A DNA stretch of 64,000 bases from Malania oleifera (taxonomy: Eukaryota; Streptophyta; Magnoliopsida; Santalales; Ximeniaceae), in NCBI RefSeq assembly GCF_029873635.1, contig NC_080422.1:9021764-9085763 (forward strand). The letters run 5' to 3'. The notes beneath the pieces were generated by a model. That model saw only the letters and a program-made list of their open reading frames with translations. It was not told the origin of the DNA and searched no databases. The translations under genes and the position numbers were made by a program. Positions 1-64,000 of the stretch are shown here, in pieces (the stretch's first letter is position 1; the number at the start of each line of letters is the position of its first letter).

Positions 1-63
1 CCGAAAAAAATTGCTATCTATATGTGAAAGACTGCTTTTGAGTGGTTAAGCGTTGATGAAAAG

Positions 64-453
64 GTGAGAAGAGTGGGGGTTTCACTTGCTTTGGCATGTA
101 ATTTTTGTGAGATGAGGCAGCCGAAAGATATGGAGCATGTGTTAAATAAGGGAGACCTTACTACTGAGGTTTGGAGGAAGGTTTCAGTGGAGGTAGGTGT
201 ATCTTTCTTGAGGCAACAAAGTTGGAAAGAAAGAGTCCAAATATGGTTTAATAGGGCTTCCAGATTTTCTCAATTGGGATCATTCATGGGTTTGATTTCT
301 TATTTAGTAGTTTGGAGGCTATGGAGAGGGAGATGTGCGGCTAGAATGGAGGGAAAATTGGAGAGTAGTATAGATGTGTGGCTTTCAATTAAGTATTGGG
401 TGGGGGGTTTTGTGCAGGAACATGACAGGAATGACTCAGTTAAAGGATGCTGA
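64..453 (+). pseudogene. LINE zf-RVT (reverse transcriptase zinc-binding) fragment
   Basis: The 129-codon open stretch carries a Cys-x2-Cys pair (residues 12-15), a Glu-His pair (24-25) and a downstream EVWRKV segment. This is the layout of the zinc-binding domain found C-terminal to plant LINE reverse transcriptases. The expected last cysteine of the finger appears to be replaced. In LINEs the domain sits between reverse transcriptase and ribonuclease H, as here. It is an element remnant, not a host gene. Confidence 0.65.
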
Positions 454-547
454 TTTTTGGATATTGTAGAATCTGGAACTGCAAATTGTAAATAAAAGAA
501 TTAAAACTACGCAATGTGTGAGATGACTAAAATCGAGGCAAGGGAGG

Positions 548-1027
548 TCGAAACTAAATTTGGACAGGAACAGCTTGGGGAACACAGGGCCGACTGGTGG
601 TGGTGGCATCCTTAGAGACCATACAAGTTCTTTTGTTTTTGGTTTTTCAAAATATTTTGGTTCTTATTCAAATAATGAAGCTAAATTGAGAGCTGTATTG
701 GTGGAAATAAAGATTTGCAAACATTTGGACCATACTAGTATTGATATTAAATGTGATTCGAATATTGTAGTAAAATGGATAAAATCTAGTAAGTGCGTGT
801 TGTAGTATTTGTGAGATTTTTGGGAGTAGCTTATTGGTTTATTGGAGGGAGCAGACTTTTTGATAAATCATTGATATAGAGAAGGGAACAAAGTGGCAAA
901 TGTCTTGGCTCGACAATGTGCGATGGGGAGGAATAGTTTGTTTACCAATGGAGTCAATTCCCAAGAAGTTATCAATGATTTGTATAAACTGGAGAAGATG
1001 AGTAAGACGTATATGAGGTATGTTTAG
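548..1027 (+). pseudogene. LINE ribonuclease H (RVT_3-like) domain, broken
   Basis: In one frame the sequence gives GNTGPTGGGGILRDH, then NNEAKLRAVL, then IKCDSNIVVKWI, and after stops near 803, 812, 827 and 872 it resumes with YREGNKVANVLARQ up to a stop at 1025. These are the four conserved blocks of the LINE-encoded ribonuclease H: catalytic Asp in block 1, Glu in NNEA, Asp in CDS, and the last Asp in the KVAD block. Here the last block reads KVAN, so the fourth acidic residue is lost. With the stops this makes an inactive relic. Confidence 0.8.
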
Positions 1028-1318
1028 CTGATTTCCTATTGGTTTTGGTTTATACTTTATATTTTTTATCTTTTGTTTGTTTTGTTGCGTGAGGTTTGTT
1101 TTGTAGGTCCTTGTTTTGTTTTGTTTTGTTTTATTTGGACTTGTACCCCTGTTTTGGCTGGTTGTTGGTGTTGTTTTTTGGGAGGCCTTTTTAAAGTTGT
1201 CTTTTGTTTCTCCCATTGATTGTCTTGTAACCACAGTATTTCTCCGCCAAAAGTGAGGGTTTATCAATAAATAAATAGAGGTGCCGCCCTTCTTCTTTTA
1301 AAAAAAAATAAAAAAAAT

Positions 1319-2739
1319 TGTTATTCTATTGTGCAATCTTTCCAAATGAAAATATTGGGACGAATGCATCTTTCTATTTTAATTTCTTGCTATTTTAATT
1401 TTAACCAGTGAGATGAAATGTATTAATAAGTAAATCAATTCTAATCCTCTTTTCCCTTCTCCCTTATATCACAATCTAAAATTCAAACATAGTATAATAT
1501 ATATAAATATTATTTTGGCTTGACATTCTCAACCAAATTTCAATTTTAACTAGTGTTGTGAAATATATATAAATTATTCTAATTCTTTCATACTTTCAAT
1601 GTGGGACAAAGGTTTATGAAGAATTTTTCCCTCTCTTATATTATAGTTAAAACTCAGTATTTATATGTATATATATACAATGTTTGCATAATATTAACAT
1701 GCAAGAGTATATTTTATTATCTAATTTGTTGCACATTTTTTTATTGACAAAGTATCGTGCATCGTGGATCTTACAAGCTTTTTTTTTCTTTTTTCTTTAT
1801 AAATGGTACGTTGTAACACTACTACTACAACTACTACTACTACTACTACTACTATTATTATTATTATTATTATTGACAGCTATAAATAATTTGTGTATCA
1901 TAGTAGGAGTGAGAATGTTAGGTTGGAAGGTCTAAATTATGTTAAATATAAAATTAACTAATAAATTTACGCATCAAATCACTTATCATGGATTTAACAT
2001 TAAAACACTTTCACGTGTTGTCTCCCTCCTCTTTTTTCTATTTTTTTTCCTTTTTTTTAAATATTTTTCTTGTTCATGGACCCATAATATATCAAACTTT
2101 ATGTTATTTCAACAAAATTACATGCTTTTTCTTTTTTTCTAAAACGGTTTATATTGTATCATCCATCAACATTACTATATTCTACTTTTCAACATTTAGT
2201 TTTAATTCAATGTTTCAAAACTATTTGCGTTTTTGAATCCTTTAAAAAAAATCTCTATTTAAATAATTGAAAAACAAATAAAAATTTATTTTTTAAATAT
2301 GTTTTCATTAGTCCTACAATATATTAAGCATATGCAATTTTTATCAATGTCTCAATTTTTCCTAAAAAATTCTCAAGTAGATGCATTGAAGGGTAGTTTA
2401 CCTAATATATGTTCAAATATGTTATTTTAATTATCAGATATATTTATTTATTCTTTGATCCCTTTGAAATAAAAAAAAGAGTAAGAAAATAATTGCATTT
2501 CTAATTGCAGTTCTATATATGTTCCAAAATCATATATTTCTTTGACTCATTAGAAAAAAAAAATAAAAAATAAAAAACCAATTGCAGTAACTGGTGCAAC
2601 TATATTTTGAGAAATCACCAACTTAACTCCTAAAGACCAAGTTAAACATAAACCAAGTAGAGGCTACAAATTAAATTTACGTAGTTTTCTTCCACAAATT
2701 GTGCCCCGCACCTTTTTTCTATTTTCATAAATCTCCCTT
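1319..2739. other. AT-rich intergenic DNA upstream of the dirigent gene
   Basis: No coding or transposon signature was recognised. The stretch has many A/T homopolymers and short TA runs. It separates the LINE tail from the dirigent promoter and may hold distal regulatory DNA that cannot be read by eye. It contains the microsatellite at 1818-1875. Confidence 0.5.
1818..1875. repeat. Compound trinucleotide microsatellite (ACT)n-(ATT)n
   Basis: About twelve ACT/CTA triplets, slightly interrupted near the start, run directly into about seven ATT triplets. Open frames across it are artefacts of the repeat. Confidence 0.9.
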
Positions 2740-2747
2740 TTGTACCA

Positions 2748-2927
2748 TATAAATCTTTCTCTCGATTTGTCTCCCTTGCAAATCTAATAAAATTCTTTAA
2801 TTGGCCGCTCTTAATTGCCATGAACCATGCATGCTGAATCCACACGGCTCCCCTCCTTGTATAAGAAGCGAAAACAGAGCTAATACATGCACACTTCTCC
2901 TCCTCCACCTCCTCCTTCTTCTTCTTG
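2748..2927 (+). promoter_or_regulatory. Putative dirigent promoter: TATA boxes, RY element, pyrimidine patch
   Basis: Two TATA-like boxes are visible: TATAAAT at 2748-2754 and TATAAGA at 2860-2866, about 190 and 75 bases before the ATG. The nearer one would give a short leader. A CATGCATG palindrome (RY element) lies at 2826-2833 between them. A run of C and T at about 2894-2927 resembles the pyrimidine patch common near plant start sites. The transcription start itself is inferred. Confidence 0.45.
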
Positions 2928-2939
2928 TGATAATTGAAA

Positions 2940-3524
2940 ATGGGATCTACAGAAGCTTCCAACATTAACACGACCCTTGCTCTGTTCTTCATCTTCCTTT
3001 CTCTGTGTTCAGTCTCCTCCCAAGGCAAGTTCTTGGGCGAAAAGCAGCAGCGGGAGCCATGCAATAACTTGACTCTCTACATCCACGACATTCTGTACAA
3101 CGGCTCCAACGCTGGGAACGCGACTTCGGCGATCGTGGCGGCGCCAGAGGGCGGCAACCTCACGAAGCTGGCGGAGCAGTTCCATTTCGGGAACATTGTC
3201 GTGTTCGACGACCCGTTGACGAAGAACAACGATACGAGGGCGGAGCAGGTGGGAAGGGCGCAGGGGTTATACCTGTACGACACCAAGAACACTTTCACGG
3301 CGTGGTTTGGGTTCACGATTGTGCTGAACAACTCGGAGCACCGAGGGACCCTGCAGCTCATGGGGGCCGACCCCCTCCTGATGCAAAGCAGGAATTTGTC
3401 GGTGGTGGGGGGCACCGGCGACTTCTTCATGACCAGGGGAATTGCTACTCTCATGACAGAAGATATTGAGTGGGGGCTGTCCTTCCGGCTGCAGATTGAC
3501 ATCAAGCTTTACGAGTGTTGGTGA
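2940..3524 (+). CDS. Dirigent protein (secreted, single exon)
   Basis: The 194-residue protein has the normal length and intronless structure of plant dirigent proteins. These act in the apoplast, guiding stereoselective coupling of phenoxy radicals in lignan or lignin-related pathways or forming related cyclised products. A hydrophobic signal peptide spans about residues 10-28. The dirigent beta-barrel follows: LTLYIHDILYNG (44-55), FGNIVVFDDPLT (83-94), VGRAQGLYLYD (104-114), LMGADPLL (140-147), SVVGGTGDFFMTRGIATL (154-171) and the C-terminal DIKLYECW. Asp50 and Asp114 fit conserved acidic pocket positions, and Cys41 and Cys193 fit the conserved disulfide. Seven N-glycosylation sequons are present (43, 54, 60, 73, 97, 130, 152). 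The ATG at 2940 is chosen because no earlier in-frame ATG exists. The AWFGF and DFFMTRGIATL blocks look most like the pinoresinol-forming DIR-a group, but that placement is tentative. Confidence 0.95.
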   Translation: MGSTEASNINTTLALFFIFLSLCSVSSQGKFLGEKQQREPCNNLTLYIHDILYNGSNAGNATSAIVAAPEGGNLTKLAEQFHFGNIVVFDDPLTKNNDTRAEQVGRAQGLYLYDTKNTFTAWFGFTIVLNNSEHRGTLQLMGADPLLMQSRNLSVVGGTGDFFMTRGIATLMTEDIEWGLSFRLQIDIKLYECW

Positions 3525-3652
3525 TTAATTAGTTGAGAAGATTCGGGATCCATGATTATATTTGGAATTATCTTAATTTGGAGTATGCATGGTGAGTTTA
3601 ATTAGTGTTAGGGTTGGGAGTGGGGTGAAGGTTTGGATATGACTAAATGTCT

Positions 3653-3702
3653 TTTTTCAGCTTTCAAAAATAAATGTGGTTTTTCAGCTTTCAAAAATAA
3701 AT
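3653..3702 (+). terminator. Duplicated polyadenylation region of the dirigent gene
   Basis: A 23-base unit ending in AAAAATAAAT occurs twice (3653-3675 and 3680-3702), so two AATAAA signals lie at 3669-3674 and 3696-3701, about 150-180 bases after the stop codon. The signals are seen directly. Their use is inferred. Confidence 0.6.
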
Positions 3703-3768
3703 CACGAGTGAAGTGTCATTGTGCAATCTAATAGTTTATGAGAAAATAATATATAGTTGTATGCATTA

Positions 3769-5783
3769 TGTTGGCTTTACATGGTTTTTCAATCTTGTTT
3801 TGATGATAACAAATAAAAAATAATCTCATATGAGTTGGTTGAGTGGTGATATTTTAGGATTGAGTATAAGACAAAGTTAAAAAAAAAAAGAATCAAAAGT
3901 ACAAAGAATCACAAAGTCTTATTCACATAGAGAAAAGATTCAACAAGAGAGCTCAAAGCAACTTCAATATGAGCAAAATATGAGGACACTTAAACTGATT
4001 CAGAATTCAAGTCAAAAAGATCTTAAAGAGAAATACCATGGAAGGCTTGAAGAAAAGAATTTTAAAATTTAGGACCATGTTGTAAGTACTTCATGATTGA
4101 ATATCTTTTGAAATAATTTTGAAACTCTTTTAGGTTAATACTGACTTAAAGACCTTATTTCAAAACCCGGAAAATATTTTATAAAGAAGCAAAGTAAGAG
4201 AGCAAAAATGTTGTTTTTGTGAAAACAAAATTGAAAAAACTGAAAGTGGTCTGCCTAGACAACTAAGGAGAATCCTCAGACGACTGAAGAATTTCTTCAG
4301 AAGTCTGAAGATTAAAATCAGAACACTGAAGATTTTATTTTTGAATTGAAACCCAGAATAGGAAGAACGCCTTCAAATATCAGAACGGTCAGTTCAGTCG
4401 TCTAAACACAAACTTCAGAAGTCTAAACCTACGCTTCAGACGTCTGACCCTGTATCTAGTTCAAATTTTTCAAAACATTAAGGAACCTGAGACTACTAAA
4501 CCCGATACCTCAGACGTCTGAACACTGTTAATGGTTAGAAATTTTAAATGTTTTAAATTTCAAATCAAGGTTACTTGTGCTCCAAAATTAATAAAAACTT
4601 GGAAGATACTCCAAGTAAACTTGGGCATCACAAAAACACATTTTTAAACCTATAAATATATGGTTTCACAAATCAAAATATATATCAAGAATTGAAAATT
4701 TGAAAAAAGTTGAAAGCACTCTTGTTCTTACAAAGCTCTCTCTTGCTCACTCATTGCAAAATTGATTTGCTCAGATAATCTGAAGTGTTGAATCCATTCT
4801 ACTCTTGTCTTTACTATTGATCCTCATCTAAGAAGGAACCTTGGTGAAATCTAATCTTGAACTTCATCTTATTTCACTTTCATATTTAAATTTTGAAGTA
4901 CATTGTGTTGAATTTGTACTAATCTTCTCTGTTTGAGAGTGTTATTGTACGCAAGTGTTTATTTTGTGTTTCTTGTAGCTCTTGGACAGTTTGAGGTTGA
5001 TTTGGATCGTTGCCCAAGTGTGGGGTATTGCTTGGAGAGGTGATTACTCTAACCTAGTGAAGGAGTGTTTGTAAGGGTTTTGTTCCACTTGGAAAGGAAC
5101 GGGTTTAGTGGAATCCTTTGGTGGTTTGCCAAAGGCGGGGACATAGGTTGAGGATAAGCTGAACCTTGTAAAAATTGCAGTCTCCTTCTTTTCTCTTAGT
5201 CTCTTTAAATTCCACCAAACATATAAACTATGTGGACGTTTTAGATTCCTTAATCATAAAAACTACGTAGATTGGAAATTAAATAAACCAAAGTTTAATT
5301 TTGATTTGGGATTTTGAAAACCAGAAAGGGAGTACGTCAGTTCATCAATACTTTGCGGAAACCTTAAGGAGAGTACTTTGATTGGTTAACACTGAATGAC
5401 AAAATAACTAAGAATTTATTTAAATTCTGAGTTGCTAGAAATTTGAGTCGTCGTTTGACTTGAAGACAAAAATTTCATTACTACAGAGCTTAAATCAAAT
5501 TTATATATGTAGGGTTGTTAACAAAAGTTGAGAATTGTTCTAAAGCTTTCTTGATTGAATGTTTGATTGATTGGTTACATCGTTGGTATATGGTTGCGGA
5601 TTGAATATTGTTTTTGAGAATTGTGTAAAGTCTTAAGTATTTGTTGTGTATTGGATAAACCAACAAGAAGTCAAGAATTCGTTGAAAGAATTAAAAGAGG
5701 TTAAGGATTCTTGAAAAGTATTAAAACAATTTTTTAAACCCAATTCACCCCTCCCCCTTCTTAGGATTACACCTTAGTTTTCA
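3769..5783 (+). repeat. 5' LTR of element A
   Basis: The LTR starts TGTTGGCTTTACATGG and ends TTTTCA, directly followed by the primer-binding site. It is about 2.0 kb long. The opening phrase on a 'cttgttttgatgat' theme and the closing 'caattcacccctcccccttc' phrase recur in the other SIRE-type LTRs of this window (B, E1-E4). Confidence 0.8.
4245..4660 (+). promoter_or_regulatory. Element A U3 promoter: CAGACGTCTG palindrome array plus TATA box
   Basis: Between about 4250 and 4530 at least eight exact or near copies of CTTCAGACGTCTGAAC occur. The best are near 4437 and 4501, with variants such as CAGAAGTCTGAAG and CAGTCGTCTAAAC. The array is followed at 4651-4660 by TATAAATATA. The unit is a perfect palindrome around GACGTC. 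The position just upstream of the TATA box makes a transcription-factor array the natural reading. Confidence 0.7.
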
Positions 5784-5785
5784 AT

Positions 5786-5796
5786 TGGTATCAGAG
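5786..5796 (+). other. Primer-binding site (initiator Met tRNA type) of element A
   Basis: TGGTATCAGAG follows the LTR end after two bases and matches the usual Copia primer-binding site complementary to the 3' end of initiator methionine tRNA. Confidence 0.85.
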
Positions 5797-5840
5797 AGGG
5801 GTTATAAATAATCCTAACAAGTAGTTATATAAACATCTAG

Positions 5841-7713
5841 ATGGCACACTTAGGCATAACTCCCTTTGGAGAGGGTTAATCCTAAACTAGGCCTCCTATC
5901 TTTTGTGGCTTAAATTATACATTTTGGAAACAAAGGTTGAGAATTTACCTTCAAAATATGGATTGGAAAGCATGGAAGGTTGTCACACATGGTGACTTAA
6001 TTCCTACCAAGCGTGTAAATGGAAAAGAAATACCCAAAGAAGAAAAAGAGATGATTGACAATGACCATAAGATGCTACAAGTAAATTCAAGTGCTATGAA
6101 TGCATTATATTGTGCTCTTGACATAAACGAATTTAATAGGGTCATGGCTTGCAAATTAGAGAGACAAATGTAGGATAAATCAGAAGTAACCTATGAAGGT
6201 ACTATTGATGTAAGAGACAATCAAATTGATATGCTTACTAGCGAGTATGAAGCTTTTAGGATGAACCTAGATAAAACCATCACTAGTATGAATACTAGGT
6301 TCACCCACATAATAAACTCCCTCAATGCATTAGGAAAAACTTACACCACTTATGAAATGGTTAGAAAAATCCTAAGAGGACTGCCACTCATATGGGAACC
6401 AAAAGGCACGGCCATAATTGAAGGAAGAAATCTGAAAAATACCTCCCTAGATGAACTCAAAGGTTCTCTCCTCACCTATAAAATGACTATGAATGAAAGA
6501 AGTGGAAAATCTAAAGTCCAAGAATATACTGCATTTAAAGCCTCAAATAAAAGTTTTAGTGATGAAGATGAAGATGAAAAGGATAAAGATGAACTAGCCT
6601 TCATATCTAAGAAACTTTCAAAAATCTTTAGAAGAAAGAATGAATTTAAACGAAAATTTCGAAACTCAAAAACAGAATCAAATGAAGAAGAAACCAACGA
6701 AAAGAAATCAAAAAATAAAATCCTCACATGTTATAATTGCAAGAAAGATGGACAGATAAAACCGAATTGTCCACTGCTCGTAAAGGATTCTAAAAGGAAA
6801 AAGAAAAAGGCAATGAAGGCCACTACATGGGACAATCTAAGTACAAGTAGTTCAGAAAGTGAATCAAGTGGCCAAGAGGTTGCTTGCTATATGGCATCGG
6901 CGATGATGAAGAACAAAGTTCCTCATCCAAATTGGTTAATGAGTATAGTAGTGATTCATCTAATGAATCCTTTGATGAGAGCATGTCATCTTATGAAGAG
7001 TTATGAAATGAATTATTCAAAGTTCATAAGATATTAGTTAAAGTAACTAAACGATATACTTAATTGAAAAATACGAGTGAAAATACAATTAAAGAGTTGG
7101 AGTCTCTTAAACTTGCTGAAAAATAAAAAAATTCAAAAATCAAGAAAATAGAAAATAAAAATGAAGCTTTGATAAAAGAGTTAGACTCTAAAAATCTTAC
7201 TGTAAAAGAAAAGGATTTGAACATCAAATGATTAGAAAGCAAGAATGAAAAGTTGATAATAGAGCTAGAAGATCTAAGATCCCAAACTTCTATGGAAAAT
7301 GAGAAAGATCAATATATTTCTGAATTAGAGAATAAAATGCGAAAAATATCTCAAAATCAAGAAAAGGGTAAAAATATACAAAATTCAGAAATCAATGATC
7401 TTAAGAGAAAAATTAAGGATCAAGTCAAAATCATTTACAATTTTATAAATGAAAAAGAAAATTTTGACAAAATGATTGACTCACAAAGAATGTCATTAAA
7501 CAAAGAGTGCATAGGATTCAATGGAATTGAAAATAAAAGGAAAAAGAATCTTTACATGGGATACTTTACAAAAGCATCTAAGATTATGCTAGCACCTCCT
7601 CAAATGCCAACACACACACCACATGTTTTTTATGTAAGAAAAAGGGGCATGTTAAGTTCGAATGTCCATTAAAGAGGAAAGGTGTGAAAACAAAACAAGT
7701 TTGGAGAATTAAA
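5841..7713 (+). pseudogene. gag of element A (SIRE-type), broken by stops and frameshifts
   Basis: The reading starts MAHLGITPFGEG and runs through a Copia gag (DUF4219/UBN2-like) core, for example NMDWKAWKVV, KILRGLPLIWEP and SLDELKGSLLTYK. An acidic and basic linker follows (DEDEDEKDKDEL), then a zinc knuckle, a long coiled coil and a second zinc knuckle near 7620-7675. The first knuckle reads CYNCKKDGQIKPNC, so its histidine is replaced by glutamine. The second is complete but lies in another frame. Frameshifts are visible near 6897 and 7580, with stops near 5877, 5886, 6171, 7006, 7060, 7123 and 7228. Intact homologues form the virus-like particle core. Confidence 0.85.
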
Positions 7714-9376
7714 TAATTATCACTTGTTAAATCATCAGGACCCAAGAAAGTATAGGTGCCTAGATGAACAGTCCAGTTCATAAACTAAGGATCCTAAGAT
7801 ATTTGGATTAGTAATTCCCCTCCGCCTAAAATTTGTAATCCTCTCAATGTCTCATTTGACCAATTGGACACATAAAATTAAATGGCATTGCTTGGTGTGG
7901 CATCAATGGCTTGGGTCTCATATTACTTTAGTGGTCAAAATATTAGTGCAATATCTTCTGATTGGAGGGTTGGCCCATCGTTTTTTAAATTTTCTCTTAG
8001 ATTCATTTGGCCTATGTTGGCTCCCAAGGTCTTTTATCCGTTACCCTCTCTCCTCAATCTCTGGGTTAAAATTAGATACCTCTAACATATATGGGTGTCT
8101 CATACTCTAATTATTGAAATCTTACTGTAAAATCCTAATTTTTACATAACTAGTTTAATAATAATAATTGCAGCTTAATTAATTATTTAAAGTTATTTGA
8201 TAACGTAAGTCACTTTTATAATTATGGACAAAATCTTCTAAATGTTGAAGTGTAATAGCAATATAAACCCTAAATGACTCAATCTAATCCTCAAAATTAG
8301 TTCCAAATAATGTTTTAATAGGAGACAGTTATATAGAATAGCTGAGAAAATAATAAATAGACGTATTTTTATTCTGAATACAAAACAAAATCATGTCATA
8401 TACATAATTTTCTCACTATCTATTTGACCATAGGGTACAGATCAAACACCCCAAGTAATGGGAGTCTCACCCAAGAATCTCATACTAATATGCTAGTTAA
8501 ACCAATTTTTTTTAGGGTCAAATTAATTTCAGGGTACCCACCTAAGCGTATCAAGCTATAATGCCTAACAAAAATCATCTCAAAACAAAGCCAAGTAATT
8601 GAATATCATTCAACCCAAAATTCGTTAAAGAATATACTTGAATCCCTAAATGTATACTTGGCCGTTTTGCCAAAACAAAAAGGAAAGGGTCTCTTTCGGT
8701 AACATGGCCCACCACCCAAGATGAATTGTTTCATTCAAATTAATTAGGCACACAAGTGTTCTCTAGAAAAAGTACTCAATTTAATAAATGTTAATAATAA
8801 ATATTGAACTGAAAAAATGTTGAAAGTTATAAGTATTAGTTGGTTGTACTTGAAAGAATTGATATTTGGTACTTACTTTTATTATTAAACACTATATGAT
8901 TTTTTTTTTAATATATTTTAATTTATAAATATTAATATTTTTTAATTAACAATTTCACTAATAACTATTTTAATAATTTATCATTAAAATTTAAATATTT
9001 ACAATTTTAAAAAGTATAAGATTTTTATTTTTAATAAATAATAATCTTATTATTAATGTATATTTATATCATATTACTATCATATAAATTAAGATTGAAA
9101 TAATACTATTAATTCATTTAATGTTATTTAAATCAATTAGTTCTTGTTCAATCCCAAATTTAATTATAATAATTAACATGTATTTTTAAATATATCATAA
9201 ATAAAAATATTTATATTTATATCATTGAAATTTTAAATTATAATTACATTAATTTCATAGTTAAAATTTAAATATTTTCTATTAAATATTTAATAATCTT
9301 CATTTTTTCGACTAGACTGAGGTCATTTGACCTAAGTTGGCTATTCAAGTCGATTGACTTGGACCTAGTTCAAGTT
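7714..9376. other. Non-coding, AT-rich spacer between elements A and B
   Basis: The first 90 bases still resemble the gag-protease linker of SIRE-type elements. From about 7800 to 9376 nothing coding was recognised. The part at 8800-9300 is extremely AT-rich. Confidence 0.5.
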
Positions 9377-10377
9377 TGTTAGCCCTAGTGGCGAGGGTTC
9401 TTCATTCAAACTTGTTTTGATGATAAAAACCCATGAGTGGTTCTTGGGTTAGCTAATCTTTTTCCTCAAGTTCAATTCAAATATACAGGTGGATACTAAA
9501 GCAAGCAATAAGGATCAAACGAACCATGATGAAGCAATGAGTAAAAGCATACACAAGGAATACTCAAGGCACAACCAACTGAAGACCACATGATGTTTTA
9601 TATGTATAAAGGGTTTTGTGTAAGGTAGGATATTCCTGTGATATTGGTAAGAATACTTAGCAAGAGTTGAGCAAGTGCATCTACATGTTAGTTCATAGGA
9701 TATCTCTAACAAACTTAATAAGTTTTCAAGAATATTTTTACAAGATATCCCATACTTAAATATATGCCTTTAGCATTCATTTTATAGATTGATTGAAGCA
9801 TTTAGTTGTTGAGAAAATTAGTGAAGCATTCATTCTAGGCCTTACTTGCTCAAGCTCTCTTGCTATTTATTCTTAGTTATATATCATTTGCTGAAAAAGA
9901 GTAGTGTAAGGTTTCATTTGTATCATCAGCTCAAGAAGGAGCACCATTTTTTAATCTCTACATTCTTTGTTGACTGTGATTCTTGAAGGTTCTTGGTGAG
10001 CTTTCGTTAAGATGATTCTTGGTGAACACAATGGTTGTAAGCTCTTGGTGAGCAGCTGGGTTTTGTACCCGTGTTGTAAAGGGTTCTCCGCCTTGAAGGG
10101 GATTGCTTAGTGGATTTGGGAATCCCTGAGTTGGACTCAAGCCGTGGAAGTAGGCTTAGTGCCGAACCACGTTAACATCGTCGTGTTAAGCTTATCTTTC
10201 CTTTGTCTTTCTTACTTTACTTACTTGTTTTTATTTTCTTTCAAATATATGGGGATATATCACTCTTGCTTCTTGCCAAAGAATTTTTGTATATGTAGAA
10301 AAATTGATTATCTGCAACGAATGTCTATTCAGCCCCCTCTAGACACACACCCGGGTCGACAAGTTGTGTCTGAGCCA
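9377..10377 (+). repeat. LTR of element B
   Basis: It runs from TGTTAGCCCTAGTGG to GAGCCA, about 1.0 kb. It shares the early phrase 'cttgttttgatgat' and the late 'cttggtgagc...gtaaagggttctccgcc' region with SIRE-type LTRs. The primer-binding site after it is disturbed: ATTGGTAGACCATCAGAG instead of ATTGGTATCAGAG. A TATA-like sequence lies near 9597-9612. Unlike the other long LTRs here it shows no clear palindrome array and may have lost it. Confidence 0.65.
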
Positions 10378-10419
10378 ATTGGTAGACCATCAGAGTAACA
10401 TCTAGAGCGCAAAGATCAA

Positions 10420-11148
10420 ATGGCAAACATATTTCCCCAAGGAAAATTCATTGATCGTCCACCAAAGTTTTGCAAAATTAACTATCCGGCATAGAAGGAC
10501 TGAATGACAATTTTCATTCAAGCATACGACTTGAAGATGTGGAATGTAATCACTGAAGGAGACTATGTATTCAAGGATGACAAAGGTGAGATCATATCGA
10601 TTGGAAAACTTTCAAACACGAACTCAAAGTTGGCACAACTAAATTTCAAAACGAAAAACTTTCTTTATTGTGCTATGAATGATGAAGAGTACAACCATAT
10701 TTGCGGATGCAATACGGCAAAGGAAATATGGTTGAAGCTCCACGAAACATATGAAGGCACATCTCAGGTTAAAAAGTCAAAAATTTATATGATAGTTAAA
10801 TAATATGGAATGTTTAAAATGGAAGAAGGAGAGTCAATTACTTCCATGTTATTTACACATTTTACATATATAACAAATGGCTTAAAAGCACTTGGTAGGG
10901 AATATTCTATAGAAGACAACATGCAGAAAGTTTGTCGTTCCTTGCCAGAATCATGGCACGCAAAGTCTACGAAAATTGGGTCTCTCATGACTTATGAGAT
11001 AAAGAAGAAGAATGCTGTAGCCGAAGTAGAAAAGCCGAAAAATACAATGGACATGTCCTTAAAGACCGCAAGCAAGAAAGAAGTTATAGAAGAAGAAAAG
11101 AGCAAAAATGATGACGAAATAGCTCTCATTACCAGGAGAATCAACTAG
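10420..11148 (+). pseudogene. gag of element B, truncated, three stops
   Basis: In one frame the reading starts MANIFPQGKF and passes through DLKMWNVITEGDY, CNTAKEIWLKLHETYEG, FTYITNGLKALGREYS and KVCRSLPESW. This is the UBN2-like core of a SIRE-type gag. In-frame stops lie near 10492, 10501 and 10801. The zinc knuckles are absent because the frame runs straight into the deletion junction near 11140. Confidence 0.8.
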
Positions 11149-11237
11149 AAGATATCTTGACAAAACCCCTCAATGAAGAGAGGTTCTGTAAAATTAGGCA
11201 TGAACTAGGCATGTGTACTCCTCAATACATCTCTTAA
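11142..11237 (+). pseudogene. C-terminal tail of Copia pol (end of ribonuclease H)
   Basis: Thirty-one codons read QLEDILTKPLNEERFC, then KIRHELGMC, and end at a TAA. ADI[FL]TKPL followed by F..[IL]R..LG[ML] is the diagnostic end of Copia polyproteins. It directly follows the gag relic, so almost the whole pol gene was deleted while its last codons were kept. Confidence 0.8.
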
Positions 11238-11289
11238 AATAGTGAAGACGTTTAAGCATATAGCAAGAGGGAAGATGGCTTGGTACAAG

Positions 11290-11415
11290 ACCAAATAGTT
11301 AACGGTTTTAGGGAACACTGAAAAACCGTCGATGGTTTCAGACGAGAAGATAGTTTTAAGACCAAACCATCAACAGTGTCATAAAACTCAGAAAAATCGT
11401 CAACGGTTTTAGATG
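11290..11415 (+). promoter_or_regulatory. AACCGTCGACGGTT-type palindrome array upstream of the B accessory ORF
   Basis: About five half or near-full copies are seen: AACGGTTTTAG, AAACCGTCGATGGTTTCAG, CAAACCATCAACAG and AAATCGTCAACGGTTTTAG. They lie between the pol end and the accessory ORF. The consensus is a GTCGAC-centred palindrome. The copies are decayed mostly by C-to-T and G-to-A changes at CpG. Confidence 0.5.
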
Positions 11416-11546
11416 GGCTGAGAATTCTTTAAGTCATTGAAATCTTAAATTTTTTAATCCCTCACCCTCTCTATTTTGTTCTGCTCTCTCGAAGACCCTC
11501 TCCAAACTCCCTCCTCTCCTTTGCCCATGGTTAATAATCATTCTCC

Positions 11547-12713
11547 ATGGCTCCCAAGCATGCTCACAGTGAAGCCAGCTCCTCACGGAAGAAATCCAAA
11601 GCAGCTCAAGATCCCTCACCCTCTCCACCTCCTAGTAACTCATCTTCACCAATATCTGAGGAATATGAATCCTCTCCTCGGTTTGAAGAACATAAAAAGA
11701 AGTGTTCTGAGGATTGGCAACGTCTCTTCTCCTCCCTAGAAGCTTGCCAGCAATACCTATTAGTCACTTCACAAATGAACATTATAAGTAGCAAGATTGT
11801 TCCATTCACTTTCCTTCAAACGCACCTTACCATGTTCATTTCTAAATTTAGGAAAATTGGTTGGGAATTTTTGATGACTTACGATGAGTATGTATTCCCT
11901 GAACTAGTAAAAGAATTTTATGTCAATTTTGTTTTTGGCACCCCCGAGGAACCCACACATTCAATTGTTAAGGGTGAGGAAATTTCTCTAGATGTTGAGA
12001 CCCTATGTGAGATACTCAAATGTGACCGCTATGACATTACCAGTCTCCTGAGCAAAGGATGGCAAATGCATATAGCTTGGTTCGACCCTCATGTTGCATT
12101 AAAGTTAGTTACTAGAAATCCTCAAATACCAGCAGTAGTTAAACCAAAAGCCAAGGACCTGACTATAGACTTTCGGGTCTTGTATCATATGATCACCTAC
12201 AATGTCCGCCCTAGGCACGGGGGACGTGACATAGTGACTCTAGCCGATATTTTCGTGATGTATTGTGCATGGCACGACCGAGGGATTGATCTGTCGTCTT
12301 TCCTGGTGCACGTCATGGAAGCTAATTTACGCAAAAAGAATGGATGTCTACCCTATGGTTGTCTCCTTACATCCATATTCAACCATTAAGATGTACGAGC
12401 CACAAGTTCTAAATAGGAATCTCCTAGACCAAAGGATCAAAAATCGAAAGCTACCTTGCAATATATGCATTTTGTAAAGGATGCGCAAACCTCACTATGG
12501 ATAAAACCAAGGCAACAACGAGCGCCCATTATTGAGGACCAGGAAGAAATGGCTAAAGAAGCCGCAACTGCAGAGGACCCTAACGCCTTCATGGACATAC
12601 CCAAGGATCTTGAGCCGACACATGAGCCCATTATGCAACACAAAGAAAAGATGGACCTAGAACATCGTGCTCAGTTTGACTCCATTGACTCCACTCTATC
12701 GGCCACGCAATAG
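11547..12713 (+). pseudogene. Accessory ORF of element B (plant transposon-protein type)
   Basis: A 280-codon open frame begins MAPKHAHSEASSSRKKSKAA, a basic, nuclear-signal-like N-terminus, then a Pro/Ser stretch. After stops at 12387 and about 12414 the same frame resumes to 12713 with a Glu-rich tail. The core (LVKEFYVNFVF, then VKGEEISLDVETLCEIL, then FRVLYHMITYNVRPRHGG, then DIFVMYCAWHDRGIDL) resembles the 'putative plant transposon protein' domain. It is homologous to the accessory ORFs of E2 and E4. The position after pol corresponds to the env-like ORF of Sireviruses. Function is unknown; no signal peptide or membrane segment is seen, so an envelope role is not supported. Confidence 0.7.
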
Positions 12714-12892
12714 GAACATCACACTCATTTTGACTCCCTTCAGCAAGCTGAAGAAGCTCATATGGCTCATGTCGATTCCATTTTAGCTGCAATTCTTGGG
12801 CATCTTTGCAACAACCCGTAGGCACCTCTCACTACTTTTTAATGATGGCAAAAGGGAAGAAAAGAATGGTAGTAATCCTTTTGGTAATCCTT

Positions 12893-13325
12893 CACTACAA
12901 AAAATAAGGTTATTAGTGACTGATCAAAACTATCACTAATAATCGCAAAATCGTCACTAATAGTATTAGTGATGGTTTGGTAAGTATTAGTGACAATTTT
13001 GAATTAGTTGTCATAGTTACGGTTACTAATACTTATTAGTGATGAATTTTAAAAGCATCACTAATAATAGAGTATTAGTGATGGATTATAATCGTCATTA
13101 AAACCTTAATACCATCACTATAAATTTTACATTGGCTCGGCTCAAAATCGTCACTAATAGTAAAGTACTATTAGTGATGGTTTTGAAACCTTCACTAATA
13201 CTCTACCATTAGTGACAATTTTGAAATTCGTCACTATTACTCTATTATTAGTGACGATTTGAAATTCGTCACTAAAACTTAAAGACAATTATTAGTGACG
13301 GTTTTAAAACCGTCACTAATAATTT
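12893..13325. repeat. CACTA terminus with subterminal repeats
   Basis: The terminus is followed by more than 15 copies, in both orientations, of ATTAGTGACGGTTT and its complement AAACCGTCACTAAT. These are often paired as inverted repeats and range from perfect to decayed. Such subterminal arrays are the binding region for CACTA transposase. The best paired copies lie at about 13290-13325. Confidence 0.9.
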
Positions 13326-14650
13326 AAAATTAATAATTTTTTTAATCATTAATTCTTGTAAAAATCTGTAATTACATTTTCGCATACATAACTTTAAACC
13401 ATAAGTACTAAAAAAATTCATAAATTATTCAAAATTCTAATTCTAATTCAAATACAAACACGTTATACAAAATCAAATTAAAATACACAAATTCCATATG
13501 TTTAGATAAAAAAAATACAAAAAAAAAAAAATCAAAAGCTACATTCGAGTGCAGTGCATGGCATCATGCTAATGTTGAGACAGCCATGAACCCTACAAAT
13601 TAAGATTTATAAAAAAAAATAAAAATTAGTATACGATTTTTGAACATGTATGAACATATATGTACTATAAGTATCAATGATTTTATAGCAAAATAATCGT
13701 ACATTCGGACATAGTTAAGAAAAGTGATACAATTTTAAATAGCTAAGTTTTATCAGTTTAGAAAAATTTCGACAACGTTTCACCTGTAAATAGGACATCC
13801 AACCAGTAATGAATTTTATGAGTGAACAAGAGTTTCATATAATAAACATTAAATAATGTAATATGTTCATGCATCCCACAAACAATCTATATCAGAATAT
13901 AGTTCTATGAAAAAATAGAATGTGATGTTCATGGTTTACATGGCTTCTTTAGGACTCAAAAACAACTATAATAATCAATTAATGCAAATGAGTTCATAAT
14001 TGATAAAATTTTCACTTAACATATGCAAAAGTAAATTTAGATATGAAGTTCAAAATTCATTTGATCTTCACTCATCCTTTCAAAAATGTTTTAACATTCA
14101 GCACACTGTAATCATTCTCACAAATATGGTATATGACTTTGATTATTTTAAAAAAAATTTACAAATTTTTGATAGCATGCTGTCTGTAACTAGAACATTT
14201 CCCAAACCTGAAAGTCACAAAAGCATGCAATTCAAATGATTTTTACATCATACAAATGCTCAATGTGCTCAAGACAACCTTAGGACTCAAAAATAAAGAC
14301 AATGATATGCATGAAAATCCATAGGATTATGTTTTCCAAAATTATAGAATTTTAGAAAAATTTTGACACCATTTCATCTGTAAAAGAACATTTTCCATAG
14401 AGATATGCTCCAAACCTGGTTATTTACAAAAAATAGTTCATAATAATCCAACTAGTAATAAATTTTATGAGTGCTCAAGAGCTTCATATTAGGTATGGTG
14501 ATAGGAAAAAGGAAAAAAAAAAAATTGAAAGGGCAAAAGAATATTACTAGGATAAAAGTTAAAACACAATTCAACTAACCTTGAACCTTTGTGCTCATAC
14601 ATGGGCCCCTATTTTGTACTTCATTTCCCCACCTCATCAACAAAGTCATA
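13326..14650. other. CACTA 3' non-coding region with recurring 40-bp motif
   Basis: The region is AT-rich and non-coding. Three imperfect copies of a motif of the form ATTTTGACAGCATGCYGTCTGTAA, then ACATTTCCCAAACC, occur near 13757, 14165 and 14347. The phrase 'aggactcaaaaa' recurs at about 13952 and 14282, suggesting internal duplication. Confidence 0.5.
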
Positions 14651-14654
14651 TCCT

Positions 14655-15352
14655 CTTCCAGGCACAAAACCCTAGCCTCTAATTCCATAAATTAACTGCT
14701 TCTTCCAAAACTCAACCCCAACCTCAAACCTCACTTTCGCGCACTCCAAGTCCTTCATCTTATTGTTCAGATAAGCAACAATCTCCTTCTCACCTTCACC
14801 AGAACTCCTTGAATGCCCCAATAACATCTTGCATCCCTCTTTCCTCCTCTTTTCCCTATCACTCGTTACTCTGTTATCCTCTCGCAGATGAATGATCGTC
14901 TCTTTAGCGTCTTTGTACTTTTTGTTTAAGTCTTCCAATTAATTTTCAAGCAAGAATTTACTGAGCGCCAGTGCCAGATCAATACTCCTATATAAGTGCG
15001 ATCTTCACTAGAAGATCACTCACGAATGGAGAGAAAAATGGAGTGTTGGTGCTTAGTAAATGCTTGCTTGAAGATCAAATTGAAGACTTGAAGAAAAAGT
15101 ATAAAGATGCCAAAGAGACGATCATTCATTTTCGAGAGGCTAATCGAGTAACGATTGATAGGGAAAAGAGGAGGAAGGAGGGATGTGAGAGGTTATTGGA
15201 GCCTTCGAGGAGTTCTCGTGAAGGTAAGAAGGAGGTTGTTGCTTATTTGAAGAATAAGATGAAGGATTTGGAGTGCACAAAGGTGAGAGCCAATGTTGAG
15301 GTTGGGGCTTGGAAGAAGCGATTAATTTATGGAATTAGAGGCTAGGGTGATT
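14655..15352. repeat. Long inverted repeat carrying coiled-coil coding sequence
   Basis: The left arm (about 14655-14966, coding on minus) and right arm (about 15046-15352, coding on plus) are diverged mirror copies around a spacer of about 80 bases. Both encode a Lys/Glu-rich helix containing KKYKDAKETIIH, REKRRKEGC, KMKDLEC and LIYGIRG. Each arm has an uninterrupted frame (88 codons at 14672-14938; 124 codons at 14971-15345). The family is not recognised. A transcript across both arms would fold into a hairpin of about 300 base pairs. Confidence 0.7.
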
Positions 15353-15529
15353 TTTTTAAGTGGCGACGGGCAAGTGGGTGATTTTTTTTAACTCTTTTCT
15401 GTGAAGGGACTAGGCAGCCCAATGAAAGGCCCAATCAACTATTTTAATTTATAACTGCATCTTATAAGTGGTTCAAATAAAGAGAAAAAGGATATAAGTA
15501 AGCTTTGAAACACTATGATCTATTTGAAT

Positions 15530-15619
15530 ACACACACACACACACACACACACACGCAGGCATACATACATACATACATACATACATACATCAATACATA
15601 CATACATACATACATACAT

Positions 15620-15650
<31 letters not shown>

Positions 15651-15728
15651 TACATACATGCATACATACATACATAAATACATACATACATGCATACATA
15701 CCTACATATATACATACACACACATGCA
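15530..15728. repeat. (CA)n-(CATA)n microsatellite
   Basis: A CA run at about 15531-15556 is followed by about 160 bases of CATA tetramers with CA and single-base interruptions. The apparent ORFs over it on both strands, rich in Tyr-Ile-His-Thr or Met-Tyr-Val-Cys, are only translations of the repeat. Confidence 0.95.
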
Positions 15729-15739
15729 TACAAATTTAG

Positions 15740-16540
15740 GGCAGTTTAAGAGCTTATTTTGGGTTTGTCATCATGTAATTTTGTTCATGGAAACAAAACT
15801 TACAGGTATCCTTTTGAGAAGCATTTGGGATATGCAGTTCAAAGATTAGGAGTGCCTAATGTCTTCCTCGGGCTCAAATTGTGGATTGGGATACTAGATG
15901 TTCCACTCTACAATAGGGTGGAAAATCTCTTAGAGTTTTTGAGTCTTTCTATTTGCTTAGAGTCTTGATAGAAAATGTGAGTGGTGGTTTTCTTCTAAAT
16001 CAATGGACCTACTTGTAATGGATATAGATCTTTATTTTGACTAGATTTTATGTATGCTTTTGATATTCGTTTCCCTAATTAGGTCTTAAGTTAGGAGTTT
16101 AATGTTGTTAGATCTTCAGTTAAGGAGTTGGGAGGCTTCTGTATTACTTCTAGGCTATAGTGTTTGGAGGATTTATTTGGGGTATGGTCTTCAAAATTTT
16201 CCTTTCTCCAATTTTAGGTTGCTTTGTGGGTTGGTTGGATAGGTTTCCCTATTGTGTGATTGGGAGGAGGTTAAGAAAGCGTTGGAATTTATCAAATTTT
16301 TAGTAGTATGCCATCTATAAATAAAACATTTCCCTAACCTCCAAGTCACAAAAGGTCGCAATTCGCAAGATTTTTTTTGCATTATACATTTTTCATTTAG
16401 ATTAAGACATGCAACAACCTAAACGTATCTACCAGCAAGCAATACACATCACTGCATTAACTATGCAGGTGGCATTCCAATCAAGCATGTAGTCCTAATG
16501 TCAACTACAAGCATGTAGTTCACAACATATATCAATCCAT
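15740..16540. other. Unrecognised CACTA-internal DNA
   Basis: No coding family was recognised. One more decayed copy of the GCATGC-type motif lies near 16295-16350. The rest shows only short frames. Confidence 0.4.
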
Positions 16541-16562
16541 GCATGCAATTCAAACTACCTTT

Positions 16563-18250
16563 TACATACCTTTTAATGAGAGGAGGAGCCACCTGCATCT
16601 TCTAGTTGAGATTGGCGCATCATTTGTTCGAACTGCATTTGCCTGTTCAGAATGGCTGCCAGTTGGGCTTCAACGTTGGACACCTTCTCTTTCAATTGCT
16701 GGTTCTCCATTTCCCTCGTATGCACCCAATGAATCATCTTCTCCTATCGAGTGTTGGCTTCTCGACGCACTTGTTCAATCTCAGCACGAGATGCCGCACC
16801 TATAGAAGATGATGATGTTGGGTGATGTATCCACTCCCAAGACCTTTCACCCATCCCCCTGCTCGTTGCCCAAGCACTTGACTTGAGATCTAGTAATCCA
16901 TCATTGTATAACTCCCCTCTAAAACGGGTGAATCCCTCAGTTCGAGCATCTTCGCATATTTTTAGTCATGAAAATGATAAAAATGAAGAAATAAGAATAT
17001 AACTTCAATGTTTTGAATAAAATAATGAACTAGATAATATATTTGATTTACATGTTTTCCCTGCGCACCCTAACACCACTCCCCCAATCGCCTTTAGTGT
17101 GTTCTCTAATAAAGATCTACAATCGACTCCTCTGCGCCAGTCTCGAGATCACACAACATTATCATATAAAACATCATAAATATTAATTTGGCGGTGTAAA
17201 CATAAATAACACTCGTCAGGTAATGGTCAGATAGTTTTATAACAATTACCATTCGATGATTGATGAAGAACCTCGACCCACCGCAATGCGTCGTAGGGAG
17301 TTTGCAGCGGTTCTCAGCATTTTTTTCAAATATAGTTTACAAAAAATATGTAATGACTTTTTAATAGCCACATCAATATGAAAAAAAAGTTTTTATAATA
17401 CAAACACATCACCTGATAGTGTAGGTCGCGGAAATGGCGACACACCACCTTCTAATCCTCTTGGGATATCCTATCGTATGAGCGCGCTTCTACCTAACCT
17501 CCTATTGCCCTAAAATGGGAGAACATTTTTGGGCAATAAGTTTTAAATTTGTTGCGCAGCTGCATGTCCACTGCCCTTTTTACATGGTCTGTGCAGAGGA
17601 TGTCCATATCGAACTCCTACTACGTATAAAATACAGTTAGAATGTTAGACAGTTGTTTAGCTAGTATAATAAAAATAAAAAATAAAAAAAGTTTGGGATT
17701 AGTTACCAAGATGCACCAATAAAGAACCATGCGCTGAGCCTTAGTCACTTGCTAGCCAGCTAAAGGCGGTGACTAAAGCATATTGTCGGCATATAATGTT
17801 GAGATCCCTTGTCCAAATTGGGCACCAATCACCATGCGGGGCTGTGAAGCCTAGGTGAATGTCGATCTGGATCCAATGCCCCGTCTTATCCAGTTGCTTC
17901 TTTAGCGCTGTGTTCTTTGCTACACCACAACCTGACCTTGACGTAGATGTCGATGCTAAAAGAAACGTTAAAGAACAATATTTTAATCATACACATGTAC
18001 AACCATCAATAGTTTTATTCTAAATAAATTAATCGTAACCTTACTAACGCTGCTCATTATGGTGGGCAACTCACCCTGGGTTTGATACCAAACTGAAGTA
18101 TCCATGTATGGCCAAGGTCCTGAGGGCTTCGATGGTGATGATGCCGTATGAGGACTGAGTTCTCTATCGGCCTCGAGGACGTTGGATCATTCTTAAGTAA
18201 TGATTTAGTCAAGAGCCTGGAATGAACTAGGCCATGACGACATTCTGGTG
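16563..18250 (-). pseudogene. CACTA second ORF (Transposase_24 / TNPA-like), fragmented
   Basis: The last exon (about 16960 down to a stop at 16563) reads EGFTRFRGELYNDGLLDLK, then GERSWEWIHHP, a Ser run, and a coiled-coil tail including MENQQLKEKVSNVEAQLAAI and ending QLEDAGGSSSH. One in-frame stop lies in the tail. This Glu/Gln-rich helical end is typical of the second protein of plant CACTA elements, which binds subterminal repeats. Upstream exons to 18250 are weaker and their splice sites uncertain. The gene lies downstream of TNP2 on the same strand, as expected, and is cut by G2 at 18256. Confidence 0.55.
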
Positions 18251-18255
18251 CCATG

Positions 18256-19196
18256 TGTGATGACCCAAAAAGATATATATGATTAAAGTATAATAATAAT
18301 AATAATAAAATAGTAAAAATGCTCATTAAGTTAATATCAATACAAAAGTGCTCTTCTGTAGGATCTTTGATTCCATATTTGATGTCTAAGAAAGACCTTG
18401 TCTTAGTGAGTGCTCTGAGACTATTACGGCTCAGTCGCTCTCTCGAGGTCAGGCTAGTCAAAATGGAATTTCACATAATAAACAAGATAGACACTGTTTG
18501 TACACGTAAATAAGTACATATACATAAAATAGTGTTTTTGACAGACATAATTTGTAGAAATATATGGTAAAATAATAATAGTAATATAGGTGTCCTATGT
18601 GAGGCCCACAAGACTGTGTGGGGCCCACATGAGTCCTGAAGTCGTGTGGGGTCCACATGAGTCCCGAAGCTATGTAGGGCTCATAAAATCGTGAGGACTA
18701 TTAGAATTACGTAGGATCCACTTGGGTCTCGAAGTTGTGTGGGGCCCACAAGACCATGTGGGACCCACATGAGTTTTTGAAATTCGAACTTAATTCTTAA
18801 AAAAAAAAAAAATACTAAAACATAGCTTAAAAATAATAACAATGATAATAATAATAATAATTTAAAAAAAATAATTAATTAATTAAGTAATTAAAAAATA
18901 ATTAAATGGAAGTGGTGGCAAGCACTTCTACATAACCTCCATCTCTATCCCATACTTAACCCATGTCTAACCCATCCCATGTTCATTCCTTAATTTTAAA
19001 AAAAAAAAAATTATAATTTCACCCATCTCCCCACACTTTTATAAATTCCATTTTCTTCCCCAAAATTTTCCTATAAATAGGAATCTCTCAACATTCATTT
19101 TTCACAAAAAAATTCCAAAGGAAGAAAATGATTAGTGAGTGAAAGAATTAGTGGTGGAGGGAGAATTTTTGCTAAAATTAAAATTCTCACTCACCC
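18256..19196 (+). repeat. 5' LTR of G2, first 940 bases
   Basis: It matches the start of the 3' LTR (22126 to about 23049), including the GTGGGGCCCAC array, the ATAAT microsatellite, a TATAAATAG box near 19072-19080 and the phrase ending AAATTCTCACTCACC. The match breaks at about 19196, where the N LTR begins. Confidence 0.85.
18590..18775 (+). promoter_or_regulatory. TGTGGGGCCCACA palindrome array in the G2 LTR
   Basis: About seven exact or near copies (TGAGGCCCACAAG, TGTGGGGCCCACAT, TGTGGGGTCCACAT, TGTGGGACCCACAT) are spaced about 25-35 bases apart. The array is repeated in the 3' LTR at about 22475-22632. It lies several hundred bases upstream of the TATA box. GTGGGNCC is the known core of plant TCP-factor sites, so these may be TCP-responsive, which is an inference. 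Confidence 0.6.
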
Positions 19197-20100
19197 TATA
19201 ACGACCCTAAATTTCCTTAAAATAAAATGTAACATAATAAATGGAAAAGTCAACCCGAACCCGTGGGTAATGGGGACACCTGTCAATCACAGCGGAAACC
19301 TAAGCAGTAGTAAACATAAAATCTCAATCATTCAACCATAAAATATAATACCAGAAGCATAATACCTGAGTTATCTACATTCTCAAAATACTGTATTTAT
19401 TTACATTCTTCCAAAATATTTCAAAGTACATCTAGGATCCCATAAGCAAAAACAATTTTGATCCTAGTATGTTGCTCACCCTCCTAACAGGGTAGCTTAG
19501 TAAGCTCAACGGCGGTCACGACCCGCCAGTCACTCAGGGTCTCCTGAAAAATTAATTAATGTTGGGGGTGAGACACATCTCAATAAGGGAAAATAAACTA
19601 ACCCTAGATGTGTGGCAACATGAACATTTAAGCAATTATACATATACAATACATCTCATTTATCTGTAAGCATTCATCATATCGTGCTGAATAATCATAT
19701 ATTTTCATATTTGCTACTAAATCATATCGTACATAAAACATCTGATATAACTGATAATACTGAAAATATACCCAAGATGAATGGTTAGCTAATGTCATGT
19801 ATTACCCCCCATGACAGGTTATGCAGCCCGAAGGCGGGACCCGACAATGGCTGGCCAACCACTGCTGAATCAAATATGTCTGTAAGTATGATGAGCTCGC
19901 CACACCTTGGTCCGGACTGCCAGGTGGACGTCCACACTCTACTAAATGTCACATCGACTATCCATCTCCCATCCCCTTGTGGGATGGTTAGCACTAATCT
20001 GAATGTATATATTTGATCTACATATAACTACTGTATCGAGCTCCTAAATTGATCTAAACTAACATCCGAGTTCTAATAACATATAATACATAATATATTA

Positions 20101-20205
20101 GCTGCCTCGTGCCGTTCATTTTCATAAATACGGCCTCGTGCCGAACATTTCATAATTACGGCCTTGTGCCAAACATATATAAATACGGCCTTGAGCCGAA
20201 ATCAT
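20101..20205 (-). repeat. Four tandem hairpin-forming units in LTR N
   Basis: Four units of about 30 bases each contain CGGCCTCGTGCCGAACAT or a variant. CGGC and GCCG can pair around a 5-base loop. Copies 1, 3 and 4 carry substitutions. Confidence 0.7.
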
Positions 20206-20404
20206 ACATAAATTCCATTCGGAAAATAAATCAATTATCGTGTATCTCAAAACCATAACGTACTGTATTCTTTTTTACTTTCTCAAACACACATCATTCA
20301 TATCATGATATTTTCCCACATAAAATAATATTCATGCCACACATTTTTTTTGTATAAAACCATACATTTTCATCTAAAATCGTAGTTTCTGGCATCTCAC
20401 AAAC

Positions 20405-20428
20405 ATATATATATATATATATATATAT
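20405..20428. repeat. (TA)n microsatellite
   Basis: About twelve uninterrupted TA dinucleotides lie within LTR N. Confidence 0.95.
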
Positions 20429-20936
20429 TTTATCATTATAACAGTATTTTTCAAACGTACATTTCATCTGTAATAAACAAATATAACATATGTTTTTCTA
20501 AAAATAAATTTACTCATAATTAATAATAATTTGCATGGAAAATAACTGCTTTAGTTTATTCCCTTACCTGACTACTGAGAAAGCCCCTAAAAACTCCAAT
20601 CTCACACTCGTAGGATTTCCTAATCAATACCCTGAAATTGAAAACTCACAGTACTAAACTTCAGCATTTCTACGTGTACATCATTTCCTATAACTATCGT
20701 AAAGTCAAATATGGCTTAAAAAGTCTTACCTCAACTCAGGGATGATTTCCAACTTACTTTCACCAACGATCCGCTCCAGCAGATTTGGAGAGAACTTTCC
20801 CAAGAGCGTCGTGGTGACTTCGGATTGTCGATCCGGTGTAAATCTGACCCAAAATCAATGAGAGAGAGAGGGAGGGCCGAAGGGGAGAGAGAAAGAGAAG
20901 AGTTAGCTTAACCTTGAAGTAAAAATCCGGATTTTC

Positions 20937-21105
20937 ATATATATATATAGAACTGGATTCATCGACAAGCCACTTCATTCGTCAACAAATCCTTCATTAA
21001 TTTCTTCGACGACATTCTGTCCTCGTCGAAGAAATTCAGTTGGCTAAAAAACGCCTCTCGGTATTTCTTCATCGACAAAATTTAGCCTTCGTCGATGAAT
21101 TCTTT
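20937..21105 (-). promoter_or_regulatory. TTCGTCGACGAA-type array plus TATA box of LTR N
   Basis: Copies include TTCATCGACAAG, TTCGTCAACAAA, TTCTTCGACGAC, CTCGTCGAAGAA, TTCATCGACAAA and TTCGTCGATGAA, followed on the minus strand by CTATATATATATATG. This is the same motif family as in G, E1 and F, here more decayed. Confidence 0.55.
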
Positions 21106-21135
21106 TAAGCTCTCGTTGCTAAGAGAAGCACTAGA

Positions 21136-21714
21136 TTGCCAATCCAAAGATGGAAACCCAGTAAGGCACAACTAGAGATTTTAAAGGAGGCCTTCCGTAG
21201 CAGTCAATGGGAACTCCCTTCTATGGAGCGGGCTATGTTGCTAGCAATACGACTCCGACGATATGATCCAATCGAGCTGAGAAATGTACACTTTTGGTTT
21301 GAGAACCGTAGGCATAAGCGGGGATCAGTCGAAGAAGCCACTATTTCAATTACCGCCCCACCAATTATCCATCTTACCTCCTCTGCCACTACCGTCCCAA
21401 GCAATGCCCCTGCCATTTTCCCAACTACTTGTACCCTCATCCCTATCGACAATATTCTGTTTATGAAACTTACAACTAACATCACACCAATTAGTCATAC
21501 CCCTTACAATGGCAGCATCGCAGTCGCCACACTAAGGGTTTGTGATAATGCTGGCCTACTCCACTATTGCAAAGAGATTCAAAACGCGTTGAAACTCATG
21601 TACGGGCCACTGATGGCTTGTTATGAGCATCCCCTCCAAAGGTCACAAAGGGAAGAGGGTAGCTCTTCCTCCCTTGTCGAACAAACAGTCGTTCTCTCCC
21701 ATTTTTCGACCTAA
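21136..21714 (+). pseudogene. WUSCHEL-related homeobox (WOX)-type fragment inside G2
   Basis: The 192-codon open frame has no ATG at its start (it opens at TTG, first Met at codon 30), so the 5' end is missing. Residues 5-60 are a WOX-type homeodomain: RWKPSKAQLEILKEAF, then AIRLRRYDPIELRNV and HFWFENRRHKR. The spacing from the first Arg to the WF of helix 3 is 50 residues. That matches WOX proteins, which carry extra loop residues, and not ordinary homeodomains (about 45). Several consensus residues differ (WFEN for WFQN). The remaining 130 residues are Thr/Ser/Pro-rich and unrecognised. It lies between truncated LTR N and the G2 polypurine tract, so it is a captured or rearranged host sequence. 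WOX factors are DNA-binding regulators of plant stem cells, but a function here is unlikely. Confidence 0.65.
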
Positions 21715-22112
21715 GCCGGCGACATTACAAGAGGTCAACTCTACCAAGAAATGATTCAGGCAGTTAACAGTGACACCGTTAGCACTTTGATAGATGTTGA
21801 CGTTGAGCTAAGGCTCTAAAGGCTAGATTTCGTTTCATTTTGTTTTATATATATATATTTAATTTATGGGACATGTATAATATATATATATATAATTATC
21901 CTTTTCCACATCTTCTAAATTTCTTTTCCATTTCAACCCCTATTAGACCGACGATTCACACTTTAGTTTCCAAAATAAAATATTTCGTCAAATTGACCAT
22001 CAATCTATTCTAAGACTTAGCAAAATCGTTCATCAATTTACTCTTTCAAATAGCGTAACCAATTATACAGTACTCATTTTAAATTGGCAAATTTCAAGGA
22101 CGAAATTTTTAT

Positions 22113-22125
22113 AAGGATAGGAGAA
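22113..22125 (+). other. Polypurine tract of G2
   Basis: AAGGATAGGAGAA lies immediately before the 3' LTR start (TGTGATGACCC at 22126). It is preceded by 'caaggacgaaattttt', the usual phrase before Gypsy Tekay-type 3' LTRs. Confidence 0.75.
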
Positions 22126-22699
22126 TGTGATGACCCAAAAATATATATACGATTAAAGCATAATAATAAAAATAAAATAATAAAAATGCTTATTAAGTTA
22201 AGATCAATACAGAAGTGCTCTTCTATAGGATCCTAAATTTCATATTTGATACCTAAGAAAGATCTTGTCTTATTGAGCGCAGAGACCATTGCGACTCAGT
22301 CGCTCCCTGGATGTCAGCCTGGTCAAAATGGAATTTCATAGGAAAAACAGGATAAACATTGTTTATACACGTAAATAAGTACATATACATCAAATAGTGT
22401 TTTGACAAAATAATTTGTAAAAATACATGGTAAAATAATAATAATAATAATAATAATAATATAGGTATTCAATGTGGAGCCCACATGAGTCCTGTAGTCG
22501 TGTGGGGTCCACATGAATCCCAAAGCTATGTAGGGCTCATAAAATTGTGTGACGACTAATAGAGTTACATAGGACCCACTTGGGTCTTGAAGTTATGTGG
22601 GGCCCACAAGACCATGTGGGGTCTACATGAGTTTTTGAAATTCGAACTTAATTCTTTTAAAAAAAATACTAAAAACATGGCTTAAAAATAATAATAATG

Positions 22700-22734
<35 letters not shown>

Positions 22735-24481
22735 TTAAAAAAATTAATTAATTAATTAATTAAATGGGAGTGGTGGTAAGCACTCTCACATGACCTCCAT
22801 CTCTATCCTAAACCTAACCCATGTCTAACCCATCCCATGCCCATTCCTTAATTTTAAAAAAATTATAATTTCACCCCTTCTTATATTTTTATAAATTCAA
22901 TTTTCTTCCCCAAAATATTCCGATAAATAGAAAGCTCTCAACATTCATTTTTCACAAAAAAAAAAAATCCAAAGGAAGAGAAGGATTAGTGAGTGAAAGA
23001 ATTAGTGATCGAGGGAGAATTTTTGCTATAATTAAAATTCTCACTCACCAACTCTTTCCGATCTCATTTTTTAAAAGATATTCGTTGTGATCGTAGCACG
23101 AGGTTAAGTAAGACGTAAGTAAATTTGATTATGTTATATTTTTATTTAAAATTCATACCCGAATTTATTTGTAAGTAAATTTCGATTATGTTAGTTAGTT
23201 TCATAAAATTCTCTTGAGTTTATTTTTACGCATATTTAATTATACTAGTTTTATCTTTAATATACTTGCATTTATTTTTTACTTAAGAAATGTTCTAAAC
23301 CCGTTGGATATTTTACATCATTAATTTCTATTCAAGAAAATATTTTTAACACGAAAATTGTGTGGCGTAAGTTTATTTATACGTTACATATTTCACGAAA
23401 ATATGAGTAAAAATTACATGAGTTGATTTTTTTTAAGTTGCGTATTTCACGAAAATATGACTAAAAATGAGATTTTCATGATATTATTTTAATTGTACAA
23501 ATTATATAAACAATATATTTTTAAAACCCCTTATGGTAAACAAATTTCAAAGTTACAGATGTTCGGCACCACAACTTAAAGTTTAAACGAATCAGAATGC
23601 ACCCACACTGTTTACAGAGTGGTTTTATATGGTAATAGATTTCTCTTGAGTGCATACCTGGGTTGGACCAGGGTTTAATAGGAAAAATCTCACTTAATGA
23701 TGATGTACATTGATTTAGTCTGACCAGCCAGCCAGCTAAGTCAAGTCTTCGGACTGCACAACCTAGTCATGGGGGTAAACATGTATATATATACATGATT
23801 GAATATGTACGTGTATATACATATTTAATTACGTATACAAAGCTATTGATGAATTGAAGGAAAAGTATATGTTTATGTGAACGAGAGCATTTTTGTGCCT
23901 AGATAATGATTTAGTAAAGAAAAGTATATTTATATAAATACATGATTGAATATTATAGTTATAGTTTTAAAAGTTAAAAAGTTCACTTTAACAACTATAG
24001 TATATGATTATAAAATTTTACCGTTATAAATGATAGTAAAAGTTTTATACAGAAGTTTTTAAATCTACATTTATTTTTAAAGCAGTTTTAAAGTTATAGT
24101 ATTAAATCTTATATTACGAAATTAAAATATTTTGAAAGCTCATTTTGACCACACACTAATAATAATCTTATTTACTTACTGAGCGTCGTCTCACCCCAAT
24201 CATTATTTTACATTTCAGATCATTTTGAATAGTATACTAGAAATCTGGCGTAGCAAGTGCATGGGCGGGAATAGAAAGAGCATAGTAGAATAAAAAAATT
24301 AGCAAAACATAATTTACAATATGTTTGTGTATTTTAGAATTTTAGAAATTTGTATTTTAATAATTGAGACATATATTTTTAATAAAGCTAATTAGTGCTC
24401 TGGTAATAAAAATAATTTAGATTTATTTGCGTCCACTAAAAAATTTATATGTAGGAACTCACTCGAGTTCGGGTCCTTACA
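22126..24481 (+). repeat. 3' LTR of G2, complete
   Basis: The LTR is 2356 bases long and runs TGTGATGACCC to GTCCTTACA. It contains the GTGGGGCCCAC array (about 22475-22632), an (ATA)n run near 22697-22733, a TATA-like GATAAATAG near 22922 and, near 24180, the 'gagcgtcgtctcaccccaatc' phrase common to these Gypsy LTRs. Confidence 0.85.
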
Positions 24482-24599
24482 CCATGTCTGCAAGATATTA
24501 CACAAGTAAAAGTAAGAAGATTGAATATTAGATGGATGCATAGTAAATATATATTTTCAGTTATTTACACATGTAAGAACTTATGGTGACAACTTAACA

Positions 24600-25700
24600 T
24601 GCTTACCTCCTTGTACCTCCTCAATATCAATATCATCCTCACTTTCTAAAGTGTCTTCCTCTTTACTACCGTAGTCGACCACTGTTTTATCTTCCCCATC
24701 AGTTTCATCGATCATTGTCGATAAATTCAATGTGTATAAAAGGTTCAATTGTAATGTCAACACTCCCTACGTGTTCTACCGTGGCACCAACCCTATTCAA
24801 TGGTCTAGGATCAGCTCCTTCCTCAACAACATTGAAAGCAGATTACTCTAATGCACTGACACATGGCTCATCTTCTTGGAATGCATTCTCACTGACACTC
24901 TTGTCCTCATATGCAACTTATGTAATATCATACAAATTTCAGGGAGTAATCTTTTGGGCCACATGTCATTCACCCTTCAATTTTGTGTCCTTAAGGTAGA
25001 ACACTTGTTCTACCTGCGTCACTAGTACAAAAGGGTCATTTTGATACCGTGTCTTGCTAAAATAGACACTGGTAAAGTAGGCATCCGTTTTTATCCTAAT
25101 CCTTTTATTGCCAATGTCCCACCAGGTATACTTAAATAGGTGCACGAGTCTATTGGCTCCATACTTAAGCTCTATAATGTCATCCAAGACACCAAAGTAG
25201 TCATTTTCTTCATCTCCTTATGGGCCTACCACTGCAACCCCAATTTTTTGTATTCTTTTAGGTAGTTCGAGGGACTTCGTATGAAATCGTAAGTTGTTGA
25301 CAATGCAATCGCTATAGTGGTTAACTCGTTGATCAGGGCCATATGCCAACACGTACAAATCTTTACTTGTTTTTGGTTCTTTATTATAATACATGACTTT
25401 CATCTATTAATTAAAAAGGAGTTTCGATGAGTGAACCTTCAATGTTGAAAATGTACATTGCTTAGAACTCAAGCAGTATTTTTTACTTACACGGCACCCA
25501 AACCATTTTACAAATTCCTTCTTATGTCTTTCGTCAACATTCTCTTCATTTTGGGCTAGAAGTTCATTTTTATGTTCACTATATGCAAAAATAGTACATG
25601 TTAATGTCAACTAAGTATATATACGTGTATATATATGCATATGTAAATACAATGCAAGTAAGGAGTTTGGAACCACATACTCGATATATAGAATAGTTTC
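24600..25700 (-). pseudogene. CACTA transposase TNP2, C-terminal part (end of DUF4218, DUF4216)
   Basis: Read leftwards, fragments give DERHKKEFVKWF, then DLYVLAYGPDQRVNHYSDCI, NNLRFHTKSLELPKRIQKIG, DDIIELKYGA, DPFVLVTQVEQVFYLKD and an acidic end (ESEDDIDIEEVQGG). These are the conserved C-terminal blocks of plant CACTA TNP2 transposases. A splice donor-like GTAAGC follows the acidic end. The reading joins exactly to 57806-58160 if the E1 block and one ATCAC copy are removed. Stops or frame changes separate the pieces, so it is probably dead, although some breaks may be introns. Confidence 0.8.
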
Positions 25701-25705
25701 ATCAC

Positions 25706-27618
25706 TGTGAATTTCTGTGTTATCCTAAGAGGGAGGTGAAATGGGTATTTTAAAAATTAATTCTTTCAAGTTCTAACTTTAAAAACTATCAATTACAAAC
25801 TTTGCAAGCTACTTACAACTACATGAATGTTTTTCAATCAATCAACATAATGAGTGATTTTGTCAATCAACCTAATTTACCCAATTACTTTGTTGACCTA
25901 CTATATTTAAAATATTCACTATATTCACACAAACAAGAATATGTGGAAATTAAATAGAGGTAAGTGTAAGAGAGATGCAAACTCAATTTTTATGAGGTTC
26001 GGCCTACCCCAGCCCGCATCCTCGCCTTGAGCAACCCACTAAAGGATTCCACTAAAAGTCCACTCCTTTAACTTGGACAGAGCTTCCCTTACAATTTGCT
26101 GCTTACAAAAGGCGTACCTTCCTCCTCAACCTTGGTTCACAGCCCAAACCATGAAAACAATATAAAGAGTACTATTTCTGCAAAACTCAAAATGCTTCTA
26201 ACCAAGCTAGTGAGTACAATAAAATTCCTAGTACATAATCATATGATAAAACATGAAACTCAACATGTATGCAAAGATATGACCTTTATATGAAGAATGA
26301 GATGCTTCACAAATCAACCCTTTAATCAAAATCTCGCAAAAATAATTTTTATAAATAAATGCTTTGGAGATCTTAGGGTTTGATTTCAAATTACTTTATG
26401 TAAGAATAATAAACAAGATCTTTAAAAGAATAGTCTTGAATAATATGCAGATCTAAGTTCTTGCTATCAAACAACTTATAAGATTTAAACCTTTGAATAA
26501 AAATATGTTTTTAGATATTACAAAGATTTAAAAATAATAGTTTTTCAAGAACTTTTTTCACCAATAATGTAAAACTCTTTGTATAAAGATGTAACTTTGA
26601 ATATCACAAGGATTCAATCTTTAGAGTGCTATTCCCAAAAGATTTTTCAAATAAATAACTATGGGAAAATAGGTGTCCTGCTCCCAAGAATATTTTCATA
26701 TAAACAGCTAATGTAGAAGAAATCCGTTTACAAACAGATTGAAAGCTCAATGAAATATTTTTCCAAACCTCGAGATCAAACCTAGATTGGCAGAAGTTGT
26801 GTGTGTATTCATTTGAAACTTGATGATGCGATTGCCTAGACAGATGTGTATTCTTTGGAATGCATGGAAAGATTCTTAGTAGTAGGATTCAAAGCTCTTA
26901 AAAATATGCTAAAAAGTATTCTTCTAGGGTTTAGAGAATATTTTTATAAGTGTTCTCAGCCCTAGATTAAGTTCTAGCCGTTGGATCAATTGGATTAAGT
27001 AATTTCCGTGCATATCCTCGCTGAGACGCCGTTCAGCACCACGACATTCGTCAATGAGTGGGTACATTTGTTGATGAGTGTACAACACCTGTTTGTCGAC
27101 GAGATCCTAAGTTCGTCGACGAGAGCACTATCTGAACTTTTTGGGCTCTCAATATTTTTTCATCAACAAGAAAAAATTGTTCAACGCCAAGTGGCCTTTA
27201 TGTGTTTGTTGACGAGGCCATGGGGTTCGTTGACGAGGCCTCTAAAATTTTTCCTCTAAAAATTTATTCAACCTAGAACTAATTTAAATGTATCTTTCCT
27301 GAAATGCAAGAGTTCTAAGGTCTGTCTAGGGAATATTTGAGCTTTGAATTATATCATATGAAATATATAAATACATTCAATTCTAAATATTCATTCCCAT
27401 TGAAGATCTTGAACTTGAAGCTTGCTTCTTCATCCTTTTATTCTTGTAGTTCCATGGATTGAGTCAAGTGATATGTACTTTAGGTTCCTCGTGGCTTCTA
27501 TATCAAGTTTACCATTCGTACATTCTAAATTATAATCCTGTTCACAAACTCAATTGCACAGGTCAAATACCAAGTGATTTCTCATTATCAAAATAGGATT
27601 TGACTCATAGAGTCAACA
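25706..27618 (-). repeat. 3' LTR of E1
   Basis: The 1913-base LTR is followed on its right by the polypurine region (27619-27639). It contains the TCGTCGACGA-type array at 27005-27250 and, on minus, a TATA-like TTATAAAAATATTC near 26938-26950. Confidence 0.8.
27005..27250 (-). promoter_or_regulatory. TCGTCGACGA palindrome array of the E1 3' LTR
   Basis: About nine copies are visible, among them TTTGTCGACGAGAT, GTTCGTCGACGAGAG, GTTCGTTGACGAGG, TTTGTTGACGAGG and ATTCGTCAATGAGTG. The same array, independently decayed, is at 57215-57425 in the 5' LTR. Changes are mostly C-to-T or G-to-A at CpG. Confidence 0.65.
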
Positions 27619-28260
27619 ATCTCCCTCTTTTTGATGATGACAAATACATGAGCAAAAATGGGTTATGCCTAACAAGGCTCCCCCTAAGATAATGCATAAT
27701 TTAGAATTCAGTAATATAACAATATAGTTTACACATGATGAATTTCATACACATTATAGAATATGCAATATTTTTGCTAGTATATACTTCTCCCCCTTTA
27801 TTTCGAAGGAGAAAAATATTTTGCCTACTAACTTCTCCCCCTTTTTGACATCAACAAAAAGGTAAACAAAAATTTTGACATAAATATGTCTCATCTTTGA
27901 AATCAAAATACATTTCAACCTTTATGTTTCAAAATTGTACTTTGGAATATATCTCCCTATTATACTCAATTTACTTCTCCTCCTTTCTAAGGTATATCTG
28001 TGTTGTTGAATCAAATCTCAATGTGACCATACACAATATTTTAATTTGCATAGACATGGATAACAAATCAGTCCATTAAAGTCCAAAAGTTTATGTGAGC
28101 ATTAACATGTGTCATGTATCCATAAAAAATTTAATATGCAATAACCATTCTTTAAGTTTAATACCAAATGTAAAAATTTTTTTGCCAAATGTGAAAATTT
28201 TAACCACGTGTTAATTTTAATATAAGTTGCTCCCCCTTAATTATGTAGTCCAATGTAACT
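27619..28260 (-). other. E1 untranslated region with multiple polypurine tracts
   Basis: Runs complementary to GGGGGAG occur near 27619, 27678, 27787, 27834 and 28228 ('ctccctctttttg', 'ctccccct'). Several polypurine tracts between pol and the 3' LTR are a known Sirevirus trait. No coding sequence was recognised. Confidence 0.6.
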
Positions 28261-29550
28261 CTAGGCAAATTCTCGACTATGCATCAAACATAATTCACAT
28301 CTAATTTGGATATATCTATCCTCCAGAAGAGGTTTCGTGAATATGTCTGCCCATTGTTCATCTGTGCATACAAACTCAAGTGTCACATCTCATTTTTGCA
28401 CATGGTCGCGAAAAAAATGATGTCTAATTTCTATGTGTTTAGTTCATGAATGTGATATAGGATTCTTTTAGATGTTTATTGCACTCGTATTATTGCATTT
28501 TATAGGAACTGTGTCATAGAGTAATCCAACATCCATAAATTGTCATTTCATGTAAAGCATTTGAGCACAACAACTTCCAGGCACTGTATATTCTGCCTCA
28601 GTTGTGGAAAGAACAATTGAATTTTGCTTCTTTGAAAACCAAGATACTAAAGAATGTCCTAAGAAGTGACATGTGCCACTCATACTTTTTCTATCCACTT
28701 TACTACCGGCAAAATCAGCATCCGAATAGCTGATATTCTCAAAGGAGGTATACTTAGGATACCATAATTCAAGTTTAAAGGTTCTAATAAGTTATCTAAG
28801 TTTTTCTTTTTTCATAGCTAATAAATAGGACTCTTTAGGTGCAGCCTGAAATCTTATGCATAAACATACGCTAAACATTATGTCCGGCCTGCTGGCAGTC
28901 AGATATAGTAAGCTGATAATCATCCCACGATAGAGTTTAACATCTACTAGTATACCTTATTCGTCTTTGTCTAATTTTAAAGAAGAGCTCATAGGTGCTC
29001 CTAGAATTTTACCATCTTCCATATTAAACCTTTTGAGCAAGTCTCTAATATACTTCGATTGAGTAATAAAGATTACGTGTTTTTTTTGTTTGATTTAAAG
29101 TCCTAGGAAGAAATTAAGTTCTTCCATCAGGCTCATCTCAAATTTATTTTGCATACACCTTGCAAACTCATTACACAACTCTTCATTTATTACTCCAAAT
29201 ATGATATCGTCTACATATATTTGTACTAGGAGCAAAGTTTCATTTTGAGCTTTTATGAAGAGTGTCGTGTCAATCTTTCCTCTAGTAAATCCATTTTCCA
29301 GTAGAAAATCGCTTAACCTTTCATACCAAGCTCTAGGAGCTTGCTCTAAACCATACAAGGCTTTAGTTAGTCTATAAACGTGATTCGGATGCTTATGATT
29401 TTCAAAACCTAGGGGTTATTCTACATATAATTCTTCACTTATGTAGCCATTTAAAAATGTCCTTTTGACATCCATTTGATACAATTTGAAATTCTTAAAA
29501 GCAGCATAAGCTAACAGCATTCGAATGGCTTGCATTCTAGCTACACGTGT
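28261..29550 (-). pseudogene. E1 pol: reverse transcriptase C-terminal part and ribonuclease H
   Basis: Leftwards the reading gives ARMQAIRMLLAYAAFKNFKL, QMDVKRTFLNGYI, ALYGLEQAPRAWYERL, QIYVDDIIFG (catalytic YVDD), then ribonuclease H blocks SDADFAGSKVDRKS, LSTTEAEY and ADIFTKPLLEDRY, ending at 28261. An uninterrupted frame covers only 29095-29358; elsewhere there are stops. The N-terminal side stops at 29550, where element E2 begins. The intact enzyme copies element RNA into DNA. Confidence 0.85.
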
Positions 29551-31554
29551 TGTTAGCTTTAGTGCAATCCCAAGAGGGGGGTGAATTGGTATTTAAAAAA
29601 TTCTTCCTAAGTTTAATTAATTCAGCAAGCAGTATTTCACAAACCTAGGGTCTTTCTACGTATTCACAATCCCAAAAAATTATTCAAATAATAAAAATAA
29701 ACATACAGGTGCAAAACGTAAATTACATAAAATAAAATCAACACCAGATATGTTATTGAAGTTCGGCCAATACTGTCTACGTCCCCGCCTTGGCACACCT
29801 GCACAAGGATTACACTATAAGCTCACTTAACGGGTGGAGCGGTACCGTTTACAACCTGGTCAATTAGCGGGGCTAACCTCAACCTTACCATACCTTACCA
29901 AGATGGTGCACCTAACTTTCCTAACCAAATCTAAACCCGTCCGAAACTATTCAACAGGGCTAGTCTCCCTCTTCAGGCCCACGCCTGGAATACAACAAAT
30001 GTGTATAAATTTTTTAACACAAAAATACGCTTCTTCACAAGCAGATATGTATACCAATTTAACTCAAGCAATAATGCAAGCACGAATGATATGTAAATAT
30101 GCTCAGTGCTCTAATGTGTGCTAAGCACTCTAATAAGTATAGATAATAAATCTAGATCAAGAGTGTATATCAAAGCAAGATCTAAAACATAGTATGTGAA
30201 CATCATAAAATCAGATCAAGGTTTTTAATATGCTTGGCAAGATGATTCAAATAAGCTCAACAAGATGTTCTCAATATACTAAGCACAAGGAGTGTTTGAA
30301 TGCAAGTTTTGAAAATGATTTCGCACACAAAATATAGGCTTAGGTGTCTTGCAATGACAATATTGCAAGAACCACAACCTTCTAAGTCTTCCCACACAAG
30401 ATTTATCAAATAAAAATAGTGTAAGAACTGAATGTTATACTCTCAAATAAAATCAACCAAACAATATAGCAAATGAGAATACTAGCTAGGAAGATTAAGC
30501 ACAATCACTTTAGAAATACTCACAACACTTTAAAGATCAAGGAGAATGGAGTGCATGAGTATTTGGGAGTAGGATAGGCTAAAAAGAGATTTTTGAATTT
30601 GAGAGAATTTTGGCCTTAATCAAATTGCTAATCCGTACTAATTATTGCAAATGAACATATATATATAGGCAAGGAGAAATTTTTGACCGTAGAGGACTCA
30701 ATAGGCATAACTAGAAAAGTTTAAAACAAGTTTAGAAAAATTAACCCACTTTACCCCTTTTAATTTCAGTAAAAATTAATTTAACTAGAGAGATTTGGGT
30801 GCCCAGTCTGAGGTTCGAGTGTTCAAATAGATTCAGTCAAAAAATCAATTTTTAAAGGCTTAGGTGCCCAAAGTCAAGGTCGATTGGCTGAACAAAAGTC
30901 AGAAGCATTTTGTTCGAGGTTTGGGTGCCCGAAACTAGGTTCGGTTAACCAAACCATCCACTTCGGTCACCCAAGGTCTTTTTGAACGCGAATGTTCGGG
31001 TGCCCGGTTTGGTGAAAAGCACTCTGACATGGGTCTGTGTGACCGAGGAAGATAGGTTCAAATTGGTTTGGTCAGCCGAACAAAAAGTCAACAAGTTGAC
31101 CTGTCTAGGATTCGGTCGCCCGACGTGTTTTAAACGCCACAAGTTCAGTCGCCCGAGCTCTCTCAAGTTTTTCAATTTAAAGTCCAATTTTGCTTTATGT
31201 AATTCCCCTAATATAATGAGTGATGGTGGGGACAATGTGTACTAAGTGTAGGTACCTATGGTCCAACAAGGGTCCGTTTGAGCATACCTATCTATAATGC
31301 ATGATGCAAATTATTACAAGTCATACGAGTGTACAGTCCATAATAATATTACATCTAGAATGAAGAAAGTAAAAAAGAATTACAAATACAACACAAACTT
31401 CTTCATTCATCGACACAAACACCGCACACCATCATGATATGTCTTTCAGTTTGAGTACACGCGCAATGTGAACCTGCATGCAAGCCTTAGTACAACCACT
31501 AGTACCAAGAGTATTTGTCATGATCAAAACTGGGTGTGACATATCAAGTCAACA
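29551..31554 (-). repeat. 3' LTR of E2
   Basis: The LTR runs TGTTGACTTGATATGTC (31554 leftwards) to AAAGCTAACA (29551), 2004 bases. It is closely related to the E3 LTR at 39363-41320. The TATA-like run lies near 30655-30668 and the palindrome array just upstream at 30790-31165. Confidence 0.85.
30790..31165 (-). promoter_or_regulatory. TTCGGTCGCCCGAA-type array of the E2 LTR
   Basis: About ten near copies or half sites occur, such as GGTGCCCGAAACTAGGTTCGG, TTCGGTCACCCAAGG, TTCGGGTGCCCGG, GATTCGGTCGCCCGACG and GTTCAGTCGCCCGAGC. The consensus is an imperfect palindrome TTCGGTCGCCCGAA, shared with E3 and with the array upstream of E2's accessory ORF. Confidence 0.6.
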
Positions 31555-32384
31555 ATCTCCCCCTTTTTTATGATGAGAAATACTTTATGCAAAAGTGGGT
31601 ACAGCCAAGAAAGGCTCTCCCTGACTTTATGCATAAAATAATTAAAGCTTAATTTAAATGATTTATTAATAGGTAATTAAATTTGAATTTAGAAATGTAC
31701 CCAATTTTGCCAATGTAGCCAGTTTTGCCTCTTCTCCCCCTTTTGGCAATAGCAAAAAGGGTTAAGTAATGTAACATGAAGGCAAAGGACATCATTTAGA
31801 TACGAAAAATAGATTGGGAGGATTTAAAAAAATTTGGCAGCATGCCATTTGTAAAAAGACCATTCCCAATGTTTTGAGTTTCAACCAACAATATACAACA
31901 CATTTCAACTAATTAACTCAAATAGTACATAAGTCAAAGACTAATATTATCATGCAGCACAAAGGACTTAGCAGTTTAAATTTCCTATTCTTCCTCAATT
32001 GATAATTATGCAAGGATGAAAATTAATTTTTCATTTGGATTTCACTCATCTTTCAAAAAGATTATAAAATTTAATCTATCATAATCATTTTTATTTTTTC
32101 TTGCTTGCAAAACTATGCATTCCCACAAGGTATAAAACAAGAGAAGATATGTGGGATTGATACCAATGGTTATAACTACAGGGTAGAAAAATATGACACC
32201 AATTGTTAGAAACCATTAGTTATAAGAAAAAATGATACCACTAGTTATCTTGTTATGATAACAATTAAAGCTTTACAAACATGCACATTTTTACTAGTTC
32301 TTAATGTATTTCAATGAGATATAGAATTTGAGTACAAAATACATTTCATTTTCTCACAGAGAATCTCTAAGTCTCTTCATCATC
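31555..32384 (-). other. E2 3' untranslated region with polypurine tracts and GCATGC motif
   Basis: The primary tract is complementary to 'ctcccccttttttatg' at 31557. Further tracts lie at 31608 and 31730. A copy of the recurring motif (TTTGGCAGCATGCCATTTGTAA) lies near 31832 on the plus strand, antisense to the element. Confidence 0.6.
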
Positions 32385-32867
32385 CTAATCACTCTCGTGG
32401 CCACAAGTCTCCATCTGCTCTTCATCGTCGCCCTCATCATTCATATCTCTCATACGCTCACCCAGATCATGGAAGTTCGCATGCCCATCCAACTGCAACT
32501 CGAAGAACTTGCCATAGGGAGCATCAAGTCTAGCTTGGAAGGAGGATGCCTACTCTGTCATGGAAGTCCTGAATTCCTCAAATGAAGCAGTCAAGCCAGT
32601 GATGGCTGCCATAATCTCGATGTTTGACGACATATGAGGCTGCTCCTGTGGGGCCTCCTGAGCTTCTGCTCCTCTCTCAGGTATGGTGGGCAACCACATG
32701 TTTCCGATGAGCTCATACCCCATGAGTTTCAGGGTAGTGGAGTTAAAGATGTTGGAGGGCCTAACTTTCTTGATAGTTGCAAATGTAGCCCTAGTAACCC
32801 TCTCCTTAACAAACAACCTAGAAAAAATGTCGCCATAAGGCAGTATGATCCTCTTTCAAATAGTTTT
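32385..32867 (-). pseudogene. E2 accessory ORF, C-terminal part
   Basis: The reading gives ATFATIKKVRPSNIFNSTTL, KLMGYELIGNMW, a Gln/Glu/Pro linker, a coiled coil (IEIMAAITGLTASFEEFRTS), one stop near 32550, then an acidic tail (NDEGDDEEQMETC). It aligns with the E4 accessory ORF, which has LRLMGYELVGNVW and MAAISGLSDMFIQFRGS. It is separated from its N-terminal part by element G. Confidence 0.7.
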
Positions 32868-32944
32868 TGTAACAACCCGAAGAATAATGATATTTAAATA
32901 ATAAAGGGGAATGGAAATGGAAACGGTAATAGAAGGAGGCAGCC

Positions 32945-33202
32945 GACTTGCGTTCATTGACGACATTGCATTTTGGAGGTGAAAATTCCAAAAAAATTTC
33001 CCACGCCTCATCGACGAACACAAGGGTTTTTTCAACGAGGGTTCTTCAGGATTTCGTCGACGAGAACTCGCCTCGTCGACGAGGACATACCGAGAAGGAT
33101 TTTTGGAAGTCTGAAATTTGCCGAAGAAGGTGCAGGTTCGTCGACGAACTTTCTATATGACTCATCGACGAGGTGACGTGGCTCATCGACGAATCCAGCA
33201 GT
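32945..33202 (+). promoter_or_regulatory. TCGTCGACGA palindrome array plus TATA box, G 5' LTR
   Basis: Copies include CTCATCGACGAAC, TTTCGTCGACGAGAAC, CCTCGTCGACGAGGAC, GTTCGTCGACGAAC, CTCATCGACGAGG and CTCATCGACGAATCC, followed at once by TATAAATAG at about 33193. The 3' LTR has the same array at 35512-35765 and TATAAATAG near 35771. Confidence 0.75.
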
Positions 33203-33244
33203 ATAAATAGTTCAAAACTTCGGACTAACTCATAAATTCAGCGC

Positions 33245-33245
<1 letters not shown>

Positions 33246-33312
<67 letters not shown>
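33246..33312 (+). repeat. (CT)n microsatellite in the G LTR leader
   Basis: About 30 CT dinucleotides with two interruptions lie just downstream of the TATA box. A shorter version lies at 35815-35858 in the 3' LTR. Confidence 0.95.
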
Positions 33313-33313
<1 letters not shown>

Positions 33314-33806
33314 CTACGGCCTCTCTTCTATATCTCTTCAATTTCGGTCCCGTCAGTCGCCGGATCGACAATCTGAAGCCACCATGACGCTCCTGGCGGA
33401 GTTCTCTTCAAGTCTACTGGGGCGGATCGTCGGTGGTATCAAGTCGAATTTCTCCCCAGAATCTAAGTAAGGCCTTTTGGTCAATTTTTAGCCTTCTGGT
33501 AGTTGTATGAAATGATGTAAGCAAAGAAATATTGATATTTTGTTCTAGGATTTATGATTTTTAGGGTGTTGAGTAGAGAACCTTGCGGGTGCAGGACCCG
33601 TCTTAGTAAAGGGGATTTTAGCAGAAATCAGGTAAAAGAAATATGTTATGCTTGGTAGTTCTAAAATGATTTCCAGTATGAAATGTATATTTTTACCAGG
33701 TTATTATTCACAGCAGGACTTTATACAGTTTATTAATTGTGAATATTTTGTATTAAATTACTGTGTGGCTTGAGAATATAAATATAGTACAAAAGCATGT
33801 TTTACA

Positions 33807-35172
33807 AGATGGTCGGGGGGAAGAATTCAGCATTTCTGACAATGGGGTTCTGAGATTTCGCACCAGATTGTGTGTGCCTATAGATGACAGTATCAGAAGA
33901 ATGATTCTAGAAGAGGCACACAGATCTCTATACACTGTCCATCCTGGTAGTACGAAAATTTATAGGGATTTGCGGGAGTAATTTTGGTAGAGTGGCATGA
34001 AGAGGGAAATAGCAAAGTTTGTGTAGCAGTGTTTGATGTGCCAGCAGGTTAAGGCTGAGCACCAAAGGCTGGCAAGTCAGTTGCAGCCACTTTTCATTCT
34101 TGAATGGAAGTGGGATCACGTATCCATGGATTTTGTTACGGGGCTACCGCCGGTGCCGCATGGTCAAAATGTCATCTGGGTAATAGTTGATAGGTTGACG
34201 AAGACAACGTACTTTCTGCCTATTAAAGTTAGCTACCCTATGAACAGGTTAGCAGAAATTTACATACACAAGATTGTTTGACCCCATGGAGTGTCGGTAT
34301 CAATAGTCTCGGACCGTGATCCACGCTTTACATCATGGTTCTGGAGGAGTTTGCATAAGGCATTGGGGACTCAGCTAGCATTTAGCACCGCTTTCCACCC
34401 TCAGACCAATGGTCAGACTGAGAGAACATTCTAGATATTAGAAGATATGCTTCGTGCCTGTGTGCTAGACATTGGAGGTAGCTGGCTTCAGGTTTTGCCG
34501 CTAGTTGAATTTGCTTATAATAACAGTTATCAGACTAGCATCGGTATGGCACCCTACGAGGCATTATATGGTAGGAGATGTCGATCTCCTCTTTTTTGGG
34601 ATTAATTAGGTGAAAAGCGAGTTTTGAGACCAGAGATAATTCAGTAGGTGTGTGATAAAGTCTGACTGATTAGAGACAGGATCAGTGCAGCGCATAGTCG
34701 GCAGAAAAGCTACACGGATACTCACCGCCGAGAACTGGAATTTGAAATGGGTGATCATGTATTTATAAGAATAGCTCCACTGAAGGGGATCTAGAGATTT
34801 GGGAAGAAAGGTAAGTTGAGCCCTAGGTTTATTGGCCAATTTGATATACTTAAGAAGATTGGGTCAGTAGCCTATCGGTTAGCTTTACCGTCATCTTTAT
34901 TACGAGTTCATGACGTATTTCATGTTTCCATGCCAAGGAAATACGTCCCAAATTCTTCCCATATTATCAGCCATGCATAACTGGAAGTCAGTGAGGCTTT
35001 AGCATGTGAAGAAGCTCCAGTACAAATTTTAGATAGAAAAGAACAAAAATTGTGCAACAAGAAGATACCATTAGTAAACGTTCTATGGAGAAACCATGCG
35101 ATTAAGGAGGCTTCATGGGAGCTTGAAGATGAGATCATACAGAAATATCCCCACTTGTTTAGTGGGTCATAA
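33807..35172 (+). pseudogene. G pol: integrase with chromodomain, decayed
   Basis: The frame gives the zinc-binding region (EEAHRSLYTVHPGSTKIYRD, then CLMCQQVKAEHQ), the catalytic core with [23 protein letters not shown] and [12 protein letters not shown] (the D, D and E positions), VEFAYNNSYQTSIGMAPYEA, YGRRCRSPLFWD, the GPY-like region near 34800-34900, and a C-terminal chromodomain-like end (VLWRNHAIKEASWELEDEI). At least ten in-frame stops are present, several of the kind expected from C-to-T change at CAG or CGA codons. The chromodomain places G among chromoviruses, which target heterochromatin. Confidence 0.9.
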
Positions 35173-35433
35173 CAGTGATGTGTAATTAAAGTAGTGATAG
35201 TTTTGTTTTGTACAATGTAAAAGTAATTTAGAGTATAGGATAGGTAGTATTGTGGTTTTGGGAGAATTTTATTTTATATTTGTAATCTCCCAGAACCACC
35301 CATGTAACCACGGTATTCCTCTGCCATAAGTGAGGGCATGTAATAAAATAAGTAGACCATTTGCCTTTAAGGGATGATGGAAGGAAATATAGATAGTAAA
35401 TTTCGAGGAGGAAATTTTATAAGGAGGGGAGAA
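35173..35433 (+). other. G 3' untranslated region and polypurine tract
   Basis: It contains a 34-base phrase (35303-35336) nearly identical to one in the LINE tail at 1226-1259. The polypurine tract AAGGAGGGGAGAA at 35421-35433 directly precedes the 3' LTR. Confidence 0.75.
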
Positions 35434-35814
35434 TGTAACGACCCAAAGAATAATGATATTTAAATAATAAAGGGGAATGGAAATGGAAACAGTAACAAAA
35501 GGAGGCAACCGACTTCATCGACGAACGTGACATTACATTTTGGAGGTGATAATTCCAAGAAAATTTCCCAAGCCTCGTCGACGAACATAGGAGTTTCATT
35601 GACGAGGGTTCTTCAAGATCTCGTCGACCAAGTCCCGTCTCGTTGATGAGAACATACCGAGAAGGATTTTTTGGAATTCTTAAATTCATTGAAAAAGGTA
35701 CAGGTTCGTCGACGAACTTTCTATAAGACTTGTCGACGAGGTAACGTGATTCGTCAATGAATCCCGCAGTATAAATAGTGCAAAACTTCGGATTAATTCA
35801 TAAATTCAGCATCG

Positions 35815-35861
<47 letters not shown>

Positions 35862-37451
35862 CAACCTCTCTTCTATCTCTCTTTGATTTCTGTCTCATTA
35901 GTCACCGGATCGACGATCTGAGGCCACCACGATGCTCCTGGCGGAGTTCTCTTCAAGTCTGTTGGGGCGGATCATTGGTGGGATCGAGTCGAATTTCTCC
36001 CCAAAATCTGGGTAAGGCCTTTTGGTCAATTTTTGGTCTTCTGGCAATTGTAAGAAATGATGTAGGCAAAAGAAATATTGATATTTTGTTTTGAGATTTA
36101 TAGTTTTCAAGGTGTTTAGTGGAGAACCCTGCGGGTGTAGGACTCGTCTCAGTAGGGGGGATTTTAGTAGAAATAAGGTAAGGGAAATATGCTCTGTTAG
36201 GTAGTTCTAAAATGATTTCCAGTATAAAATGTATATTTTTACCAGGTTATTATTCACAGCAGGACTTTATACAGTTTATTAATTATGAATATTATGTATT
36301 AAATTACTGTGTGACTTGAGAATATAAATATAGTATAGAAGCATGTTTTACAGTATTTTCAGCGTATGTTTTATAGAATATGCAGCAAGTGGATATATTT
36401 TATAGTAATTACAGAATACCATGATTATATAGTTTTCAGTACCATGATTATACAGTTTCCAGTACCATGACTTACAGATTACAATTCAGTTTAGAAATAC
36501 AGTTGACACAGTTACAGTTTATTTCAGTGTCATGGTTAATATAGTTATTTCAGAATCATGGTAATTCAGATAGTTGTATATAGAAATATATTATATAGTA
36601 TCAAACCCTGTTGGACCACTACAGTTTATAGAGCACGGTACAGTATCTACAGATATTTAGTTCAGAGTGCAACCACATATTCAGATAATACGTGGTAGTA
36701 GGTCGATCGTGCCCAGACGTGGACAGGCTCCCCATCAGATATGGATTGAGGAGTGGCCGATCTAACTGAGGGAGTATAGTGATTTACGCTGGTCGGCCAG
36801 CCAGGGTAGATCTCACCTACGGGCCGTACAACCCTATCATGAGGGGTTAAATCCTGACACATAGTTATCCACGGAGAAGTTTTTAGTTATTATTATGTAT
36901 ATACAGATTTACAGAGACAGAGAATATACTTACGTACATTAGAAGTATTTTGAATAGTAACCTAAAATACTGATATGTTAAGAAACATGGAAATGGTGGT
37001 GATTTCTATTACTTGTACTCTATTCACAGATCCAATTACATATGATTATATAACAACAAACTTTCATAGTATTGTAACTCATTTGCCACACACTAGCAAT
37101 AACATATTTTGTCTTACTGAGCGTTGGCTCATCCCATTACTTTAACATTTTTCAGGTGATCTAGGTAGGCGAGCAAACAAAACTCACAGGTAGAGGGGCC
37201 TCAGTATTGCCCTGTCAGTGGAGTGAGTATTTTTAGGAGTATTTTTGTATAGCCCTAGCCAGTTAAGGGTATTTTGGGAAACATTTTAGCACTTTGGCAT
37301 TGTATATAATTACATGTGGTTATTTTTATTTGATTTCTACTTCTCGCTGCTTAGGTTGATGATTGGGTTTAATCCAATGTGGTATCAGAGCAATATAAAT
37401 CGTATAGTATTAAAAAAAAAAACCCCCCAAGATAAATAGCAGGTCGTTACA
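35434..37451 (+). repeat. 3' LTR of G, complete
   Basis: The LTR is 2018 bases, TGTAACGACCC to GGTCGTTACA. Its R/U5 part has a degenerate repeat of 'agtaccatgattatacagt' near 36415-36560 and ends in a short A-run and C-run near 37410-37430. Confidence 0.9.
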
Positions 37452-38104
37452 ATTTTAACAAGCATCCAATGGAGGATCAATCTAGGAAGATCTAGTTTCT
37501 TTCTTGTAAACAGACACCACATAACAAAATAGTTGAGATAAGAAGCGTGGTCTCTAGATCTCTAATTAGGTAGTTTATTATAAGAAATCATGTGGTGTAC
37601 CACCTTTGCCTCGAAAGTCAAATATGTGTAGCTGGGAGTGTATGCGAGGTCAACTACAAGATGCAGCATAACAAGATTCATGAAAGTGCTTACCGTTAAG
37701 TCCTGCTCATTTATCCTGGTGGAGGATGAATTGGGACAGACAAAGTCGCCACACTGGATATCAAAAGTCTCCCCCAGGTACGTGTCGTCCAGGCGCACAT
37801 CGGTGTCGAACAACTTAGTAAAGCAGCCCTAGCCGTCTTGCCCAATATTTGCATAGAATAACTTGACAAGTAAAGGGTACATACCCCTGGGCTGGAACGC
37901 AATGAACTCGTACCATCCTTGGTATCTGAACATCTCTAAAACATTGTTGAAGTGATTCTGTATGAACTCGATGTCTTGTATCATGCCGAGGATGGGTTTC
38001 CTAAGACGGAACACATTTTCATATTTTATATGCCTCTCTAGTGTGCTAAACCGGTGATCGAGTGCAGCATTAGTTTTGGCTTTTTTGTGCTCTCTCCTAG
38101 CCAT
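37452..38104 (-). pseudogene. E2 accessory ORF, N-terminal part
   Basis: It starts MARREHKKAKTNAALDHRF (basic), then EMFRYQGWYEFIAFQP, YPLLVKLFYANIG, a stop or shift near 37830, then TDVRLDDTYLGETFDIQCGD, LTFEAKVVHHMISYNKLP, a stop near 37562 and YFVMWCLFTRKKLDLPRLIL. The blocks align one by one with the E4 accessory ORF. Insertion G interrupts it at 37452. Function is unknown. Confidence 0.7.
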
Positions 38105-38229
38105 GGTAAATTATTTTTCTTAAGGAATGCAAGGGCTAGGACGAAGGAAGAATCGAATGGATCAGAGAAAAATCGAGTGAGCTCTCAAGAATGGATGAAA
38201 AGATTACACTGTTCGTGGCAATTTTTTGT

Positions 38230-38595
38230 ATATAACAGCGCGGTTCGGGCGCCTGATCATGGGTTCGGTTGGCCGAACTGCAATAATTGCAAAGCCCACT
38301 GAGTCTGCTTGGTTGATCGAACAATGGATCGGTCGGCTGAAGATTCAAAGCCATTTTACAAAATCGATGCTCAACAGCCCGAACTCAAAATGAGCTGTAG
38401 AGTTCATTCGCCCAAAATGCACATTTGATTACCTGAAATTAAATTAGGTTGCTCAATCCTGGTTTGGAAGCCTTAATGGATTTGAACTATACAGTTTTGG
38501 CCACCCGAGGTATGGTCAACACAATGGTCAGACATCCAAGTTCGGTCACCCGAAGTGCCAAAGCACTGAAGGGTTCGATAACCTGAACTTGGTCC
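38230..38595 (-). promoter_or_regulatory. TTCGGTCGCCCGAA-type array upstream of E2's accessory ORF
   Basis: On plus, copies include GGTTCGGGCGCCTGA, GGTTCGGTTGGCCGAACTG, GGATCGGTCGGCTGAAG, GTTCATTCGCCC, GTTCGGTCACCCGAAG and GTTCGATAACCTGAAC. The array begins about 130 bases before the accessory ATG (at 38104, minus). The motif is the one found in the E2 and E3 LTRs. Confidence 0.6.
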
Positions 38596-38710
38596 ACTTT
38601 TCCCTTTGACCAATCTTCACATACAAAGACCCCTATGATTTAAATATGATATCTAGGGCTTTAAGGAATCATCCCAACCTACCTAATGTACACAATGTAA
38701 CACCTACGAG

Positions 38711-39362
38711 TTAAGAAGAGATTTGATCGGATTTCACTATCCAAACTTGTTTCATTTTAACTCCCTTTCTTTTAAATGCATAAACAAATTTGGTATGAAC
38801 CTTCTTTTTACATTGTGCGCAATAGGTGTGGGTGTATGGACCGGAATAGGTACTAGCATAATCTTTGGACTCCCTAACAAAGTACCCCATGTATAGGTTT
38901 TTATTCTTTATATTTCCAATTCCGTTGTAACCTATGCCTTCCCTATCTAAGGTCATTTTCTGTGATCCTAACAAATAACTTCCTTACCTCTAGTAAATAT
39001 GTGAATGATCTTAGACTGGTCCTCTATTTTCTTTTCTAGCTCTTTTGTTTTCAAATTTTTAAGACCCTTGCAAATATCTTGAAGCTTAATGAATTCCTTA
39101 GTCATATTATCTGCCTTTTGTTCAAGTTTTGCAATAAGATTTTCTTTATTATTATCATTAAAAATTTTAGATTTCAAGACAGTCAATTCCTTTTCTAATG
39201 ATTCATTCTTGCTTACTAGTCTTTTAATTTTCAGGTCATTTTCTCTTTTAGCAAGAACTTTAGATTCACATTCTTTCATGCATTCTTCATACTTGTTTTC
39301 CAAACTAGAATATTTATTATTACATTTAACAAGTAACTTATGAGTCCTAACATATTCAATCT
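38711..39362 (-). pseudogene. E2 gag, C-terminal half (coiled coil and zinc knuckle)
   Basis: Two overlapping-frame pieces give EYVRTHKLLVKCNNKYSSLE, a long Lys/Glu coiled coil, then GSQKMTLDREGIGYNGI, LYMGYFVRESKDYAST and a damaged zinc knuckle (CAQCKKKVHTKFVYAF, last Cys lost). The first few residues of the open frame on this side are contributed by the E3 LTR, which was inserted at 39363. This is the inner structural protein of the element. Confidence 0.8.
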
Positions 39363-41320
39363 TGTTGACCTTAGAGGTCATATCCCATTTTGATCATGAC
39401 AAATACTATTGGTACTAATGGTTGTACTAAGGCTTGCATGTAGGTTCACCTTGAGCGCGTACTCGAATTGAAAGACATATCATGATAACGTGTAGTGATC
39501 AGGTAGAAGAATGAAGAAATCTGTGTTGTATTTGTAATTATTATTCATTTTCTTCATTTTGAGATATAATTTTACTATGGACTGTACACACATATGACTT
39601 GTAATAATTTGCATCATGCATGATAGGTAGGTATGCTCAGCTTGACCTTAGTTGGACTTTAAGTACCTACACAGACCACAGAAAGACCTTAGGGATCACC
39701 TTTCGATTGACCTTCGGTCGGCCGACGCTAAATTTTTTTTCGATGTCCTCAAAGACCTTATAAAGACCCTAGGTCCCAGTACTTACACGTAAAATAGTCC
39801 CCGACATCACTTATTATATCCGGGGAATTAAATAAGGCAAAATTTGACTTTAATTGAAAATCTTGAGAGAGCTCGACCGACCAAACCTGTGGTGTTTAAA
39901 ATGCCTCAGGGGACTGAACCCTGGACAGGTCAAATTGTTGACTTTCTGTTCAGGCGACCGAACCAATTTGAACGTATCTTCCTTGGTCACCTAAACCGGT
40001 GTCAGAACACTCTTCACCAACCCGGGCTCCCGAACCGTAGATAGAAATATTCGGTCTTGTGTTCATCAACCGACCTTGACTTCGAGCACCTAAACTTTTA
40101 AAAATTGATTTTTTGACTGAGTCTATTCAGGCATCCGAAACTCGTGGGTTAAATTAATTTTTTACTGAAATTAAAAGGGGTAAACTAGGTTAATTTTTGA
40201 AAACCTATTTTAAACTTTTGTAATTATCCCCATTAAGTCCCTAATGGTCAAAAATTTCTCCTTGCCTATATATACATGTTCATTTGCAATAATTAGCAAG
40301 GATTAGCAATTTCATTAAGGCTAAAATTCTCTCAAATTCAAAAATCTATTTTAGCCTATACTACTCCTAAACACATGTACACCTCATTCTTATTAATCTG
40401 TCAATTGTTGTGAGTATTTCTAAAGTACTTGTGCTTAATTTAACTAACTAGTACTCTCATTTGCTATATTGTTTTATTGATTTTATTTGAGAGTATAGCA
40501 TTAAGTTCTTCCATAGATTTCATTTGATAAATCTTGTGTGGGAAGACTTAATAGATTGTGGTTCTTGCATTGTCATTGCAAGTTACCTAAGCCTATATTT
40601 TTTTGTGCAAAAATCATTTTCAAAGTTTGCATTCAAACACTCATTGTGCTTAGTATGTTGAAAACATCTTGCTGAGTTTGTTTGAATTAACTTGTAGCAT
40701 ATTTAAAACTTCGATATGATATTGTGATATTTAAATATTGTGTTTCAAATCCTGCTTAGATATACACTCTTGATCTAGATTGATTATATGCGCATAGTTG
40801 AGTGTTTAGCACACATTAGAGCACTAAGCATATTTACATATCATACGTGCTTGCAGTATTGCTTAAGCTATACTGGTGTACATATCTGCTTGTGAAGAAG
40901 CATATTTCCGTGTACAAAAATTTCATATCATTTGTTGTATTCTAGGTGTGAACCTAAAGAGGGAGACTAGCCCTGTGGAATAGTCCCTGATTGGCTTAGA
41001 CCCAGTTAGAAAAGCTAGGTGCGCCACCCTGGTAAAGCATGTTGTATTAGGTGCTGCTCCACTTGTTTAAGTGAGCCGTAGTGGAATCCTTGTTTTGGTG
41101 TAGCCAAGGCGAGGACGTAGGCATTTTGGCCAAACCTCGATAACATATTGCGTGTATTGTTTACTTTTTCATACTTTACTTTTACTGCATGTGCATGTTT
41201 ATTTATTGATAGTATAAACTGACCCTAGGTTGTGTAATACTACTGTTAAACTGATTGACCTAGGTGATAATTTTTAAATACCCAATTCACCCCCCTCTTG
41301 GGGTTGCATCAAAGCTAACA
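39363..41320 (+). repeat. 5' LTR of E3
   Basis: The LTR is 1958 bases, TGTTGACCTTAGAGGTC to AAGCTAACA. It has the palindrome array at 39700-40135, a TATATATACA box near 40266 and the 'gagggagactagccctg' phrase near 40960 shared with E2, E4 and S1 LTRs. It is followed by ATTGGTGTTAGAGCC, a primer-binding site with two changes. Confidence 0.85.
39700..40135 (+). promoter_or_regulatory. TTCGGTCGCCCGAA-type array of the E3 LTR
   Basis: Near copies include TTCGATTGACC, CTTCGGTCGGCCGACG, GCTCGACCGACC, GTTCAGGCGACCGAACC, CTTGGTCACC, GGGCTCCCGAACC and TTCGGTCTTGTG. The array is more decayed than in E2 and lies 130 bases or more upstream of the TATA box. Confidence 0.5.
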
Positions 41321-42146
41321 ATTGGTGTTAGAGCCTCATAACTTAGACTTAAACCTCATTTAGTAAAAGATCATGATGGCTCGTGTTAGTGCATGCCCTT
41401 CATGTGGGGGAAGGTTGGTAACACACCCACCAGTATTTTGTGGTAAAAACTATGCTGTATGAAAATTTAGAATAACTATATATGTAAAAGCTTTAAATTG
41501 GAGATTTTGGAAAGTCATTGATCATGGTGACAGTGTGTGTGTTAAATCCATTGATTATGCTGACGTTCCTAAATCTGAATGTGAATTGAATTATACTGAT
41601 AGGAAGTTAGTGCAAGTAAATTTTGATGCTATGAATACCTTACTACATGCTGTAGATTCTAATGTTTTGTGTGAGGTTATAGCATGTAGCAGTGCTAAGG
41701 AGATCTGGGATGAACTTGAGAGGAGATATGGAGCATCCATGCAAAATAAATTGATCACTCCTTATGACTTAAGCTCTATAGATTCTGAAGGAGGTAAGCC
41801 GTGCTTCATAGCTTTAACCGACGATGAGGTAATCTTGTATCCTCCTACGCCATTAGATAACCTTGGTAATGATTCATGTGATGATTTGAATGATGCATCC
41901 GATACTGAATCATGTGATAGTTCTGATAGTGAAAGCATGCTTACTTATGAAGAACTGCAAATTGAATATGTTAGAATTCATAAGTGACTTGTTAAAGCTA
42001 ACAAAAGATATACTGCTTTGAAAAACAAGTATGAGGCATCTATGAAAAAATGTGAGTCAAAAATTCTTGTTGAAAGGGAAAACAATTTCAAAATCAAAAA
42101 GTTAATAAACAAAAATGAAAAGTTGGAAGAAGATTTGAATGTGTTA

Positions 42147-44242
42147 TGTTGACCCTATGGGTCATATCCCGATTTTGATAACGACAAATACTCAAGTATT
42201 TAATGGCTATCTAGTTCATGTGTAGGTTTATATTAGCAAATACACTAATGGCACATGAAGTAAAACATGAAGACCTAGAAGATCATTTTTATTGTATTTC
42301 ATTATTATTCAATTTGGTTCTGTAATAGTAATTAGGAAAAAAAGGTCTGTAATATTTAATGCATATCATGCATGTAGGAACTACAAGCTCAAATACCTTA
42401 GAATGACTCTAGGTCCCTGCACATCACTTGAAAATCAAATGATCGTTGATTGACCATAAGGAATCGAATGTTCTAAAGAAGACCTAGACTGACCTTAGGA
42501 CAACCTATAATTTATAAAAATATGTTTTATCTTTTTAAATTTAATCATCATGTGAATAGGGTTTATATACAAAGGGATTAGAACCAAAATGCATTAAAAA
42601 TGCATGTTCGTTCGACCGAACTGGTCAGCGGTCAACATTTTGATCATAGCTCGGTTAGCCACACGTTTAACTTGGTCGACCGAACTCCCACCGGGTCAAC
42701 CTTTGACTTCTCAGTCGACCGATCAAATTTATACGAACAATGCTCTGGTCGACCAAACCCCCACGTGGGAGAATCCAATCGCCTATTCGACCGAACTACT
42801 CAGTTTAAAATCAACTGGTCGATTGAACCGCGCTAGAATGAAAAACCACCATTGGGACACTTAATCTGGTCGACCGAACTCTCAGTTCAAATTTCTCCTA
42901 GTCGACCAAACTTTGTCACTTGGTCAATCGAACCTCGCATCCGGTCGACCGGTGCTCTCAAGTTGGACATTATTTTTACCACGGTTAAATTTTTTAAACA
43001 AGATTCATTATATTTAAATATTATAAAACAATCCTAATAATACCCTACATGTCCTAAACGGTCATAATTTTCCCAACTTCTATATATAGGGGCTCATTTG
43101 TGAAAATTAGCAGGAGATTAGCAAGATCATTAACAAAAAATCCTCTCAAATTTAAAAAGCCTATTTTACCAAATACTATCCCAAATACTCCTCTACCTCA
43201 TTTTCTTTGATCATTCAAGCCTAGAGAGAGTGTTTAGATTATTAGTGCTCCATTCTAAATAGCCCTATACTCTCATTGATATTTGTATTATTTGACTTTT
43301 GTTAGGAGTTTGGCTAGGGTTCTTCCCACAGATTTAACTTGATAAATCTTGTGCTAGGAAAACTCTTTAACATGAGGATCTTTGCATTGTCATTTCAAGA
43401 TTCCTTAAGTATTTATTTTTATGTGCAAAATATTTTACAAAGTTTGTTTTCAAATAACTCTTGTGCTTGCTACATTGAAGAAAGTATTTTTGAGTTTGTT
43501 TGAATATTATTGCTAACATCTTTGAAACTCTAATCTGATATTGAGATTTAGTTTATTTGGTTTTCAAAGAACAACTTTTTTGATTTGAACACTCTTGTGC
43601 TTGATTGACTATAGACATAACTTTAAGTATCGATTGCACATATACATCACTGAGCTTATAGTTCTTACATGTTTGGTGTGGATTGATTATTACCTGTGCG
43701 TATTGTAGTACATATCTTCTTAGTGTGAGAAGCATAATTCTGTGTACGTAAATTTTATATACATTGGTTGTATTCCAGGCACAGGCCTAAAGAGGGAGAC
43801 TAGCCCGGTTGAATAGTCCCGAACTGGCTTAGACCCGATTAGGAAAGCTAAGTGTGCCATCCTAGTAAGGCGTGTTGGTTGAGGTCAACCTCGTGAATTG
43901 ACCTGGTTGTAACTGGTGCCGCTCCATCCGTTAAGTGAGTATTAGTGAAATCCTTAGGCTTGCGAGCTAGAGGCGGGGATGTAGACACAGTTGGCCAAAC
44001 CCCGATAACATATCGTGTGTGCATTTTATTTTTTTGTAATTCATTTATCACATGTGTATGTTATATTGTGAATGACGCGCATGATTTAATTTTCGCTCGT
44101 TTTATTTATTTGCGCATTTGGAACTGTATAGATAGACCCTAGGTTGCGACTATACTGCTATTAGATTAGCTAAGCTTAGGAATAAATTTTTAAAATTCCA
44201 ATTCACCGCCCCCCCCTTCTTGGGAATACACCAAAGTCAACA
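42147..44242 (+). repeat. Solo LTR S1 (E4-type), inside E3 gag
   Basis: The 2096-base LTR runs TGTTGACCCTATGGGTC to AAAGTCAACA and is flanked by TGTTA (42142-42146) and TATTA (44243-44247), a duplication with one transition. Removing it restores the gag reading NVLRSQTS. The array lies at 42600-42960 and a TATATATAGG box near 43081. No internal sequence remains, so it arose by recombination between two LTRs. Confidence 0.85.
42600..42960 (+). promoter_or_regulatory. GGTCGACCGAAC array of solo LTR S1
   Basis: About eleven copies include TTCGACCGAACTGG, TTGGTCGACCGAACTC, CAGTCGACCGATC, CTGGTCGACCAAAC, CTGGTCGACCGAACTC, TAGTCGACCAAAC and CCGGTCGACCGGTG. It is the same core palindrome (GGTCGACC) as in E4, with a family-specific flank. 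Confidence 0.75.
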
Positions 44243-44811
44243 TATTAAGATCTCAAACTTCAAGAGATAATAAGAAACGTCTTCTCATTTCAGAACTGGA
44301 ATGTAAAGCAAACAATATGAGTAAAGAATTTATGAAACTTCAGAATGTTTGCAAAGGTCTAGAGAAGTTAAAAATTCAAGATCTAGAAAAGAAAATAGAA
44401 GACCAGTCTAAAATCATCCATACATTCACTAGAGGTATAGAAAACTCTGACAAGCTCTTAGGATCACAAAAGATGACCTTAGATAAAGAAGGTATAGGTT
44501 TTAATGGAATTGAAAATAGGAAAAGGAAAAAGCTATACACGGGGTACTTTGTAAGAGAATCTAAACATTATGCTTGTACCTCCTCCAGTCCATACACTCA
44601 CACCACATGCATCTTATGTAAAAGGATGGGGCATATAAAATTTGATTGCCCATTTAAAAGGAAAGGTGTGAAACCCAAACAAGTCTAGAGAGTCAAAGAA
44701 CCATATTATCCTAACCCATCAAGAATCAAAGGTAAAAAAATGGTATGGGTTGTCAAAAAGGGAAACTCCTTAGGACTTAAGGATGAACAGATTCAAATAG
44801 GAATTACATGA

Positions 44812-45768
44812 TCACATAATTCTTTCTTAACATTTAGGATTGGCTATAGGGGGTAGTGTTGACTAAAGGCTTAGGAAGTGGTTTGGGCTGAAAATGTAAA
44901 ATACTTAGTATATGTCCACTATTTAAAATTTTACATACTAAGTAAGTTGAAAAATCAAGCCAATCTACAAATCCAAGTATATAACTAATCTGAACTTAAT
45001 GCATATATTCATTGGTTGAAATATGAAATTATTGGCTTCTTGAATAAAAATCCACTTCCAAATGGACGAGGCAATTGTGCCTAGCATATTATTCTTAATG
45101 TTTAACTCACGCTTAAAAATGAATATCTTAAGTTAACCAATTGTTGTCCATCACACAGAGATGAGCTTCAGGGGTTCATTATATTCTACATATCTTTAAC
45201 CCTAATCTTAGTGATCAAAATTTTAGTCATCACTCTAGGCTTCAGCACTAATGATCATTAGTCCCTATTCCAACTAGTGCTTACTCAAAGACATCTTTCC
45301 ATAATCAAAATTAGAGGCAACTACTAAGGGATTCTAGTTTCACCGATTAACCAAAATATTCCCTTTTGTGCTTAAAATATAAATATCTTCTAATTTTGGT
45401 TCGCCATCCTAACCATAGGAACTCTTTACCAAACCACGATCATATCTGGTAAAGACTATACCTATCCATCGGTTTGTATCCTTGCTACAAATCATGATCA
45501 TATCTATAGGATACTTTCCACTCTCCGAAGAGCGTTATTAAAAAATATTCAACGAAAATACTTTAATTCATGTTCACTTATAATGAATACTCTTCTATCC
45601 TTAATAGAAATTTAATCCTTAAGAGTATTTATCCAAAATTCCTTTCATAAGCTCTCAAACATTAAATCAAATCCATTAGAGCTTTAATTTTTTGAATTAA
45701 GTGAAATGACTAATATGATTGCTATTGGTTTCAACATATATGAAAATGCAATAACTAAGAAACCTATG
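44812..45768 (+). other. E3 non-coding region downstream of gag
   Basis: No protease, integrase, reverse transcriptase or accessory ORF was found. Parts resemble the equivalent stretch after gag in E4 (for example 'cacttccaaatggacgaggc'). It ends at the CTATG duplication beside E4. Confidence 0.5.
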
Positions 45769-48011
45769 TGTTAGAATCGGTGTATTCCCAAGAGGGGGGG
45801 TGAATTGGAATTTTCAAGTTTATCACCTAGGTTAAATAAAATGCTCGTATAAAACAAACTAGGGTTGGTCTATGTAATTCCAAATGCGCAGATATAAAAG
45901 ATATGTGGAAATTTAAGTTAAGCGCATCATTCGCATAATAACATACGCGTGCGGTAAATGTAAAGTGCAGAAATGTAAATAAACACACGATATGTTATCG
46001 AGGTTCGGCCAACAGTGCCTACGTCCCCGCCTCAAGCTCGCAAGCTAGAGGATTCCACTAATAGCTCACTTAAGGGTGGAGCGGCACCATTTACAACCAG
46101 GTCAAATTATCACAGGGCTGACCTCAACCTTAACCAGGTCAATTAGCGGGGCTGACCTCAACCTACACGCCTTAACAGGACGACGCACCTAGCTTTCTTA
46201 ACCGGGTCTAAGCCAATCCGGGACTATTCCAGGGCTAGTCTCCCTCTTCAGGCCCGTGCCTGGAAATACAACCAAAGTGTATTACAATCAAATGGTACAG
46301 TGATTGTGCTTTCAAGTAAAGCAGATATGTACCCAAATTCGCGCAATGATGTACACCACAGTATGATTCAATATGTAAGCTCAATGTGGTCTAAAATGTC
46401 AACTCTCAAATAAATTTACTATCGTTGTAATGAGTGCGTGAGAGTGCAAACCTAAACGATCTTTGTATCACAGGATATTCAATCTAAGTGCTCAAACAAA
46501 GATATTAATCAAACTTCATATATTTCAATCAACGAGTTTTCTCAATACATATATGTATATGAAGCTCTAGCAACGTATAGGTTTGGTTTGCAAAAAGGAT
46601 ATTCAATCTTTGTATTCAGCAAGGGATATATGAGTTAACGAACATTGCAACAAAAATTTTATCACACTAGCAAATATCTCATCAAATATTTTCAAGATAA
46701 AAACACAGTAGATATTTGAAAATATTTTTGCAACCAAAATGCAAATACTAACTTCTTAAGAAATTGCAATGACTATGCAATACTCAGAAGTTTTATATAA
46801 GTCTTCTTAGGAGAGACTTACTAACAAAGTCCCCTAAGAATACTTAAGGTTTGGCTCTCAAAAATAAATCCGACAATCCAGAGATGGGAGAACAAACCAA
46901 TTACAACAAGCACTCAAAATCAACTTACAAATGATGTAGGCAATATGAGAAGGTAAGATTGAGTGTGTGGAGCTTGGAAATGAGTATTATAGGGTTTTGG
47001 ATTTTCAAAGAATTTTCCCTAATCAAAGTGGCTAATCCCCCATTAATCTTTGCAAATGTACCCATATATATAGCCATGGAAGGAAATATGACCGTTGGGG
47101 ACCTATAGGGTATTATTAGAAAATTTTAATGACGTTTAAGGCATTTTAACCCTGTTTAGAAAAATATTAACCACGGTAAAAATTGGACCAACCCGAGAGG
47201 TCCGGTCGACCAAAAGTGGTTCGATCGACCAGGACTCAAGTGGCTCGGTCGACCAGGGGCATTTTGAACTGAGTGGTCGGTCGACCGGGCAACGGCGATT
47301 TCCAAAAATACCGAGGTTCGGTCGACCGGGGCCTTTTTGAACTACAAGGCTCGGTCGACCATACCGCTGGGAATTCTCCCAAGACCCCTCGGTCGACCAG
47401 GTCGTTGGAGTATAAATATGGTCGGTCGACCGGGAGGTCAAACTGTTGACTCCCAGGTGGTTCGGTCGACCGAGGTCAAATGACCTATAAGGGCTCGGTC
47501 GACCGAGCCTGGGTCAAATAGTTGACCCGGACCGGTTTCGGTCGACCGGGCCAAATTGAACTGAATTGGCCGGTCGACCGAAGGTGCACCAAGTGTGCAT
47601 TTCGGTCCCGTATCTACCCAAACAATTCCTATTCAAGTGCCTAACAAATATATGTGAATATGTGTGTGTCCTAAGGTCACTTTGGGGGCCAATTTGAGAT
47701 CACCGAAAAAGTCCGGTGTCGGTCGACCGAAGGTTCACCCTAAGGTCTTTCTACGGTTCGGTTTGAGCTTGCAAATTAAATCATGTTTGTGATGTGTGTG
47801 CTTATTACAAACCGAAGAACCCTAATTACTACTACGGACAATTTTACTGAAAATTATTGCAATTAAGAGTTATGAAATTGTCTTCAAGCCTTTCTTGCTT
47901 TGTGCACATCTTGATCTTATCATTCTTGATTCCTGCACAAAACTCAACCACTCATTAGATACAATGAGTATTTGTCATAATCAAAATCGGGCGTGACCAA
48001 TAAGGTCAACA
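45769..48011 (-). repeat. 3' LTR of E4, full length (2243 bases)
   Basis: It contains a 480-base segment (45841-46320) absent from the 5' LTR, which holds the 'gagggagactagccctg' and 'gaggttcggccaacagtgcc' phrases found in the other LTRs. The TATA-like run is near 47063-47073 (minus). Confidence 0.9.
47190..47730 (-). promoter_or_regulatory. CGGTCGACCG palindrome array of the E4 3' LTR
   Basis: Thirteen copies are counted by eye, twelve with an exact GTCGAC core, mostly 25-45 bases apart. Examples are GCTCGGTCGACCGAGC near 47494, TTCGGTCGACCGGG near 47317 and GTCGGTCGACCGAAGG near 47716. The flanks vary while the central 8-10 bases are kept. The array lies about 120 bases upstream of the TATA-like box on the minus strand. 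Confidence 0.85.
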
Positions 48012-49475
48012 ATCTCCCCCTTTTTGATGATGACAAATACGACAAGTGAAAATATAGGGTTAAGCCTAGCCTAAGAAGGCTCCCCCTCACAATATGCATC
48101 TAATGTATTTAAATAAATAAAACCATTAACCAATTATTTTTGCCTTTTTCATCTCCCCCTTTTGGCACCAGCGAAAAGGGTCACTGGAATTAAAGTCCTA
48201 GGCGATGGGTGTTTAAATACATTTATACAAGGGTAATTTTCGAAAAAGATTTTGAAAAATTTCGGCAGAGTGCCGTTTGTAAATAGAACTTTCCAAAAGA
48301 TATCCTGTATAAGTGTGACCTGTTTGAGTTTAAATTTCCTAACAATTTATCCACAACTACTCAAACAGTTCAGTATGGTCCAATTACAGCAAGTGAAATA
48401 TTAATTATTAACATGAAGTGGACAAGTTGTGCAATAAAGGTATAAGGTGTGCACAAAATCAACATATCTGGTGATACAAGATTCAAATGACATAGCAAAC
48501 CTGATTAAACCAGAAATAGACACAAACCTTTTAACAATGAAAACATATCATAAAACCCGTGGAAGATTTGAGTTAAGGACACACGGCATATGATACCAAA
48601 AAGAGGGTTTGAGCATAAATAAAGTCTAACTAGTTCACATGCATTTTCACATATTATCAATGAACCAGTTATATAATGCAACACCCTTAAGATATTTCAT
48701 GACATAAGATTTCAATACATAGAAGGCACAAGTCATGAAGGCATGTAAGCAAATTAGCAAGACAAACAATATATCCAAATTGAGTTCAATTCTTGCTTTC
48801 ATAGATAGATGTATATATATTCCCTTTAGTATGTGCAAAAGGTACCGAGACGTTGCTTGATGAAAAAGAGAACTTCTATTTCAAGATAATCAAGCAATAT
48901 TTTTCTGGATTGTCAATTATGCAATGCTAAATCATGACCAGAAAAATCATAACCATAATGATCCAGAAATGTAGGATTCACATGCATGATCATATGGCAA
49001 ATCAAGTAACAGTGGCAACAAGAACATGTTTCAATTCTATGATGAAGGCATTCCATTTGAGCACAAGCCACACTTGATTAAAAAATACACCCAATCCCAA
49101 CATATTTTATGAGCAAGACAAGATGGACATTTATTTTTAGATGCTCCCCCTAAAAGTATGCAAATTATGAAACAATTACTTCACATGAATATATACATTT
49201 GGCACACACAAGTAATTGTTTTGATTATTTGGGCAAATGCCTACAGAAAATTCGGCAGCATGCCGGCTGTAAACAGGACATTTCCCAAATTTTACCTGCA
49301 CAAAAACGCTCTCAAACAGACAATATTATAGAAGTAGGGCGCACGAGAACCTATCATCTACCAGCAGGCAATTCTCAACAACTGCATCCGCCATGCAGTA
49401 GGCATTTTATACTACTCAGGCATTTCAATATTATACACAATTAACCACAAGAACATGCACGTCAAGAACCTAAAG

Positions 49476-49525
<50 letters not shown>

Positions 49526-49670
49526 TAAATAACCAGGGTGGTATGTCAATAATATCACAAGAGTACAAAATAAAATGCAAGAGCTGTTTTATTTAATACA
49601 GACCAAATGATATAAAATAAAACAAAAAGAATCAAGGCCATGCTATCTGATCTGTGGACAACTCTGGAGT
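48012..49670 (-). other. E4 3' untranslated region
   Basis: It holds the primary polypurine tract (complement of 'atctccccctttttgatg', 48012-48029), further tracts near 48082, 48150 and 49142, and two copies of the GCATGC-type motif (48260 and 49250, antisense to the element). A (TA)n run lies at 49480-49523. No coding sequence was recognised. Confidence 0.7.
49480..49523. repeat. (TA)n microsatellite in E4
   Basis: An uninterrupted TA run of about 22 units. A similar run lies at 55269-55303 in the matching region of E3. Confidence 0.95.
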
Positions 49671-50854
49671 CTAGATCTCTCCTCCATCCTCTCCTCCATC
49701 ACCACCATCGGCGGCATCAAAATCAAAATCCATCGTCATCCTATCTCTCTCATCCTACATCTCCTGAATGCGATCACTCAACTCACTAAAGCCAGCTGTC
49801 ATGGTCCGCTCCAAGTCTGTAAGGCGGCTATCAGTGGAGATGGAGTGCTGCTGGAACTCCTGCCGAAGTGCAGTGGATGACGATGCAAGATCCTGCAAGT
49901 CAGACTGTACTGATCCTCGAAACTGTATGAACATGTCTGACAAGCCGGAGATAGCAGCCATGAGATCTACCATCGATGGTTGTGGAGGCTGTGGTGGCTC
50001 CTGTGGGGCCCCAACATGTGCTACTCTAGAGGACGCCCAAACGTTCCCTACGAGCTCATACCCCATCAGTCTAAGGGTCACTTCAGAGAAGGTGTCCACC
50101 GGTCGTCTCCTCTTCAGTGAAGCCACATTCGTCCTCGTGACTCCAATGCTTCTAAACAATTTGTTCAGGATACCTCCATATGGCATGATCACTCGGTGGC
50201 CAATCGTCTTGGCCATCATCCATCGGATAATCAAGCTTGGCAGGTCCAACTTCTTCCGAGCAAAGAGGCACCACATGACGAAGCAATCTAAAAAGGAGAC
50301 GTGCACTCTAGATCCCGCCTTGGGCAAGATATTATACGTGATCAGATGATGCACGATCTTAGCCTCTAAGCTGAATTGTCTATACTGGGGAGGATGGATC
50401 TGGCTAGCAGTGCCAGGGTCAGACATGGTCAGATTGGCGAATGTGGCTACGGTAAATCCCTGATCAAGGATCCAGGTGTTACCCACCTCGAGGCACTGAA
50501 AATCACCACGGCCAATGTCGAGGACTTCAGAGATATATTGTGCATCAAAACGCACATCTGTCCTTAGAACACGAGAGAAATACCCGTTCTCATCATTGCC
50601 AAGTTGGCATAAAACATCCTAACGAACGTCGGGTAATGTCCCCCAGGCTGGTAGGAGATAAATGATCTCCACCCCTGATACTCGAACATGTCTAATATAT
50701 TCTGAAAATATTGACCCATAAAGACTAAGTCGAGTATCTTACCAAGTATAACCTCCTTGGGACAGAACTCCCGTATGTACCGCATCTTGCATCTGTCAGA
50801 GAGAAAGTACTCATCCTCGGCATGTGCAAGATCGTGAGGTTTAATGTGCGCCAT
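49671..50854 (-). pseudogene. E4 accessory ORF, nearly intact (one frameshift, one late stop)
   Basis: It starts MAHIKPHDLAHAEDEYFLSD (50854), passes MGQYFQNILDMFEYQGW and YPTFVRMFYANLA, and shifts frame near 50575. It then runs 266 codons (50555-49755): MRFDAQYISEVLDIGRGDF, FSLEAKIVHHLITYNILPKA, FLDCFVMWCLFARKKLDLPS, RLMGYELVGNVW, a Pro/Gln linker and a coiled coil (from LMAAISGLSDMF to FSELSDRIQEM). After a TAG the same frame gives an Asp/Gly/Glu tail to 49671. The core resembles the 'putative plant transposon protein' domain, the family seen downstream of pol in Sirevirus-like elements. Homologues are in B and E2. No membrane segment is seen. DNA binding is a hypothesis suggested by the adjacent array. 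Confidence 0.7.
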
Positions 50855-50964
50855 GGGAATGATGATGTGAGGCTAGGATATTAGGAAATACAAGAAGGGA
50901 ATGGAAAGTCTCTCGAGAATTTCGCGCAAATGAGCTGAAAATGAAGAGATTCAACATTTATATC

Positions 50965-51240
50965 GCAGCTCGGTCGACCAGGAGTAGATACGGTCGACCG
51001 ACGCTTGAAAGTCCCCAAGTATCGACACCTTTCGGTCGACTGAGGCGAAAATGAACTGGGATGGCCGGTCGACCGTAAGGGTGTATTATGCCATGTTTCG
51101 GTCGACCATGGGGAAACCAAAACTGCCGGTCGACTGAGACATTTCGTTCATGAAGGTTTGGTCGACCGTGAAGGGTCAAAGTCAACATGGCTGGTCGACC
51201 GGGGCATTTTATAACTATAGTGCTCGGTCGACCGAGCATA
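50965..51240 (-). promoter_or_regulatory. CGGTCGACCG array directly upstream of the E4 accessory ORF
   Basis: Nine copies are counted: GCTCGGTCGACCAGG, ATACGGTCGACCGACG, TTTCGGTCGACTGAGG, GGCCGGTCGACCGTAAGG, TTTCGGTCGACCATGG, GCCGGTCGACTGAG, TTTGGTCGACCGTG, GGCTGGTCGACCGGGG and GCTCGGTCGACCGAGC. The array ends about 110 bases before the accessory ATG. It is the same palindrome as in both E4 LTRs. Confidence 0.8.
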
Positions 51241-51807
51241 GTGGATTTTCCCAGTTTTTCCTGATTTTTGATCTAAAGTTCTCCCAAAAGTCCAAATTTG
51301 ATGTGTAACAGTATAACCATGATTCTTAGGGGTTCTTGGTGAAGAGATATCACTTAAATGAGGTGCGTACCGAGAATTGACTTATCGACCTATTTTAGGT
51401 ATCGGGCACTACGGAGTATGCGGCTTTTCTTAACTTGTGCTCTATGGTAATCAGAGAGTATCCTGCAGAGATGATGGCATAAAGGAGCAAGGATATGAAC
51501 CAATGAACAAATGAGGACTCACCGAGTATGATCGTGGTTTGGTGATAATTCCCGATGGATGAGATATAAGACGAAGCCCTAAAATTTAACTTTGTGCAAT
51601 GGACAACTGATGCTTAACTTTATGTTTTTCATAATGGCAGGGGTTAAGCAATTAGACCTAAATACCGGGCGTACATGTCATGCCCATTTGGAAGTGGATA
51701 AAGGTTCTTAGTATAACAAGATAGTGCGTATACTAAGATTTTCATTTTAAGTAGCACCATTTCCCAAACCCACAGTCCTCACAACCTCTTAAATTTAAGC
51801 CTAGGAA
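51241..51807 (-). other. E4 non-coding region between gag and the accessory-ORF array
   Basis: No protease, integrase, reverse transcriptase or ribonuclease H signature was seen on either strand. The sequence after gag resembles that after the E3 gag. Confidence 0.55.
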
Positions 51808-53100
51808 CTAAGGAAATATATCAAGCATTATTTTGATTTGAATTTTTCTTTCCTTAAGTCCTACGAGATTTGCTTCGCTGATTATCCATCTCATTTCCGT
51901 TTCTAGTCCTCTCACACTTCTTAGTAAGCAATTAAACCATGTATGCCACACATATTTGCAAAATAAGCAGGTATAGAATATACATGAAGGATTGTGCTTA
52001 TTTATTCCATTTTTCTTTAGTGAGACTAGACTATCGGTTCTATGTAAGCAACCTGAACCCTTTTTGAAATGAGTTTTCTTTTTAGATCCGAAGGGTTTAT
52101 TATGATCATTCATATCATTTTTAATCTCAAGAGCAATTTTCGAATAATCATCTGTTTCTTCATCCAAGCATGCAATATTCAATATCTTCTCAACCTTTTT
52201 CTTTTTAAGAATAGCATGAAGATTTTTCAGCCCCTTTAATTGTTTCGCTATTCTTTTGTTCTCATTCTTTAGGCGTATTTCATGCTTAGAGATTCTAACT
52301 AGAAGCTTGTGCATTTTCAATAAAGTCTTTTCTAGTTCTTCATGTGATAGCATGCTTTTAATATTCAGCTTAGCACATGATCCACCAAGAGAATTGTCAC
52401 AACAGTTTTCATACAAATCATTGCATGCATGCTCAATAGGGCTATCATGAAGCGCAAGGGATGATTCATTCCATAATAAACTACAACATTCAATATATGA
52501 ATCATCACAAACATCATTATCAAAATTATTATGATATTCAACAGATGGTCCAGCGTTTGATATGTCACACAAGCAAATATATGATTCATCACAAGATTTT
52601 TCATGGTAAACATCGCATGAACCATATGCAACATTATCAGCAGATGATTCAGTATATGACCCAATATAGCATTTATCACAGAGACCATTAAACGGGCTAA
52701 AGTGAGAATCATATACCTCGCCGTTGATGTCTAACTCATGAATTACCTCCTCTTGATCATTTGGAGGAGTTACCATCTCTGTTTCTTGGGATTTTTCATA
52801 TTGCTTTTCTAATTCATCCCAGATTTCCTGTGCAGTCTGATATACTACAAACTTGACAAAGATATCAGAATCTAACGCAAGATATAACATGTTCATGGCA
52901 TCATAATTAATCATGTTAAAATCATTTTCATTTATTTGTGCACATCTTCCTTTGGCAGTCACAAGCCAGACCCTCCAGTCCATAGATTTCAAGAATATTG
53001 TCATTCTAACCTTCCACATGGTGTAGTTGACACCACAAAATACTGGAGGACTGGAAAGTGACTGTCTCTCAACGAATGGGGATACACCAATGTGAGCCAT
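51808..53100 (-). CDS. E4 gag, intact 430-residue SIRE-type capsid protein (shortened)
   Basis: It starts MAHIGVSPFVERQSLSSPPV, with FCGVNYTMWKVRMTIFLKSM and DWRVWLV typical of the DUF4219-like N-terminus. NMINYDAMNMLYLALDSDIF and TAQEIWDELEKQYEK follow (first half of the UBN2 core). It then jumps to a Cys/Asp/Asn-rich acidic stretch (about residues 115-260), a coiled coil (about 265-320) and one zinc knuckle CLFCKYVWHTWFNC (Cx2Cx4Hx4C). The second half of the UBN2 core and one knuckle of full-length relatives are missing. The frame is uninterrupted and begins 43 bases after the primer-binding site, so it may be expressed. Intact gag forms the particle that packages element RNA. Confidence 0.85.
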   Translation of the reverse strand: MAHIGVSPFVERQSLSSPPVFCGVNYTMWKVRMTIFLKSMDWRVWLVTAKGRCAQINENDFNMINYDAMNMLYLALDSDIFVKFVVYQTAQEIWDELEKQYEKSQETEMVTPPNDQEEVIHELDINGEVYDSHFSPFNGLCDKCYIGSYTESSADNVAYGSCDVYHEKSCDESYICLCDISNAGPSVEYHNNFDNDVCDDSYIECCSLLWNESSLALHDSPIEHACNDLYENCCDNSLGGSCAKLNIKSMLSHEELEKTLLKMHKLLVRISKHEIRLKNENKRIAKQLKGLKNLHAILKKKKVEKILNIACLDEETDDYSKIALEIKNDMNDHNKPFGSKKKTHFKKGSGCLHRTDSLVSLKKNGINKHNPSCIFYTCLFCKYVWHTWFNCLLRSVRGLETEMRWIISEANLVGLKERKIQIKIMLDIFP

Positions 53101-53142
53101 TGCGATCTTTTTACAAAAACGTTTAAGTCAAGTGCAACGAGG

Positions 53143-53155
53143 CTCTGATACCAAT
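53143..53155 (-). other. Primer-binding site of E4
   Basis: On the minus strand it reads TTGGTATCAGAGC, the full initiator methionine tRNA type, abutting the 5' LTR at 53156. Confidence 0.9.
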
Positions 53156-54918
53156 TGTTAGAATCGGTGTATTCCCAAGAGGGGGGGTGAATTAGAATTT
53201 TCAAGTTTATCACCTAGGTTAAATAAAGCAGATATGTACCCAAATTCGCGCAATGATATACACCACAGTATGATTCAATATGTAAGCTCAATGTGGTCTA
53301 AAATGTCAACTCTCAAATAAATTTACTATCGTTGTAATGAGTGCGTGAGAGTGCAAACCTAAACGATCTTTGTATCACAGGATATTCAATCTAAGTGCTC
53401 AAACAAAGATATTAATCAAACTTCATATATTTCAATCAACGAGTTTTCTCAATACATATATGTATATGAAGCTCTAGTAACGTATAGGTTTGGTTTGCAA
53501 AAAGGATATTCAATCTTTGTATTCAGTAAGGGATATATGAGTTAACGAACATTGCAACAAAGATTTTATCACACTAGCAAATATCTCATCAAATATTTTC
53601 AAGATAAAAACACAGTAGATATTTGAAAATGTTTTTGCAACCAAAATGCAAATACTAACTTCTTAAGAAATTGCAATGACTATGCAATACTCAGAAGTTT
53701 TATATAAGTCTTCTTAGGAGAGACTTACTAACAAAGTCCCCTAAGAATACTTAAGGTTTGGCTCTCAAAAATAAATCCGACAATCCAGAGATGGGAGAAC
53801 AAACCAATTACAACAAGCACTCAAAATCAACTAACAAATGATGTAGGCAATATGAGAAGGTAAGATTGAGTGTGTGGAGCTTGGAAATGAGTATTATAGG
53901 ATTTTGGATTTTCAAAGAATTTTCCCTAATCAAAGTGGCTAATCCCCCATTAATCTTTGCAAATGTACCCATATATATAGCCATGGAAGGAAATATGACC
54001 GTTGGGGACCTATAGGGTATTATTAGAAAAGTTTAATGACGTTTAAGGCATTTTAACCCTGTTTAGAAAAATATTAACCACGGTAAAAATTGGACCAACC
54101 CGAGAGGTCCGGTCGACCAAAAGTGGTTCGATCGACCAGGACTCAAGTGGCTCGGTCGACCAGGGGCATTTTGAACTGAGTGGTCGGTCGACCGGGCAAC
54201 GGCGATTTCCAAAAATACCGAGGTTCGGTCGACCGGGGCCTTTTTGAACTACAAGGCTCGGTCGACCATACCGCTGGGAATTCTCCCAAGACCCCTCGGT
54301 CGACCAGGTCGTTGGAGTATAAATCTGGTCGGTTGACCGGGAGGTCAAACTGTTGACTCCCAGGTGGTTCGGTCGACCGAGGTCAAATGACCTATAAGGG
54401 CTCGGTCGATCGAGTCTGGGTCAAATAGTTGACCCGGACCGATTTCGGTCGACCGGGCCAAATTGAACTGAATTGGTCGGTCGACCGAAGGTGCACCAAG
54501 TGTGCATTTCGGTCCCGTATCTACCCAAACAATTCCTATTCAAGTGCCTAACAAATATATGTGAATATGTGTGTGTCCTAAGGTCACTTTGGGGTCCAAT
54601 TTGAGATCACCGAAAAAGTCCGGTGTCGGTCGACCGAAGGTTCACCCTAAGGTCTTTCTACGGTTCGGTTTGAGCTTGCAAATTAAATCATGTTTGTGAT
54701 GTGTGTGCTTATTACAAACTGAAGAACCCTAATTACTACTACAGACAATTTTACTGAAAATTATTGCAATTAAGAGTTATGAAATTGTCTTCAAGCCTTT
54801 CTTGCTTTGTGCACATCTTGATCTTATCATTCTTGATTCCTGCACAAAACTCAACCACTCATTAGATACAATGAGTATTTGTCATAATCAAAACCGGGCG
54901 TGACCAATAAGGTCAACA
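53156..54918 (-). repeat. 5' LTR of E4, with 480-base internal deletion
   Basis: It matches the 3' LTR at about 99% but lacks the segment equivalent to 45841-46320. The breakpoints share TAAA. Length is 1763 = 2243 minus 480, so there is no other net length change. The palindrome array is at 54100-54640. Confidence 0.9.
54100..54640 (-). promoter_or_regulatory. CGGTCGACCG palindrome array of the E4 5' LTR
   Basis: Thirteen positions match those of the 3' LTR one for one. Substitutions since insertion within or next to motif copies are C-to-T or G-to-A type (GGTTGACCGG near 54330, GGTCGATCGAGT near 54404, GGACCGATTTCGG near 54436, TTGGTCGGTCG near 54474). Confidence 0.85.
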
Positions 54919-55264
54919 CTATGCATGAATGATAAGAAAGACAAGCCATTTGAACTCATGCCTCTCACGTATTGTAAATCATGAGAGAAAAGGCAAATGT
55001 ATGCTTAGAACTCTCAAAGAAATATTCATTGTGACTTTTTGATCCGTTAATCCTAAGAACTCAAAGCCAAGCTAGAATCATTGAATATATTATAACTCTT
55101 GGTTATTGAACTTGAAGATGAAAGAAAAGGCATAAAATGAGTTGAGCGCATAACTCAGGGGGAGCATATATTCTTTCATGATTATATACATTAAAATGCT
55201 CTCAATTTTTATTTATGTTTATATGTCTGTATGCTTTTGTGAGAACAACTTTACACTAATCTCA

Positions 55265-55305
<41 letters not shown>

Positions 55306-56094
55306 ATTGTTAGTTTCTGGTCATGTCATATGTTGGATAGTTCATTTCATTTATGAGTTGTTGATTGAATTACTTGAAAGCATGCTTGTGTTGAAAGCCT
55401 CCTGCATGACGGATGCAGTGATATAATTTGCATGCTAGTTGTGGATGTTAGATTGTGGCTTACTTTATATGATTTATCTTTTGAAAACAACCCACTATTA
55501 GGTACAAGTTTTATGGGAAAATGTTCGATTTACAGATGGCATGCTGCTGAAATTTTGATAGGAATTTTCCCAACATAAAACCTTGTCCCAAGATGATTTT
55601 AATAAAATTAAATTTAAAATATTTTTTGAAAGGATGAGTGAAAATCAATTAAATAATTAAACTTCATCCTAGTATAATAATCAAACATTTATAGGAGCTC
55701 AACTCCATCCCTATAGAAAAGGCTCAAAGAACTTATACGCATCATTTCCCTTTTTGAATATTGAGGTTCTTTTGATATCCTTGAACATTGTATCCTGCAC
55801 TTAAACTTTTATGATTTGATATGAAATGTTATTGGGACATAAATTGCATAGAATGCCTTAATATCTATTTCCAATGCACCTGTATACTGATTAGAGATAA
55901 ATATTGTTAATAAATATCCAGTACAATTGTTGAAGAATGGTTTGTGTGCTCACTTATACTTTGGCATATTCAATAAAATCAACGCTTTGCAAGGTCTAAG
56001 TAATTTATTTCATCTAATCAATGGTTCAAATTGATAGGGGGAGCATCTAAATTTAAATATCTGCCCTGTTATGCTCACCACCTTTTAACTCACA
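54919..56094 (+). other. E3 3' untranslated region, right part
   Basis: It has polypurine tracts GGGGGAGCAT near 55157 and 56036, a (TA)n run at 55269-55303 and one GCATGC-type motif near 55510-55560 on the minus strand. It ends at a junction with the truncated E1 LTR near 56094. Confidence 0.6.
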
Positions 56095-57800
56095 ATATTC
56101 ACACAAACAATATTATGTGGAAATTAAATAAAGGTAAGTGTAAGAGAGATGCAAACTCGATTTTTACAAGGTTCGGCATACCCCAGCCTACGTCCTCGCC
56201 TTGAGTAACCCACTCAAGGATTCTACTAAAAATCTGTTCCTTTAATTAGGATGGAGCTTCCCTTACAATTTGCTGTTTATAAAAGGAATAGCTTCCTCCT
56301 CAACCCTAGTTCACAGCCTAAACCGTGAAAACAATATAAAGATTACAATTTCTGAAAAAACACAAAATACTTCTAACCAAGCTAGTGAGTACAATAAAAT
56401 TCCTAATACATAATCATATGATAAAACATGAAGCTCAACATGTATGCAAAGATATGACCTTTATATGAAGAATGAGATGCTTCACAAATCAACCCTTTAA
56501 TCAATATCTCGCAAAAATAATTTTTATAAATAAATGCTTTGGAGATCTTAGGGTTTGATTTCAAATCACTTTATATAAGATTAATAAACAAGATCTTTAA
56601 AAGAATAGTCTTGAATAATATGCAGAGCTAAGTTCTTGCTATCAAATAACTTATAAGATTTAAACCTTTGAATAGAGATATGTTTTTGGATATTACAAAG
56701 ATTTAAAAACAATAGTTTTTCAAGTACTTTTTGCACCAATAATGTACAACTCTTTGTACAAAGATGTAACTTTGAATATCACAAGGATTCAATCTTGAGA
56801 GTGCTATTCCCAAAAAAAAATTTCAAATAAATAACTATAGGAAAATAGGTGTCTTGCTCCCAAAAATATTTTTATATAAATAGCTAACGCAGAAGAATAT
56901 CGTTTAATAACAGATTGAATACCCAATGAAAGATTTTTCCAAACCTCAATATCAAACCTAGATTAGTAGAAGTTGTGCGTGTATTTTCTTGAATCTTGAT
57001 GATGAGAATGCCTGGACAAATGTGTATTATTTGGAATGCAAGCAAAGATTCTTAGCAGTAGGATTCAAAGCTCTCAAAAATATGCTAAAAAGTATTCTTC
57101 TAGGATTTAGAGATTATTTTTATAAGTGTTCTTTGCCCTAGATTAAGTTCTGGCCATTAGATCAATTGGATTAAGTAATCTTCTATGCGTATCCTCGCTG
57201 AAACGCGGTTCAGCGCTGCGATCTTCGTCGATGAGTGGGTACGTTTGTCAACGAGTGTACAACACCCGTTCATCGATGAGATCCTGAGTTCATCGACGAG
57301 AGCACTGTCTAAACTTTTTGGATTCTCGATATTTTTTTTTTTTTTTGAAGAGAAAAAACTATTCATCACCGAGTGGCTTTCATGTATTCATCAACGAGAC
57401 CATGGGGTTCATCGACGAGGCCTCTAAAATTTCACCTCCAAAAATTTATTCAACCTATAACTAATTTAAATGTATCTTTCACGAAATGTATGAGTCATAA
57501 GGTTTGTCTAGGGAATATTTGAGCTTCAAAGTATATCATATGGCATATGTAAATACATTCAATTATAAATACCAATTCTCATTGAAGATTTTGAACTTGA
57601 AGCTTGCTTCTTCATCCTTTTATTCCTCAAGTTCCATGGATTGAGCCAAATGATATGTACTTTAGGTTCCTTGTGGCTTCCATATCAAGTTTACCATTTG
57701 TGCATTCTAAATTATAATCCTGTTCTCAAACTCAATTGTATGGGTCAAATGCCAAGTGATTTGTTATTATCCAAACAGGATTGGACTCATAGAGTCAACA
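56095..57800 (-). repeat. 5' LTR of E1, missing its inner end
   Basis: It aligns with 25921-27618 of the 3' LTR. The inner 215 bases (equivalent to 25706-25920) and the primer-binding site are gone. The TCGTCGACGA-type array is at 57215-57425. The outer end abuts ATCAC and the TNP2 exon. Confidence 0.85.
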
Positions 57801-57805
57801 ATCAC

Positions 57806-58200
57806 AATTATTGAGGATGCAAAAATGGGCCTTTTGTAGGTCATCCATATCAATGAAATCGTAAACTCGTGCACTGAACAGTCGAATATTTCCTCGAAAT
57901 ATAAAGCTCCTCGATTCTTCATCTCTGCCATTAATAGCATGAACGTCTGTATTTTGTTCCTCATGAGTGAACCTTGTGTCTATATCATGTAGATATATTG
58001 AGCAAAATGCAAGAAATTCACTATCAATGTATGCCTTAATGATTGAACCTTCCAACCGTGCCTTATTGTGCACATACCCCCTCAAAGTGGACAAGAACCT
58101 ATGCATTTTACATGACATTAGTGACTTGTACATGCAAAAAAAAAAAAGTGAGAAAATCACGTGAACAGTGTAGAAGGATTTTATAATTTACCTCTCATTG
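57806..58200 (-). pseudogene. CACTA transposase TNP2, DUF4218 segment
   Basis: Leftwards it reads SLMSCKMHRFLSTLRGYVHN, KARLEGSIIKAYIDSEFLAF, CSIYLHDIDTRFTHEEQN and AHFCILNNCD, the DUF4218 blocks of plant CACTA TNP2. A pyrimidine-rich stretch near 58135-58150 (minus) could be a splice acceptor. The segment is open but cut by E1 at 57806 and by the solo LTR at 58211. TNP2 recognises the element ends and catalyses cut-and-paste movement when intact. Confidence 0.85.
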
Positions 58201-58210
58201 TAGACATATG

Positions 58211-58559
58211 TGTAGACACCCTATTTTTGCCCTAGCCGAATAGAACAAAGGAGTCCCTTCTCATTATATTATTATTATTATTACCTTATTTTTATTATTA
58301 TTATTTTATTAGTATTTTCTGATAATTATTTGTATTATTTATTATTGTTCATTACTAGTATTATAATTAGTGTTACTTTACTATTATTTTGCTAGCATTT
58401 TTATTATCCTTATTATTATTATTTTTCATTTTTTATTACTAGTACTTTTATTATCTTTTACTTTACTATACTTATTTTTATTTTTCATTTATTTTGTTGT
58501 TTTTGATATATCATTATTATTATTATTATTACTTTTTGTATTATTACTCTATTTTTATT

Positions 58560-58595
<36 letters not shown>

Positions 58596-61493
58596 TTACT
58601 GATAATATCTTTATTATTTTTATTCTTACCATAATTATTTATTATTATTTACTATTAATAGTAGTATTATTTTTATTATTATTAACTTATGGATACTTAT
58701 ATTATTATGATAATTATTATTATTATTATTATTTCCTTTTTCATTATTACCATAAGAATAAAAGAATAAAAAAAAAAAAGAAAAAAAAGAAAATCAAAAA
58801 AGGAAAGTTGTTTTAGGTTTTCCCAAACTTTTTTTTATAAGAAGGAGGGGCCGCTGCACACAAGGTAGAGACAAAAAAAAAAAGGGGCGCACAGTGAAAA
58901 AAAGAAAAATTCGTTTCCTCCTCTGCTGTCTGTCTCTCCCACACCACCAGCCGAGCCCCCTCTCCTTCACTCTCGTCGCTGCACAGTCACCCACAGCCGG
59001 ACACTCCTTGCAAACACCCCAGCCCCCTTCCTCTGTCCCGAACCACCACTCCAGCTACCCTAGTTATCTCCTGCCATAGCAGCCCGCGTACCAGCAGCGC
59101 ACAGCAGCAGCGGTATTCTCCGGCAACCCCTCCTCCAGCAACTCTCCACCAACCCGAGCACCCCTCCACAGCAGCCAGGAGCCACCTCTGCTGCACAGCC
59201 CCGCCAGGTTCCCTCCAGTCCGTGCACCAGCGGCCCCATCACCCTCTGCAACTCTCGGCCACCTTCAGGTCCTCCACAACTGTTGCCAGGCCATAGATCC
59301 GAGACCACCCTGCAATCACCTGACACCAACCTCCAAGCACCACAACCGTCGGACCTCTGCAACATCATTCAGCAGGCACGGCCCTCATCTGCTCCAGCCG
59401 AAGCCCACACAGCCACCAACCCCAGTTCTCCGGCGAGCACCCCACTGTGAGTTCTCAACCCACACACACACTGTTCACACACTCGTATGTTTATATGCAC
59501 ACACGTTTTGCTTTTTGATTTTAAAGTTTTAAGTCTTATTTTGTGATTAACATTGTATATGTGTGGAATAATATTTTTCTGGGTTTAAAAAAAAAAAATT
59601 TGGCTATTCACATATGTATAGATTAATATTTAATATTTTGGGATAGGGATTCATTATTATAGTATATTTCTATACTTGTTCATAGTATCATATACATATA
59701 CATATTGCGGGGTTATTATATTATGCTATCACCGTTAGTTTTTGTTTTGTTAATTTTGTGTGTATATTTTATCATTGTTTATGAGGCTATTATGATCATA
59801 TGGTATTATCATTTAACATGCATATTTTTATTTATTATTATTGTTGTTGTATAACATGTCGTATACATTTTAATATTTAACATATATGGGTTTTCTTTTG
59901 CTTTTGTTATTGTCGTTATATTTAATATATGCATACTCACATTAGTATTTTAACACATTTAGTATCAGTATTTTAGGGCTTTGTCATATTCACATACAAG
60001 GGTATCGATTATTAGGTCGAGTTTGACATTTTGGTATATATTAGGTAAGTTACTATTATATTTAGTGTGATAATACATAGAATATTCGCATGGTAAGGGT
60101 TATATTGATGGGGCATATAATTTAATGTTTAATATGTATTTTTAGGGTGTGTTCGTTATTCGTTGTATTTATTGAGGTAAGGTTTATATTATAAGATTTT
60201 ATCATGATGGCATTTATATTGTAAAATTTGTATTGTCTTAATATGTATTCTTAGGGTTTGGATTGTCATCTTGTTGTGGTTCTTATGTGTAAGATATTTT
60301 ATTCATACTTATATCATGCGTTAACTTTATATTATATTATTAGTATTTTAGAATTTTGGTCATGTTAGAATTTTTAGTAAATTAGTTGCAGTATATGTGG
60401 TATTTTAGAACTATAGTTGTATGTGTGTTTAAAATTCTAGAATGTTAGTAATATTAGGTATTTAATAACTTAGGAATTATAAGTAACATCGTGCATATAA
60501 TTTAGTATTTTAGGTAATTTTTAATATAACATCTTGAGTAATACTATATATTTATTATTATTATGATACTTTTAGTATGTTAATTATTATGGTAAGTTTA
60601 ATATTTTAGGTAATATAATATTTTTGGTGTTTTGGTATCATGCTATTATATGGTATGTTTAGTATATATAGTATTATAGTAATTTATTATGTATTATATT
60701 ATTTGTGGATATTTATTATTGTTATCACCGTGTTTATGTTTATTATGGTATGTTTGAGTATTTTTGTTTATAACACACATGTAGTATTTTAATATTATGA
60801 TATGCTCATTATCTTAGTCTATATTATATGTTTATATTCTACTATTATTGGTATGTTAGATATTTTAGCTTCTGTTATATATGTTGATTAGTACATATTA
60901 TGGTATCCTAATACTCTAGTTTATTATTATTTCATTTATTTATTTATTTATTTATTATGTTTAAATTATTATATCTATTATCCAAAACCTCCCAAACTAA
61001 TATTTTCATACTTAGGAAAACCCATAAAATTTCTAAAATTTGGGAGCGTATTTTTTAAAGTATTTTTGATTTTTTATCCCTATGATTTTATTGCGGGGGT
61101 ATGAGTCTTCGGGCTTCACGTACCTTAAGCTCTGAGGGAATATATGTATATATTTATTTATTTATTTATTTATTTATAGGTATTTATAAATTCATAAAAA
61201 GGAGTAATTTAAAGACTTATTAGATTAACTTAGGGATAATTTCAAATTAATTAGGTACCGTTCGTAAGAACGGGCGCGTAGGGGGTGCTTGTACCTTCCC
61301 CTCGCGTAACCGAACTCCCGAGCCCAACTCTGGTAACATAGACCCATTCTACCCCTAACGGGGTAGTAATCACGTGTTCTAACCACACTAAAAGGTTAGT
61401 GGCGACTCCGACATTCCATGTTTTTCCTTGAAAACTAAAATTGATTTTCAATTCCGCCGCCCGGGGCACACGCGCTCCCGGGACGTTGCGACA
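58211..61493 (+). repeat. Solo LTR, 3283 bases, Gypsy-type, target duplication ATATG
   Basis: It begins TGTAGACACCCTATTTTTGC and ends GGGACGTTGCGACA, flanked on both sides by ATATG (58206-58210 and 61494-61498). The end phrase CCGGGGCACACGCGCTCCCG and the length suggest a Tat/Ogre-like Gypsy lineage. Inside are an ATT-rich stretch (58260-58740), a GC-rich leader-like stretch (58910-59455) ending in a possible splice donor GTGAGT, and a long T/A/G-rich remainder. No coding gene is supported; frames in the GC-rich part are chance frames. Confidence 0.8.
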
Positions 61494-62249
61494 ATATGTA
61501 CTTCATGGGATTATCATAAAGGGTCTTGGTGTACTTTATGCAGTGGATGAGGTGGAGAACCAGACTGAGAGAGAGATTCTCAAGTCAAACATTGGGGCTG
61601 AGTATGTCGGTTTTGTTTAAGAAGTTTTGTGAGCAAGGTAGTTTATATGCAAGGCTTACAGGCTACTTCTTGATGAAGTTTGTGAGTATGGCACATTTCT
61701 TATGTGATCGATCGACAAAGGTATCACTAGATGGGAAAGTTGTAGGTAAAATTATGGGCTGGTTTTGCAATAGACTACTCAATTGTGAGTGGAAGTCCAC
61801 TGATGCAATATTCTAGTGATGGAAGATCTAGGCTTGGTGTTATGTCTAGACAGTACACTTTTATGGGGTATAAGAAAGGTGGGTTCAAGCCGAGTGATCC
61901 TATAGCAAACAACGGGGTGATCAAGGACATGACTTCTATTGATGAAGCTATGGGGCATTGTACTCGGGTAAAGGAAGAGAAACAAATGTCAAAAAACTGC
62001 AGTAGCAGAAATCATGTTATTCATGTGAAGTTAGGGACTTAGGGCAGAAATTCAGGGAGTTCTATCTCGAGTCAATAGTATCATGTTTTGAATGGTCATG
62101 TGATGCAGGGGGAGCAACATACTCAGGGTAAAATTGACATAATTCATATTGTAGGGAGTTTCAGCTCGAGAGACCAGTAGAATCATGGTGGGCCCATATG
62201 CACTAGCAGACCACTACTCAGGTGGATTGGTGAGACTTCCAGTTTGGAA

Positions 62250-62852
62250 GAGGGTGATAGGATTCCATGGAGTGATGTATCTGTTGTGTGTGAATAACAT
62301 GTTATTGGCTAGAAAGACTTTGACTGAGGCCAATCAATTGGATACTCTATTGAAAGTTTTTGACATGAATGTGTTGGGTACAACCACGACGGGTCTTAGT
62401 TTGCTGATTCGCATGGAAAAAAAATGCTAGGAGACTGGTCTTATCTTAGGGTGGTTTTGTAGACAAGGCTACAAGAAGATTGGTGTTATCTCAAGGTGGC
62501 TTTATGGATGGAACTGCAGGGAGACTTTGTTTACTGTCTTCGGGGGGTTCTATGGAGAATTAGTATAGAATGTCTACCGTACAGTACCCAAAGGCAGGTT
62601 GTGATGTCTGAGATATGTCAAAGGTCCTCCATTATTTTAAAATGGAGTGTTTCATCAAGCAACAAAGTCGACCGTCAATTGTTTGTTTTGTAAAAGAGTA
62701 TGCAGGGGGTTTTGGTAATATAAGGCTTGCAGCAGCTTTTGTGTTTACTGTTGTGGGATGGTCTTATTGGAAGCCTAAGGTAAAGCCTTCGGGTATTGCA
62801 TCTAGAACTGTATTAAGGTTGATGGTAGAAGCTGAAGCTACCATCGACTAGT
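62250..62852 (+). pseudogene. Copia reverse transcriptase / ribonuclease H relic of F
   Basis: MYLLCVNNMLLARKTLTEAN with QLDTLLKVFDMNVLG matches the Copia block normally reading LLYVDDMLIA to EFDMKDLG, with YVDD changed to CVNN. KEYAGGFGNIRLAAAFVFT with VLRLMVEAEATID matches the ribonuclease H blocks normally containing DYAGD, GYVFT and LSTTEAEY. Stops and substitutions are frequent and catalytic acids are lost. Confidence 0.65.
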
Positions 62853-62996
62853 TCAAGTGGCGTAGTTTGGAATTGGTGCATGTCTCCAAATGCTAGATAG
62901 GAGACAGTACCAACTGAGCATTCTAAGTTCAAGATGGAGTAGTCAGATATGTTTTTCGGGTTCTCCTAAGGGGCGTATAATCACCAAGGTGGAGAT

Positions 62997-63550
62997 TGTT
63001 CTTTATGGTGTGGCTCTCATACTTCAAAATTTTATAAGCAAAGGGAAAAAACATATGGATGTGGTCTTGATGCAACGCAGCAGCAAAGACTCATTGACAA
63101 GTGGACAAAATCATCGATGAGTGTCCTTCTTTGTCTCGTCGACGAGTGGTCGCTGGGCTGCAAGAAAGAATTTAAATTTTGAATTTGAACACTGGAATGA
63201 TTGGGTATTTGGAGGGAAACCTCCGAGGGGTTGTTATATATGTCATTCTGAGAATATTTCAAGTATGTAAGAGAGTAAGAGAGGGTGAGAGAAGGAGAGA
63301 ATATAATTGTATTTCGAGACTTTGATTTTCATAGTGAATCTCTTGCCGTTTGCTCATGTGGATGTAGGTTTTTCCGAACCATGTAATTCCTGGTGTCGTT
63401 GCACTTATCTTTACTCTTTTTATCTTTCTATGGCTGTGGAATGTTTTTATTTATCACCATTTTTTTTGTTGCAAGTATGTATGTGTGATCTTTTATACAG
63501 TGTTCATTCCGCTGCGCATTGTTGGGAGAGGCCACCCTTATTTCACAACA
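62997..63550 (+). repeat. 3' LTR of element F
   Basis: It starts TGTTCTTTATGG after the polypurine tract and ends near TTATTTCACAACA. A TCGTCGACGA-type array (ACTCATTGACAAGTGG, ATCATCGATGAGTG, GTCTCGTCGACGAGTGG) lies at about 63090-63150, followed by TTATATATG near 63234. The end phrase is typical of short Copia LTRs. The exact end is uncertain by a few bases. Confidence 0.65.
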
Positions 63551-64000
63551 AATTCACAATATACTGCATCAACCATGTAATTGGCGTTCAACACAACCAT
63601 GCATTCCAGTAGTTCAATCAAAAAATCATATAACATAATAACATACATGCAACGAGTTAGAATGACTCTAAATTTTACATTTATAATTGTAGTTTTAAGA
63701 ATACTTATTTTTCTGTTTAGTAAATATTTCTAAATTTTACATTTATAATTGTAGTTTTAAGAATACTTATTTTTCTGTTTAGTAAATATTTTATAATTAA
63801 CTAAATTATAAATTCAAACTCAACTTCAGTTATTACGCTAAAAAATACGTTATCCATCATATTGAAAAAAAATTATTCTTATGAATGATAGATTATCAGA
63901 TTTGAACTATTTTTTTATTGAGTTGTTTATGAATTGTAATTTGCACCCAATAAACCTCCTAATATACCATAGATTAACCAATCTGATTCATTTGTCCAAG
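63551..64000. other. AT-rich flank with a 62-bp tandem duplication
   Basis: No coding sequence was recognised. Two adjacent, essentially identical 62-base units lie at 63667-63728 and 63729-63790. The duplicated unit is AT-rich and starts TCTAAATTTTACATTTATAA. Confidence 0.8.

Follow-up and report, generated by a model that had tools for sequence, protein, structure and literature searches.

The 64,000-nucleotide stretch of Malania oleifera DNA analysed here (contig NC_080422.1, positions 9,021,764 to 9,085,763; referred to as the window) contains the LTR elements E4, E2, E1a and E1b. The main features of E4 are given in the table below together with the arrays found in E2 and E1b. The 5′ LTR/PBS junction of Sireviruses, CA/ATTGG/TATCAGAGC, is exact in E4 (53157), and the poly-C integrase signal near the LTR end is present as CACCCCCC at 53189. 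Polypurine tracts of the sequence AGGGGGAG are located at 49151, 48160, 48087 and 48021, the final one being joined to AT/TG at the 3′ LTR. In addition, the palindromic repeated-motif array that marks Sireviruses is present in the LTR of E4 and again in front of its env-like gene. The Pfam scan found no zf-CCHC match in the E4 gag, and the PF14223 match of the same gag is sub-threshold (E 7.4e-5).

Features in the window. Positions are those of the whole stretch; mismatches refer to the palindrome named.
Feature	Position	Strand	Evidence or remark
E1b internal array, AAACCGTCGACGGTTT type	11271..11430	+	4 sites with ≤4 mismatches; between RNase H remnant and accessory ORF
E1b accessory ORF	11538..12389	+	PF20167, 72.9 bits, E 3.9e-20
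E2 LTR array, decayed TTCGG-4-CCGAA type	30790..31165	-	mismatch scans
E2 internal array, decayed TTCGGTCRCCCGAA type	38230..38595	-	mismatch scans
E4 3′ LTR	45768..48011	-	carries foreign insert 45841-46313
E4 LTR arrays, 13 palindromes each	54110-54636 (5′ LTR, U3), 47203-47729 (3′ LTR)	-	≤2 mismatches
E4 accessory (Sirevirus env-like) ORF	49671..50863	-	PF20167, E 2.5e-11, 44.2 bits (cut-off 45)
TATA-like hexamer, possible internal promoter	50957..50962	-	9 nt past E4 internal array
E4 internal array, nine CGGTCGACCG-type palindromes upstream of accessory ORF	50965..51240	-	mismatch-tolerant site scan
E4 gag ORF	51808..53127	-	PF14223, E 7.4e-5, under Pfam cut-off
E4 5′ LTR	53156..54918	-	98.9% identical to 3′ LTR over 1698 bp

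Between gag and the accessory ORF of E4 there is neither room nor an ORF for pol. A gag gene with 79-83% identity lies upstream of all four other E4-like accessory genes examined (L022, L023, L027 and L029, read together with L030-L033), and no RT or RNase H match was found upstream of these four. Since gag without pol was thus seen in five of five copies read, the pol-less form represents a family and not a single damaged copy. The array and the accessory ORF directly follow the end of a Copia RNase H in related families (L021 and the eight elements L038-L052 with the palindrome type P3, see below), which identifies the accessory ORF as the post-pol "env-like" gene of Sireviruses; E1b retains an RNase H remnant at this position, and none was found within the 900 bases read in L036. 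By its sequence features, E4 is classified as a non-autonomous, pol-less Sirevirus (Ty1/copia) consisting of gag and the env-like ORF. The accessory ATG of E4 is located at 50854-50852; the reading frame is broken, with two overlapping frames near 50.6 kb followed by a stop that comes earlier than in other copies. Copies of the E4-like accessory gene with an open frame are present elsewhere in the genome.

The internal array of E4 contains nine sites with at most one mismatch to CGGTCGACCG (50971-51234). A Markov model of the internal-array stretch, in which sites with up to two mismatches were counted, yielded a mean of 0.34 and a maximum of 4 in 2000. Exact copies of CGGTCGACCG number 18 in the window and 0 in 100 shuffles, and the paired-palindrome pattern has 8353 forward-strand matches across the 1.49 Gb genome, versus 0 for the reversed control. 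Chance clustering of the palindromes was ruled out by shuffles, Markov model and expected counts. The nine palindromes in front of the accessory ORF and the 13 in each LTR, as given in the original prediction, were therefore recovered far over chance, and the array, which was said to end about 110 bases before the ORF, is followed by the ATG after about 117 bases. A TATA-like hexamer is located 9-29 nt past the final site in all nine E4-family copies (E4 included). Among 11 elements of other types, scanned up to 160 nt past the final site with slightly differing words, a single match was obtained (L042, TTTAAA); in L021 a TATATA word stands, by eye, before the final site. Helical phasing of the sites at 10.5 bp was rejected (R = 0.44, no peak relative to other periods), as was AGTTCA as a second conserved spacer word, which is enriched in just two of four arrays.

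To compare the arrays between families, the genome was searched with two queries. The E4 accessory piece gave 11132 candidates, 136 of which were scored, and the E1b accessory ORF gave 9985, of which 137 were scored. Eight copies were picked from the 136 for their spread of identity, ten from the 137 for stop-free frames and identity spread, and four more were chosen to fill the range of 51-71%, giving 22 elements, four of which (L022, L023, L027, L029) were also read farther upstream. In all eight E4-like copies the gene is preceded by 7-10 CGGTCGACCG sites. Seven of them also have a downstream array of 9-13 CGGTCGACCG sites, with at most one site in between, and in six of these seven the downstream array lies within a correctly oriented LTR, the LTR of L025 being inverted. 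The ten more distant stop-free copies carry TCGTCGACGA on both sides in eight cases and CCGTCGACGG on both sides in L036; none was found in L034. A blind palindrome scan ranked TCGTCGACGA top downstream in all eight elements and first to third upstream, where 3-8 sites are present. In L036 the same scan placed CCGTCGACGG first downstream and no lower than third upstream. For E4 it ranked CGGTCGACCG top on the upstream side and second on the downstream side, and for L021 it put CAGACGTCTG first on both sides. Altogether, the two arrays share their palindrome in 17 of 17 evaluable elements, which comprise seven P1 (CGGTCGACCG), one P2 (CAGACGTCTG), eight P3 (TTCGTCGACGAA) and one P4 (AAACCGTCGACGGTTT) pairs. 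The proposal that the motif switches with the family in both places at once is thus borne out over four palindromes and about four lineages, and families with unrelated motifs in their two arrays, which would have spoken against it, were not encountered among the 17.

Outside the pair count are E1b, the decayed E2, L034 and six further loci. In L025 (G000:C13:80579050-80583354) the LTR downstream of the E4-like accessory gene belongs to the same family and has the right palindrome but is inverted relative to the gene, and the locus was therefore left out of the count and of the LTR alignment. L026 has no LTR array in the stretch obtained, L060 has an upstream array only, L056 a weak upstream array and none downstream, and L058 a downstream array only, with no RNase H upstream. 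In L054, AAACCGTCGACGGTTT-like sites are found upstream and TTCGTCGACGAA downstream; its downstream stretch (L055) looks by eye like an inverted Gypsy-type element, and L054 would be a genuine exception should this identification be mistaken.

In the accessory-protein tree, support is 100/100 for a clade of the P3 elements and 87/86 for a grouping of the P1 copies. E1b and L036, which are of type P4, form a grade outside P3, and the placement of L021 is unsure, with 31% of its columns filled. The arrays follow these protein families. The number of independent lineages is about four, and agreement would arise by chance in 1 of 24 cases if labels were dealt randomly among the four. Set against phylogeny, co-switching alone is thus weak evidence, with about four lineages and one evaluable element each for P2 and P4. 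Better evidence than this lineage count comes from the LTR backbones. P3 and P4 LTRs (L038 and L042 versus L059) align at about 72% outside the array and have different palindromes, which shows that the palindrome was replaced within recognisable LTRs; the P4 palindrome is also found in the upstream array of L036. A further combination was observed in L016 (G000:C1:7602500-7612499), in which an LTR backbone and gag of the E2/E3 type are joined with E4-type palindromes in both LTRs. Neither an accessory gene nor an internal array was found in L016.

With up to two mismatches, TTCGGTCGCCCGAA was found in the E2 LTR at 31111 and 31144 and upstream of the E2 ORF at 38264 and 38541, where 0.04 sites are expected per whole window. 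With up to four mismatches there are seven sites in the LTR and seven upstream of the ORF, all badly decayed, and in the blind scan of E2 this motif was not the best on either side. The matching arrays claimed for E2 can therefore be upheld as an excess of matches in both places, but they are decayed and would not have been chosen blindly; E2 is weak support for the shared-palindrome layout. The 5′ LTR of E1b (window 9373-10361) aligns with the parts of L036 and L059 that flank their array, and the array stretch itself is absent from it; L036, the relative of E1b, carries the AAACCGTCGACGGTTT type on both sides. The E1a LTR has CAGACGTCTG-type sites (window 4275-4522), the same type as on both sides of L021.

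Within a family the upstream array and the LTR array of the same element resemble each other beyond the palindromes. In a spacer-shuffle test the observed score was reached by 0-10 of 200 shuffles in 12 of 12 tests (eight P3 elements and four of eight P1 elements). This spacer similarity suggests that the two arrays probably originate from one ancestral array. The two arrays of one element are not more similar to each other than arrays taken from different elements of its family (P = 0.15 in P3; P = 0.73 in P1, with L025 among the eight). For this reason ongoing gene conversion between the two arrays of an element was rejected. Most simply, the array would have been duplicated once when each family arose, and the two copies maintained separately since then. 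The original prediction had named an LTR piece moved by recombination as the result that would overturn it. Common descent of the arrays is indeed probable given the shared spacers, but a simple transfer agrees neither with own pairs that are no closer nor with palindromes that diverge less than the spacers. A duplicate that was replaced or rebuilt at every change of palindrome calls for one factor that reads both arrays.

The conservation of the sites was compared for nine upstream arrays of the E4 family and for seven LTR arrays (L025 and L026 omitted). At non-CpG columns of the upstream arrays, pair differences are 0.071 in the palindromes versus 0.181 in the spacers (column permutation P = 0.0016), and at CpG columns 0.140 versus 0.322 (P = 0.0024); under circular shifts of the palindrome mask the observed position ranks 3 of 264. 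The LTR arrays show 0.110 versus 0.207 at non-CpG columns (P = 0.0012); at their CpG columns palindromes and spacers do not differ significantly (P = 0.157), and under circular shifts the observed mask position comes 22nd of 520. The C-terminal part of the accessory ORF has a median dN/dS of 0.18 (36 pairs among nine copies), which indicates that the accessory protein is under purifying selection in the pol-less family. Column conservation and low dN/dS together suggest that the palindromic sites and the protein are both maintained in a family that lacks pol. These data bear on the possibility that the internal array was simply copied from the U3 array of the LTR, or the reverse, when the family arose, and has no function at present. 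The likeness of own arrays beyond the palindromes is what such a copy would leave behind. It would predict neither that palindromes are conserved over spacers at the non-CpG columns of both arrays, nor that own pairs are no closer than other family pairs, nor that 7-10 upstream sites are kept in eight of eight E4-like copies. Common descent without function is therefore already disfavoured, and we consider it unlikely.

The function of the env-like gene of Sireviruses is unproven (PMC3414828, in the part available). The accessory proteins were scanned for PF20167 (Transposase_32, cut-off 45 bits), which was passed by L022 (46.0), L044 (63.6), L036 (85.1), L040 (66.1), L034 (101.9) and E1b (72.9); the pieces of E4 (44.2) and L021 (15.5) are below the cut-off, and no match was found in two E2 pieces. 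In four E4-family copies the ORF is 397-402 residues long (433 with an upstream Met in L029). The usual hydropathy threshold for a transmembrane stretch is 1.6. Across 19-residue hydropathy windows the highest mean is 1.22-1.26 for L022, L023, L027 and L029, none of which showed a transmembrane-like stretch, and the C part of L021 reaches 1.50. The four E4-family proteins contain a KRRR basic patch, and their last 60 residues have a charge of -13 or -14. Judged from these sequence properties, the E4-family accessory protein does not resemble an envelope, and its features would fit a regulator acting in the nucleus. Pfam scans recognised no DNA-binding domain in the accessory proteins, and DUF1985 and DUF287 gave no match at E up to 0.1 in those scanned; a DUF1985 search of this genome found none, and none was found in the control genomes either. 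Searches with the E4 accessory piece returned one protein-database match, from Malania oleifera, with 84% identity over 16% of the query. The E1b ORF gave no protein-database homologues and matched none of the solved structures searched. A structure model of the accessory protein, built with five window pieces, had a mean pLDDT of 42.8, was useless and was kept out of the fold searches.

Two further occurrences of the domain were observed. PF20167 stands beside PF00190 in P0001, a Malania oleifera protein annotated as germin-like, which might be a gene/element fusion or an annotation artefact. L034 (G000:C1:122630218-122631912) has a stop-free PF20167 frame with the best score of those scanned, and no RNase H, LTR or palindromes were seen in its surroundings. 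It looks like a PF20167 ORF that is not part of an element, and is perhaps a domesticated copy.

The TTCGTCGACGAA array is not confined to Copia elements. A Gypsy chromovirus is inserted in E2 (LTRs at window 32868-33806 and 35434-36352), and its LTRs carry eight and seven TTCGTCGACGAA-type sites with up to three mismatches. Over about 195 bp they are 62-70% identical to the LTRs of Copia P3 elements, with E values down to 6.6e-19 among the matches listed. This similarity extends beyond the palindromes, since in 11 of 16 comparisons the observed score is above that of every one of 200 spacer shuffles. Three of the remaining comparisons are reached by 1-9 shuffles and two, both with L042, are weak (12 and 31 of 200). 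For the P1 control family the score against the Gypsy LTRs is reached by 11, 82, 146 and 111 of 200 shuffles. No PF20167 gene was seen for the Gypsy element. The shared array was either moved between the superfamilies, possibly as an exchange of a regulatory module, or arose by convergence on one complex site. The Gypsy element can accordingly be using the Sirevirus factor, or a host factor can be common to both. L055 (G000:C1:58069958-58071458) appears by eye to be another Gypsy-type element, in inverted orientation, in which TTCGTCGACGAA-type sites lie next to chromodomain-like coding sequence; it has no match to the Gypsy LTR of the window at 1e-5.

This layout has been reported before. According to the accessible portion of the study by Bousios et al. 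(2010), 13 Sireviruses have family-specific palindromic repeated motifs (RM) in their LTRs; in the nine with an ENV gene, 77 of 79 extra motif copies are located upstream of ENV, and the four ENV-less elements have RM arrays in the LTR and no linker copies (PMC2829016). A Sirevirus of Vitis carries CGGTCGACCG itself, comparison with databases mainly recovered sites of stress-related factors, and an internal ENV promoter is discussed; Sireviruses are moreover very abundant in some crop genomes (PMC2829016, same portion). An LTR array can thus occur without an accessory gene of its own, as it does in the Gypsy LTRs of the window and, in the text available, in the ENV-less Sireviruses (PMC2829016).

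We consider it probable that one common trans-acting factor reads both arrays. The palindromes would then be binding sites for one sequence-specific factor, which would act at the U3 promoter of the LTR and at an internal promoter of the post-pol env-like ORF. Our best single guess, with a little under even confidence, is that this factor is the env-like (PF20167) protein itself, acting at both promoters. The self-binding step is drawn from the layout, the co-switching and the precedent of VANC (PMC5735166, as far as available). The protein would probably bind as a dimer, because the sites are palindromic, and might increase transcription or release it from silencing, both for the element as a whole and for its own gene, a sign of action that we infer; it would be a regulator and not an envelope. 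Counted in favour of this reading is that the internal array goes with the env-like gene (L016 lacks both; the 13 elements of Bousios et al., 2010, PMC2829016, in the portion available). The agreement of the 17 pairs, the palindrome change between alignable P3 and P4 LTRs, the conserved palindromes, the low dN/dS in a pol-less family and the sequence properties of the protein are on this side as well. Counted against it are the lack of a recognised DNA-binding domain and the LTR arrays kept by ENV-less Sireviruses (PMC2829016, same portion). Further points on this side are the Gypsy LTR array, the absence of a TATA box outside the E4 family except for TTTAAA in L042, and the shared spacers, so that common descent explains part of the match.

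The palindromes could instead be sites for host transcription factors, perhaps stress-related ones, that serve both promoters; families would then differ because they adopted different host factors, and the env-like protein would have another role. We regard this as a substantial possibility, though not the favoured one, and it keeps this weight mainly because the Gypsy LTR shares the P3 array, common to both beyond the palindromes. The mainly stress-related sites and the RM arrays of four ENV-less elements in the excerpted 2010 study fit it as well (PMC2829016). It does not account easily for the internal array accompanying the env-like gene (PMC2829016, same excerpts; L016) or for arrays that track accessory-protein families, and a full change of palindrome between related LTR backbones is fast for conserved host factors.

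The palindromes might also form RNA hairpins or be sources of small RNAs, that is, silencing targets and not promoter sites. In favour of this idea, maize small RNAs have been associated with the palindromic parts of Sirevirus LTRs. The arms are 5-8 bp long, presumably giving weak hairpins, and silencing targets would predict neither an array in front of the accessory gene nor a switch in both places. This explanation is therefore very improbable.

Combining the factor model with the Gypsy and pol-less data, we tentatively propose, as one of several possible scenarios, that the env-like gene of plant Sireviruses encodes no envelope but a sequence-specific activator or anti-silencer, which binds the palindromes of its family in the LTR and at its own internal promoter and co-evolves with them as a matched pair, and that the array is a portable module shared by unrelated Gypsy elements. 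If this is true, Gypsy elements with the array may ride on the Sirevirus factor, and pol-less elements would retain the gene because a helper of another family cannot supply the matching factor.

The core layout described here is a rediscovery of the 2010 description of Sireviruses, which the original prediction had missed. The additions are the co-switch over four palindromes in one genome, the conservation, the retention in a pol-less family and the Gypsy link. Both studies find many copies of family-specific palindromes at two places, ahead of the TATA box in the LTR and in front of the env-like gene (PMC2829016, in the portion available). The earlier study compared one element per family from many plants, whereas many copies with four types from one genome were compared here; the pol-less family and the selection test belong to the present analysis, and the CAGACGTCTG and TTCGTCGACGAA types, unlike the Sirevirus RM, are without the CGG-CCG signature (PMC2829016, same portion). 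Its authors suggested known regulatory factors and an internal promoter, and binding by the env-like protein is not among the claims in the text available (PMC2829016). Among the open-access papers listed by our searches, no title or abstract opening proposed that the env-like protein binds these motifs.

Other plant elements share parts of the arrangement. Gene23 of maize Grande likewise lies after pol as an accessory gene, is driven by a promoter of its own and has a product located in the nucleus; Grande is a Gypsy element, the gene is antisense, and the accessible part of the report does not describe a shared LTR array (PMC7264820). The TRP28 ORFs of Retand are post-pol accessory ORFs with predicted DNA binding and family-specific tandem repeats in the same region. 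They differ in belonging to a Gypsy element, in being antisense and in having another Pfam domain, and a match of the repeats to the LTR is not described in the available excerpts (PMC11963269). PF20167 is also found in an LTR element in the Athila-type ORF, which is of Gypsy origin; neither an array nor DNA binding is reported in the part of that paper at hand (PMC11728184). VANC of the Arabidopsis VANDAL elements is, in the excerpts available, an element-encoded protein with short tandem motifs that vary fast between relatives; it belongs to a DNA transposon, contains DUF1985 and DUF287, and its binding has been demonstrated, whereas the protein described here has PF20167 only and binding is inferred (PMC5735166).

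The four palindrome/protein pairs in one genome lead to a simple question, namely whether each protein binds its own palindrome and not the other three. If it does, plant retrotransposons would control their transcription through a circuit that they encode themselves, as complex retroviruses do, and the fast change of the palindromes would be explained. The foamy viruses, animal retroviruses unrelated to the elements described here, encode Tas in a 3′ accessory gene, and the Tas sites differ between the LTR promoter and the internal promoter. The arrangement of E4 parallels theirs in layout only: in foamy viruses the transactivator is essential for both the LTR promoter and the internal promoter (PMC8670036, as far as available).
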